The notes beneath the pieces are model-generated. The model searched no databases, was not told the DNA's origin, and was given only the letters and a program-made list of their open reading frames with translations. Both the position numbers and the translations under genes were made by a program. This document shows positions 1 through 44,948 of a stretch of DNA of 44,948 nucleotides, piece by piece. Position 1 is the first letter of the stretch. Each line of letters opens with the position of its first letter. The DNA lies in contig JACDGV010000021.1 in NCBI GenBank assembly GCA_013821425.1, positions 1 through 44,948 of the forward strand, in the 5' to 3' direction. The stretch comes from Nitrosospira sp. (GTDB lineage Bacteria; Pseudomonadota; Gammaproteobacteria; Burkholderiales; Nitrosomonadaceae).

Positions 1-2
1 TC

Positions 3-89
3 CGCTGGTATAACGAAAAGCGGATCAAAATCTCGCTCGGCTCACTCAGTCCTCTCGAATACCGTGAGAGCCTTGGGCTCGCAGCATGA
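3..89 (+). pseudogene. IS3-family transposase OrfB, C-terminal tail
   Basis: The frame starting at base 3 reads RWYNEKRIKISLGSLSPLEY and ends in a TGA at 87-89. This is the usual C-terminus of an IS3-family (IS150-like) DDE integrase, where YNxxRxxxxLxxLSPxEYR is conserved. Only the last 28 codons lie in the window, so whether the rest is intact cannot be seen. The stop codon directly abuts the IS481 fragment that follows, so one element has probably inserted into or next to the other. Confidence 0.75.
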
Positions 90-598
90 ACATAAACGAG
101 TCCAAGTTTTCCGCCGCACCCCCAGATGATCAGTTTTCAACCGGCGCCAACATCTATACGACCAAGACGCCGATTACGGCAGCTGATCTACTCAATGATC
201 AGGTGCTGCCCTTCTTCGCACAGCAGGGCATGGGTCTGATCCGTATCTTGACCGATCGTGGCACCGAGTATTGCGGTAAGCCAGAAACCCATGATTACCA
301 GCTCTACCTGGCCTTGAATGACATCGAGCATACCAAGACTAAAGCCAATCATCCGCAGACGAACGGTATTTGTGAGCGCTTTCACAAGACGATCCTGCAA
401 GAGTTCTATCAGGTAGCGTTCCGGCGCAAGATATACCGGTCAATTGAGGAGTTGCAAATTGATCTGGATGACTGGCTGCACTACTACAATCATGACCGCA
501 CCCATCAGGGCAAGATGTGTTGCGGACGAACACCCATTCAAACATTAATTGACGGAAAGGAAGTCTGGCACGATAAAATCACAGCACTGAACAACTGA
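86..598 (+). pseudogene. IS481-family transposase, 5'-truncated
   Basis: From about residue 23 onward the product matches an IS481-type DDE transposase: YTTKTPITAADLLNDQVLPF, then RILTDRGTEYCG with the second catalytic Asp, then HPQTNGICERFHKTILQEF with the catalytic Glu, and a C-terminal RTHQGKMCCGRTPIQTLI. The N-terminal helix-turn-helix half and the first catalytic Asp are missing. The first 20 or so residues come from unrelated DNA at the junction with the IS3 tail, so the ATG at 86 is not the native start. A terminal-repeat-like sequence follows at 629-662. The protein should be inactive. Confidence 0.85.
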
Positions 599-628
599 AT
601 CTGATCTGACAACCGGATCAAGTCAAAT

Positions 629-662
629 CGGGTAACTGTCAGATGAAGTCGCGACTACTACA
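629..662 (+). repeat. Putative IS481 right terminal inverted repeat
   Basis: This short segment lies about 30 bp after the transposase stop and ends in GACTACTACA. An almost identical sequence in the same orientation occurs at 44660-44691; the two align over 34 positions with two single-base gaps and three mismatches. The position just past the transposase and the reuse elsewhere suggest an element end. No left-end copy is visible in the window. Confidence 0.55.
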
Positions 663-682
663 AATTATATCTCCAGTCCGTC

Positions 683-877
683 GTGTGATCTACATCAAGA
701 CCAAGTTCCAGCATCATTTCCTCCAGATCACGATAACTGATTCCGTATTTGCAATACCACCGGACACAACCCAGAATCATCTCCCCACGGAAATGACGCC
801 ATTTGAAATCTTATATTGATTACCTACCCTGAAAAACATCATGGTGCACCACGCTTCTTATTTTTTGCAACAGAGCC
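683..877 (-). pseudogene. IS6-family element remnant (transposase N-terminus plus one end)
   Basis: This stretch is a diverged copy of the 5' end of the intact IS6 element at 5581-6345. It reads DFKWRHFRGEMILGCVRWYC, then KYGISYRDLEEMMLELGLDV on the minus strand, and ends at 877 in the same GGCTCTGTTGCAAAAAA terminal repeat. The start codon region has changed so that an in-frame TAA precedes DFKW, and the frame runs into unrelated sequence after DVDHTT. It is a dead relic, roughly a quarter of the element. Bases 878-1084 that follow show no gene. Confidence 0.85.
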
Positions 878-1084
878 CTTTCGCTTGACCCAAAACGCGT
901 CAGCTTATAGGCATCGGTCCGGTACACTTTTATTCTGCGATCACCGCGAAAATAAGTGCGCTTCAGTGGTACATTTTTACACCGCTATTTACAATATTTG
1001 ATGAAAACCCTGTCTTGTCCACTTTGGATCACTTCGAAATCCAATATAGATCGCTTGTTTCATTACACTCTTGCACTATTTGCA

Positions 1085-3142
1085 CTATTTGCACTCGTAC
1101 TTCGGGAACCCGGAGCATTTGCCCGACTTGCACTTGTGGTCATTTCCCACTGACCCGGCCTTGCCGCAAGACTGACCTGCGCTGAGTTTCGTCCGGCATG
1201 CATTGATCTTCGTGTCGGAGCCGGCGTCGCACCAATTCCCGGCACCGCAGTCGGAATCGCTTTTGCACACGCAGGTGCCCTTTGTACTATCGATGGCGCT
1301 GCACTTACCTTCCTTGCAGGCGTCATCCACGTAGCAAGTGCCGCCCATCGCTACTGAGTTGGGCGTATAGCAGCGGGAGAATTTGCACTCGCCCCCCTGA
1401 CATTGGTGCCCACCCCCAGCGACATCACAGCTCTCGTTGTCCGCTTTCAGAGCCACGCACTGGTTCTTGCCTACAGTGATCGTCCCCTTGTCGCAGTATT
1501 TACCAGTGCCGCACTCAGAATCGCTGTCGCACACGCAGGTGCCCTTCGTGCCGTTAACAGAGCTGCACTGGCCTTCCTTGCAGGCGTCATCCACGTAGCA
1601 AGTGCCGCCCATTGCTACTGAGTTGGGCGTATAGCAGCGGGAGAATTTGCACTCGCCCCCCTTGCATTGGTGCCCGCCGCCGACAAGATCGCAGCTCTCG
1701 TTGTCCGCCTTCAGGGCCACGCACTGGTTCTTGCCTATTGTGATGGTCCCCTTGTCGCAGTATCGCCCTGCGTCGCAATCAGAATCGCTGTTGCACACAC
1801 TCTGTTTCGTGATGTATCGCGATACAGCCAGATAATGATAAATTGTCCGCTTGTCGGTAGCGCCCCCTTCGCACATTTGGTAGGTATCAGTCGAGAAGGA
1901 TTTGTATTTGGCGCTGAGGCAGCTATTCTCCTTGTCAACGCCATCGTTTGTTTCGCCCCCGTACTCATCGTCCAAGCCGAACGCGTGGCCGACCTCGTGC
2001 AAGTACGTTCCGTCGCTAGTCATGGTGGAGAAGTTGTTGAACTGTACAGGGTTTGATTTGTACATCTGATTGAATCCATAGGGTGGAAACTTGGTCGCAA
2101 AGCGCACCGTGAGATGGTCATTGTCCCGAAGCAGGTCTAGCGTCTCTTTGGGGAATGCGGAATCATTCCGGCCCTTCATGAGTAGCTTGAGCTCGAATTT
2201 GCGGGAGATGGTCCAATAAGTTTCGCTGGTCCGTACAAAGTTATCCAAGATCCAATCCTGTGGCTTAACCTTAATGACCTCGTTGCTCTGTTCCGGATCT
2301 TGCCAAAACAGATCCCGGTCCTCGTCCACACGGCACCCCTCGTACACGAAAGCGTCGTCCTTTTTGTATCGGTACTGAATCTTGCCCAAGCTGATGAACT
2401 TGTTCTCGGAGTCGCGCTTGTAGGCGTTAACGCCACTCTGCCCGTCGTACTTGCCCTCTTCTCCAGGAAAATAAGTGGAGGTCGAGCAAAGCGTTGTCGC
2501 AATGGGCTGTGGGACAGGCTTCAGCGTTAGCACCTGCTCGCCTGTTGAAGGATCCCGCGTAATGATGACTTGTGATGCGTCGTAGAGTCGCCAAGCGTGC
2601 GCAGCCTGTGTCACCGGCGACAGCGTATTCGTTTTGTGGTCGACTTCCCGCTCACCAATGTAGAAATCAACACGATCGGGGACCAGTTCGTTGATGATAG
2701 GCCTGTAAGGAATAGTCATTGTCCAGACCCCGTCATTCTTGCTCAGGACGTAGACGTACTTCTGCTGAGCGGGCGTGATATCGAGGGGTGGCTTTTCAGA
2801 GGGAATGCCGAAGAAGTTGTAGTGCCCCCGGATAACCTTAGGGTCGAGATCGCGCGCCTTCAGTAACTGCTTTCCTTCATTGCTACCGCTGGCAGCCGTC
2901 GCCTTGGCGACCTCGTTCCCCTTGGTGTCACGCCTCCGGTTGCATTCAAGGATTATCTCATTCCACTTACGGTTACCGCGGTGCTCGGCCTTGGGATCGG
3001 AAAAAAGTTCTTCGTAGAAGTCCACATCGCGCTTGGTTTCGGCGGTTGTCGTGGTGTCCTTAACACTGTCGCAAAGATTAGCGTGGGCATGTGTACCGGA
3101 AAATACAAGATACGCCCATAGTAGAGCTAATACTGTTTTCAT
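1085..3142 (-). CDS. Secreted metzincin-like metalloprotease with duplicated Cys-rich modules
   Basis: A 685-residue protein with a signal peptide (MKTVLALLWAYLVFSGTHAHA) and a good ribosome binding site (AGGGAGAG). Residues 382-392 read HEVGHAFGLDD, the HExxHxxGxxD zinc signature; the following EY recalls the M64 (IgA-peptidase-like) proteases, but exact family is uncertain. Residues from Cys450 to the end are Cys-rich: two near-identical 88-residue modules (450-537 and 538-625) and a diverged third (626-685) with patterns such as CxSDSDCGxGxxCD and GGxCYVDDACKEGxC. These are likely disulfide-bonded binding or targeting modules in the exported protein. It lies downstream of the HExxH peptide-modification gene on the same strand, after a roughly 300-bp gap holding one doubtful ORF. 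It may be co-transcribed, but could have its own promoter. A role as the maturation or export protease of the neighbouring peptide is speculation. Confidence 0.8.
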   Translation of the reverse strand: MKTVLALLWAYLVFSGTHAHANLCDSVKDTTTTAETKRDVDFYEELFSDPKAEHRGNRKWNEIILECNRRRDTKGNEVAKATAASGSNEGKQLLKARDLDPKVIRGHYNFFGIPSEKPPLDITPAQQKYVYVLSKNDGVWTMTIPYRPIINELVPDRVDFYIGEREVDHKTNTLSPVTQAAHAWRLYDASQVIITRDPSTGEQVLTLKPVPQPIATTLCSTSTYFPGEEGKYDGQSGVNAYKRDSENKFISLGKIQYRYKKDDAFVYEGCRVDEDRDLFWQDPEQSNEVIKVKPQDWILDNFVRTSETYWTISRKFELKLLMKGRNDSAFPKETLDLLRDNDHLTVRFATKFPPYGFNQMYKSNPVQFNNFSTMTSDGTYLHEVGHAFGLDDEYGGETNDGVDKENSCLSAKYKSFSTDTYQMCEGGATDKRTIYHYLAVSRYITKQSVCNSDSDCDAGRYCDKGTITIGKNQCVALKADNESCDLVGGGHQCKGGECKFSRCYTPNSVAMGGTCYVDDACKEGQCSSVNGTKGTCVCDSDSECGTGKYCDKGTITVGKNQCVALKADNESCDVAGGGHQCQGGECKFSRCYTPNSVAMGGTCYVDDACKEGKCSAIDSTKGTCVCKSDSDCGAGNWCDAGSDTKINACRTKLSAGQSCGKAGSVGNDHKCKSGKCSGFPKYECK
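1268..1795 (-). repeat. Two 264-bp direct repeats inside the metalloprotease gene
   Basis: Copy 1 is 1532-1795 and copy 2 is 1268-1531, in register with the reading frame (88 codons each). The middle of the unit is almost unchanged; differences cluster near the ends. The close nucleotide identity points to a recent duplication or to ongoing homogenisation. Confidence 0.85.
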
Positions 3143-3267
3143 TGGCTCTCCCTCTTATCAATGAGTGGGAGGACATTCTTCCGTACCGAGCATTGAACGG
3201 CTCCCAAAGTGTGTGGCAATGACATGTACAAGAAATCGACGGAACAGGAATATGGCTCTGCCACTGA

Positions 3268-3507
3268 TCACAATCGAAAACGTACGTCTTTGGCTGATAG
3301 CGTCTCAGCCGTAGTGTTCATAAAAGGACTCTGTACGGAATAATGTTCCGTTAAGATTATTTCTCGCTCGGATGAAGCTTCATAAACCTGGAGCTGCGCT
3401 CCAAAAATTAGTGCTGTTAATAATAACTTATCTCCATCGTCCCTAGCATAATTATCCTCGGCAGTATGCACGAACGTGTCGCTGCATCTTTTCAATAGCG
3501 TGTACAA
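3268..3507 (-). CDS. Small ORF of unknown function overlapping the HExxH gene
   Basis: A possible 79-residue product beginning at a TTG and overlapping the 3' end of the HExxH gene by 56 bp in another frame. No convincing ribosome binding site is visible. The sequence (ALIFGAQLQVYEASSEREII in the middle) has no recognisable motif. It could be a real small gene in the operon, a frameshifted former extension of the upstream protein, or chance. It is listed because it fills the gap before the metalloprotease. Confidence 0.25.
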   Translation of the reverse strand: MYTLLKRCSDTFVHTAEDNYARDDGDKLLLTALIFGAQLQVYEASSEREIILTEHYSVQSPFMNTTAETLSAKDVRFRL

Positions 3508-4492
3508 TTTCGGGAGGCGTCTCAGTAGTTCCTACCATTGATGCAGGGTCTGCATGTGCGTAGCCCGAGGCGGCAGTCTCTTGGAGTGATGAGGCATTTG
3601 AACTTGTGCGAGAACTCAGCTTCCAGAAATTGAAGAGTCCATACCAGATGAAGCAAGCATGGATGAACGTATGCAAGCTGAGCTTTCTACCCGTCCAAGG
3701 CGAAGTCAGCAGCTCGTGTTCGTCGTCTGCGACGAAGGCGCCATGAGTGGATTCGAGGTAGTACATTACACCGTGCATCGCCTCGTGAAGTATGAGGCCG
3801 GCAAGGTTGTACGTGGCGACTATCTTATGACCGGGATTGACTAGATCGATCCTGCCAGGTAGCTCTGACGACGATGCCGAACTGACCTCGGGAATCGGCT
3901 GGATGTAGACAGCGATCGACATAGTCGTCGAAAGAACGAAGTCGCGGACCGCAAGGCTTACTTGCTCTAATAACGCCACGGCGCTGTTCAATTTCTGAAC
4001 CACACGTGCACAGTCCGCGCGAGGGTTTAGTGCTGCTTCTGTGAAGCCTCCATCGAAACACGAGTTGACGCTCAAGAAAGGACTTGAAAAATCGACAGGA
4101 ATAACGGTGCCACGCAAGGTCGGTGCGCGGATAGCCCTTCCTGCCTCATCCCATCCGTAGTCTCCCAGCGCCGTCCACACACCGGGAAAAGCTCGGACAC
4201 CAGAGAGGCAAGCGAGCTCTGCTGCCATACTTCGATGAAGGAATCCCAGCGCTAAGTCGGGTTTCTCACGATTAAGTACATAATATGTCGCGGGCGCTGC
4301 TGCAATCCGGCGCACAGCTGTGGTGGGCATCTCGGACCAAACCCTTCGCAGGTGGTCTGATGCGGAAATAACCTGCTCAATCCGTGTACGGTTTTCTGAA
4401 ATGGAGTACTCACGCGCCATTGTAACTGTCAACAGTGGGCGCGATGACCAAGTAAATGATGATACCAACGCATCAATGGTGCTTTTATCCAT
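3452..4492 (-). CDS. Stand-alone HExxH peptide-modification enzyme (aKG-HExxH beta-hydroxylase type)
   Basis: A 346-residue cytosolic-looking protein without signal peptide. Residues 233-250 read LILHEAMHGVMYYLESTH, followed by LLTSPWTGRKLSLHTFIHACF at about 261-281. HExxH, then SPW, then a downstream His (H278 is the likely third metal ligand) is the layout of the HEXXH-motif putative peptide-modification family (TIGR04267). That domain is often fused to the radical SAM enzyme FxsB in FxSxx-COOH systems. Members have been linked to alpha-ketoglutarate-dependent hydroxylation of ribosomal peptides. Here the protein is free-standing and no radical SAM gene is near. About 300 bp upstream on the same strand is a 75-residue peptide gene that is the natural candidate substrate. 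The ATG at 4492 is forced, because an in-frame TGA lies four codons upstream; its ribosome binding site is weak. Family assignment is from motif recognition. Confidence 0.7.
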   Translation of the reverse strand: MDKSTIDALVSSFTWSSRPLLTVTMAREYSISENRTRIEQVISASDHLRRVWSEMPTTAVRRIAAAPATYYVLNREKPDLALGFLHRSMAAELACLSGVRAFPGVWTALGDYGWDEAGRAIRAPTLRGTVIPVDFSSPFLSVNSCFDGGFTEAALNPRADCARVVQKLNSAVALLEQVSLAVRDFVLSTTMSIAVYIQPIPEVSSASSSELPGRIDLVNPGHKIVATYNLAGLILHEAMHGVMYYLESTHGAFVADDEHELLTSPWTGRKLSLHTFIHACFIWYGLFNFWKLSSRTSSNASSLQETAASGYAHADPASMVGTTETPPEIVHAIEKMQRHVRAYCRG

Positions 4493-4622
4493 CCACGCTC
4501 AGATTTCTGCAAAACTCATCGAGTCAAAGACTCCCAATTTATGAGAAAACGTAGTGTATACTGTAGGATGTTTATCGCCTAACGATGAATGCTGGGTTGG
4601 ATGAATTACCAGCCTATCAAAT

Positions 4623-4646
4623 GCATGAACTGCAGCATGAACTGCA
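4623..4646. repeat. 12-bp perfect tandem repeat
   Basis: GCATGAACTGCA occurs twice head to tail (4623-4634 and 4635-4646). It lies in the untranslated stretch between the peptide gene and the HExxH enzyme gene. It is too short to identify as an element; it could be a binding site or simple slippage. Confidence 0.7.
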
Positions 4647-4718
4647 AGCTTCACATACGCCTGTACGCTCCAAAATATAGCAACATATGCAACCCTGGTT
4701 ACATTTCTCAGAAATCTT

Positions 4719-4738
4719 AAGGGCGAACTTCGCCCCTT
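4719..4738 (-). promoter_or_regulatory. Intergenic hairpin after the peptide gene
   Basis: Read on the minus strand, AAGGGGCG pairs with CGCCCTT around an AAGTT loop, with one unpaired base. It lies 62 bp past the stop of the 75-residue peptide gene and 227 bp before the modification enzyme. No U-run follows, so it is not a classical terminator. A hairpin here could protect the peptide mRNA or limit read-through, giving more peptide than enzyme. This is inference from position. Confidence 0.45.
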
Positions 4739-4800
4739 GGCCGCATGGCCGTGGACATTCTGGGGGCTAGTTCAGCCTCTGGGGGCAAGGAGCGTCATTT

Positions 4801-5028
4801 CTACGACGACAAATCGACATTGACAATTATTACAATTTTTTTCTTGATCTTGATCTTCTTTTCACCTGCCCCAGCCTCTCCAATACTTCGCAAGTCATCG
4901 AGTGTCGAGCGATTGAGCGGACCTGTTCCCATTGGCGAATCTGGTGAAACACCCTCTCGAATCGTGACTGAGGTTTTGTCGAGCTCTTCGAGGAGATTAG
5001 CGATCTTCTCGGCTTCTGCTTTGTCCAT
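4801..5028 (-). CDS. Candidate RiPP precursor peptide, 75 residues
   Basis: It starts at an ATG preceded by AAGGAGAT five bases away, one of the best ribosome binding sites in the window, and has its own sigma70-like promoter at 5060-5088. The N-terminal part (KAEAEKIANLLEELDKTSV) is acidic and helical, like a leader. A Gly/Ser/Pro-rich middle follows (SPDSPMGTGP), then GEAGAG, and then a very different tail of alternating Lys and Ile/Val: KKIKIKKKIVIIVNVDLSS. The leader/spacer/core composition and the next gene downstream being an HExxH peptide-modification enzyme together suggest a precursor with the Lys/Ile tail as core. No known family is recognised. It could instead be an unrelated small cationic protein. 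Confidence 0.6.
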   Translation of the reverse strand: MDKAEAEKIANLLEELDKTSVTIREGVSPDSPMGTGPLNRSTLDDLRSIGEAGAGEKKIKIKKKIVIIVNVDLSS

Positions 5029-5059
5029 GAGTATCTCCTTTCTGTTTAAGCAAAGATTT

Positions 5060-5088
5060 ACCTTAATTCAATTAAATACGGTTGTCAA
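5060..5088 (-). promoter_or_regulatory. Sigma70-like promoter of the candidate precursor gene
   Basis: Minus strand: -35 TTGACA (5088-5083), 17-bp spacer, -10 TAAGGT (5065-5060). The -35 box is a perfect consensus match; the -10 box matches three of six. The start codon of the 75-residue peptide is at 5028, so the leader RNA would be about 25 nt. Confidence 0.5.
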
Positions 5089-5121
5089 TCTAGACCAGTG
5101 ACAAAATGTAAAAAACTCAAC

Positions 5122-5193
5122 ACCCACCAGCTAAAGCTGGTGGGTTGGGGTTGCGGACTGAAAGTCGGGATACGCGTCGCCTAAACGACGCGT
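5122..5193. repeat. Two hairpins at the end of the IS200/IS605 remnant
   Basis: The first, 5122-5145, is an 11-bp inverted repeat (ACCCACCAGCT with AGCTGGTGGGT). The second, 5172-5193, is a perfect 8-bp stem (ACGCGTCG with CGACGCGT) around CCTAAA. Subterminal hairpins of this kind are what the Y1 transposase of IS200/IS605 elements recognises, and they lie just beyond the 3' end of the tnpA remnant. The first may also act as a barrier between that element and the peptide promoter. Confidence 0.6.
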
Positions 5194-5227
5194 CCTAATC
5201 GGGTTCCGTTTTGAAATCATCGTTTGG

Positions 5228-5580
5228 TCACGGCTCAAAATGATGCTCCAAATATTGCTTGATCATCTCTTCCGTCATCTGCCCTACCATGGCGCAAAAG
5301 TACCCCCTCGCCCAAAAATGCTTTCCCCAATACCTCTTCTTCAGATGAGGAAACTCTTCAAACAGCTTGCTCGACGTGCAACCCCTGATCCGCCTCATAA
5401 TCTCGCTTGGCGCCCTCGTCGGGGCAACTGGTCAAAATATGCACGTAATCCTCGCTCACTACCCCTTTCACTATCCTGATCTCAAAGGCTTCACATGTCT
5501 CACGCACCAGCTCTCGAACTCGCTCCGCCACGTCCCCGTTCAGTACTTTGTACCGGTACTTCGTTACCCATACAAAATGA
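5228..5580 (-). pseudogene. IS200/IS605-family TnpA (Y1 transposase), triply disrupted
   Basis: The remaining protein begins HFVWVTKYRYKVLNGDVAER and continues through EAFEIRIVKGVVSEDYVHIL. It then shifts frame near 5410-5425 and resumes as SEIMRRIRGCTSSKLFEEFP. It ends with MTEEMIKQYLEHHFEP, which contains the catalytic Tyr, and stops at 5228. Three lesions are visible. An IS6 element cuts off the N-terminus at 5581. One frame change lies in the middle. The HUH metal motif, normally HxH, reads YVH. It is certainly inactive. Confidence 0.85.
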
Positions 5581-6284
5581 GGCTCTGTTGCAAAAAAAAG
5601 GACAAACCAGAGTTCTGGATCTCTCCTGTGATACCTTGGTCTGATATCCAGCTGTCCTTTCTTAAACATCCGCATGAGCTCGAAACCTTTGATGGTGGCG
5701 TAGGCTGTTTTCATCGATTTAAAGCCCCGCACCGGGTTTATCAAGCGTTTGAGCTTGCCATGATCAGCTTCGATAATATTGTTCAAGTATTTGACCTGCC
5801 GGTGCACGGTGTGCGGCGGACACTTTCCTTCGGCTTTTAATTCGGTAATGGCGGACCTGTAAGCGGGCGCCTTGTCCGTATTGATAGCACCGGGGTGCGT
5901 CCAGCGTTTCATGGATTTCAGGGCTTTGCCCAGGAAGCGTTTGGCGGCCTGGGTATTGCGCGTTGGGGAGAGATAGAAATCAATCGTATGGCCGCGCTTA
6001 TCAATGGCCCGGTATAAATACGCCCACTTCCCTTTGACCTTCACATAAGTTTCATCTACCCGCCAACTGTAGCCCATCGTCGGCTTCCAGAACCACCGCA
6101 GGCGTTTTTCCATTTCAGGCGCGTAATGCTGAACCCAACGGTAGAGCGTCGTGTGATCCACCTCAAGACCACGTTCCAGCATCGTTTCCTCCAGGTCACG
6201 ATAACTGATCCCGTATTTGCAATACCACCGGACACCACTCAGAATTATCTCTCCACGAAAGTGACGCCATTTGAAATCCGACAT
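5358..6284 (-). CDS. IS6-family transposase, reading out into tnpA
   Basis: Start MSDFKWRHFRGEIILSGVRW at 6284. The DDE residues of IS6/IS26-type enzymes are visible: WRVDETYVKVKGKWAYLYRA (first Asp), INTDKAPAYRSAI (second Asp) and NNIIEADHGKLKRLI (Glu). All catalytic motifs are intact. The frame has no stop before the terminal repeat, so the last roughly 75 codons translate the repeat (FFATEP) and then part of the interrupted IS200 tnpA in frame, until 5358. The body is that of a normal IS6 transposase of about 230 residues with a foreign tail. Whether the tail harms activity is unknown. Confidence 0.85.
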   Translation of the reverse strand: MSDFKWRHFRGEIILSGVRWYCKYGISYRDLEETMLERGLEVDHTTLYRWVQHYAPEMEKRLRWFWKPTMGYSWRVDETYVKVKGKWAYLYRAIDKRGHTIDFYLSPTRNTQAAKRFLGKALKSMKRWTHPGAINTDKAPAYRSAITELKAEGKCPPHTVHRQVKYLNNIIEADHGKLKRLINPVRGFKSMKTAYATIKGFELMRMFKKGQLDIRPRYHRRDPELWFVLFFATEPHFVWVTKYRYKVLNGDVAERVRELVRETCEAFEIRIVKGVVSEDYVHILTSCPDEGAKRDYEADQGLHVEQAV

Positions 6285-6345
6285 TGATGGCCTACCTTGA
6301 AAAACATCATAGTGCACCACGCTTCTTATTTTTTGCAACAGAGCC
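5581..6345 (-). mobile_element. IS6-family (IS26-like) insertion sequence
   Basis: A 765-bp element bounded by perfect 17-bp terminal inverted repeats (GGCTCTGTTGCAAAAAA at 5581 and its complement ending at 6345). It holds one transposase gene. The 8 bp on either side (CAAAATGA and CCGTTCAG) are not a target-site duplication, so flanking DNA has been rearranged since insertion, consistent with the IS200 gene's N-terminus being absent beyond the right end. Confidence 0.9.
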
Positions 6346-6373
6346 CCGTTCAGTACTGGGCCATTTATGCGAA

Positions 6374-6523
6374 ATGGGTGTTAATAGGTACAAAAAGGGG
6401 CCTAAAACTGAGGACATCAGGAATTATCTACTTGACCAAACAGCGATTTTTCCTGATTATCTCGATGTCTACTACTGGGTATATCCCACCAAACTCAAGT
6501 ATTATTTAGAGACGCGGCGATGA
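6374..6523 (+). pseudogene. Unknown protein fragment truncated by the IS6 element
   Basis: The frame reads MGVNRYKKGPKTEDIRNYLL from an ATG at 6374 and ends WVYPTKLKYYLETRR. It is open leftwards to the IS end at 6345, so the ATG may not be native and the gene probably lost its start. The stop overlaps the start of the next gene (ATGA at 6520-6523), the arrangement of translationally coupled partners. No family is recognised. Confidence 0.4.
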
Positions 6524-6780
6524 CCATTTTGAGCGTCGGCCACCCAGCGCACGTGTGGTTGATGAAGTTTTTCCCCGTTGCTTTTTTTGTTGTATGGGAC
6601 AAACCGTACGGATACCAATATCCTCAATTCCCGAATATGGCAACGTGGGGACACTTAGGGATCGGCGATGATATAGAGTTGCCAGTTCATCTGGACGTAG
6701 TACCACACGAAAGGTGGCCAGAAGCGCCAGAAGATGGAAGAATTCTTGTTTACCGGGAACTAGCAATGGGAGTTGCATGA
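6520..6780 (+). CDS. Hypothetical protein, 86 residues
   Basis: An 86-residue product beginning MTILSVGHPAHVWLMKFFPV, aromatic-rich, with VVWDKPYGYQYPQFPNM and a C-terminal PEDGRILVYRELAM. There is no signal peptide and no recognised motif. Its start overlaps the preceding fragment's stop by four bases, so the two were likely one translational unit before the IS6 insertion. It may now lack its native promoter. Confidence 0.5.
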   Translation: MTILSVGHPAHVWLMKFFPVAFFVVWDKPYGYQYPQFPNMATWGHLGIGDDIELPVHLDVVPHERWPEAPEDGRILVYRELAMGVA

Positions 6781-6888
6781 GAAAGCAAAAAAGATCAATA
6801 AACTCCGCTGCCAATAGCTTAACCAATTGAAAGGTTTAAAGTTGTGTACCCATATGTGTACACATAGAAAAGATTGAATAGCGTATAC

Positions 6889-7074
6889 CTAGTATTCATT
6901 AGGGTTTGAGGCCAATACTTCAGGTTCAGGTGCAATCTTGAGTGACGTTCCGTGCTGACCCACGCTGTCTCGGTATTTTCCCCATGCCGCTAACCCAGCG
7001 GTTTTTGTTTTCACGCAGTTAAGAATCAGGAAAAACGAACATCCGGACAACAGCGCCAGCGTAACGTTAAGCAT
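6889..7074 (-). CDS. Small putative lipoprotein
   Basis: A 61-residue ORF with a hydrophobic N-terminus containing LALLSGC, a lipobox-like sequence that would place the mature N-terminal Cys at residue 12. The rest is polar (LAAWGKYRDSVGQHGTSLKI). The product looks protein-like, but no strong ribosome binding site precedes the ATG. There is no known family. Confidence 0.4.
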   Translation of the reverse strand: MLNVTLALLSGCSFFLILNCVKTKTAGLAAWGKYRDSVGQHGTSLKIAPEPEVLASNPNEY

Positions 7075-7149
7075 TGGGAGACACGGAACCTTATCGCTGC
7101 TATGTAGCCGATACTGCTCGCGCGTTGGTACGGACGATCCCGGAGGGCT

Positions 7150-7371
7150 TTAGCATTCAGTTTTTGACGCCATCCTGATTCTTGCCTGCGCCTCCGCCTT
7201 GTTAACGGCGGAAACCTCGCGCCCGAATGCGTCGCGAGTTTTCCCATCCGCCAGAGCCCCTTTTATGCTGCGTACGCATCGCCATCGTTTCCCCGTCTTT
7301 GTAACGAATAATTGCATTTCACTTCGCGGGTGGGGGGTGTGGCAATGGTAGCAATAAACGGTTGTAGACAT
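7150..7371 (-). CDS. Small zinc-ribbon-like protein
   Basis: 73 residues starting MSTTVYCYHCHTPHPRSEM, with a CxxC pair and a later Cys in GKRWRCVRSIKGAL. The compact N-terminal CxxC followed by Thr-Lys-x-Gly-x-Arg-Trp-Arg-Cys resembles short zinc-ribbon proteins of phages and mobile elements. The C-terminal half is basic and helical. The ribosome binding site is weak. Confidence 0.5.
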   Translation of the reverse strand: MSTTVYCYHCHTPHPRSEMQLFVTKTGKRWRCVRSIKGALADGKTRDAFGREVSAVNKAEAQARIRMASKTEC

Positions 7372-7463
7372 GGTAGCTATAACGACTAAATACCTGTTCC
7401 AACTCTCAATCTCGCGAGGGGGCTAAACCCCTTTTCAAAAGGACCTTTTCCATCTTGAAGCTA

Positions 7464-7673
7464 TCATGTCTTGAATTCAACGGCAGGGGGAGTGTGCATG
7501 AGGGCATCACAATTGCCACCTCCCGGAAACGCGTGATAGGTAACCACCCGGTTCGCTCCAAGCGAGTTTGACGCCTCTTCCGATTCGAGGCGAGCGAGTA
7601 AATCGGCTAACTGCTCATCATTGCCTGGGTTGCCGCTCAAACCGAACATATCTATCCACGTACCTTTGTTCAT
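7464..7673 (-). CDS. Hypothetical small protein, 69 residues
   Basis: Begins MNKGTWIDMFGLSG after an AGGACAGG ribosome binding site. It contains an acidic helix (NDEQLADLLARLESEEASNS) followed by a Gly/Pro/Cys tail (FPGGGNCDALMHTPP). The helix-then-small-tail make-up recalls peptide precursors, but no modification enzyme is adjacent and the similarity is only compositional. Its ATG overlaps the stop of the upstream ORF (TAATG), suggesting coupling if that ORF is real. Confidence 0.45.
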   Translation of the reverse strand: MNKGTWIDMFGLSGNPGNDEQLADLLARLESEEASNSLGANRVVTYHAFPGGGNCDALMHTPPAVEFKT

Positions 7674-8017
7674 TATCCTGTCCTTTCTTCTTTCAAGTGA
7701 GAAACGCGGAACCGCGCCATGGAGGCAATGCTCTCACTTGGCGGCAAAGAAATCTGTGCGGTTTGCCACTTATCGTCCTTGAGAAGGCTAATGACGCCCC
7801 ATGGACATTGACACCTTGGCTGCGAGCCTCTGACCCCAGTGAAAACCCATAACCTCTTCACTGGAGGGAGTCGTACGAGTACAACCTGCCGGATTCTGCG
7901 CTGATGCGTCAGCAGGTCCTGGTGTACGTTGGATATCACCACGAACCGCCCTGGCCAGTAGTTTCCTCCCCGCCCGTTCTTATCTGCCTTTGAGGCTAAC
8001 CAAAAAACGGTGATCAC
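7673..8017 (-). CDS. Doubtful ORF, 114 residues
   Basis: An open frame from a GTG that would give a basic product (SKADKNGRGGNYWPGRFVVI). It lacks a clear ribosome binding site and any known motif. In its favour, its TAA overlaps the ATG of the next small gene, and it is the only sizeable frame in the 400 bp before trxC. Otherwise that gap shows nothing. Confidence 0.25.
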   Translation of the reverse strand: MITVFWLASKADKNGRGGNYWPGRFVVISNVHQDLLTHQRRIRQVVLVRLPPVKRLWVFTGVRGSQPRCQCPWGVISLLKDDKWQTAQISLPPSESIASMARFRVSHLKEERTG

Positions 8018-8074
8018 CTTGAAGACGGCGCAGGTGTCCCCACTTGCTTAAATTACAGTCCTGGAGGAATTATC

Positions 8075-8515
8075 ATGAGCGATTCCCTGCATCTTGTCTG
8101 CCCCCTGTGCCAGGCAATAAACCGCGTGCCAGCCCCACGGCTCGGCCAGCGGCCCAATTGCGGGCAATGTCACCTGCCATTGTTCACCGGGCACCCCGTG
8201 GAGCTCACGGCTACGGCTTTTGCCAGGCATCTGGACCGAAACGATATACCGGTACTGGTGGATTACTGGGCGCCCTGGTGCGGGCCCTGCAAGATGATGG
8301 CTCCCGCCTTCGTACAGGCCGCAGCCATGCTGGAACCGCAAGTTCGTCTGGCGAAAGTGAACACCGATACTGAACAAACGCTGGGCGCGAAATACCACAT
8401 CCGCAGCATACCGACTCTGATCCTGTTTCGGGAGGGCCGGGAGGTGGCGCGGCACGCAGGTGCGATGACAGCCCAGGCCATCGTGGATTGGGTTCGTTCT
8501 GATCAACTCGGTTAG
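8075..8515 (+). CDS. trxC: Thioredoxin-2 (TrxC)
   Basis: 146 residues. An N-terminal zinc ribbon has four cysteines (C9, C12, C29, C32: CPLC...CGQC). The thioredoxin fold that follows has the redox site WCGPC at 68-72 and the cis-Pro in SIPTLILF. This zinc-bearing form reduces protein disulfides in the cytosol and is associated with oxidative stress in other proteobacteria. Length matches the family, about 140 residues. A GGAGGA ribosome binding site precedes the ATG. It appears to be transcribed alone. Confidence 0.93.
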   Translation: MSDSLHLVCPLCQAINRVPAPRLGQRPNCGQCHLPLFTGHPVELTATAFARHLDRNDIPVLVDYWAPWCGPCKMMAPAFVQAAAMLEPQVRLAKVNTDTEQTLGAKYHIRSIPTLILFREGREVARHAGAMTAQAIVDWVRSDQLG

Positions 8516-8647
8516 TTCAACAAGGTTGAAACTGTTAAACTTCCTCTCACGGCGATAAGAGCCGCCCGACAAACCGCAAAGAAGAGTTGGGTCCCAATGC
8601 CGGGGCACTAATACCTGGGCGTGGTGTTACCGCATGGCAATTTCAAT

Positions 8648-9280
8648 ATGACCACAACGCCAGGTAATTTATATATCATCAGCGCGCCATCGGGCGCGGG
8701 AAAAACAAGCCTGGTGAAGGCGTTGCTTCAAAGCGGCGTTGATCTGAGCCTGTCGGTTTCGTACACGACGCGAAGGGCTCGTCCCGGAGAAATCGATGGA
8801 CACGATTACCATTTTATTAACCGGGAAGATTTCGAGGAAAGGCTGAAGCAGAATGAATTTCTGGAAAGTGCCGAGGTTTACGGAAATTACTATGGCACCT
8901 CGAGAAAGTGGATCGACCATGCATTAGAGTCGGGGCGCGACATTTTGCTTGAAATTGACAGCCAGGGCGCCCGCCAGGTGCGCTGTATTTTTCCAGGGGC
9001 GGTGGCAATTTTTGTCCTGCCGCCATCGCTGAAAGTGCTGGAAATGCGTTTACGACGGCGTGCTCAGGATAGTCCCGAAGCGATTGGCCATCGTCTCGCT
9101 TCGGCCCGCGACGAGATCGGCCATGTGGCCGAGTACGACTATGTTATTATCAACGACAAGCTGGACAAGGCGTTGCAGGATTTGAAATGTATTGTGCAGG
9201 CCGAGCGTCTGAGGATAACAAAACAACTTTCCCGCCATCAAATTCTTGTTACGCAGCTCGGCGCAAAGCCTGTGTCATAA
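8648..9280 (+). CDS. gmk: Guanylate kinase
   Basis: Converts GMP and ATP to GDP and ADP, feeding GTP and (p)ppGpp pools. The P-loop is APSGAGKT at about 13-20, and the GMP-binding region has SYTTRRARPGEIDGHDYHF. The ATG at 8648 gives 210 residues, the usual length, and the typical MTTxPGNLYIISAPSGAGK beginning; a GTG at 8621 would add nine atypical residues. It is followed by a terminator and then rpoZ and spoT, the common proteobacterial gmk-rpoZ-spoT order. Confidence 0.95.
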   Translation: MTTTPGNLYIISAPSGAGKTSLVKALLQSGVDLSLSVSYTTRRARPGEIDGHDYHFINREDFEERLKQNEFLESAEVYGNYYGTSRKWIDHALESGRDILLEIDSQGARQVRCIFPGAVAIFVLPPSLKVLEMRLRRRAQDSPEAIGHRLASARDEIGHVAEYDYVIINDKLDKALQDLKCIVQAERLRITKQLSRHQILVTQLGAKPVS

Positions 9281-9281
9281 A

Positions 9282-9302
9282 CCGGCAGTTGCCGGATTTT
9301 TC
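9282..9302 (+). terminator. Rho-independent terminator after gmk
   Basis: CCGGCA pairs with TGCCGG around a GT dinucleotide loop region (9282-9295), followed by ATTTTTT. It lies two bases past the gmk stop and separates gmk from rpoZ. Confidence 0.75.
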
Positions 9303-9346
9303 CGCAGGCATGATGTGCGGCTCAAATACGTGTGCCCCTGGTGGAG

Positions 9347-9375
9347 TTGCCGTTAATTGACCCGCATTTTATACT
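9347..9375 (+). promoter_or_regulatory. Sigma70-like promoter of rpoZ
   Basis: TTGCCG (9347-9352), 17-bp spacer, TATACT (9370-9375). Four and five of six bases match consensus. It lies just after the gmk terminator and about 30 bp before the rpoZ start, so rpoZ (and perhaps spoT) begins here. Confidence 0.6.
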
Positions 9376-9407
9376 GTGATTTTCCAAATACGGAGTAGGG
9401 ACGAAAC

Positions 9408-9614
9408 ATGGCGCGCATTACTGTCGACGATTGCTTGAAACAAATTCCCAACCGTTTTGATATGACGTTGGTCGCGACCATCCGGGCGCGGCAACTTTCA
9501 ATCGGCGGCACGCCCATGGTGGAGCCTGCGCGCGATAAGCCCACAGTCATAGCGTTGCGTGAGGTGGCTCAAGGGAAAATCGGAACGGAAATTCTCACGA
9601 CCGAACCCCTTTAG
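9408..9614 (+). CDS. rpoZ: RNA polymerase omega subunit
   Basis: 68 residues beginning [20 protein letters not shown], the conserved omega N-terminus, with [13 protein letters not shown] completing the beta'-binding part. Omega helps assemble the beta' subunit and forms one ppGpp site of the polymerase. Length is usual for betaproteobacteria. It is followed by spoT after about 150 bp. Confidence 0.95.
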
Positions 9615-9763
9615 CCGTGTTCGAAGGATAGCAGAATCTGCTTAAGGTGTTATTTCATTGGGCGCGCGTGATCAGTCGAGTATTCAGACCGGCCTGAAAT
9701 CAACCATAGGGGTCGTGCCGTTCCAAAAACTGGGCTGTGGGCAAGGTAATGAAGGAAATTACA

Positions 9764-11908
9764 ATGCGAGCACGAGCTTTGCCGAGTTCTTCCGCTACCT
9801 TGCCCGAGGCGAGTTTCCTCTTTAGCGAATTATCCAGCTATCTCAAGCGTGAAGAAGTTTCAGAACTCCAGAACGCCTATCTTTTCAGCCAGAGCGCCCA
9901 TTCCGGGCAATTCCGGAAATCTGGCGAACCTTATATCTCTCATCCGCTGGCTGTAGCCAGCATACTCGGCAAATTGCGTCTGGATACCCAGACTCTGACT
10001 GCTGCGCTCTTGCACGATGTCATGGAGGATACGCACATCTCCAAGGCCGAGATCAGCGACCGGTTCGGCAGCCCCGTCGCCGAGCTGGTGGACGGCGTGT
10101 CAAAGCTCGACAAGATCGAATTCCAGACCCATGCGGACGCGCAGGCGGAAAACTTCCGCAAGATGCTCCTGGCGATGGCGCGGGATGTGCGCGTCATACT
10201 TATCAAGCTGGCGGACAGGCTGCACAACATGCGGACACTGGAAGCTATGCGGCCTGAAAAGCGGCGCCGCATCGCGCGTGAGACCATGGAAATCTATGCT
10301 CCAATAGCGAACAGGCTCGGACTCAACAATATCTATCAGGAGTTGCAGGACCTCAGTTTCCACTATCTTTTTCCCACGCGCTACAGGGTACTTGCCAATG
10401 CAACAAAGGCGGCGCGTGGAAATCGGCGTGAAATGGTCAGGATGATTCTTGATGCCATCAAGCAGCGCCTGAAGGTCGCCGGACTGGATGCAGAGGTAAG
10501 CGGAAGGGAAAAGCAGCTCTACAGTATTTACAAGAAAATGGTCGAGAAGCACCTCACATTTTCAGAGGTTCTCGACATTTACGGTTTTCGTGTCATCGTC
10601 AAGGACGTGCCTTCGTGTTACGTAGCGCTCGGCGCATTGCACAGTCTCTACAATCCCATTCCCGGAAAATTCAAGGACTATATCGCGATTCCCAAGGCAA
10701 ATGGCTATCAGTCGTTGCACAGCACTTTGTGGGGACCTTATGGGACGCCGATCGAGGTGCAAATTCGCACGCCGGAAATGCACAGGATCGCGGAAGCAGG
10801 TGTCGCATCGCACTGGCTTTACAAGAGTAGCGACGCAGATCTTAACGACCTGCACATGAAAACCCATCAGTGGCTGCAGAGCTTGCTGGAGACTCTCAGT
10901 GACTCCACAGATTCCCTGGAATTCCTCGAACATCTTAAAGTGGATCTGTTCCCCGGCGAAGTCTACGTATTTACGCCGCAGGGAAAGATTCTGGCGCTAC
11001 CCAAGGAATCCACAGCCGTTGATTTCGCATACGCGGTCCATACCGACATCGGCGACTGCTGCGTGGCTGCGAAAATAAACGGTGAGAATGCTCCCCTGCG
11101 TACCGTTCTCAGGAGCGGCGATCGGGTAGAAATCGTCACTGCGTCCCATGCCAAACCTAATCCTGCCTGGCTCAACTACGTGGTCACCGGCAAGGCACGC
11201 TCGCATATACGTCGTTTTCTCAAGACCATGCAATACGAGGAGTCGGCCAAGCTGGGGGAGCGCCTGCTTAACCAGGCTTTAGGTGCGCTCAGGGTCGATC
11301 CACAGACGATAGGCGCGGCACAGTGGGAGAAACTGGCCCGTGACAGCGGGGCTAAATCAAAAAAAGACTTATTGGCGGATTTGGGCTTGGGCAAGCACCT
11401 GCCCGCGGTGGTCGCGCGGCGGCTGGCAACACCGGGCGTATCCGTTGACGGCACAAATGGGGCTAATGACGTCATCACCATACTCGGTACGGAAGGCATG
11501 GCAGTGCAATTTGCAAAATGCTGTCGCCCGATTCCGGGTGATTCCATCCTCGGATTCATCAAGAAGGATCAGGGGCTGGTAATTCATATTCACGACTGCC
11601 CGGCCGTGTCAAAAATCAAGGGGAATCCCGACAATTGGCTGGATGTGGCCTGGGGGAAGGATATCACCCGGCACTTCGAGGTAAGCGTCAAGCTGATGGT
11701 AGCCAACGAGCGCGGCGTATTGGCAAGAGTGGCGGCAGCAATCGCCGAGGCTGGCTCCAATATTGACAACGTCGGCATGGAAGGAGACGGGGTGTACACA
11801 ACAATGACGTTCATGCTACAGGTCCGCAACCGTCATCATCTGGCACAAGTGATGCGCAGCTTGCGACGGATTTCTGAAGTAGCGAAAATCAGCCGCATGA
11901 AGGGCTGA
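9764..11908 (+). CDS. spoT: Bifunctional (p)ppGpp synthetase/hydrolase
   Basis: 714 residues from the ATG at 9764, which has GAAGGAA six bases upstream; in-frame starts at 9737 and 9749 are less likely. Domains in order: HD hydrolase with H60 and the HD...ED motif (H84 D85 E88 D89) intact; synthetase with YGFRVIV, IPGKFKDYIAIPKANGYQSLH; TGS (VYVFTPQGKILALPKESTAV); a zinc-finger-like region (FAKCCRPIPGDSILGF); and a C-terminal ACT domain (ANERGVLARVAAAIAEAGSN). The intact hydrolase motif predicts that it can both make and degrade (p)ppGpp. It is convergent with metH. Confidence 0.95.
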   Translation: MRARALPSSSATLPEASFLFSELSSYLKREEVSELQNAYLFSQSAHSGQFRKSGEPYISHPLAVASILGKLRLDTQTLTAALLHDVMEDTHISKAEISDRFGSPVAELVDGVSKLDKIEFQTHADAQAENFRKMLLAMARDVRVILIKLADRLHNMRTLEAMRPEKRRRIARETMEIYAPIANRLGLNNIYQELQDLSFHYLFPTRYRVLANATKAARGNRREMVRMILDAIKQRLKVAGLDAEVSGREKQLYSIYKKMVEKHLTFSEVLDIYGFRVIVKDVPSCYVALGALHSLYNPIPGKFKDYIAIPKANGYQSLHSTLWGPYGTPIEVQIRTPEMHRIAEAGVASHWLYKSSDADLNDLHMKTHQWLQSLLETLSDSTDSLEFLEHLKVDLFPGEVYVFTPQGKILALPKESTAVDFAYAVHTDIGDCCVAAKINGENAPLRTVLRSGDRVEIVTASHAKPNPAWLNYVVTGKARSHIRRFLKTMQYEESAKLGERLLNQALGALRVDPQTIGAAQWEKLARDSGAKSKKDLLADLGLGKHLPAVVARRLATPGVSVDGTNGANDVITILGTEGMAVQFAKCCRPIPGDSILGFIKKDQGLVIHIHDCPAVSKIKGNPDNWLDVAWGKDITRHFEVSVKLMVANERGVLARVAAAIAEAGSNIDNVGMEGDGVYTTMTFMLQVRNRHHLAQVMRSLRRISEVAKISRMKG

Positions 11909-11995
11909 ATCGATCGTCTATGCTTCCCCGCGTTTCTTTCCATTCCCGGATAGGGCCCGCAAAGCCCTGTTCGCGCCGGGTCAGCTTCCATCTGG

Positions 11996-14900
11996 CTACC
12001 GGTCATACGCCAGGACTGGCGCAAGCCATTGTTCTGCTTGTTCCAGTGGCCAGCCTTTGCGTTTTGCGTAGTCCTCCACCTGGTCCTTGCCTATTTTGCC
12101 CACCGCAAAGTAATCGGCATCGGGGTGAGAGAAATAAAACCCTGATACCGCCGCGGTAGGCACCATGGCGTAGGATTCGGTTATGATAATCCCGGCGTTT
12201 TCGGGGGCTTTTAACAGCTCGAACAAAGGTCCTTTCTCAGTGTGGTCAGGACAGGCCGGGTAACCGGGCGCGGGGCGAATGCCACGATAGTCCTCCGCGA
12301 CGAGCTGTTCCTGGCTCAGGTTTTCGTCCTTGGCAAAACCCCAGAACTCGCGCCGTACCCGCCAGTGCATGTGCTCGGCAAAGGCCTCCGCCAGCCGATC
12401 GGCCAGCGCCTTCAATATAATCGCGCTGTAATCGTCATGCGCCTCCTCGAAGGCCTTTATGCGGGCATCTATGCCCATCCCGGCAGTAACCGCAAAGGCG
12501 CCGACAGTGTCGCGGACCCCGGTTTCCTTGGGGGCGATAAAATCCGCTAGACATAGATTTGGACGTCCGGAAGGCTTCATGGTCTGCTGCCGCAGATTGT
12601 GGAACGTCATGGCCAGCCGCGTGCGGCCTTTATCCGCATAGATTTCAATGTCATCGCTGTTTACAGTATTGGCGGGGAACAGCCCGAACACCGCATTGGC
12701 GGTCAGCCATTTCTGCTCCACGATCTTCTTTAGCATGGCTTGGGCATCCCGGTACAGGGTGCTCGCCGCTTCGCCCACGACTTCGTCTTGGAGAATCGCT
12801 GGAAACCGACCCGACAACTCCCATGCCTGGAAGAAAGGCGTCCAGTCAATGAAAGGCAGCAGTTTTTCCAGTGGATAATTCCTTAAAGATCTTACCCCGA
12901 TAAAATCCGGTTCAGCCGGGACGTAGTTCGCCCAATCGGTCTTGAATGCATTTTTGCGGGCTTCCGCTATCGACAGCATCGGTGCTGGTCCTTTCTTGTT
13001 CTTATGCTGGGTACGCACCCGCTCGTATTCTGTCTGGATATCTCGCACGTACCCTGCCCGTAAATCCTCTGACAACAGATTGCTGCACACGCCTACAGCG
13101 CGGCTCGCATCCGGCACCCAAACGGTAACACCGCGGCTGTAATGGGGTGCCACTTTCACGGCAGTATGCACGCGCGAAGTCGTTGCACCGCCGATCAGTA
13201 ACGGAACGGTGAAACCTTCGCGCTCCATTTCCTTTGCCACGTGTGCCATTTCCTCCAGCGAAGGGGTGATCAGGCCAGACAGCCCGATCATGTCGGCGTT
13301 CTCGCGTCGTGCCGTTTCAAGAATCTGTGCGCAGGGCACCATCACGCCCATATTCACCACTTCATAATTGTTGCACTGCAGTACCACCGTAACAATATTC
13401 TTTCCTATGTCATGCACGTCACCCTTGACCGTAGCGATGACAATCTTGCCCTTGGGCCTGGAATCTCCCGATAACTTCTTTTCGGCTTCGATGAACGGAA
13501 GCAGGTGCGCCACCGCCTGCTTCATCACCCGTGCCGATTTGACTACCTGGGGCAAAAACATCTTGCCGGAGCCAAACAGGTCGCCCACTACATTCATTCC
13601 CTTCATAAGCGGGCCCTCGATCACTTGGATGGGTCGTCCGCCTTCCTTGGCTATTTCGAGCCGCGCCGTCTCGGTATCTTCCACGATATAGGTGGTAATC
13701 CCCCTGACCAGCGCGTGAGTCAGACGTTGCTGTACCGGCTGGTCACGCCAGGCAAGATCCTCGATGTTCTCCTTGCTCTGTCCCTTGAAGCTCTCGGCAA
13801 ATTCCACCAGACGCTCGGTGGTGCTGGCATCTCCTCCTCCCTGGGGGGTGCGGTTGAGCAGCACATCCTCGACTCGTTCCAGCAAATCCTTGGGGATGTC
13901 AGAATAAACGCCGAGCTGACCGGCGTTGACAATGCCCATGGTCATGCCAGCCTGGATCGCGTGATAAAGAAAAGCAGTATGAATCGCTTCGCGCACCGGT
14001 TCATTGCCGCGGAAGGAGAATGAAACATTGGACACACCGCCGCTCACCTTGGTGCAAGGGAGCGTTTGCTTGATGATCCGGGTCGCTTCGATAAAATCCA
14101 CCCCGTAATTGTTATGTTCCTCAATACCGGTGGCTACGGCGAAAATATTTGGATCAAAAATGATGTCCTCAGGCGGAAAATCGACCTGATCCACCAGGGT
14201 GCGGTAGCAGCGCGTGCAGATATCCACTTTGCGTTGCATGGTGTCGGCCTGGCCTGATTCATCGAACGCCATGACAATTACCGCCGCGCCGTAGCGCCGC
14301 GCGAGCTTCGCGTGCTCTATAAACTCCGCTTTGCCCTCCTTCAAGCTGATGGAATTGATAATAGCCTTGCCTTGTACGCATTTCAGGCCCGCCTCGATTA
14401 CCGACCATTTGCTCGAATCGAGCATGACCGGCACCCGGCTGATATCGGGTTCGGCGGCGACCAGGTTCATGAAAGTCACCATGGCTTTTTGCGAATCCAG
14501 CATCGCTTCGTCCATGTTGATATCGATGATCTGCGCCCCGTTTTCCACTTGGCTCCGGGCGACGCTAAGCGCTTCCGCATAATTATTACTCAGTATCAAC
14601 CGTGCAAAAGCTTTTGAGCCGGTGACGTTGGTACGTTCGCCTACATTCACGAACAGCGAATCGTCGCCAATGTTGAGTGGTTCCAGGCCGGAGAGCCGCA
14701 ACTTCTTTGGAATATCGGGCACGATGCGTGGCGCGAGACCACCCACCGTGTCGGCGATAGCCTTGATATGCGCAGGCGTGGTACCGCAGCAACCCCCGAC
14801 GATGTTGACGAAACCGGATTGCGCAAATTCCCTGATCAGGCTCGCGGTGTATTCAGGTGATTCGTCGTACCCTGTTTCGGCCAGCGGATTGGGCAGGCCG

Positions 14901-15730
14901 GCATTGGGGTGGGCGCTGACATACACCCCGGCAACTGCGGAGAGTTCCTCGATATACGGACGCATCAATTCCGCACCCAGCGCGCAATTGAGCCCCACGG
15001 ACAAGGGGCGGGCGTGACTTACGGAGTTCCAGAAGGCTTCCGGTGTTTGTCCCGAGAGCGTGCGTCCGGATGCATCGGTTATGGTCGCCGAAATCATGAT
15101 GGGAATACGCACGCCGTGTGTCTCGAAATACTGGTCTATCGCGAACAGTGCGGCTTTTGCATTCAGCGTGTCGAATATTGTTTCGACGAGGAGAATGTCC
15201 GCACCGCCATCGATCAGGCCATGGATACTTGCCGTATAGTCGGTAACCAGCTGGTCAAAGGTTATGCCGCGAAAACCGGGGTCATTCACATCCGGCGAAA
15301 TCGAAGCCGTCTTGGTGGTCGGCCCCAGCACGCCGGCTACGAAGCGCGGTTTCTCCGGTGTTTTGGCTTCCATCGCCTCCGCGGCTTCGCGCGCCAGCCG
15401 GGCTCCCGCAAAGTTGAGTTCGTGTACCAGATCCTGCATGTGGTAATCCGCCATCGAGGCAGCGTTGGAATTGAATGTATTGGTCTCGATGATATCCGCG
15501 CCCGCTTCAAGGTAAGCCTCATGAATGGAACGGATAACCTGCGGCTGGGTGAGGGTCAGGAGATCGTTGTTTCCCCTGAGATCGTGGGAAAAATTGGCGA
15601 AGCGCGCACCCCGATAATCGGCCTCGTTGAGTTTGTGGCCCTGTATCATCGTTCCCATCGCGCCGTCCAGCAGCAATATGCGGCGAGAGAGAAGGTTTTT
15701 CAGCAATTCGGTACGGGGGGTTTCATTCAT
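11996..15730 (-). CDS. metH: Cobalamin-dependent methionine synthase
   Basis: 1244 residues, full length. Transfers a methyl group from 5-methyltetrahydrofolate to homocysteine. Modules in order: homocysteine domain with the zinc cysteines ([10 protein letters not shown] and [10 protein letters not shown]), pterin domain ([19 protein letters not shown] in context), B12 cap and Rossmann domain with [10 protein letters not shown] (axial ligand H773), and the AdoMet-dependent reactivation domain ([15 protein letters not shown]). All key residues are present. The ATG at 15730 has a poor ribosome binding site. No cobalamin riboswitch is recognisable upstream. It is convergent with spoT, with about 90 bp between the stops and no clear terminator. 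Confidence 0.96.
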
Positions 15731-15880
15731 GGCAACCGCTATGTCTCGGAAGGAGGCTGGATTCTATCATGGCCATATGCGTATTTTGCCCTGGTGCGGG
15801 GAAGGGCGCGCTCTCGGACCGTATGAGCTCATCGCCGGAAGGCCGTTGGTTTGTTAATGATCTTCCTGATCAAAAATGAT

Positions 15881-16051
15881 TTATGCGGGATTTAGGCAGC
15901 CCGTCAGCTTGCATTTATTCATCTTGCGATTTTTATCGATAACGCGCTCGCGGACCAAAGCGGACTCACTATGAATCCTGGTAATCGAAAAAATCTTCGC
16001 CGCAAACATGAACAGGCGTCCCATATCCTCAAACCCAGATTGCTTTTCCAT
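15881..16051 (-). CDS. Unrecognised small protein, 56 residues
   Basis: The frame starts MEKQSGFEDMGRLFMFAAKI, five to six bases after an AGGAGAA ribosome binding site, and ends NKCKLTGCLNPA. It has an amphipathic/hydrophobic helix near residues 10-25, a charged middle (SALVRERVIDKNRKMNKCKL) and two C-terminal cysteines five residues apart. It is the most protein-like frame in this stretch and the last of a run of tiny ORFs with strong Shine-Dalgarno sequences. Function is unknown. Confidence 0.5.
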   Translation of the reverse strand: MEKQSGFEDMGRLFMFAAKIFSITRIHSESALVRERVIDKNRKMNKCKLTGCLNPA

Positions 16052-16162
16052 TCTTCTCCTTGCTTCTCATGAGTGGCCAGGTCTCTATTTCGTCCGGCGA
16101 ATCGACCTGATGCTTCGAGAAGCAGGATATTTTGGAGGTTGAGCGACGCATTCCATCCCTCC

Positions 16163-16261
16163 TCAATGAGCCATGGCGGCGATACAGGGGGGATTCCGCC
16201 ACCAGCAATTAACAACGGTATAGATTCGAGGTTCCTGAGCAGGGCTTTCATTGTTCGGCAT
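16163..16261 (-). CDS. Tiny Trp/Cys-containing peptide, 32 residues
   Basis: An ATG follows GGAGAAGG (16264-16271), a very strong ribosome binding site. The product ends with YTVVNCWWRNPPCIAAMAH after MPNNESPAQEPRI. Two cysteines, two adjacent tryptophans and Pro-Pro in the second half look like a short modified or metal-binding peptide, or a regulatory leader peptide. A competing 110-codon frame starts nearby at a less well-placed ATG (16251). A further ribosome binding site (GGAGGG) immediately follows this stop. Confidence 0.4.
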   Translation of the reverse strand: MPNNESPAQEPRIYTVVNCWWRNPPCIAAMAH

Positions 16262-16460
16262 ATCCTTCTCCTAAGATTTAACGCCTGGAAATTCCTTGAT
16301 TTAGGCGTAATTTTGGGCTACAAAAGATAATGTAGAAACTTATGGGTGGCCGGCAAAGCTCCCTACCTGCTGAGCAACAGCTTGCCCGTACAGACGAAAG
16401 GCTGGCCGGCATCCTAAGCATAAATGTGCTGACAACCCGGCGGCTCATACTGCCACGACA

Positions 16461-18277
16461 ATGCCTACATTCTCGGATTATTTGCAACCTCATCAAACCG
16501 CCGGGGCAGCGGTGGAGGAGGCTGAGGCGGCATTGCAGGTCCGGGTAGTTCACGCAGCGGTGAAGGGGCGCGCGAGGTTTCAGGTCAATGGCTTGTACCG
16601 TTGCGAGCCAGTCAGATTCAGAATCGAGTCGGGGCTGATTCGCGACGCCGGCATTAGTCAAGTTTCCGCGAATGTTCTCACCGGCCGCGTGTTGATTGTT
16701 TTCGATCCAACGCGGACGATTGAAGAAATTATGATTTTGGTGGAGACCCTCGCGGGGCCGCCTGATTCAGCTTCCGCGCAGCGTTTCGTCGTCGATCTTC
16801 ATCCCCTGCAACCCTCGAAGCCGGTTGCCTCTGCTGGCGCCAACCCAGCTTCTGCGCAAGGAGGGACACCTTGGCACGGGCTGCCAGGCAAAACCGTTTT
16901 GGCGTCCCTGGAAACTTCTAAAGAGTGCTGCCTCAGCGAGGCTTCCGTCCAGTTGAAACTGCGGCGTTTTGGTGCCAACACCCTGCCGCAGACCCCGCCC
17001 CGTTCCGGGCTAAGCATTTTTTTGGGCCACTTCAAAAGCCTGCCGGTACTTTTACTGGGTGCCTCGGCCGTACTTTCCGCCGCAACCGGGGGGCTAGCCG
17101 AGGCCATTGTGATCCTCGGAGTGGTTCTGATCAACGCCGGCACTGGCTATGTCACCGAGGCCAAGGCGGAGCGCACGATTAATGCATTGGGAGAAGTCAC
17201 CCACCGGGACGCCACTGTAATCCGCGATGGCCAGTTCGGCGAAGCGAATATTGAAGCCCTTGTCCCGGGCGACATCCTGGTGCTGTCGCCCGGGGATCGG
17301 GTGGCTGCCGATGCCCGGTTGCTGGAGTCGCGCAATTTGATGGTAGATGAGTCTTCGCTCACCGGAGAAAGCCTGCCGGTGATCAAGAGGGTGGAGCCGC
17401 TGGACAGGGGGGACGTGGCACTGGCGGACCGGTCCAATATGGTCTACAAAGGCTCGGCGGTAACCGGGGAAGCGGACTCGCAGTGGTGGTGGCGACTGGC
17501 CGCTATACTGAAATCGGCGCGATCCAGCTGCTCGTGGGTGAAACCAGGCCGCCAGAAACCCCGATGCAACGGCAGCTCGGCACCTTGGGTAACCAAATGG
17601 TGCTGCTCTCCATTGGTATCTGCGGGGCGGTGTTTCTGATTGGGCTGGCCCGGGGATACGGCTGGCTGCAGATGCTGAAGACTTCGGTATCCCTTGCCGT
17701 CGCGGCGGTGCCGGAAGGCCTGCCCACCGTGGCTACGACCACCCTCGCGCTTGGCATCCGCAACATGCGGCGCCACCGCGTGCTGGTGCGGCACCTCGAC
17801 GCGGTGGAGGCTTTGGGAGCGATGCAAGTGATCTGTCTGGACAAGACAGGCACTCTCACCCTAAACCGAATGGCAGTCCTGGCGGTAAACAGCGGCGGGC
17901 GTCGCATCACCCTGGCCAACGACATGTTCTACGATGACGGGGTGAGAATAAACCCCTACCAGAGCGAGGAATTGCTGCGTCTGATGCACGTGGCGGTCCT
18001 GTGCAACGAAACGCAGGTGAATGGTGTGGAGGGCAGCTATGAGCTCAAGGGTTCAGCGACCGAAAGTGCGCTGGTACATTTGGCTCTCGTCGCTGGCGTC
18101 CCCGTGGGCGGGCTGCGGCGGCAGTATCCCAGGGTGCAGGTAGAATACCGCGCTGAGAAGCAAAACTACATGCGCACCATGCACGCGACGGAAGGCGGCA
18201 TCAAGCTCGTGGCGGTCAAGGGTAGTCCGTCCGAAGTGCTGGAGATGTGCAGTTGGTGGATTAAAGAGTATTTATAG
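16461..18277 (+). pseudogene. Cation-transporting P-type ATPase, frameshifted and C-terminally truncated
   Basis: The N-terminus has a metal-associated-like domain (RVVHAAVKGRARFQVNGLYR), then the P-type core: actuator loop (MVDESSLTGESLPVI), membrane helix with the ion-site VPEGLP, and CLDKTGTLTLNRM with the phosphorylated Asp. Two lesions are visible. A G is missing from the G4 run at 17466-17469; restoring it gives the expected VTGGSGLAVVVATGRYTEIG. The protein also stops at 18277 after SEVLEMCSWWIKEYL, so the hinge GDGxND motif and the last membrane helices are absent. It cannot work as a pump. The single-base gap could be a sequencing error, but the truncation is not explained that way. 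Confidence 0.85.
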
Positions 18278-18695
18278 CCAAGGCTGTCTGAAATACAAGG
18301 TTTGTCATAAAAAATTCACAAAACTGTAAAATCAACGAATTTTCATAGGGCTCGAAGCCTGGTTTTTACGGGGTTCGCCGGTTTGTCGTTCGTCACTAAC
18401 AGCATCGGGCATACCTTCTTGCATCAGTACTGACGCCGCTGGACATTGGTTGGCGGAGCCCCGCCCGTTCGCGCACATTCACCGCATCGGTGCGGTTTTT
18501 TATCATTTTGGTAAATGCGAAGTCTGGTTTGAGGCACAAATATCTTGACTGCCCCGATAGGGAAAGTGTACTTTCAGTTTCACATACAGGCAAAAAGCGC
18601 AGTCAGCAAGTGGATTCGAAAGTCCTATCCCTGAAAACACGTGGTACGGACGGAGCACCTCAGCCCGACTAACTTCGAAGCACGACCTAAGCCCC
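18278..18695. other. Non-coding stretch after the ATPase remnant
   Basis: No convincing gene. It contains the terminator at 18482-18501 and AT-rich sequence right after the broken ATPase, presumably the scar of the deletion that removed its 3' end. Confidence 0.5.
18482..18501 (+). terminator. Terminator-like hairpin
   Basis: CCGCA and TGCGG form a 5-bp stem around TCGG, followed by a run of T. It is a plus-strand terminator, possibly the original one of the transcription unit containing the ATPase. Confidence 0.55.
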
Positions 18696-19928
18696 ATGGA
18701 GTCTTCTTCCGCCGGAAACCGGACGCGGCGGCTCGCGACCGGGTTGCTGCTCGGGATGCTCGCTGTTCTCGTTCTCGCCAACGTGTTCCTTTCAGCCCAT
18801 CCGTTGATCGGCTACCTTCGCGCCTTTGCCGAGGCGGCGGTGGTAGGTGCCCTGGCTGACTGGTTTGCGGTAACCGCCTTATTCCGCCAACCGCTGGGCC
18901 TGCCGATCCCCCACACCGGCATTGTTCCCCGCAACAAGGAACGTATCGGCGAATCGTTAGGACGTTTTGTCGAGCTTAATTTCGCCTCCCCGGAAGTGGT
19001 CTCGTCCAAATTGACGGGCGTAGATATGTCGGGCAATCTCGCCCGATGGTTATCGGCTCCGGAGCGTGCCGACGTGTTTGCGGATCATGTGACCCGCCTC
19101 GTCCCCGAGCTGCTGGATTCAGTTGGCGATCATGATGTGCGACGCTTTGTTTCCGGCAGCCTGGCGAACCGGGCCGAACGCATTGATCTTGGGCCGCTCC
19201 TTGGAGAGGCCGTAGCGATGCTCACCGCGGAGAAGCGGCATCAGGTATTGCTGGACAAGATGTTGCGTGAAGCTGATGACTACATCACCGCCAATGAACC
19301 CCGCATTCGCCAGCACGTGCGCGAGAACACGGCCTGGCTTTGGCAGCGGCTTTCGATGGACGAGAAGGTCGCCGACAGCGTGGTGGCAGTGCTGCGAGAA
19401 GCCTTTGCGGAGATAGGGCGCGAACCCGCCCACCCGCTACGTCTCAGGCTTGATGAGGCCATCGAGAAGCTGGCATCGGAGCTGGCTACTTCTCCGGAGT
19501 ACCGGGAGCAGATTGCTGCACACATGCGCAAGCTCCTGGACCATCCGGCGCTGCGTAACTATGCCGCGGGTGTATGGCGCGACCTTCGCGGCAGTCTGCG
19601 GGAGGACGCGCAAAGCGCAGACTCGGTGCTGAAAGCGTGGCTGCGGGAGATGATACAAGCCGCCACCCAGGCATTGCTGTGCAACGAGGAGCTGCGCAGC
19701 CAGCTAAATGGGTGGATGCATGACGTAGTAGTGGAGGTGGTGCAAGCTCACCAACGCGATGTTGGCTCGCTCATTACAGATACTGTACGTGCTTGGGATA
19801 CCGAAACGGTCACACGCCGGATCGAGGGGCAAGTGGGCGAAGACCTCCAGTATATTCGGATCAACGGCACCTTGATCGGGGGGCTGGTTGGACTTGCGAT
19901 TTATACCGTGTCGCATGCTTTCCACTAA
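18696..19928 (+). CDS. DUF445 family membrane protein
   Basis: 410 residues. An N-terminal membrane helix (LLLGMLAVLVLANVFLSA) is followed by the DUF445 signature AFAEAAVVGALADWFAVTAL with FRQPLGLPIPHTGIVPRNK. A long helical soluble part comes next, and a C-terminal hydrophobic segment (NGTLIGGLVGLAIYTVSHAF). This resembles E. coli YjiN; the family has no settled function. It appears to be a single-gene unit with a weak ribosome binding site. The gene order gives no functional clue. Confidence 0.85.
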   Translation: MESSSAGNRTRRLATGLLLGMLAVLVLANVFLSAHPLIGYLRAFAEAAVVGALADWFAVTALFRQPLGLPIPHTGIVPRNKERIGESLGRFVELNFASPEVVSSKLTGVDMSGNLARWLSAPERADVFADHVTRLVPELLDSVGDHDVRRFVSGSLANRAERIDLGPLLGEAVAMLTAEKRHQVLLDKMLREADDYITANEPRIRQHVRENTAWLWQRLSMDEKVADSVVAVLREAFAEIGREPAHPLRLRLDEAIEKLASELATSPEYREQIAAHMRKLLDHPALRNYAAGVWRDLRGSLREDAQSADSVLKAWLREMIQAATQALLCNEELRSQLNGWMHDVVVEVVQAHQRDVGSLITDTVRAWDTETVTRRIEGQVGEDLQYIRINGTLIGGLVGLAIYTVSHAFH

Positions 19929-20020
19929 GGCGCCGACAACTGTAACAGGATGACGGGTGAAAATGAGAAAGAATGGACTTGTCATTGCTGCGCTGACGCA
20001 GCCGACGTATCGGGCTCCCT

Positions 20021-21541
20021 CTAGTTTCTATCCAGCTTGCGGTACTGCACTGCCTCGGCTATATGCATACTGGTTATTTCTTCGCTTGCTGTCATATCGG
20101 CAATGGTCCGCGCCAGTTTCAGGACCCGATGATAAGCGCGTGCGGAAAAATTGAGGCGCGTAATGGCTTGCCTGAGCAGATTCTCCCCCACGTTATCCGG
20201 GACACAGTATTTGTCTATATCCTTTACTGTCAGCCGTGCGTTGGCCCTGCCCTGCCGTGCCAGTTGCCTTTGATATGCTGCCTCAACCCGTTGTCTGATC
20301 GCATCGCTTGATTCGCCCTGCGCCTGCCGCATCAAGTCTTGCTCGGAAGCGGCGGGCACTTCGATTTGTATGTCGATGCGATCCAGCAGGGGGCCGGATA
20401 TTTTGCTGCGGTAACGTGCCACCTGGTCCGGCGTGCAGCGGCACTTTCCGCTGTGATGCCCGAGGTAGCCGCAAGGGCATGGGTTCATCGCGGCGACCAG
20501 CTGGAACCGGGCGGGGAAATCCGCCTGCCGTGCCGCGCGGGATATAGTGATACGTCCCGACTCCAGAGGTTCGCGCAGTACTTCCAGCACCTTGCGATCG
20601 AATTCCGGCAGCTCGTCCAGAAACAACACTCCGTTCATCGCCAGCGAAATCTCGCCGGGGCGCGGGTTGCTGCCGCCGCCAACGAGAGCAACACCCGAGG
20701 CGGTATGGTGAGGCGACCGGTAGGGGCGCCGTTTCCAGCTTGCAACGTTGAAGCCGCCGCTGCTCAACGATTGCATCGCCGCCGATTCAAGCGCTTCTTC
20801 TTCGGTCATGGATGGCAGAATACCGGGGAGGCGCGCCGCCAGCATGGATTTTCCCGTACCCGGAGGACCCACCATCAATACGCTATGGCCGCCTGCCGCC
20901 GCAATTTCCAGCCCTCGCTTTACATGGCCCTGTCCTTTCACGTCTTCCATGCCGGGATAGGCGGAGCCGTCCGCGGCGGTATCACTATTCGTGGCTGACG
21001 CGGCATCGACAGTGTAGAGGTGCAATGGCTCCCGCCCGGAAAGATGCGCGCAAATTTGCAGCAACGATTTCGCCGGATACACCGCCGCTTCCTTGACCAG
21101 TGCCGCTTCTGGAGCATTTTGCTGGGGCAGCACGAAACTGCGCCCCGAGCGCGACGCCCCGTAAGTCATAGCCAGCGCCCCGCGGATTGAGCGCAGCTCT
21201 CCCGTCAGGGCAAGTTCTCCCGCCCACTCATATCTGTCAAGCTTGTCCGAGGGGATTTGTCCCGTTGCGGCGAGGATACCCAACGCGATCGGCAGATCGA
21301 AGCGGCCGCTTTCCTTGGGCAAATCGGCGGGAGCGAGATTCACTGTGATGCGCCGGGCAGGAAATTCGAACTGCGCGTTTTGAAGCGCTGCCCGCACCCT
21401 GTCCTTGCTCTCCTTCACCTCCGCCTCCGGCAGTCCGACAATGGTGAAGCTGGGCAGGCCGTTGGCAATATGCGCTTCCACGGTCACCAGTGGAGCGTCC
21501 ATGCCCGAGATAGCGCGGCTATAAAGAATTGCTAACGGCAC
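20021..21541 (-). CDS. comM: ComM/YifB family AAA+ ATPase
   Basis: 506 residues from a GTG, giving MPLAILYSRAISGMDAPLVT, the standard ComM beginning. It has an N-terminal Lon-protease-like (ChlI) domain, then Walker A GPPGTGKS and Walker B LFLDELPEF, then a cysteine cluster (NPCPCGYLGHHSGKCRC) and the C-terminal Mg-chelatase domain. In competent bacteria ComM is a branch-migration helicase that extends recombination of incoming DNA. It lies 112 bp downstream of ubiK on the same strand. Confidence 0.93.
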   Translation of the reverse strand: MPLAILYSRAISGMDAPLVTVEAHIANGLPSFTIVGLPEAEVKESKDRVRAALQNAQFEFPARRITVNLAPADLPKESGRFDLPIALGILAATGQIPSDKLDRYEWAGELALTGELRSIRGALAMTYGASRSGRSFVLPQQNAPEAALVKEAAVYPAKSLLQICAHLSGREPLHLYTVDAASATNSDTAADGSAYPGMEDVKGQGHVKRGLEIAAAGGHSVLMVGPPGTGKSMLAARLPGILPSMTEEEALESAAMQSLSSGGFNVASWKRRPYRSPHHTASGVALVGGGSNPRPGEISLAMNGVLFLDELPEFDRKVLEVLREPLESGRITISRAARQADFPARFQLVAAMNPCPCGYLGHHSGKCRCTPDQVARYRSKISGPLLDRIDIQIEVPAASEQDLMRQAQGESSDAIRQRVEAAYQRQLARQGRANARLTVKDIDKYCVPDNVGENLLRQAITRLNFSARAYHRVLKLARTIADMTASEEITSMHIAEAVQYRKLDRN

Positions 21542-21653
21542 AAAAATTCTAAACTTGGCAGCATGGCCTCAACGGGAGTCCATGCGTGCGGAATTCCCTA
21601 TTTCTCCACCTACGGCTTTCGGCGCCGGCATTCTTATTCCCGGCTTTTCCCCG

Positions 21654-21956
21654 TTATTCCGTCTCCGACAGATCATCCAAGGTTTCCGGTGGAACATCCA
21701 GGGTGTCGGAAAACGGTTCCGTCCTCGCCGCGGTTTCCAGCGCGACGACGCGGCCTTCCAGGCCCGTCAATAACTCCCGTGTACGTTTCAGTACTTCCTG
21801 CTGCACCTCGAACTCTTCGCGCGTGACCAGGTCCAGCCGGGTGAATATCCCCCCCAGCATAACCCGCAGGTTCTTCTCCACGTCCTTCACCGGACTTTGC
21901 GCCAGCAGTTCGTTGACCTTGGTTACGACTTCGTCCACCACTTTTTGGTTGAGCAT
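21654..21956 (-). CDS. ubiK: Ubiquinone biosynthesis accessory factor UbiK
   Basis: 100 residues beginning MLNQKVVDEVVTKVNELLAQ, chosen because GGGAGAT lies just upstream; a longer frame to 22046 adds an atypical N-terminus. The body is LxxxLGGIFTRLDLVTREEFEVQQEVL with a C-terminal coiled coil (RELLTGLEGRVVALE), as in the YqiC/DUF526 family. UbiK works with UbiJ in the soluble complex that modifies the ubiquinone ring; a ring hydroxylase gene lies 4 kb away. It is divergent from amgK. Confidence 0.88.
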   Translation of the reverse strand: MLNQKVVDEVVTKVNELLAQSPVKDVEKNLRVMLGGIFTRLDLVTREEFEVQQEVLKRTRELLTGLEGRVVALETAARTEPFSDTLDVPPETLDDLSETE

Positions 21957-22053
21957 GATTATCTCCCATGGTTTCTGCTCCGTCACCCGGGCGGATGAGG
22001 AGTGATGCATACATGTTAAAATCTCATACTTCGGCAAAATAGGCAATCAGCGG

Positions 22054-23079
22054 ATGTTTATGGAACGTCTCGTTCTTCTGGAAAACTGGATCAGGGCGCA
22101 GTTCCCTGCCAGGACATTTACGTTATCTCCCGCCTCCGCGGATGCGAGTTTCCGCCGCTATTTCCGCGTAATTTTCAGCAATGAGACATTGATTGCGATG
22201 GACGCGCCGCCGCAGCAGGAGGATTGCGGCCCTTTTCTGCATGTGGCCGAATTGTTTGCGGCGGCGGAAGTGCATGTGCCCGCGGTCCTGAAGCAGGATC
22301 TGGGGCAGGGTTTTCTTCTGCTTTCCGATCTAGGAAGTACCACCTATCTTCAGGCGCTAAATGAGGGACGCGGCCCAGCAAGCGATGAGGCGTCTCATCT
22401 TTATCGCGACGCGGTAGCCGCGCTTCTCAAAATCCAGCTTGCGAGCTGCCCCGACGTATTGCCGGAATACAACGAAGCGCTGCTATTGCGGGAATTGAAT
22501 CTTTTTCCGGAATGGTACCTGGCCAGGCATCTTCGGGTACTGCCGGACGACCGGCAGAAAGCGGAACTTGCGGATGCCTTCCAACGGATTGTGCAGAACA
22601 ACTTGGCTCAACCCAGGGTGTTCGTGCATCGCGACTACCATTCGCGTAACCTGATGGTTGCCAGCCCTAATCCCGGGATTGTCGATTTTCAGGATGCGGT
22701 ATATGGTCCGATTACTTACGATCTGGTGTCGCTATTCAAGGACGCCTACATACGCTGGGACGAGGAGCGTGTGCTGGACTGGCTTATTCGCTATTGGGAG
22801 CAGGCGCAAAAACTCGGGTTGCCGGTGGCCCCCGATTTTGCGGATTTCTATCGTGATTTCGAATGGATGGGCGTGCAGCGCCATCTCAAGGTACTGGGCA
22901 TATTCGCGCGCCTCAATTATCGCGATGGGAAGAGCGCCTACCTGCGCAATATGCCGCTGGTGGAGGAGTATTTGCGCCGGACATGCGAGCGCCACCGCGC
23001 ACTTCATCCCCTGCTGGTGCTACTGGATGAGTGGGAAGTCAATAAGCCGCGGGAAGCGAATATTGGCTACACCTTCTGA
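22054..23079 (+). CDS. amgK: N-acetylmuramate/N-acetylglucosamine kinase (AmgK type)
   Basis: 341 residues with the aminoglycoside-phosphotransferase fold: N-terminal SPASADASFRRYFRV, catalytic loop VFVHRDYHSRNLMV and metal-binding GIVDFQDAVYGP. In the MurU salvage route, AmgK phosphorylates the anomeric position of sugars recovered from peptidoglycan and the next gene adds UMP. The pair amgK-murU directly adjacent on one strand supports this assignment over a generic phosphotransferase. A second ATG at 22060 is possible as start. Confidence 0.88.
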   Translation: MFMERLVLLENWIRAQFPARTFTLSPASADASFRRYFRVIFSNETLIAMDAPPQQEDCGPFLHVAELFAAAEVHVPAVLKQDLGQGFLLLSDLGSTTYLQALNEGRGPASDEASHLYRDAVAALLKIQLASCPDVLPEYNEALLLRELNLFPEWYLARHLRVLPDDRQKAELADAFQRIVQNNLAQPRVFVHRDYHSRNLMVASPNPGIVDFQDAVYGPITYDLVSLFKDAYIRWDEERVLDWLIRYWEQAQKLGLPVAPDFADFYRDFEWMGVQRHLKVLGIFARLNYRDGKSAYLRNMPLVEEYLRRTCERHRALHPLLVLLDEWEVNKPREANIGYTF

Positions 23080-23104
23080 CGCCGTACCGTTCAGGTTCAG
23101 GGCC

Positions 23105-23833
23105 ATGATTCTGGCAGCCGGGCGCGGCGAGCGCATGCGCCCTTTGACCGACAGCTTGCCCAAGGCGTTGCTGCGAGTGGGGGGCAAGGCGCTGATCGAA
23201 TACCACCTGGAAAATCTCGCGCGCGCCGGTTTCACTGACGTTGTCATCAACCATGCTCATCTGGGAAGCATGATCGAGTCCGCACTGGGCAATGGTGAAC
23301 GTTATGGCATCACCATCCATTATTCGCGTGAGCCGGCGGCGCTGGAAACCGCTGGCGGCATTGTCCAGGCACTGCCCATTCTGGCGCGTGAGCGGGGGGA
23401 TAACGCGCCGGAGCCGCCTTTCCTGGCGATCAATGCCGACATTTATTGCGAAATAAATTTTTCCACGCTGGTTCCGGTGTTGCAGCAGATGCAAGCAAAC
23501 CCCGGCGAGGATCTGGTGCACCTGGTACTGGTCGACAACCCGCCCCATCATCCGGATGGAGATTTTGTTCTGAACTCGGGAAGAGTGGCCCTGTCGGAAA
23601 AAAACACGTTGACTTTTAGCGGAATTGGCATCTACCAGGCAAAGTTTTTCAAGGATGTTGTGCCTGGTTCCGTGTCACGGCTTGCTCCATTGTTGCGCCA
23701 GGCGATCGCGACCGGAAAAGTGGGTGGACAACATTATGGAGGAGCATGGGTAGACGTAGGCACGCCGGAACGCCTTCGGCTGATCGACCTCCGGCTAAAA
23801 GGAGCCATGCCGCATACGGTACATTTCCCATAG
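23105..23833 (+). CDS. murU: N-acetylmuramate 1-phosphate uridylyltransferase (MurU)
   Basis: 242 residues with the sugar-nucleotidyltransferase signature MILAAGRGERMRPLTDSLPK, then AINADIY with metal-binding Asp and a C-terminal WVDVGTPERL. Makes UDP-MurNAc from MurNAc 1-phosphate, bypassing de novo synthesis. The ATG at 23105 begins directly at the motif; an in-frame TTG at 23063, overlapping amgK, would add 14 residues and is an alternative start. Confidence 0.88.
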   Translation: MILAAGRGERMRPLTDSLPKALLRVGGKALIEYHLENLARAGFTDVVINHAHLGSMIESALGNGERYGITIHYSREPAALETAGGIVQALPILARERGDNAPEPPFLAINADIYCEINFSTLVPVLQQMQANPGEDLVHLVLVDNPPHHPDGDFVLNSGRVALSEKNTLTFSGIGIYQAKFFKDVVPGSVSRLAPLLRQAIATGKVGGQHYGGAWVDVGTPERLRLIDLRLKGAMPHTVHFP

Positions 23834-23906
23834 GGATGCGGTGCGGCGAAACGCAGCCCACCAAATTGACTTTGCGTTATCCGCCAAATACTGTAAAAAT
23901 CCTCAG

Positions 23907-25226
23907 ATGATCCCCATCAAATCCTTCAGCGAGCGGCGGCGGCTTTTGGCGTCGCAAATGCAGAAGGGCGTCGCCGTCATTCCCACCGCAGCGGAGCAGC
24001 TGCGGAATGGCGATGCGCATTTCCCCTTTCGCTTCGATAGTTATTTTTATTACCTTACGGGCTTTCGCGAGCCGGAGGCGGTCCTTGTGATCGTGGCGGA
24101 TTCCGATGGGGGCGGGTCAAGACATATTCTGTTCTGCCGTGAGAAAGATACCGAGCGCGAAATCTGGGATGGTTTTCGGTATGGCCCGGATGCCGCGCGG
24201 GAAGTATTCAAAGTCGATGAGGCATACTCTATCGCCGGACTGGACGAAATGCTGCCTGAATTATTGGCGGACCAGCCCGCGGTGTATTGTCTGTTGGGCA
24301 ATGACGCGGCGTGGGATGCGCGCGTGATCGGGTGGATTAACCGCGTGCGTCAACAGTCGCGCTCCGGCATCACCGTGCCTGCCGAAATTCGCGACCTCCG
24401 GTTTCTGCTGGATGAGATGCGCCTGTTCAAGAGCAGAGAAGAGCTTCAAGTCATGCGCCGTGCCGCAAGGATTTCAGGCGACGCACATCGGCGCGCCATG
24501 CAGAAAACCCGTCCAGGCATGAGCGAATATGAAGTGGAAGCCGAACTGCTGTGCGAGTTCCGACGCCATGGCGCCCAGGCGCCCGCCTATACCCCCATTG
24601 TCGCCGGCGGCGCTAACGCCTGTGTTTTACACTACGTGGAGAACAATGCCCGGCTGAACGTCGGAGACTTGCTGCTGATCGATGCCGGCTGCGAACTGGA
24701 TGGTTACGCTGCCGACATTACGCGCACGTTTCCGGTTGATGGCAAATTCAGTTCGGCGCAAAGCGATTTATATCAATTGGTACTGGCTGCGCAGGCAGCG
24801 GCGATAAACGAGGTAAGGCCCGGCAATTCCTGGGATGCGCCGCATTCGGCGGCAGTTCGTGTGCTGGCGCAGGGATTCATCGATTTGGGTCTGTGCCTTG
24901 GCAGCGTGGATAAGGTTATCGGGTCGGGCGACTACAAGAGGTTTTACATGCACCGCACCGGGCACTGGCTGGGGCTGGATGTTCACGATGCAGGCGAATA
25001 CAAGCAAGGCGGGGAATGGCGGCCACTGCAGCCGGGAATGACTTTGACAGTGGAACCCGGGTGCTACGTGAGTCCGGCGGATAACGTGCCTCCGCACTTC
25101 TGGAATATGGGCGTGCGCATTGAAGACGATGTGGCGGTAACGGAGACCGGATGTGAAGTATTGACATCGGCTGCTCCGAAAACGGTGGCGGAGATCGAGG
25201 AACTGATGCAGCACCGGGGAAAATAA
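23907..25226 (+). CDS. pepP: Xaa-Pro aminopeptidase (PepP)
   Basis: 439 residues, like E. coli PepP. An N-terminal creatinase-like domain (RFDSYFYYLTGFREPEAVL) is followed by the pita-bread metallopeptidase domain. That domain has LLIDAGCELDGYAADITRTF (two metal Asp), HRTGHWLGLDVHD (His), LTVEPGCYV and GVRIEDDVAVT (Glu residues). Removes N-terminal residues that precede proline. ATG 23907 matches the family N-terminus. The stop overlaps the start of the next gene by one base. Confidence 0.93.
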   Translation: MIPIKSFSERRRLLASQMQKGVAVIPTAAEQLRNGDAHFPFRFDSYFYYLTGFREPEAVLVIVADSDGGGSRHILFCREKDTEREIWDGFRYGPDAAREVFKVDEAYSIAGLDEMLPELLADQPAVYCLLGNDAAWDARVIGWINRVRQQSRSGITVPAEIRDLRFLLDEMRLFKSREELQVMRRAARISGDAHRRAMQKTRPGMSEYEVEAELLCEFRRHGAQAPAYTPIVAGGANACVLHYVENNARLNVGDLLLIDAGCELDGYAADITRTFPVDGKFSSAQSDLYQLVLAAQAAAINEVRPGNSWDAPHSAAVRVLAQGFIDLGLCLGSVDKVIGSGDYKRFYMHRTGHWLGLDVHDAGEYKQGGEWRPLQPGMTLTVEPGCYVSPADNVPPHFWNMGVRIEDDVAVTETGCEVLTSAAPKTVAEIEELMQHRGK

Positions 25227-25654
25227 TGGACGAGAATAACCGGATAGTCATCAAACGCATATCCCGGGATAAGCAAAGCGGCGCACCGGAAGAAGAGGTG
25301 CACGTCTTTCGTACGAGCGGCAGCGGCTCCGGTGTCCGGTGGCTTGTTTACCTGCTCTTTGTTCCGGTGTTCATTATCATGGTGGTTTTGGGCATTTTCT
25401 TTTTTACCGCATTTCTTGCACTATTCGCGGTGGTTGCTGTTGGTCTGGGATTGCGGTTGTGGTGGTTGCGCCGCAAGTTGCGCAAATCCGCGGAAGCGGC
25501 GCAGGGGGAACAGGGGGAATATGTTGTCATCGAAGATGCTGAAATTGTCGAGGAAAGTACTCACAGGCGCACCAGGCCGACCGAACGGACCGAATCGAGC
25601 GAGCCGACCGAGCCGACCGAGCCGACCGATAAGAGTTCTCATGACCGGCAATAG
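25226..25654 (+). CDS. Hypothetical single-pass or hairpin membrane protein
   Basis: 142 residues. A polar N-terminus is followed by a long hydrophobic region (WLVYLLFVPVFIIMVVLGIF through ALFAVVAVGLGLRLWW), probably two helices. A basic stretch comes next, then a low-complexity tail of Pro-Thr-Glu units (SSEPTEPTEPTD). It is translationally coupled to pepP through TAATG and precedes ubiH. No family recognised. Similar small membrane proteins sit between pepP and ubiH in related genomes as far as I recall, but this was not checked. Confidence 0.7.
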   Translation: MDENNRIVIKRISRDKQSGAPEEEVHVFRTSGSGSGVRWLVYLLFVPVFIIMVVLGIFFFTAFLALFAVVAVGLGLRLWWLRRKLRKSAEAAQGEQGEYVVIEDAEIVEESTHRRTRPTERTESSEPTEPTEPTDKSSHDRQ

Positions 25655-25690
25655 CGCGGCGGGGAACGGCCAGGCGATGGGACCGGCAGC

Positions 25691-26968
25691 GTGAAGTCCC
25701 ATCATTACGATTACGACCTCGTCATCATTGGTGGCGGTCCGGTAGGCATGGCGCTGGCTCTGGCATTGAGCGGTAGTGACGTTTCCGTGCTGCTGCTGGA
25801 AGCGCGGGGGTTGCCCGCAAAAACGGAAGACCCGCGTCCGCTGGCCTTGTCTCATGGCACCCGCCTGATCCTGCAACGCCTGGACGTCTGGGAAGGGTTG
25901 CCGCACGTCACGCCTATCACCACCATTCATATTTCCAATCGTGGCGGTTTTGGCCGGACCATACTGACTGCTACAGAAACGGGTGTGCCGGCGCTGGGCT
26001 ATGTAATGAACCATCATGACCTGTTTCGCGCCATGCATAAGGCATTGAACAATTCCGCTGTCGACTGCCTCACCGGAGCGCAGGTAACACGGCTGGAAAC
26101 CCATGCCGGGGCGGGAAAAGTGGAATTCGAGCATGATGGAGTAACAAAAAAAGCCACCGCCAGACTGCTTGCGGTGGCGGATGGCGGGCGCCTGATCGCG
26201 CAAATCGAAGGCGTGACGCAACACGTGCAGGACTACCAGCAATGGGCTGTCGTTGCGCGGGTCGGAACCGAGCGCTTCGCCGAAACGGCGGGGACTCTCT
26301 CGGCGAAGATATCCAGCGCGGGATCCGGGCATGGCGCTGGCTTCCCAGCCGCGGCCCGCTCCACTGGCAGACGCCGCGCGCATACCCCGCCTGGCGTCGC
26401 CTACGAGCGTTTTACTTCCGACGGTCCCGTCGCGCTGCTGCCCTCGGGCAAGCATTTTTCCTTGGTATGGACTGTTTCGCCCTCTGCCGCTGAGGAGCTT
26501 CTCGCGCTGGACGATGCGGCTTTTCTTGCGCGGTTGCATGGTCACTTCGGCGATCGCCTGGGTAAATTTGTCGAAGCCGGCAAACGGTCCGGCTTTCCGC
26601 TTGCGCTCAAATACGTTACTCCCGTCACGGCTTGCCGCGTGGTGCTGGTTGGCAACGCGGCACAAACCCTGCATCCCGTCGCGGGCCAGGGGTTTAATCT
26701 TGGGCTGCGTGACGCGTGGGAACTGGCTGATGAAATTATTGCCTCGCCCATCGATGTGGGCACGCCCGCGATGCTGGCGAGATATCGCGACAGGCGCCGC
26801 ATGGACAGCGGCGTGGGGCGAATGTTCACCGATTCCCTGGTCAGGCTCTTTTCCAATGAGGATCCGGTACTGGATAGTGCGCGCAGCCTTGGATTAGGCG
26901 CGCTGGATTGCCTCCCGCCAGCCAAGCGTTTTGTCGCCCGGCGCATGATGTTTGGCGCGCGAGGTTAG
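25691..26968 (+). CDS. ubiH: UbiH/COQ6-family FAD monooxygenase
   Basis: 425 residues from a GTG. The dinucleotide-binding motif is DYDLVIIGGGPVGMALALAL, and the second FAD motif is VVLVGNAAQTLHPVAGQGFN. Family members hydroxylate the ubiquinone ring. UbiH is favoured over UbiF/UbiI because of the pepP neighbour, but the exact carbon is uncertain. Residues around 196-228 are a Ser/Gly/Ala/Arg-rich insert starting inside the conserved stretch that normally goes straight to GVAYERFTSDGPVALLP. A 9-bp inverted repeat opens the insert. The frame is kept, so the enzyme may still work. Confidence 0.85.
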   Translation: MKSHHYDYDLVIIGGGPVGMALALALSGSDVSVLLLEARGLPAKTEDPRPLALSHGTRLILQRLDVWEGLPHVTPITTIHISNRGGFGRTILTATETGVPALGYVMNHHDLFRAMHKALNNSAVDCLTGAQVTRLETHAGAGKVEFEHDGVTKKATARLLAVADGGRLIAQIEGVTQHVQDYQQWAVVARVGTERFAETAGTLSAKISSAGSGHGAGFPAAARSTGRRRAHTPPGVAYERFTSDGPVALLPSGKHFSLVWTVSPSAAEELLALDDAAFLARLHGHFGDRLGKFVEAGKRSGFPLALKYVTPVTACRVVLVGNAAQTLHPVAGQGFNLGLRDAWELADEIIASPIDVGTPAMLARYRDRRRMDSGVGRMFTDSLVRLFSNEDPVLDSARSLGLGALDCLPPAKRFVARRMMFGARG

Positions 26969-27312
26969 TCGGCCTATCTCGTATTGCCACCCCTGCACCG
27001 CGCTCGTGCCGGGATTTACTCGGAAATTCCTGTTGTTCGCAGGTTCGCAGCTGATATAAATGAATCGCCATCCACGGTAAAATCCTTCATGTGTCGTTCG
27101 TGTTGCCGTAGATATGCTTGTAGAACCGTTCGGCGTGAGGAAAATATTGCGGACAGCCCGGACTCGTGCGAGTTGTCCCGGACCTGTTGAATCAAATAAC
27201 ATATGAGCTACAAGGCCAGGGCACGGGTTCAGAATCACCATTTCCTGTTAAGATTGCATTATTTCTGTCCTCTGCCCAGTTCGCTGCCGGCACCGCCATT
27301 AAGTGAAATCAT
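26969..27312. other. Intergenic region before dusB
   Basis: 344 bp without a convincing gene. It must hold the dusB-fis promoter, but no strong -35/-10 pair stands out. Confidence 0.4.
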
Positions 27313-28326
27313 ATGCAAATCGGTTCCCACACTCTTAAGAATAACCTTATCGTTGCCCCCATGGCGGGGGTGACAGACCGTCCTTTCCGTCAGCTGTGCA
27401 AGAGCATGGGCGCCGGCATGGCGGTGTCCGAGATGGTATCGAGCAACTCGCTGCTGTGGGGTTCCGAGAAAACCCGCCGCCGCGCCAATCATGAAGGTGA
27501 AGTGGACCCGATTTCGGTACAGATTGCCGGCGCCGACCCGGTAATGATGGCTGAAGCAGCGCGTTACAACGTGGCGCAAGGCGCGCAGATCATAGATATC
27601 AATATGGGCTGCCCTGCCAAGAAAATTTGCAACGTGATGGCGGGCTCCGCTTTGTTGCAGGATCAACCCCTGGTCGGGCGGATACTTGACGCGGTAGTAG
27701 GCGCGGTAAGCGTGCCCGTCACCCTGAAAATCCGCACCGGATGGGACACGCAGCATAAAAATGCACTAGCCGTCGCACGCATCGCGGAGAGCGCGGGAAT
27801 CCAGGCGCTGGCGGTTCACGGGCGTACGCGCGCTTGCGCGTATACGGGGCATGCGGAATACGACACCATCGCCACGGTAAAAGCCGCGTTGAAAATTCCG
27901 GTTATCGCCAATGGCGACATCACCACGCCTGAAAAAGCTAAACATGTGCTTGAATACACTGGCGCGGACGCCATTATGGTCGGGCGGGCGGCACAGGGGC
28001 GGCCGTGGATATTTCGCGAGATCAGCCATTATCTGGCTACGGGCGTACATCTCCAGTTGCCGGAAGTCGCCGAGATTCATCGGGTGCTGATCAGGCACCT
28101 GCATGAGCTATACGGTTTTTACGGTGAATATTCGGGCGTGCGCATCGCTCGCAAGCACATATCCTGGTACACCAAGGGTCTGGTCGGGTCTGCTGGTTTC
28201 CGTCACGCGATGAACCAGTTGCAAAGCACAGACCAGCAATTAGCCGCAGTTAACGAATTTTTCGGCGAACTGGCCGGCCACGGACGGCGATTGACCTACG
28301 TTGAGGCTGAGGAGCTGGTCGCATGA
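27313..28326 (+). CDS. dusB: tRNA-dihydrouridine synthase B
   Basis: 337 residues, FMN-dependent TIM barrel. Begins MQIGSHTLKNNLIVAPMAGV, then the active-site MGCPAKKICNVMAGSAL with catalytic C100, and HGRTR and GDI motifs. Reduces uridine in the D-loop of tRNAs. It forms an operon with fis (four-base overlap, ATGA), the same pairing as in enterobacteria, where dusB translation aids fis expression. Confidence 0.94.
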   Translation: MQIGSHTLKNNLIVAPMAGVTDRPFRQLCKSMGAGMAVSEMVSSNSLLWGSEKTRRRANHEGEVDPISVQIAGADPVMMAEAARYNVAQGAQIIDINMGCPAKKICNVMAGSALLQDQPLVGRILDAVVGAVSVPVTLKIRTGWDTQHKNALAVARIAESAGIQALAVHGRTRACAYTGHAEYDTIATVKAALKIPVIANGDITTPEKAKHVLEYTGADAIMVGRAAQGRPWIFREISHYLATGVHLQLPEVAEIHRVLIRHLHELYGFYGEYSGVRIARKHISWYTKGLVGSAGFRHAMNQLQSTDQQLAAVNEFFGELAGHGRRLTYVEAEELVA

Positions 28327-28565
28327 GCATAATTAACGAAAACGACATTGCCAGGTGCGTGCGCAAAGCCGTGGAAGACTATTTCAGCGACCTGGACGGC
28401 GAAAAGCCGCATGCCATCCACGAAATGGTCATACGCAGCGTCGAGAAGCCCCTGATCGAGCTTGTGATGGAATACGCCGGGGGTAACCAGACCCGTGCCG
28501 CCGAATTGCTCGGCATCAACCGCAACACGCTGCGGAATAAGATGAAGCTGTACCAGATCAAGTAG
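28323..28565 (+). CDS. fis: Fis family DNA-binding protein
   Basis: 80 residues with the Fis helix-turn-helix at the C-terminus (GGNQTRAAELLGINRNTLRN). Shorter than E. coli Fis (98) but typical for betaproteobacteria, which lack part of the N-terminal beta-hairpin. Nucleoid-associated regulator. Coupled to dusB by overlap. Confidence 0.93.
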   Translation: MSIINENDIARCVRKAVEDYFSDLDGEKPHAIHEMVIRSVEKPLIELVMEYAGGNQTRAAELLGINRNTLRNKMKLYQIK

Positions 28566-28619
28566 CAGCCAGCAGATCAATCGCGCGGCGACCAATACGA
28601 TTTCAACAAGCCATTCCTG

Positions 28620-30182
28620 ATGTCCATCAAACAAGCTCTGATCAGTGCCTCCGACAAGACCGGCATTGTCGAATTTGCAAGCGAACTGTGCCGGATGGGG
28701 GTGACCATTCTCTCCACCGGCGGTACCGCCAGGATACTGAAGGATTCGGGCCTGGCCGTAACCGAGGTTGGCGATTACACGGGCTTTCCTGAAATGCTCG
28801 ATGGACGGGTGAAAACCCTGCATCCAAAAATACATGCCGGCATCCTGGCGCGAAAGGACCTCCCCGAGCATACGGCGGCGATGGAAAAGGCCGCCATCCC
28901 AGGCATCGAACTGGTGGTAGTGAACCTTTATCCTTTCAGCCAGACCGTTGCTCGCCCGGATTGCAATCTGGATGAGGCAATAGAGAATATCGACATTGGC
29001 GGCCCGGCCATGGTGCGGGCTGCGGCAAAAAACTACAGGAGCGTGGCGATCATTACCGATCCTGCGGACTACATCGCTTTTCTCGAAGAGATTAAATCGC
29101 ACGGGGGCGCAGTTACGCCGGAGTTCCGTTTCAGTCTTGCCTGCAAGGCTTTCTCGCATACCGCCGCCTACGACAGCGCCATCAGCAATTACCTCACCTC
29201 GCTGGATGGCGAAGGTGGAGAGCGCCGGGCATTTTCCGGCCGTCTCAATCTCAATTTCAATATTGCGCAGCACTTGCGATACGGCGAAAACCCCCATCAG
29301 CAGGCTGCTTTCTATCGGGAGCCTGAACCGGCACCCGGCAGTCTTGCCAGCTATACCCAGTTGCAAGGCAAGGAATTGTCTTATAACAACATCGCCGATG
29401 CCGATGCCGCATGGGAATGCGTCAAGACGTTCGAGTTGCCCGCCTGCGTCATCATCAAGCACGCCAATCCCTGCGGCGTAGCCGTAGCCGATACGCCACT
29501 TGCCGCATACAAACTTGCCTTTGCCACCGATCCCACTTCCGCTTTTGGCGGTATCATTGCATTCAATCGCGTGCTGGATGGCGCTGGGGCGGAGGCATTG
29601 ACCAGACAATTCGTTGAAGTGGTCATTGCGCCGCAATTGACCAGCGAGGCCAAACAGGTTCTTGCCGGAAAAACCAACGTGCGCGTGCTGACATTGCCCT
29701 TCCAGACAGGCGGCAATACTCTTGACTTCAAGCGCGTGGGCGGGGGATTACTGGTACAGACCCCGGACAATCTCAACGTCACCGCCGCGCAACTGAAAGT
29801 CGTGACCAAGGCCCAGCCAACGCAGCAGCAATTTCGGGATCTGTTATTTGCCTGGCGCGTAGCCAAGTTCGTCAAGTCCAACGCCATCGTCTTTTGCGCG
29901 AACGGCCAGACGCTGGGCGTGGGCGCGGGACAGATGAGCCGCGTAGATAGCGCCCGAATCGCTTCGATAAAGGCCCGGAACGCCGGGCTCGCGCTCGCCG
30001 GTTCGGTGGTCGCCTCGGATGCCTTCTTCCCGTTTCGCGATGGGCTGGACGTAGTGGTCGAGGCGGGCTCCACCGCAGTCATCCAGCCGGGGGGAAGCGT
30101 CCGCGACGAAGAGGTGATTGCCGCTGCGGATGAGCAGGGCGTGGCAATGGTGTTTACCGGCGTGCGCCATTTCAGACATTAA
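28620..30182 (+). CDS. purH: Bifunctional AICAR transformylase/IMP cyclohydrolase
   Basis: 520 residues, full length. The N-terminal IMP cyclohydrolase part has [16 protein letters not shown] and STGGTARIL. The C-terminal formyltransferase part has [13 protein letters not shown] and [11 protein letters not shown]. Catalyses the last two steps of IMP synthesis. It is followed 18 bp later by purD, so the two purine genes are likely one unit, possibly continuing from dusB-fis (54-bp gap). Confidence 0.95.
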
Positions 30183-30200
30183 GTTTGGTTGCCCATAGAT

Positions 30201-31517
30201 ATGAAATTACTCGTAATCGGCGCAGGCGGCAGAGAACATGCCCTGGCGTGGAAGCTCCTCAAGTCGTCACGCACCACTCGCCCCATGACGGTCTATGTTG
30301 CCCCCGGCAATGCCGGCACCGCCCTGGAAGAGGGCCTGGAGAACCTCCCGATCACGGGTATTCCTGAACTGGTGGAGTTCGCAAAGAAGGAATCCATCGT
30401 TTTCACAGTCGTCGGGCCGGAGGCGCCGCTGGCCGAAGGGATCGTGGACGCCTTTCGCGCTGCCAGTCTGAAGATCTTCGGCCCGACCAGGCAAGCTGCA
30501 CGGCTGGAAACTTCCAAGGATTTCGCCAAGGCGTTCATGCAGCGCCATGGCATCCCGACCGCCACCCATACGACTTTTGATTCTGCTGCCGAAGCCCACC
30601 GGTATCTGGACGAAAAGGGTGCGCCCATCGTCATCAAGGCAGACGGGCTGGCCGCCGGCAAAGGCGTGGTGGTGGCAATGACGCCGGCCGAAGCGCACGC
30701 GGCAATTGATACCTTGATGGCGGAAAACAACGCGCAACTGGGTAATGCCGCGGCGCGGGTTGTGATCGAAGAATTTCTCGAAGGCGACGAAGTCAGCTTT
30801 ATAGTCATGGCCGACGGCCATCACGTGCTGCCGCTCGCGACTAGCCAGGATCACAAGCGCCTGAAGGAAGGCGATCAGGGGCCCAACACCGGGGGGATGG
30901 GCGCTTATTCGCCCGCTCCCCTGATTACGCCAACCCTGCACGCCAGGATAATGCGCGAAATCATCCAGCCTGCCATGAATGGCATGGCGCAGGAAGGCGA
31001 GCGCTACACCGGCTTTCTCTATGCCGGGCTGATGATAATGGCGGATGGCGGCATCAAGGTGCTGGAGTTTAATTGCCGCATGGGGGATCCGGAAGCCGAA
31101 GTTATCATATTGCGCCTGAAAAGTAATTTCATAACCTTGATAGAGCATGCGATAGGCGGAAGCCTCGACAAGATAGAGGCGGAATGGGACAGGCGCACCG
31201 CCCTAAGCGTCGTGATGGTGGCAAAGGGTTATCCGGACGCGCCGCGCAAAGGTGATGTCATCCACGGGCTGCGGGAACTGGAGGGGGCGGAAACCGCGGA
31301 AAAGGATTTTTTCGTGTTTCACGCCGGCACGGCTCTGGGTGGAGAAAACGGCGAGGAAATCGTCACTGCGGGGGGGCGCGTGCTGTGTGTTACCGCGCTA
31401 GCGGACAGCGTGAAAATGGCCCAGCGCCGAGCCTATGAAATCGCAGGCCAGATACATTTCGACGGCTGCCAGATGCGCCGCGACATCGGGCATCGAGCTA
31501 TCAATCACCGGAAGTAA
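30201..31517 (+). CDS. purD: Phosphoribosylamine-glycine ligase
   Basis: 438 residues beginning MKLLVIGAGGREHALAWKL, the standard GAR synthetase start; the in-frame TTG at 30189 adds four atypical residues. ATP-grasp motifs are visible: IVIKADGLAAGKGVVVA, EGDEVSF, NTGGMGAYSPAPL and LEFNCRMGDPEAEVI. Second step of purine synthesis. Slightly longer at the C-terminus than the usual 420 to 430 residues. Confidence 0.95.
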   Translation: MKLLVIGAGGREHALAWKLLKSSRTTRPMTVYVAPGNAGTALEEGLENLPITGIPELVEFAKKESIVFTVVGPEAPLAEGIVDAFRAASLKIFGPTRQAARLETSKDFAKAFMQRHGIPTATHTTFDSAAEAHRYLDEKGAPIVIKADGLAAGKGVVVAMTPAEAHAAIDTLMAENNAQLGNAAARVVIEEFLEGDEVSFIVMADGHHVLPLATSQDHKRLKEGDQGPNTGGMGAYSPAPLITPTLHARIMREIIQPAMNGMAQEGERYTGFLYAGLMIMADGGIKVLEFNCRMGDPEAEVIILRLKSNFITLIEHAIGGSLDKIEAEWDRRTALSVVMVAKGYPDAPRKGDVIHGLRELEGAETAEKDFFVFHAGTALGGENGEEIVTAGGRVLCVTALADSVKMAQRRAYEIAGQIHFDGCQMRRDIGHRAINHRK

Positions 31518-31580
31518 TCTCGCTGCGAGCCTGCAATGACAAATAAAAAAACCGGCGTCTATCAGGAGCGAGGAGGCGGT

Positions 31581-32480
31581 ATGAGCACCGCCCAGCAAGC
31601 CAGGGAATTTTTCACAGGGCTTCAGCAGCGCATTGTCGAGCGGCTTGAACAGGTGGATGGCACGCGTTTTCGCCGCGATGAATGGGAACGCGCCGAAGGC
31701 GGCGGCGGCCTGAGCTGCGTGATGGAAGGGGGCAAAGTGCTCGAGCGCGGGGGCGTGAACTACTCGCACGTATTCGGCGGCGGCCTGCCGGCTTCGGCCA
31801 CAGCCGCCAGGCCGGAACTATCCGGGCGGGGATTCGAGGCAATGGGTGTATCGCTTGTGCTGCACCCCCGCAACCCCTATGCCCCGACTGTGCACTTGAA
31901 CGTGCGCTATCTGGAAGCGAACAAGGAAGGTGCGGAGCCCGTCTGGTGGTTTGGCGGCGGCATGGATTTGACCCCTTATTATGGCTTTGAAGAAGACGCG
32001 ATACATTTCCATCAGACCTGCAAAAACGCGCTGGAGCCATTTGGCGGCGATTATCACCCCCGATTCAAAAAATGGTGCGATGAATATTTTTACCTGAAGC
32101 ATCGCAAGGAGCCGCGCGGGATTGGCGGCATCTTCTTTGATGATTTGGGTAAACCCGATTTCGACACCTGCTTCAACCTGACCAAAAGCGTGGGTGATCA
32201 TTTCATTGCGGCCTATGTGCCGATTCTGGAGCGTCGCCTGGGTACGCCCTACGGCGAACGCGAGTGCGACTTTCAGGCGTACCGCCGGGGGCGTTACGTG
32301 GAATTCAACCTGGTGTGGGACCGCGGCACCCTGTTTGGTCTGCAATCGGGCGGCCGCACTGAATCCATCCTCATGTCCCTGCCCCCTATCGTGAAATGGC
32401 GCTATGATTGGAAGCCTGAGGCGGGCAGTGCTGAAGACAAGCTCTATACGGATTTCCTAACCAGCAAGGATTGGGCGTGA
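31581..32480 (+). CDS. hemF: Oxygen-dependent coproporphyrinogen III oxidase
   Basis: 299 residues from ATG 31581, exactly the E. coli length, with GAGGAGG five bases upstream; an earlier in-frame ATG at 31536 lacks such a site. Family motifs: [51 protein letters not shown] and [18 protein letters not shown]. Oxidative decarboxylation in haem synthesis, requiring oxygen, which fits an aerobic haem-rich ammonia oxidiser. Confidence 0.95.
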
Positions 32481-32627
32481 GACGGGTAGGGGTCGGTAAT
32501 TGCCTTCGTAAGTGTACTTGTCAGAAATACCTGGGGGAGGACAGCCAGTTCATTGCTGCTGCTTTGGTAAGCTCAATATTATGTAGTGGTATTTTGTTAT
32601 AAAATACGCGTCGTAATGTAAAACTCA

Positions 32628-32703
<76 letters not shown>

Positions 32704-32737
32704 TTTAGGTGTTTCACCAAGTCCCAAGAAGTCCCGA

Positions 32738-32766
32738 AAGCCCGCTCCCAGCGGGCTTTTTTTACG
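32738..32766 (+). terminator. Rho-independent terminator after tRNA-Ala
   Basis: GCCCGCT pairs with AGCGGGC around CCC, followed by seven T. A-rich bases before the stem make it suitable in both directions. Confidence 0.9.
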
Positions 32767-32872
32767 ACTACCTCACATCAGACATGTGCGGGGTGGATCC
32801 GGCGGATATTCCGCTATCTAACGTCATCACTGCGGCCAATGTTTGTGATGAGCAAGTTCAAGGGCTCTGCTG

Positions 32873-33304
32873 ATGGATAGGGGCTTTGTCGTTAAGGGTG
32901 GCGGCGTAATGAGGATCCTGCAAACTCCTTGTTTTGTTTCTGAATCATTTGATCCGGCCGACGGTGAGCTCGCGTGTGGAAGAATCCAATATGAGGCTAC
33001 GTGGGACACCGGAGCAGGCACATCATTAATTACTCAGCGCATTGTTAATGAATGCGGTTTGAAACCTATAAGGAGTTCCAAACTACAAAGCGTAAGCGGA
33101 GTGCAAAAGACCGAGGTCTATCTGGTGAACATCTATTTACCCGGCAACGTTTTGTTTTGCAAAATTCCGGTGGTCAGAGGTGATTTTAGCCATGGACGTT
33201 GGGACAGGATTGTCGGCATGGACATTATAGGAGCCGGTGATTTTTCGGTAAGGAACAGGAACTCAGTCACTGAGTTTTCTTTCACAGTCCGAGAGGCGGA
33301 ATGA
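32873..33304 (+). CDS. Retropepsin-like aspartic protease domain protein
   Basis: 143 residues. YEATWDTGAGTSLITQRIV holds the catalytic DTGA of retropepsins, and RIVGMDIIGAGDFSV is the matching downstream hydrophobic-hydrophobic-Gly motif. There is no signal peptide. A second ATG at 32909 is a possible start. The stop overlaps the ATG of the HNH gene, so they are translated together. Single-domain retropepsins of this kind occur in bacteria and phages with little known function. Confidence 0.75.
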   Translation: MDRGFVVKGGGVMRILQTPCFVSESFDPADGELACGRIQYEATWDTGAGTSLITQRIVNECGLKPIRSSKLQSVSGVQKTEVYLVNIYLPGNVLFCKIPVVRGDFSHGRWDRIVGMDIIGAGDFSVRNRNSVTEFSFTVREAE

Positions 33305-33624
33305 GGCCAACAGCCGCGCAGAGGGGCTACAACAGCGCCTGGCAGAAGTGTAGAGCAGGACATCTCCTAAAGAATCCATACTGCGTCAGGTGCGGAAAGA
33401 TTGCGTCCGTGGTGGACCACATTAAACCCCACAAGCGCGATCAAGCGCTGTTCTGGGATCCCGATAACAGGCAATCGCTGTGCCAAAACTGTCACAACTC
33501 ATACAAGCAACGATTAGAAAAGTCCGGCCGAGTTATCGGCTGTGATGTAAATGGTTTCCCGGTTGACCCACAGCACCACTGGAGAAAGCCTTCATTAGAG
33601 GTCGCGCCATCTCGCGTGCGGTAG
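33301..33624 (+). CDS. HNH endonuclease
   Basis: 107 residues: RGYNSAWQKCRAGHLLKNPY, CVRCG, VVDHIKPHKRD, and QSLCQNCHNSYKQRLEKSG. The two CxxC pairs form the structural zinc site, and the His of VDHIKPH is the catalytic base region. This is the phage-type HNH fold. Coupled to the retropepsin gene by a four-base overlap. Could be part of a phage packaging remnant or a nuclease effector. Confidence 0.85.
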   Translation: MRPTAAQRGYNSAWQKCRAGHLLKNPYCVRCGKIASVVDHIKPHKRDQALFWDPDNRQSLCQNCHNSYKQRLEKSGRVIGCDVNGFPVDPQHHWRKPSLEVAPSRVR

Positions 33625-33783
33625 TTTATAGTCCTTCTGAAGGTCTACATCAGGATGTAGCTGCTTGATCGCTTGTATAGCCAAACTAACGGCTTGGTCT
33701 AGGTCGGGAGAAGTAACGGTGAAGGGGCCAAGATCAGGCTTAGCTGGATCAACTGAGTGATACGTGATTTCGAATTCGCGCAT
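33595..33783 (-). CDS. Hypothetical protein, 62 residues
   Basis: Begins MREFEITYHSVDPAKPDLGP six bases after GAGGAG; an ATG two codons earlier is too close to that site. Alternating beta-strand-like sequence (FTVTSPDLDQAVSLAIQAI) suggests a small alpha/beta fold. No family recognised. Its 3' end overlaps the HNH gene's 3' end on the opposite strand. Confidence 0.6.
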   Translation of the reverse strand: MREFEITYHSVDPAKPDLGPFTVTSPDLDQAVSLAIQAIKQLHPDVDLQKDYKLPHARWRDL

Positions 33784-34048
33784 GTTCATCTCCTCTGTTC
33801 ATTAGCTCACGGATAATACGCATCTCCAGCAAAACATCAATATGATTCATGCCCCCAGTGTTACCACACTTGAAACCATGGAATATAAACCGAAGCCGAA
33901 TAATTCGAAGTGGGAGGGGGGATCAAAATCTCTCCGGCTTTCAGCGCTAGACCGCGCTGATCCCTTTCCTTTCATAAATCGTAACAAAAAAGATAATAAA
34001 GGCTCACCTCAGCCGTTAAGATAGTGGTCATCTCATTGGGTTTCGGCC

Positions 34049-34522
34049 ATGGAATTTATTTCTGTTGTTTTAGCAGGAGTCTTAATTTTCGTTCTCGGAC
34101 AAATGATTCTCAAGCTGTTCATCGAACCGGTACAGCAGTTCAAAAAGACAATGGCGGAAATAGCCCATACGTCTGTTTGTTATTCACACGCAATTCACAA
34201 CGCGGATCTCATGCCGAAAGAATTGCGGGACGAGGTATACCATAAATTGCGACATCTTTCCGGTCAACTCTATGCCGATATGGAGCTAATCCCACTTTTC
34301 CCTTATCCCGTATTGCGCTTGTTTTTTCAACTACCACAGCGCACCCAGATATACAAAACAGCCCAACACTTAATCGCGGTGGGAAACTGGATGCGAAGTT
34401 CCAGTCAACACAAATTCGACAATATAGTGGGAGAGATGCAGGACGCGTGCGATAGTCTTGGTCTCTATACTCATCCTAATGATCGAATTCCCGACGAGCA
34501 TCTTCAAAGGTTTAGAAGATGA
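34049..34522 (+). CDS. Membrane-anchored hypothetical protein
   Basis: 157 residues. One N-terminal helix (FISVVLAGVLIFVLGQMILK) anchors a helical cytoplasmic domain (KTMAEIAHTSVCYSHAIHNA, ELRDEVYHKLRHLSGQLYAD). Resembles unnamed membrane proteins of genomic islands; no function known. It stands alone between other small genes. A 78-codon frame following it (34556-34792) is not convincing. Confidence 0.6.
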   Translation: MEFISVVLAGVLIFVLGQMILKLFIEPVQQFKKTMAEIAHTSVCYSHAIHNADLMPKELRDEVYHKLRHLSGQLYADMELIPLFPYPVLRLFFQLPQRTQIYKTAQHLIAVGNWMRSSSQHKFDNIVGEMQDACDSLGLYTHPNDRIPDEHLQRFRR

Positions 34523-34802
34523 GTATGGACGGGCTAGACACTGGGATGAGGGCAAATGACGTTACGGGAGGACTCTACCAGAAGCCCTACAATCGATTTT
34601 AATGGAGAGGTGGCCACCTTCATATATCAACCGAGGGGAAATAAATCAGCCATAGACCGCCTGGGGAAGGTCATTTACTCTTTTCTTTACTTTTTTATTG
34701 GGGTTATGAAAAAAGAAGAGGATATGTGTTCTCTCGCCCCTACTCTCAGCGTAGTATCGCGCTCTTGTCTCGTTCTGACACACGATAAATAAGGAGTCTT
34801 AC

Positions 34803-35135
34803 TTGAAATTCTCGTATCCAGCTGAGAAATTTAAAGCAGCACGCACTCACCTCATGCTTCCGCATGCCAAAGGGGAGGCTGCATCAATTGCTGACGCTTT
34901 CGCTGAATGTTCTTTCGGCATAAGCAAAATAGAGCCCGACGACCTCGACGATTACGCTCGCGGACTGGTAACGAAACTTAAGGAACTGATTGACCCGGTG
35001 GGATTAAAAGACCCCGCAGATCGAGGCTTGTACACTATTAAGGCAGAAAAGCTGAAGATTGAACAAAGGCGTGAACTATCTTCAACAGTTGATGAGCTTG
35101 CAAGCTGGTTTGACATTAAGTCGCACACTTCCTAA
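34803..35135 (+). CDS. Hypothetical protein, 110 residues
   Basis: Starts at a TTG behind AAGGAG; product begins MKFSYPAEKFKAARTHLMLP and is helical and charged (YTIKAEKLKIEQRRELSSTV). No membrane segment and no known motif. Ribosome binding site and composition support a real gene; function unknown. Confidence 0.6.
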   Translation: MKFSYPAEKFKAARTHLMLPHAKGEAASIADAFAECSFGISKIEPDDLDDYARGLVTKLKELIDPVGLKDPADRGLYTIKAEKLKIEQRRELSSTVDELASWFDIKSHTS

Positions 35136-35437
35136 TATGCGGTTCTTCAGGACTCAATAGCGGACACTGTCAGGGGGCATAATTGGGGGCATATTTCTTA
35201 TAAGGTTCTTTACATCCTCTATTCATGCGGGATTCCGGCCTAATTCGATTGTCCTCGCCCCACCAAGAAGACGTCAAAAAACCGAAGGCTTACAGCCTTT
35301 TTATTTCCGCAGCTCATTGATTAAATCCTAAGCCAGGGCAAGCGCGGCTTTTGGGTCAGAGCCACCAAACTTGACTGACGCAAGGGCTTCGCCGATTTCT
35401 TCGCCTGCCGCTAGGGAAGTCCTTAACAAGTCGTTAT
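35136..35437. other. Non-coding stretch with GGGGGCATA repeats
   Basis: No gene. Two copies of GGGGGCATA lie about 15 bp apart (near 35174 and 35189). A tRNA-3'-end-like CTCGCCCCACCA lies near 35252-35263, and a terminator follows. Such features often flank tyrosine-recombinase attachment sites, but no integrase gene remains. Confidence 0.35.
35285..35305 (+). terminator. Terminator-like hairpin
   Basis: AAGGCT pairs with AGCCTT around TAC, followed by a T-rich tract. Probably ends transcription of the 34.8-kb gene or an older unit. Confidence 0.6.
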
Positions 35438-35740
35438 TCAGCGCCTTGAATTCATCTGATAGCCAACGCATGCGTTTCTTATCATAAAGAAACGCTCTGA
35501 AGAACGGGTTTTTCCTGGAACTACCGGCGTTGCGGCGATTCTTCGTTTTCCGGGCGGATTATGCCCTGGATGCCAATACACTCGTCTGACGTGATAGAAG
35601 TTATCCAGCACATACAGGGCAAACAGCTGGGCGGTCCACGATAGCGCACCTTGGTAAAGCCAAATTTGCCGTTTCAATATCCGGAACGGGTGTTCGCCAA
35701 TGGCACGCATTCTGGCAATCGCTCGATTAAGCCCTCATAT
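35438..35740 (-). pseudogene. IS5-family transposase C-terminal remnant
   Basis: On the minus strand RAIARMRAIGEHPFRILKRQ is followed by LSWTAQLFALYVLDNFYHVR, matching the IS5 C-terminal region (VEHPFRVIKRQFG...NTAQLFxLFALxNLyxVRR) with the catalytic Glu. The rest of the transposase is missing and the sequence has diverged, including loss of part of the YRGLAKN segment. Confidence 0.75.
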
Positions 35741-35856
35741 TTTACCAAAATGCGCTCCGCAGAAGGATTTGTTCCTGTCTTCCCCAGGTGCAGTGCCATG
35801 CCACTTCTGCATTACTCGGGTTTGAGTAGCAGCACCAATTCGTTGCCGTCTACTTT

Positions 35857-37941
35857 CTAGCGGCTGAGTTCCTGGAAGAGCTTGACCCATCGCGCGATGG
35901 TTGAATGATCGAATGCACTCGCGCCCCTTTTAAGGGCCAACTCTTTCGTCCGCTTGGCAACTTCGGTTTTCCAATCGTTAGCTAACGTTACACCCTGGGT
36001 TTCCGCCCAGGCTTCTACTTGGCCGACAAGTGGCTTACCGCTACCCACCACATCCGCGAACGGTATCTCGGTATTTCTTTCCCAGCGGTCTATCACTTGA
36101 GCAAAGAATGAAGCAGGTATTAAATCCTCCACTTCTGAGCCGGTAAAGCCGGCATAGGTATCCGTCGATAAAATCCTGTCTTCCGCACAGTTATATAGCC
36201 CCGACTTCAGTTCCTGGCTGATCCGCTTTCCTGGCTCATCGGCACCAAGAAGTACTTTGGGCAACTGCTCATCCCGGCTTGTAAGGATGCTTGCGATCAC
36301 TTCCGCTGTTTTGCTTCCCCCCGATGGGGGAAAGACCAGTTCACGCTTGGGTGATATTTTATTTGCGCCGATGAGAAGCGTTTTGATGGTCGAGAGATAA
36401 AATTGATCCGATGGACCTTGGACGATGACCGGTTGACAGCCGAACAGCAGGCTCTCAGCGACGTTCAAATTCAAGGCAGAGTGGACAACGTAGGCGGCGC
36501 CTGCCTGCCGCGGATCCTTTTCAGCATGCCGAAGGTCCGGGGTAGCCCTGGTAGTGCCATTTTCGGATACATACACCTTGCGCGCGCGTCCTAGATGCTC
36601 CGCGTCGATCAAAAACGGCGAGTGGGTTGTGTAGAGAATCCTGTTGACATTTGCGAGATTATCAAAGAAGGCAGACAGGTTCCTTTGTGCCAGCGGGTGC
36701 AGGGATAATCCAGGCTCATCCAGCAATAAAATCGCGTTTTGGTGTTCACCCTCGCTTTCCACAAGAAAGACGAGATAAAAGCTCAGGAACCATTGGAGTC
36801 CCGTGCTTCTACTCTCAAGCTCAACCTCCTCCGGGCGGCGATCATCGGAAACCCATATCCGGAAGTGGCTACCATCCGCTTCAAAGCGGAATTTGTAATC
36901 TCCTTGTTTCCACCAGTTTCTGAATTTTTCCGTCAGATTGGCGCCTGCGGATTGAAGCAATATTGAACGCTCCCTTTTTTTCAGCGAAATTTCACTGACT
37001 TCTTCCGGGGTAGGCTCCCGATAATTGTTGTGTGCATCCTTGAAATCCTGGCCAAGTTCCAGGATGTCGCTCGGCTCAAGCCGTACAAACTTGAAAAGGA
37101 CGCGGAGAGTTCGGGCTTTTGCTGCCTCTTTCGGGCCAAGATCGTTTCTTTGAAGATTTTGTACAACGTGGGGAAGATAAATCTCAGAATCCAGGTTCCC
37201 GAATTCGGAGTAGTAAACGAATTTGGGTAACGCAGCGATTACGATTCCCGTCACTTTCCCCGCGCTTTCGCAGGAGAGCCTGGAAACGTCGCGGGCTACC
37301 CGTTCGATGGCATCCAGCAGTTCCCCTACTTCGGGAGAAATCGTCGTGCTGCTTCTGTCAGCCTCCTGAATCAGGAGTTGCAAATCTCGCTTAAGGTCGG
37401 AAACTTGAGCCACCGACAGGCGTGGTTCCGCGAGACTATTCTCCAGTTCCTGCAACTTTGCGAGAACGGTTTCGTTCAACTCCTCTTCTTGCGGTGGCGG
37501 CGCGAGATCGTCAGTGCTTCCGGCGGTAGCAGCGGTCTCTTTTACCGGCGGGGCATTCATCGCGGCAACCGCCTCCGATCGAGGGAAAGAAATGGCGTAC
37601 TCCCCATTGAAGTACCGTTTCACGGATACCAGGGAAGCTTCTTCCACTGAAATTCCCGCTTGCGTGGAAAGCTCGATTGCAAGCGGCCCGGTCTCAAACT
37701 CCGCTGTTATGAAGCAGTAATCTTCCGGAGCTTGGCGTATAGCGCCAAAAAGCCTTTTCGGGTAGTCAGAGGTTGGCTGAATCTCTCCCTCTATCGCCGG
37801 GTTTAGCTTCCAAAGCGGAACCAGGAGGTTAGTCTTGCCGGATTCATTCACGCCAATCAGGGCAGTAACGTTATCCACGTCAACCCAACCGCTATTCTCG
37901 ACAGAGCGAAAATTTGTGACCAGAAATCGAGTAAGGTGCAT
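35857..37941 (-). CDS. OLD-family ATPase/Toprim protein, probable defence gene
   Basis: 694 residues. An N-terminal SMC/RecF-like ATPase has Walker A GVNESGKT at 30-37 and Walker B LLLDEPGLSLHPLAQRN preceded by SRSTGLQWFLSFYLVF. A C-terminal Toprim-like domain begins at about 504 (VIVQGPSDQFYLSTIKTLL). OLD proteins are nucleases of phage P2 Old type, and relatives include Gabija GajA. Two expected Toprim acids are altered: the Glu of VEGxSD is Q508, and the DxD reads G566-A-D568. Nuclease activity is therefore doubtful. No helicase partner is adjacent, so it would be a stand-alone (class 1) member. Location in an accessory segment beside IS remnants fits defence. Confidence 0.8.
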   Translation of the reverse strand: MHLTRFLVTNFRSVENSGWVDVDNVTALIGVNESGKTNLLVPLWKLNPAIEGEIQPTSDYPKRLFGAIRQAPEDYCFITAEFETGPLAIELSTQAGISVEEASLVSVKRYFNGEYAISFPRSEAVAAMNAPPVKETAATAGSTDDLAPPPQEEELNETVLAKLQELENSLAEPRLSVAQVSDLKRDLQLLIQEADRSSTTISPEVGELLDAIERVARDVSRLSCESAGKVTGIVIAALPKFVYYSEFGNLDSEIYLPHVVQNLQRNDLGPKEAAKARTLRVLFKFVRLEPSDILELGQDFKDAHNNYREPTPEEVSEISLKKRERSILLQSAGANLTEKFRNWWKQGDYKFRFEADGSHFRIWVSDDRRPEEVELESRSTGLQWFLSFYLVFLVESEGEHQNAILLLDEPGLSLHPLAQRNLSAFFDNLANVNRILYTTHSPFLIDAEHLGRARKVYVSENGTTRATPDLRHAEKDPRQAGAAYVVHSALNLNVAESLLFGCQPVIVQGPSDQFYLSTIKTLLIGANKISPKRELVFPPSGGSKTAEVIASILTSRDEQLPKVLLGADEPGKRISQELKSGLYNCAEDRILSTDTYAGFTGSEVEDLIPASFFAQVIDRWERNTEIPFADVVGSGKPLVGQVEAWAETQGVTLANDWKTEVAKRTKELALKRGASAFDHSTIARWVKLFQELSR

Positions 37942-38405
37942 AAGTTTTGTCCTGTCCTCCTTCTTTTCAGGCGATTGCTCGCCCTGTCGTATTTTTGCTA
38001 CTGTTGTCCCATCAACCCAGTTAGTGCCATCCGTAGGAGCGGTAGTTCCTCCCTCAATTGCTTGTCACCCGCGAGGGGCGTTGCGCCCTGCCGTATCGGG
38101 TATCCCTAAAGCAATATACGTGCCGTATTATATGCTATTGATTGACCAAGGCGTTTAATCAGAGCGTTTCAGTTGACCAGGGAGATGTAACACCTTTCGA
38201 CAAGCCCTGTAACGCCACCCGAGCATCGCGGGAATAGCTGTATTGAATGACACAATGAGGCGGCGAAGTCCGCTGCCAGTGCCGCTACCTTCCTTATCTT
38301 TCCCCCTGCAGCACTCGTACCACCGGCTGGTGTAAGGCGCGGGCACGCCCATCCAGTCGGGGTGCGAATAAAGACGAGAATAGCAGGATAAGACGGAAAC
38401 ACCTG
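37942..38405. other. Intergenic region upstream of the OLD gene
   Basis: 464 bp without a convincing gene in either direction. It must contain the minus-strand promoter of the OLD gene; none is clear. Short frames here have no ribosome binding sites or motifs. Confidence 0.4.
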
Positions 38406-39341
38406 TCAGTGCATTTTGGGCCAGGGGGACCGCCTGCGCCACAAAACCGCCAGCAGGCTTCCCAGCAATGAATGCATTACCGCTGAAACTGCCCCCACAA
38501 CCGGCGCGAGCGGCAGCAACGGGAAGGCCTGCCTGGCCAGCACAATGGCAAGGCCCGAGTTTTGCATGCCCACCTCGATTGAAATGGTGCGCGCGCTCTG
38601 TCGGTGGAAACCAAGCACGCGCGCGAAGTTATAACCGATCAGAAAACCGCTGCCGTGCAGCAACGCCGCCGCGAGCATGAGTCGAAAGCCATGGTTGAGG
38701 ATGGCCTCCACATTTGCGGCAATCACTACGGCACAGATGAAACAAACGCCCAGCACCGATAACAGCGGGGCAAACGGCATCACCCGCGTGACCAGCCGCG
38801 GAGCCCATCGGTTAAGCAGGACGCCCAGAATAACCGGGACAATTACGACTTGCAGGGTTTGCTTGAACAGCAGCCAGGTATCCACCGGAACCATCGCCCC
38901 CACCAGAAGCTGGGTCAGCAGGGGCGTGAAAAAGACAGCCGCCAACGTTGAGCAGACTGTCATAACCACCGAAAGCGCGACGTCTGCCCCTGCGATATAG
39001 CTCACCAGGTTTGAGGCGGTGCCGCCCGGGCAACAGCCCACCAGAATCAGTCCCACGGTGAAGTAGGGTGGCAGCGCCAGCGTGTGAGCCACTGCCCAGG
39101 CCATTAGCGGCATTATGGTGTACTGCGCCGCAAAACCTGCCGCGACCATACGCGGCATGCGGGCTATCCTGCGAAAATCGTCGAAGGTCAGCGTCAACCC
39201 CATGCACAGCATGATGAAGGCAAGGATCAGCACCAATAGCGGTCCTTGATTCAAGGCAATCAACCACTCTGGCCAGCACAGGGCAACCGCCCCGGCGGAA
39301 ACCATCCAGAGCGGGAACAGAAGCGTCAATTTTTGTAGCAT
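38406..39341 (-). CDS. BASS-family sodium-coupled organic anion transporter
   Basis: 311 residues, nine or ten membrane helices. Conserved family features: LAFIMLCMGLTLTFDDFRRI, LVGCCPGGTASNLVSYIAGA (crossover region) and SIEVGMQNSGLAIVLARQAF. The bile acid:Na symporter superfamily moves bile acids, pantothenate, pyruvate-like acids and others; the substrate is not predictable here. It is 19 bp downstream of a methyltransferase gene on the same strand, suggesting one operon. Confidence 0.88.
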   Translation of the reverse strand: MLQKLTLLFPLWMVSAGAVALCWPEWLIALNQGPLLVLILAFIMLCMGLTLTFDDFRRIARMPRMVAAGFAAQYTIMPLMAWAVAHTLALPPYFTVGLILVGCCPGGTASNLVSYIAGADVALSVVMTVCSTLAAVFFTPLLTQLLVGAMVPVDTWLLFKQTLQVVIVPVILGVLLNRWAPRLVTRVMPFAPLLSVLGVCFICAVVIAANVEAILNHGFRLMLAAALLHGSGFLIGYNFARVLGFHRQSARTISIEVGMQNSGLAIVLARQAFPLLPLAPVVGAVSAVMHSLLGSLLAVLWRRRSPWPKMH

Positions 39342-39360
39342 GGCGTGGAGTGGATCGGCG

Positions 39361-40077
39361 TCAGCCTTCTTTCAGGGCGGAACGCGCGAACAAAAGCGTG
39401 TGGTGCTGGGCATGCCGGCTCACCAGACGGGTGGAGTGTAAACCGCCCGCGCTGGCCATCTCCCGCAAGTTGGAAAGGCATTCGGGATAGTCGTGGTCGC
39501 GGACGTGGGTGCAGGCCTCTTCCAGCTGATCCTGTGGCACCTGCGTCCATTTCTCACGCATGAATCTGATATAGCCATCCAGATAACTTGCACGGTCCTG
39601 GTTTTCTTCGCGCACCACATCCACCAGGATCAGCCAGCCCTGTTCTGACAGGCAGCGCCCGGCCGCACGGAAAAAGCGCGCCTTTTCGTCAGGCATCAGG
39701 TGATGAATAGCAAATCCCGTGAAGAGGATATCCCAGGTTTTGGTCGTGGACTCCACCGCCTCCAACAGGTCACCCTGGGTCAGAATAACCCGACCGGGTA
39801 AATCCGCCAGGTAGACGCGTGCCTCTGCCAGTGCCGCTGCGGATAAATCCACGCCCTCATATATTGCTGGCGGCAACCGCTTCAGGCAGGGTGCGAGGTA
39901 ACGCGCATTGCCGCAACCCAGATCCAGCAGGTCATAAGGTTCGTGACCACCGCGCAGCTTCAGGAGCTCTTCCACTCCTGCATAGATCTCCCTGTGGAAT
40001 ATATAGTTGTGTTCCGTGATCAAATCGTAGAGAGACCAGGAGCGAGTGAAAATGGCGGTACGTTCGGAGGAATTCAT
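39361..40077 (-). CDS. Class I SAM-dependent methyltransferase
   Basis: 238 residues from ATG 40077; a GTG at 40107 would add ten. The SAM-binding motif is YDLLDLGCGNARYLAPCL, with acidic residue in YEGVDLSAAALAEA and motif FAIHHLMPDEKARFF. Small-molecule methyltransferase of the UbiE/UbiG type fold; substrate unknown. Linked to the BASS transporter, so it may modify what that carrier moves; this is inference only. Confidence 0.85.
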   Translation of the reverse strand: MNSSERTAIFTRSWSLYDLITEHNYIFHREIYAGVEELLKLRGGHEPYDLLDLGCGNARYLAPCLKRLPPAIYEGVDLSAAALAEARVYLADLPGRVILTQGDLLEAVESTTKTWDILFTGFAIHHLMPDEKARFFRAAGRCLSEQGWLILVDVVREENQDRASYLDGYIRFMREKWTQVPQDQLEEACTHVRDHDYPECLSNLREMASAGGLHSTRLVSRHAQHHTLLFARSALKEG

Positions 40078-40401
40078 GAGCTGGCGGTTGTCAGTATGGG
40101 ACGGCACTTTACAATATACGAAGGCTAAAGGGTATCTCTACTCAGCGCACCCGGTAAAATTAGCCAATAGAAGGCGGAGCATGCCGTTAGCCATATCATC
40201 CCCCTCACTAGCGCGGATCAGATTGCGCGCGCACGCCGCACTGGTTGATTTATCCGGATATCGATACAACCGCCAAGGCTGGTTGACGCCCGGGCGGGAA
40301 TGGCCTAAAAACACAATAACAGATGGGAACGGCATGGTGACGCATGCCTGCTTCCTCGCCTTGTAGCGAATAACGGCAATTTTCGATAAAACAGGAAAAA
40401 A

Positions 40402-40881
40402 ATGATAAGGGCGCCCTTCTACCATATCGGAATAGTTGTGCTTGATCACGAGGAAGCGGTTGAGCACTATTCGAGCGTGCTGGGCGTAAAATTCACTGAA
40501 CCCACCGATACCATCTTGTGTATCGAAAACCCTCAAACGCAACAAACCGAAAACATCAAAGTTATCGCCACATACTCAAAGGCGCGCCCGCCCTATCTGG
40601 AATTGATTCAGGCCATTGGCAGCGGAATATTCTGAGAAAAAAATGCGGGACAGATTCTCTACTTCGGCATTTGGGAATCAGACCTTGAAGGCAGAATAAA
40701 GAAACTGGAGCAACTCGGCATAGGTATTGATGCGCTAATTCGGCCGGAGTGCGACAAGCCTCCAACCGCCATAATTACCGCCCCGGACAAGCTGGGCGTG
40801 CGCATGGAATATCTAAGCACTTCACTACGGCTTGCGACCGAAACATGGGTACTAACCGGAAAATATCCTCTCAGGCATTAG
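40402..40881 (+). pseudogene. VOC (glyoxalase-fold) protein with in-frame TGA
   Basis: Starts MIRAPFYHIGIVVLDHEEAV, the typical VOC opening with metal His, and reads to IQAIGSGIF before a TGA at 40633-40635. The same frame then continues without another stop as EKNAGQILYFGIWESDLEGR to RMEYLS and ends at 40881. A full VOC domain of 160 codons is thus interrupted by one stop. Most likely a nonsense mutation; a sequencing error is possible. No selenocysteine signal is evident. Confidence 0.75.
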
Positions 40882-41074
40882 CCGGCCGGAATATGGATAA
40901 ACTCTATGAATAAACCCTGAATCCTTGGGTCATCCAGGAAGAGCTTGTGCTCTTGCTTCAAGTGACTTTGCACCCATCCCCTTGTTGCCTCCTCCCCGGG
41001 AGGAAGAGGCACGCGCGATTTGTCGGAGGTAATCCACATGATGGCAGACCTTCAGGCTAGCCGGTAACCTATCT

Positions 41075-41818
41075 ATGGTCACCGCAACATTCCGCTTCTA
41101 CGAAGAACTGAACGATTTCCTCGCGCCAGACCGACGCAGGCATGAATTCACCTGCCCTTGTGCCCGCTCAGCGACCACCAAGCACATGATCGAAGCTCTG
41201 GGCGTGCCCCATACGGAGGTGGAATTGATCCTGGTAAACGGGGAATCGGTGGGGCTTGACCGGCAGTTGCAAGATGGCGACCGCGTAGCCGTATTTCCAA
41301 AATTTGAGATGGTTGATGTCACCCCTCTGCTGCGCGTGCGCGAGCACCCCTTGCGCGTAACGTGCTTTGTCGCCGATGCTCATCTTGGCGGGCTTGCGCG
41401 CCTGCTGCGCATGGCGGGTTTCGACACCCTTTATGACAACAACTTCCAGGACAGTGAAATCGAAGCCATCGTAGCGCGTGACGGGCGCATATTGCTGACG
41501 CGCGACCGGGAATTGCTCAAGCGCCGTGCGATCACGCATGGGTGTTTCGTGCATGCATTGAAGACGCCGCAACAGCTGTGCGAAATATTTGACAGGTTGG
41601 ATCTGGCACACGGCGTGCGGCCATTTTCCTTATGCTTGGAATGCAACGCACCCTTGCGTGCCATTGCCAAGGCGGAAATCCTGACGCGCCTCCCGCCGTC
41701 CGTTCGTGCGCGCTTCGATCACTTCAGCACTTGCGATGATTGCAAACGCATTTTCTGGGAAGGCTCACACTGGCGCCGCATGAAAGCGGTATTGGCGGAC
41801 TGTATGCAGCCGGGCTGA
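41075..41818 (+). CDS. Ubiquitin-like/Mut7-C RNase-domain protein
   Basis: 247 residues. The N-terminal about 80 residues form the Mut7-C ubiquitin-like (ThiS-type) domain (VTATFRFYEELNDFLAPDRR, ending DGDRVAVFPKFE). The rest is the Mut7-C (DUF82) PIN-like domain: CFVADAHLGGLARLLRMAGF, DGRILLTRDRELLKR, and a zinc ribbon (CLECNAPL...CDDCKRIFW). A predicted RNA-acting nuclease; biological role not established. A GC-rich hairpin around 40987-41010 lies upstream. Confidence 0.88.
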   Translation: MVTATFRFYEELNDFLAPDRRRHEFTCPCARSATTKHMIEALGVPHTEVELILVNGESVGLDRQLQDGDRVAVFPKFEMVDVTPLLRVREHPLRVTCFVADAHLGGLARLLRMAGFDTLYDNNFQDSEIEAIVARDGRILLTRDRELLKRRAITHGCFVHALKTPQQLCEIFDRLDLAHGVRPFSLCLECNAPLRAIAKAEILTRLPPSVRARFDHFSTCDDCKRIFWEGSHWRRMKAVLADCMQPG

Positions 41819-42050
41819 TTCTCCCGGGGGGATGTAAGGGATAACAGCAATTGAACATCCGCGTAGGCCGCGTGAACGATCACACGCTCCAGTCGGCCTA
41901 CCATGGCCGATGCGAGCGGAAACTTTCATCACACCCTCCATTCGAATTTTTGTCGGGGTGTGGTAGCATTAGCCATCTCAGATTTGGCAGCGTGACGGCA
42001 CCTGTGGTCTTGCGTCTCCCGCCATTCCTGGTTCCGGTACATTCAAATCC

Positions 42051-42126
42051 GGGTCGTTAGCTCAGCTGGTAGAGCAGCGGACTCTTAATCCGTAGGTCGA
42101 GCGTTCGAATCGCTCACGACCCACCA
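42051..42126 (+). tRNA. tRNA-Lys (anticodon CTT)
   Basis: Complete cloverleaf: acceptor GGGTCGT with ACGACCC, D-arm GCTCAGCTGGTAGAGC, anticodon loop CTCTTAA giving CTT, T-loop TTCGAAT, encoded CCA. Accessory and IS sequence begins shortly afterwards. Confidence 0.96.
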
Positions 42127-42542
42127 AGAATTCAAGGGCTTAGGTAAACATTTTCCCTCTTCCGGTTTCTTGGAGTAACGCAGGGGTAACTCCAAGCAAG
42201 GGACAACAAAAAAATATACCTATCAGGCTAAAGGCGCTTTTATCTTCTAGATAAGACTACGGGGGGCTATTCGCGGCAGACGGGGGTGCCATTTAGGGAA
42301 CCCTACGCCTAGCCTTTCTTACATTGCGGTAGCTAACGTAGAAGGGGGTAGCAGGTGGCGGGGTACGCCCAGTCTCAAATAGACCCCACCCCGCTTAATT
42401 AAGGTACCCCCTACACTTACCTTTCCGCAATTGCAAAAAAATTTCTGGACTCTCTTCCTCCCTATTGCTGTAACGCTAACTCCTCTGTTTGAAGATGTGA
42501 TTTTTCCGTTTTATTTTATGGAAGAATGGCCGCGGAGTTGTT
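42127..42542. other. Non-coding stretch after tRNA-Lys
   Basis: 416 bp with no gene that I can support. It contains the nested inverted repeat at 42343-42412 and AT-rich sequence on either side. Confidence 0.45.
42343..42412. repeat. Nested inverted repeat
   Basis: Outer arms AGGGGGTA (42343-42350) and TACCCCCT (42405-42412), inner arms GCGGGGT (42358-42364) and ACCCCGC (42388-42394). The two sets are co-axial, so one imperfect stem could form. Role unknown; it may be an element end or a folded RNA. Confidence 0.5.
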
Positions 42543-42760
42543 TTACTTGTTATCTCCAAAAGAAAACCATTTCTTCAATCTCCCTTTTATAAGAAAGAGA
42601 AGCAAGGCAAAAAACAGGGCAATTAAAAGACCCCAGAACTCGCGAAGCTTTTCCCAAAATATTTCCATCAGTTGCTTGATGCGTATCTCGCAAACTTCAA
42701 CGTTATTCACTACCACGGTAACTTGCAGAGTTTCTGCCCATTTGGGAACGGGAGTTCCCC
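42543..42760 (-). pseudogene. Membrane protein gene fragment cut by the IS3 element
   Basis: The minus-strand frame runs from the IS end as PVPKWAETLQVTVVVNNVEV, then KQLMEIFWEKLREFWG, a membrane helix (LLIALFFALLLFLI) and a basic end. It is open up to the IS boundary, so the N-terminal part was removed or displaced; no continuation is recognisable beyond the other IS end. A start at the internal ATG (42668) would leave a 41-residue membrane peptide but has no ribosome binding site. Confidence 0.5.
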
Positions 42761-42826
42761 CGACGTCTCCCCAAACTTGAGTAGCGGCTAAGTTTGGAGT
42801 CCAATCTTACGCAAAGGAGATTGGAC

Positions 42827-43090
42827 ATGAAGAAGCGATTCACCGAAGAGCAGATCATTGGATTTTTACGTGAGGCCGAAGCCGGGTTGCCGGTGGCGGA
42901 GTTGTGTCGTCGGCAGGGATTTTCTGAGGCGAGCTATTACCTCTAGCGCAGCAAGTTTGGGGGAATGAACGTCCCCGATGCGAAGCGGCTAAAGGAGCTG
43001 GAGGCCGAGAACACGCGGTTGAAGAAACTGCTCGCCGAGTCCATGCTGGAAAGCGAGATCACGAAGGAGGCCCTCCGAAAAAAGTGGTGA
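42827..43090 (+). pseudogene. IS3 OrfA with amber codon
   Basis: Starts MKKRFTEEQIIGFLREAEAG behind GGAGA, then LPVAELCRRQGFSEASYYL followed by TAG where related proteins have Trp, then RSKFGGMNVPDAKRLKELEA and a leucine-zipper-like end. A helix-turn-helix DNA-binding subunit interrupted by one stop. Confidence 0.85.
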
Positions 43091-43948
43091 GCGCACCGTC
43101 ACGTCGTGATCTGGTGCGCCATATGACTGGCCGAGGATTAAGCGAACGGCGGGCATTACGGGTAATTGGCATGAGTGCCAGTGCCTATCGCTATCGACCT
43201 GTTGCAGACCGAAACTCGGCGTTGAAAGCGCAGATCGTGGCATTGGCACAGCGGCACCGTCGCTATGGGGCAGGGATGATTTATCTGAAGCTGCGTCAAG
43301 CTGGTGTGGTGGTCAATCACAAGCGCGTCGACCGTTTGTATGCAGAAGGCTGGTCTTCAGATAAGAAGGCGTAAACGCAAGAAGATTCCGATGGTCCATC
43401 GCCAACCGCTGGGCAGGCCAGAGGCCGCCAACCAGGTTTGGTCCATGGACTTCATATTTGACCGCACGGCGGAAGGCCGCAGCATCAAGAGCTTGACCGT
43501 GGTGGATGATGCAACCCATGAAGCGGTGGCTATTGTTCCGGAGCGCGCCATTGGCGGACAGCACCTGGTACGAATCCTGGATAGGCTGGCGGTCGCGCGG
43601 GGACTTCTTCAGGCAATTCGCACGGACAACGGGAAGGAGTTCTGCGGACGGGCCATGTTGACCTGGGCGCACCAACGGGGTGTCAAGCTGTTCCTGATCG
43701 AACCGGGCCAGCCCAATCAGAACGCCTACATCGAGTCATTCAATGGACGTTTCCGTGAGGAATGCCTCAACGAGCATTGGTTCACCAGCTTGCAACATGC
43801 CCGGGTCATCATCAATGCTTGGCAGCGGGAATACAACCAGGAGCGTCCCAAAAAATCATTGGGTGGATTGACACCTTCCGCCTACGCCAAGACATTCGTT
43901 CATAAATCAGATAAATTACCCTCGGACTCTAAAGCCCGGTGCTACTGA
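43084..43948 (+). pseudogene. IS3 OrfB transposase with frameshift
   Basis: First frame: SRRDLVRHMTGRGLSERRAL to HKRVDRLYAEG (ends 43374). Second frame resumes RRRKRKKIPMVHRQPLGRPE and carries the DDE triad: QVWSMDFIFDRTAEGRS (Asp), IRTDNGKEFCGRAM (Asp), NAYIESFNGRFREECLNEHW (Glu). The shift lies around 43344-43355. Inactive unless frameshifting rescues it, which is unlikely given the amber in OrfA. Confidence 0.85.
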
Positions 43949-44058
43949 AAATGGGGGAACGTCGGCTTTTACCCTTGATAACCTATTTTATCATCGGTAA
44001 AATGCTCCCAGGAGGGGCGACCGGCGCCGAACTCAACGCAGAAGATGGGAGGGCAGTC

Positions 44059-44340
44059 ATGAGCAATCGCTTCCTGAGGTGGGTCGACACATGGATCGAG
44101 GAAAACATCCCTCCCGGCGCCAATTCCGACATAGAGAGTCATGAAGTAAAGGCAAAGCGGCTGACGGAGAAACTGTTCGCCGAGGCAGCTGCGGCCAACT
44201 TCACAAACTTCGAGACCGAGGAGGAGCGGGAGCGCGTTACGCCCCTGGTACTGGCCGCGGTCTCGGACAGCAAAGACTTTGACATCGATGCCTATCATCT
44301 CAAGACGCAACTTGCGCGGGAGAATGAAGATGGCGACTGA
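44059..44340 (+). CDS. Hypothetical acidic protein, 93 residues
   Basis: ATG after GGGAGG; begins MSNRFLRWVDTWIEENIPPG and continues with acidic helices (VKAKRLTEKLFAEAAAANFT, EEERERVTPLVLAAV). Faintly like small rhizobial DUF768 proteins in its N-terminal FLxxWxxENI pattern, but this is not firm. Soluble, function unknown. Starts just after the IS3 element. Confidence 0.6.
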   Translation: MSNRFLRWVDTWIEENIPPGANSDIESHEVKAKRLTEKLFAEAAAANFTNFETEEERERVTPLVLAAVSDSKDFDIDAYHLKTQLARENEDGD

Positions 44341-44424
44341 GCCCCGTATGGTTGGTCTTCAGGGCGGCATCGCGTTGGTTGCTTGTCAGCTGCTCGTGAC
44401 ATATCCATAATCAAAAGAGGGCTG

Positions 44425-44676
44425 TCATTTGTTCTCAAGGATCTTCCTGGAGACAAGCCTGTAGTTTTTCGCATCGGTAAAGCATAGGCGCTTGTCATCT
44501 ATATTCATGAATATAGATGAGTTCGAGAAATGGCCTAAGAAAACCCACTGAGCATTTCCTTCCTTCTCGCACAGCTCGCGATTGTCTAGGAAGTGAACTT
44601 CTTCGGCGCCATTGAAAACGGTTTTACCATGGCTGTACCCAATCTGCTGATTATGGCAGCGGGAACTGCAGACCAA
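44425..44676 (-). CDS. Possible small protein or gene fragment
   Basis: The frame reads HFLDNRELCEKEGNAQWVFL and NIDDKRLCFTDAKNYRLVSR, which looks like real protein. It begins at a TTG inside the terminal-repeat-like sequence at 44660-44691, without a ribosome binding site. The frame stays open further upstream through the repeat. Probably the 3' end of a gene cut by a mobile element. Confidence 0.35.
   Translation of the reverse strand: MVCSSRCHNQQIGYSHGKTVFNGAEEVHFLDNRELCEKEGNAQWVFLGHFSNSSIFMNIDDKRLCFTDAKNYRLVSRKILENK
44496..44519. repeat. 24-bp perfect palindrome
   Basis: Twelve bases (CATCTATATTCA) followed at once by their exact reverse complement. It lies inside the doubtful minus-strand ORF. 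It could be a dimer-binding site or chance in AT-rich DNA. Confidence 0.7.
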
Positions 44677-44691
44677 GTAGCGACTACTACA
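44660..44691 (+). repeat. Second copy of the IS481-end-like sequence
   Basis: Aligns with 629-662 in the same orientation, ending GACTACTACA in both. No transposase is beside it, so it is either a solo end left by deletion or part of a small non-autonomous element. Confidence 0.5.
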
Positions 44692-44948
44692 GATTAGATA
44701 ACCTTTTACATTATAATGCTTGATGAGTCTCTAGCTCTTTTTTTATGAATGATAACGTCCTTTATCATTCATAAAACTTGTGGTGAAAGGGACCCGTTTT
44801 GCTACACTTTAGAACTTATCTTAGTCGGCCCTGAAATACCCTCTGATCCCGCATAAATATTGGGTTTTGGGGTATTCAAAAGGGGTGGAATTTGCCAGAA
44901 TTAAGGTTCTTACCCCCTGATTTCTGGTGAATTCTGATGAAGCCAAAG
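44692..44948. other. Non-coding end of the window
   Basis: No gene recognised. Contains the 13-bp inverted repeat described separately and G/T-rich sequence near 44870-44930. An adjoining gene or element may start beyond the window. Confidence 0.4.
44742..44775. repeat. 13-bp perfect inverted repeat
   Basis: TTTATGAATGATA (44742-44754) and TATCATTCATAAA (44763-44775) with 8 bases between. No T-run follows on either strand, so it is not an obvious terminator; an operator for a dimeric regulator or an element end is possible. Confidence 0.65.

Follow-up and report, generated by a model that had tools for sequence, protein, structure and literature searches.

Hydroxylases of the aKG-HExxH class are of recent date, and in the cited passages of the published accounts they work inside multi-enzyme clusters. 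In ChlBH/ChlH (PDB 8s5f) the aKG-HExxH domain is fused to a radical SAM cyclophane synthase and acts after the cyclophane. Separately encoded RiPP hydroxylases of this class are reported in sections of four papers: PflC/PosC from Pseudomonas (PMC12636437), BipH (PMC12707348), BpmH (PMC12257519), and PesO (PMC13060819).

We analyzed a stretch of 44,948 nucleotides from Nitrosospira sp. (the window). A preliminary description of this DNA had proposed a 75-residue peptide and a stand-alone HExxH enzyme as a new RiPP locus. In our view the two genes are probably, if only just, a minimal RiPP locus that sits on an insert bounded by IS elements. The window enzyme is without a radical SAM domain, unlike ChlBH/ChlH. 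It resembles PflC/PosC in being a separate aKG-HExxH protein near a small precursor, and according to the relevant passages the latter target a stretch of like residues close to the C-terminus. However, the PflC/PosC precursor, whose leader is nitrile-hydratase-like, carries consecutive Gln and an ARMD motif, and none of these features was seen in the 75-residue peptide; nor did the window locus show the MNIO-nitroreductase, the GNAT protein, or the transporters of the pfl cluster. PesO (nitrilobacillin) and BpmH/BipH (biphenomycin), as described in the excerpts cited above, are likewise separately encoded aKG-HExxH hydroxylases in RiPP clusters, but these clusters comprise several enzymes, among them MNIO and arginase or AS-like ones, and their precursors are different.

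The preliminary description had presented the stand-alone enzyme as a novelty. This part has to be given up, because separately encoded enzymes have been published (in the parts cited of PMC12636437, PMC12707348, and PMC13060819) and pairs of a short ORF and an HExxH gene recur in relatives. What is plausibly new is the type of precursor, along with a locus reduced to two genes. A one-peptide/one-enzyme pair, if true, would be a clean system for leader recognition and residue choice by this class, and could extend the class substrates to aliphatic, Lys-rich sequences.

The enzyme and the probable insert that carries it

Both ORFs lie on the minus strand where the preliminary description had placed them, the enzyme (346 amino acids) at 3452-4492 and the candidate precursor (75 amino acids) at 4801-5028. 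The enzyme motifs were also as described: HEAMH at residues 236-240 (codons 3773-3787), SPW at 264-266 (3695-3703), and HTFIHA at 274-279. H236, E237, H240, S264, P265, and W266 were invariant across 14 alignment rows. H278 and A279 were invariant in a five-row alignment, but H278 was not so in the 14-row one as aligned. The region FIHACF, which contains His278 (codon 3659-3661), was matched to LLHAIF of ChlH, and His278 is a candidate third iron ligand. The conserved HExxH, SPW, and downstream HA of aKG-HExxH oxygenases were thus all present. A scan against NCBIfam/Pfam found no other domain in the protein, and its ATG had no recognizable Shine-Dalgarno sequence.

The preliminary description had tied its proposal to a match with TIGR04267 (NCBIfam). 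Such a match was found, narrowly, at 36.4 bits (38.0 in the genome search), but this lies below the 40 bits set as the curated threshold. For Os1350 (Pseudomonas sp. Os17), which appears to be the PosC that was shown to be active, a different search gave TIGR04267 at 9.3e-8 (cited part of PMC7726476). The structural model of the window enzyme was a confident prediction with the overall fold of ChlBH/SjiH, at 16% identity to ChlH (PDB 8s5f) in structural alignment. With the profile score under the naming cut-off, it is this predicted fold that settles the matter, and it supports membership of the aKG-HExxH class.

The pair shares its surroundings with a putative secreted metalloprotease-like protein of 685 amino acids (1085-3142, minus strand), recognized by eye from HEVGHAFGLDDEY and Cys-rich repeats; its NCBIfam/Pfam matches were weak and all under the cut-offs. 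The repeats of this HEVGH protein are encoded by tandem 264-bp repeats (1226-1753) that are 86% identical. Directly 5' of the precursor lies an IS200/IS605-type tnpA element (5114-5560, minus strand; 80% identity to plasmid IS200/IS605 tnpA), and Pfam identified Y1_Tnp in the ORF at 5358-6338, which is a transposase. The right border is a DDE_Tnp_IS240-type element (5581-6345, minus strand), recognized by Pfam and by its terminal repeats GGCTCTGTTGCAAA, which we take to belong to the IS6 family. At the left border, about 679-878, a remnant of a second copy in the same orientation (minus strand) shows 90.5% identity over 200 bp to 6147-6346. With the IS200/IS605 element, these copies look like the arrangement of an IS-bounded mobile unit. 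The G+C content is 51% in 878-5580 vs. 55% from 6401 on.

Searches of the 22 remaining genus genomes turned up neither the peptide, the enzyme, nor the 685-residue protein, the enzyme being judged by a family search in which HExxH matches were collected and the locus types then compared; the 685-residue protein had no match in plasmids either. An HExxH match was present in six of the 22 genomes, at 75-90 bits each, in another kind of cluster (L014-L019). All six clusters contained a CxxxCxxC protein, identified by Pfam as radical SAM/SPASM in L014. Because the three window genes were not found in the other genus genomes, lie between same-orientation IS copies, and adjoin an IS200/IS605 element, they look like an acquired insert. 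By eye, metH was near the HExxH gene in four of the six clusters and an FAD-oxidoreductase-like gene in four. The window's own genome had no second HExxH match, though metH was recognized by eye in the window at 11996-15730.

The view in the preliminary description that the enzyme is alone has held up. No CxxxCxxC ORF of at least 200 amino acids occurs anywhere in the window, and the enzyme has no fused or adjacent radical SAM domain, unlike the ChlB type and FxsB. A profile built from the radical SAM partners that accompany five related enzymes (L011, L012, L013, L025, and L052) gave no match in the genome, which is 99.86% complete, B12-type partners such as that beside L023 being outside this search; the same profile detected both control genomes, G528 (1.2e-63) and G284 (2.4e-21). 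A SPASM search of the genome also gave no match, with the control positive in 8 of 14 genomes; it is weaker evidence, because the partners of the relatives themselves miss SPASM at E 0.001. Of the three insert proteins, NCBIfam/Pfam scans recognized only the enzyme as a modifying enzyme.

The enzyme is rare and divergent. As a single query it found nothing in genome_contigs, viral_contigs, or phages, only its own genome among 274 class genomes, and three Rhizobium plasmid records at 30-33% identity. An alignment-based search of an 84,980-species collection yielded nine loci, and a 14-row profile matched 9 of 398 phylum genomes and 8 of 399 order genomes, its own genome being within each count. 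The nearest tree row by identity was L011, at 27%. In the 27-row tree the window enzyme fell into a 15-row group (98/97) on a long branch whose exact place is not fixed, together with a clade that has Sec-signal precursors, part of the loci with radical SAM neighbors, L028, and L024. Radical SAM neighbors were identified by Pfam in L011, L012, L013, L025, L052, and L058, and in L023, whose neighbor has a B12-binding domain that scored below its cut-off; that of L028 was recognized by eye only, from a fragment without a Pfam match. L051, L053, and L055 were left out of the neighborhood types.

These relatives count against a two-gene reading, as the tree group of the enzyme has several radical-SAM-linked lineages, and its members with motifs of the type SPW(T/S)G...H.F.HAC mostly adjoin radical SAM genes (L011, L012, L013, L025, and L023; L028 by eye). 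The locus may then be the remnant of a bigger cluster with radical SAM and HExxH genes whose maturase disappeared when IS elements inserted, leaving an orphan enzyme that needs a pre-installed crosslink no longer supplied. IS copies on both sides, with the IS200/IS605 element right at the precursor promoter, fit such a loss. No protease, transporter, or immunity gene was clearly linked to the pair, and a larger cluster could have been truncated by the IS elements. On the other hand, the enzyme ORF is full length, keeps the invariant residues, and gives a confident model. The C-terminal tail of the peptide has no aromatic residue, the usual site of cyclophane formation. L024, in the same tree group, has a beta-lactamase-fold partner, and neither of its two flanking genes that were scanned is radical SAM. 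We therefore regard a remnant as unlikely, though a serious competitor.

The candidate precursor and its proposed pairing with the enzyme

The preliminary description had noted a strong ribosome binding site, and the 75-codon ORF is indeed preceded by AAGGAG (5035-5040), with a 6-nt spacer to its ATG. A Shine-Dalgarno match of at least 6 nt was found in only four of the 228 window ORFs of at least 60 amino acids, this one among them, when the first start codon of each ORF was taken. The perfect -35 box fared less well: TTGACA is present at 5083-5088, but it has no convincing -10 box, and a sigma-70 consensus scan lists no promoter there. The peptide has the acidic N-terminal part (residues 1-50) and the C-terminal tail, KKIKIKKKIVIIVNVDLSS (residues 57-75, codons 4804-4860), that had been reported, joined by an EAGAGE hinge (51-56). 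The Lys/Ile-rich tail includes Asn70, Asp72, and eight Val/Ile; His, Gln, Phe, and Pro are absent.

The codon score of the ORF, 0.145, is intermediate and suggestive only. Spurious ORFs had a mean of -0.156, with 7 of 90 reaching 0.145, and pieces of long ORFs a mean of 0.219, with 23 of 105 at or under that value. The test is weak in this stretch, because the enzyme, real by homology, scores only -0.02.

The precursor type, not recognized in the preliminary description, was just as unfamiliar in our searches. Plasmids gave a single match at E 10, and there was no match in viral contigs or in the other genomes of the genus. Among 369 class genomes 71 had a match at E ≤1, the best besides the query being at E 0.04 with an internal stop, and we treated these as chance. 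The signs of PflA/PosA-type precursors, consecutive Gln and ARMD near the C-terminus, do not occur in the ORF. A short ORF near a modifying enzyme, one mark of RiPP precursors, is what we found here; of another mark, homologues that keep the leader and vary in the core, no example turned up.

Short ORFs were scored as paired if they started with ATG, had a Shine-Dalgarno match of at least 4, encoded 40-115 amino acids, and lay at most 450 bp upstream and outside genes. Such an ORF accompanied 12 of 25 HExxH genes, vs. 12 of 125 further genes taken from these loci (Fisher p = 2.6e-5). Two facts qualify this statistic: the 25 genes are relatives of one another, hence not independent, and the rule was set after most of the ORFs had been seen. 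The 25 genes are that of the window and 24 relatives; L014-L019 were left out, as were L010, L026, and L041, duplicates of the L021 locus. Among the 12 HExxH-paired ORFs, that of L028 was judged by eye to be a fragment of a radical SAM gene. The control rate is if anything too high, because the control ORFs of L025, L029, and L052 are precursor-like and belong to the same clusters. The enrichment supports the 75-codon ORF as the partner of the enzyme. The relatives suggest that short ORFs and lone HExxH genes occur together repeatedly.

A gap of 308 bp separates the two genes and contains a weak terminator-like hairpin (4521-4533). This gap, the missing Shine-Dalgarno sequence of the enzyme, the hairpin, and the IS element beside the promoter leave room for a relic or an unrelated small ORF. 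The 75 residues might then be a small host or mobile-element protein, with the enzyme acting on another peptide or protein. The absence of shared operon signals and of homologues, along with the intermediate codon score, agrees with this explanation. We nevertheless find it fairly improbable, given the common strand, the strong Shine-Dalgarno sequence, and the fact that HExxH genes have ORFs of this kind beside them more often than other genes do.

Proposed modification of the peptide

If the pair is a minimal RiPP locus, the peptide would be made from its own strong ribosome binding site, and its acidic N-terminal half would serve as a leader that docks on the 346-residue enzyme. The tail would enter the Fe(II)/alpha-ketoglutarate site formed by HEAMH and, perhaps, His278. 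Oxygen would be added at beta-carbons near the C-terminus, at Asn70 and/or Asp72 first and perhaps at Val/Ile of the IVIIVNV run, with no prior radical SAM step. Leader removal and export would fall to host proteases or to the 685-residue metalloprotease-like neighbor, a possible partner of the pair on the same insert.

In pfl/pos the gating of oxygen activation appears to lie with the N-terminal portion of the peptide, and the enzyme acts near the C-terminus (cited part of PMC12636437). The residues reported for the class, in the passage cited, are His, Asp, Phe, Gln, and Pro (PMC13060819), and engineered PosC substrates gave, in the section describing them, hydroxy-Asn and a product best explained as beta-hydroxy-Val (PMC12636437). 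The preliminary description had put forward hydroxylation of an alternating Lys/Ile core; Lys and Ile are not among the target residues named in the cited parts of these two papers. We expect beta-hydroxylation at Asn70/Asp72, and perhaps Val/Ile, because of these class precedents and because the tail has no His, Gln, Phe, or Pro.

A bolder version is a long shot. Here a single aKG-HExxH enzyme would work unaided by radical SAM, MNIO, or dedicated protease partners; it would both beta-hydroxylate the Val/Ile/Asn/Asp run and free the tail by alpha-oxidation at the AGAG hinge, yielding an oxidized cationic amphipathic peptide as cargo between IS copies; against cleavage at the hinge, PosC did not cut motifs placed nearer its leader (cited part of PMC12636437). 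That the enzyme is instead a peptidase or oxidative cleaver, cutting the peptide hydrolytically or at Ala/Gly alpha-carbons in place of side-chain hydroxylation, is very improbable in view of the same PosC result and of a fold much nearer hydroxylases than zincin peptidases, even though an AGAG hinge precedes the tail and, in the passages cited, PflC/PosC cleave oxidatively before Ala and partly Gly and PflC is proteolytic without the leader (PMC12636437).

Related loci with other precursors

L050, L054, L056, and L057 each have a short ORF directly 5' of an HExxH gene and no radical SAM tag in the vicinity; in L057 the Shine-Dalgarno match is of 4 only. The ORFs of L054 (3752-3925) and L056 (3561-3758), from the same phylum, and L050 (3161-3337), from the same order, are basic-tailed as at the window locus. 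They differ from it in that the peptides have 57-65 amino acids and a common (K/Q)LLGF motif, with Lys/Gly tails in L054 and L056, and in that the enzymes lie elsewhere in the tree. In L049 (4436-7558), from the same class as the host, an MNIO-nitroreductase fusion comes after the HExxH gene, an arrangement that the published pfl/pos clusters also have; L049 falls outside the tree group of the window enzyme.

Seven loci with Sec-like signals in their precursors, as judged by eye, formed a clade (100/99) in the HExxH tree: L021 (6433-6995 with 7147-8196; two precursors, 11 Gln each), L030 (5144-5446; 20 Gln), L031 (133-399; 8 Gln), L029 with a downstream precursor (7148-7486; 12 Asn), L047 (5542-5850; His-rich), L027 (5283-5549), and L048, where a 102-residue ORF precedes the enzyme. 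Runs of one residue occurred in five of the seven loci. Six, all except L048, had precursors ending in GFDA, GFTV, GFDV, GFGF, RFDV, or SFDV, F(D/T/G)(V/A/F) being usual. The records are labeled Chitinimonas, Alphaproteobacteria, Bacteriovoracaceae, Kurthia, and Frateuria, and we found no paper on this clade in the open-licence literature. As a RiPP group it may prove broader, and easier to test, than the two-gene locus itself.

Repeated motifs were also seen beside radical SAM genes. L025 has a precursor-like ORF (3116-3451) with FDRCFNK three times next to radical SAM and HExxH genes, and in L052, where the HExxH gene is adjacent, a 61-residue ORF before the radical SAM gene carries FDRVFNK once, so that FDRxFNK is common to both. 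ORFs with HDQTHSxG lie 5' of the HExxH gene in L011 (1643-3553), L012 (2087-3535), and L028 (254-520); the motif is repeated many times before the radical SAM gene in two Rhizobium plasmids and occurs as one copy in a short ORF in Kitasatospora.
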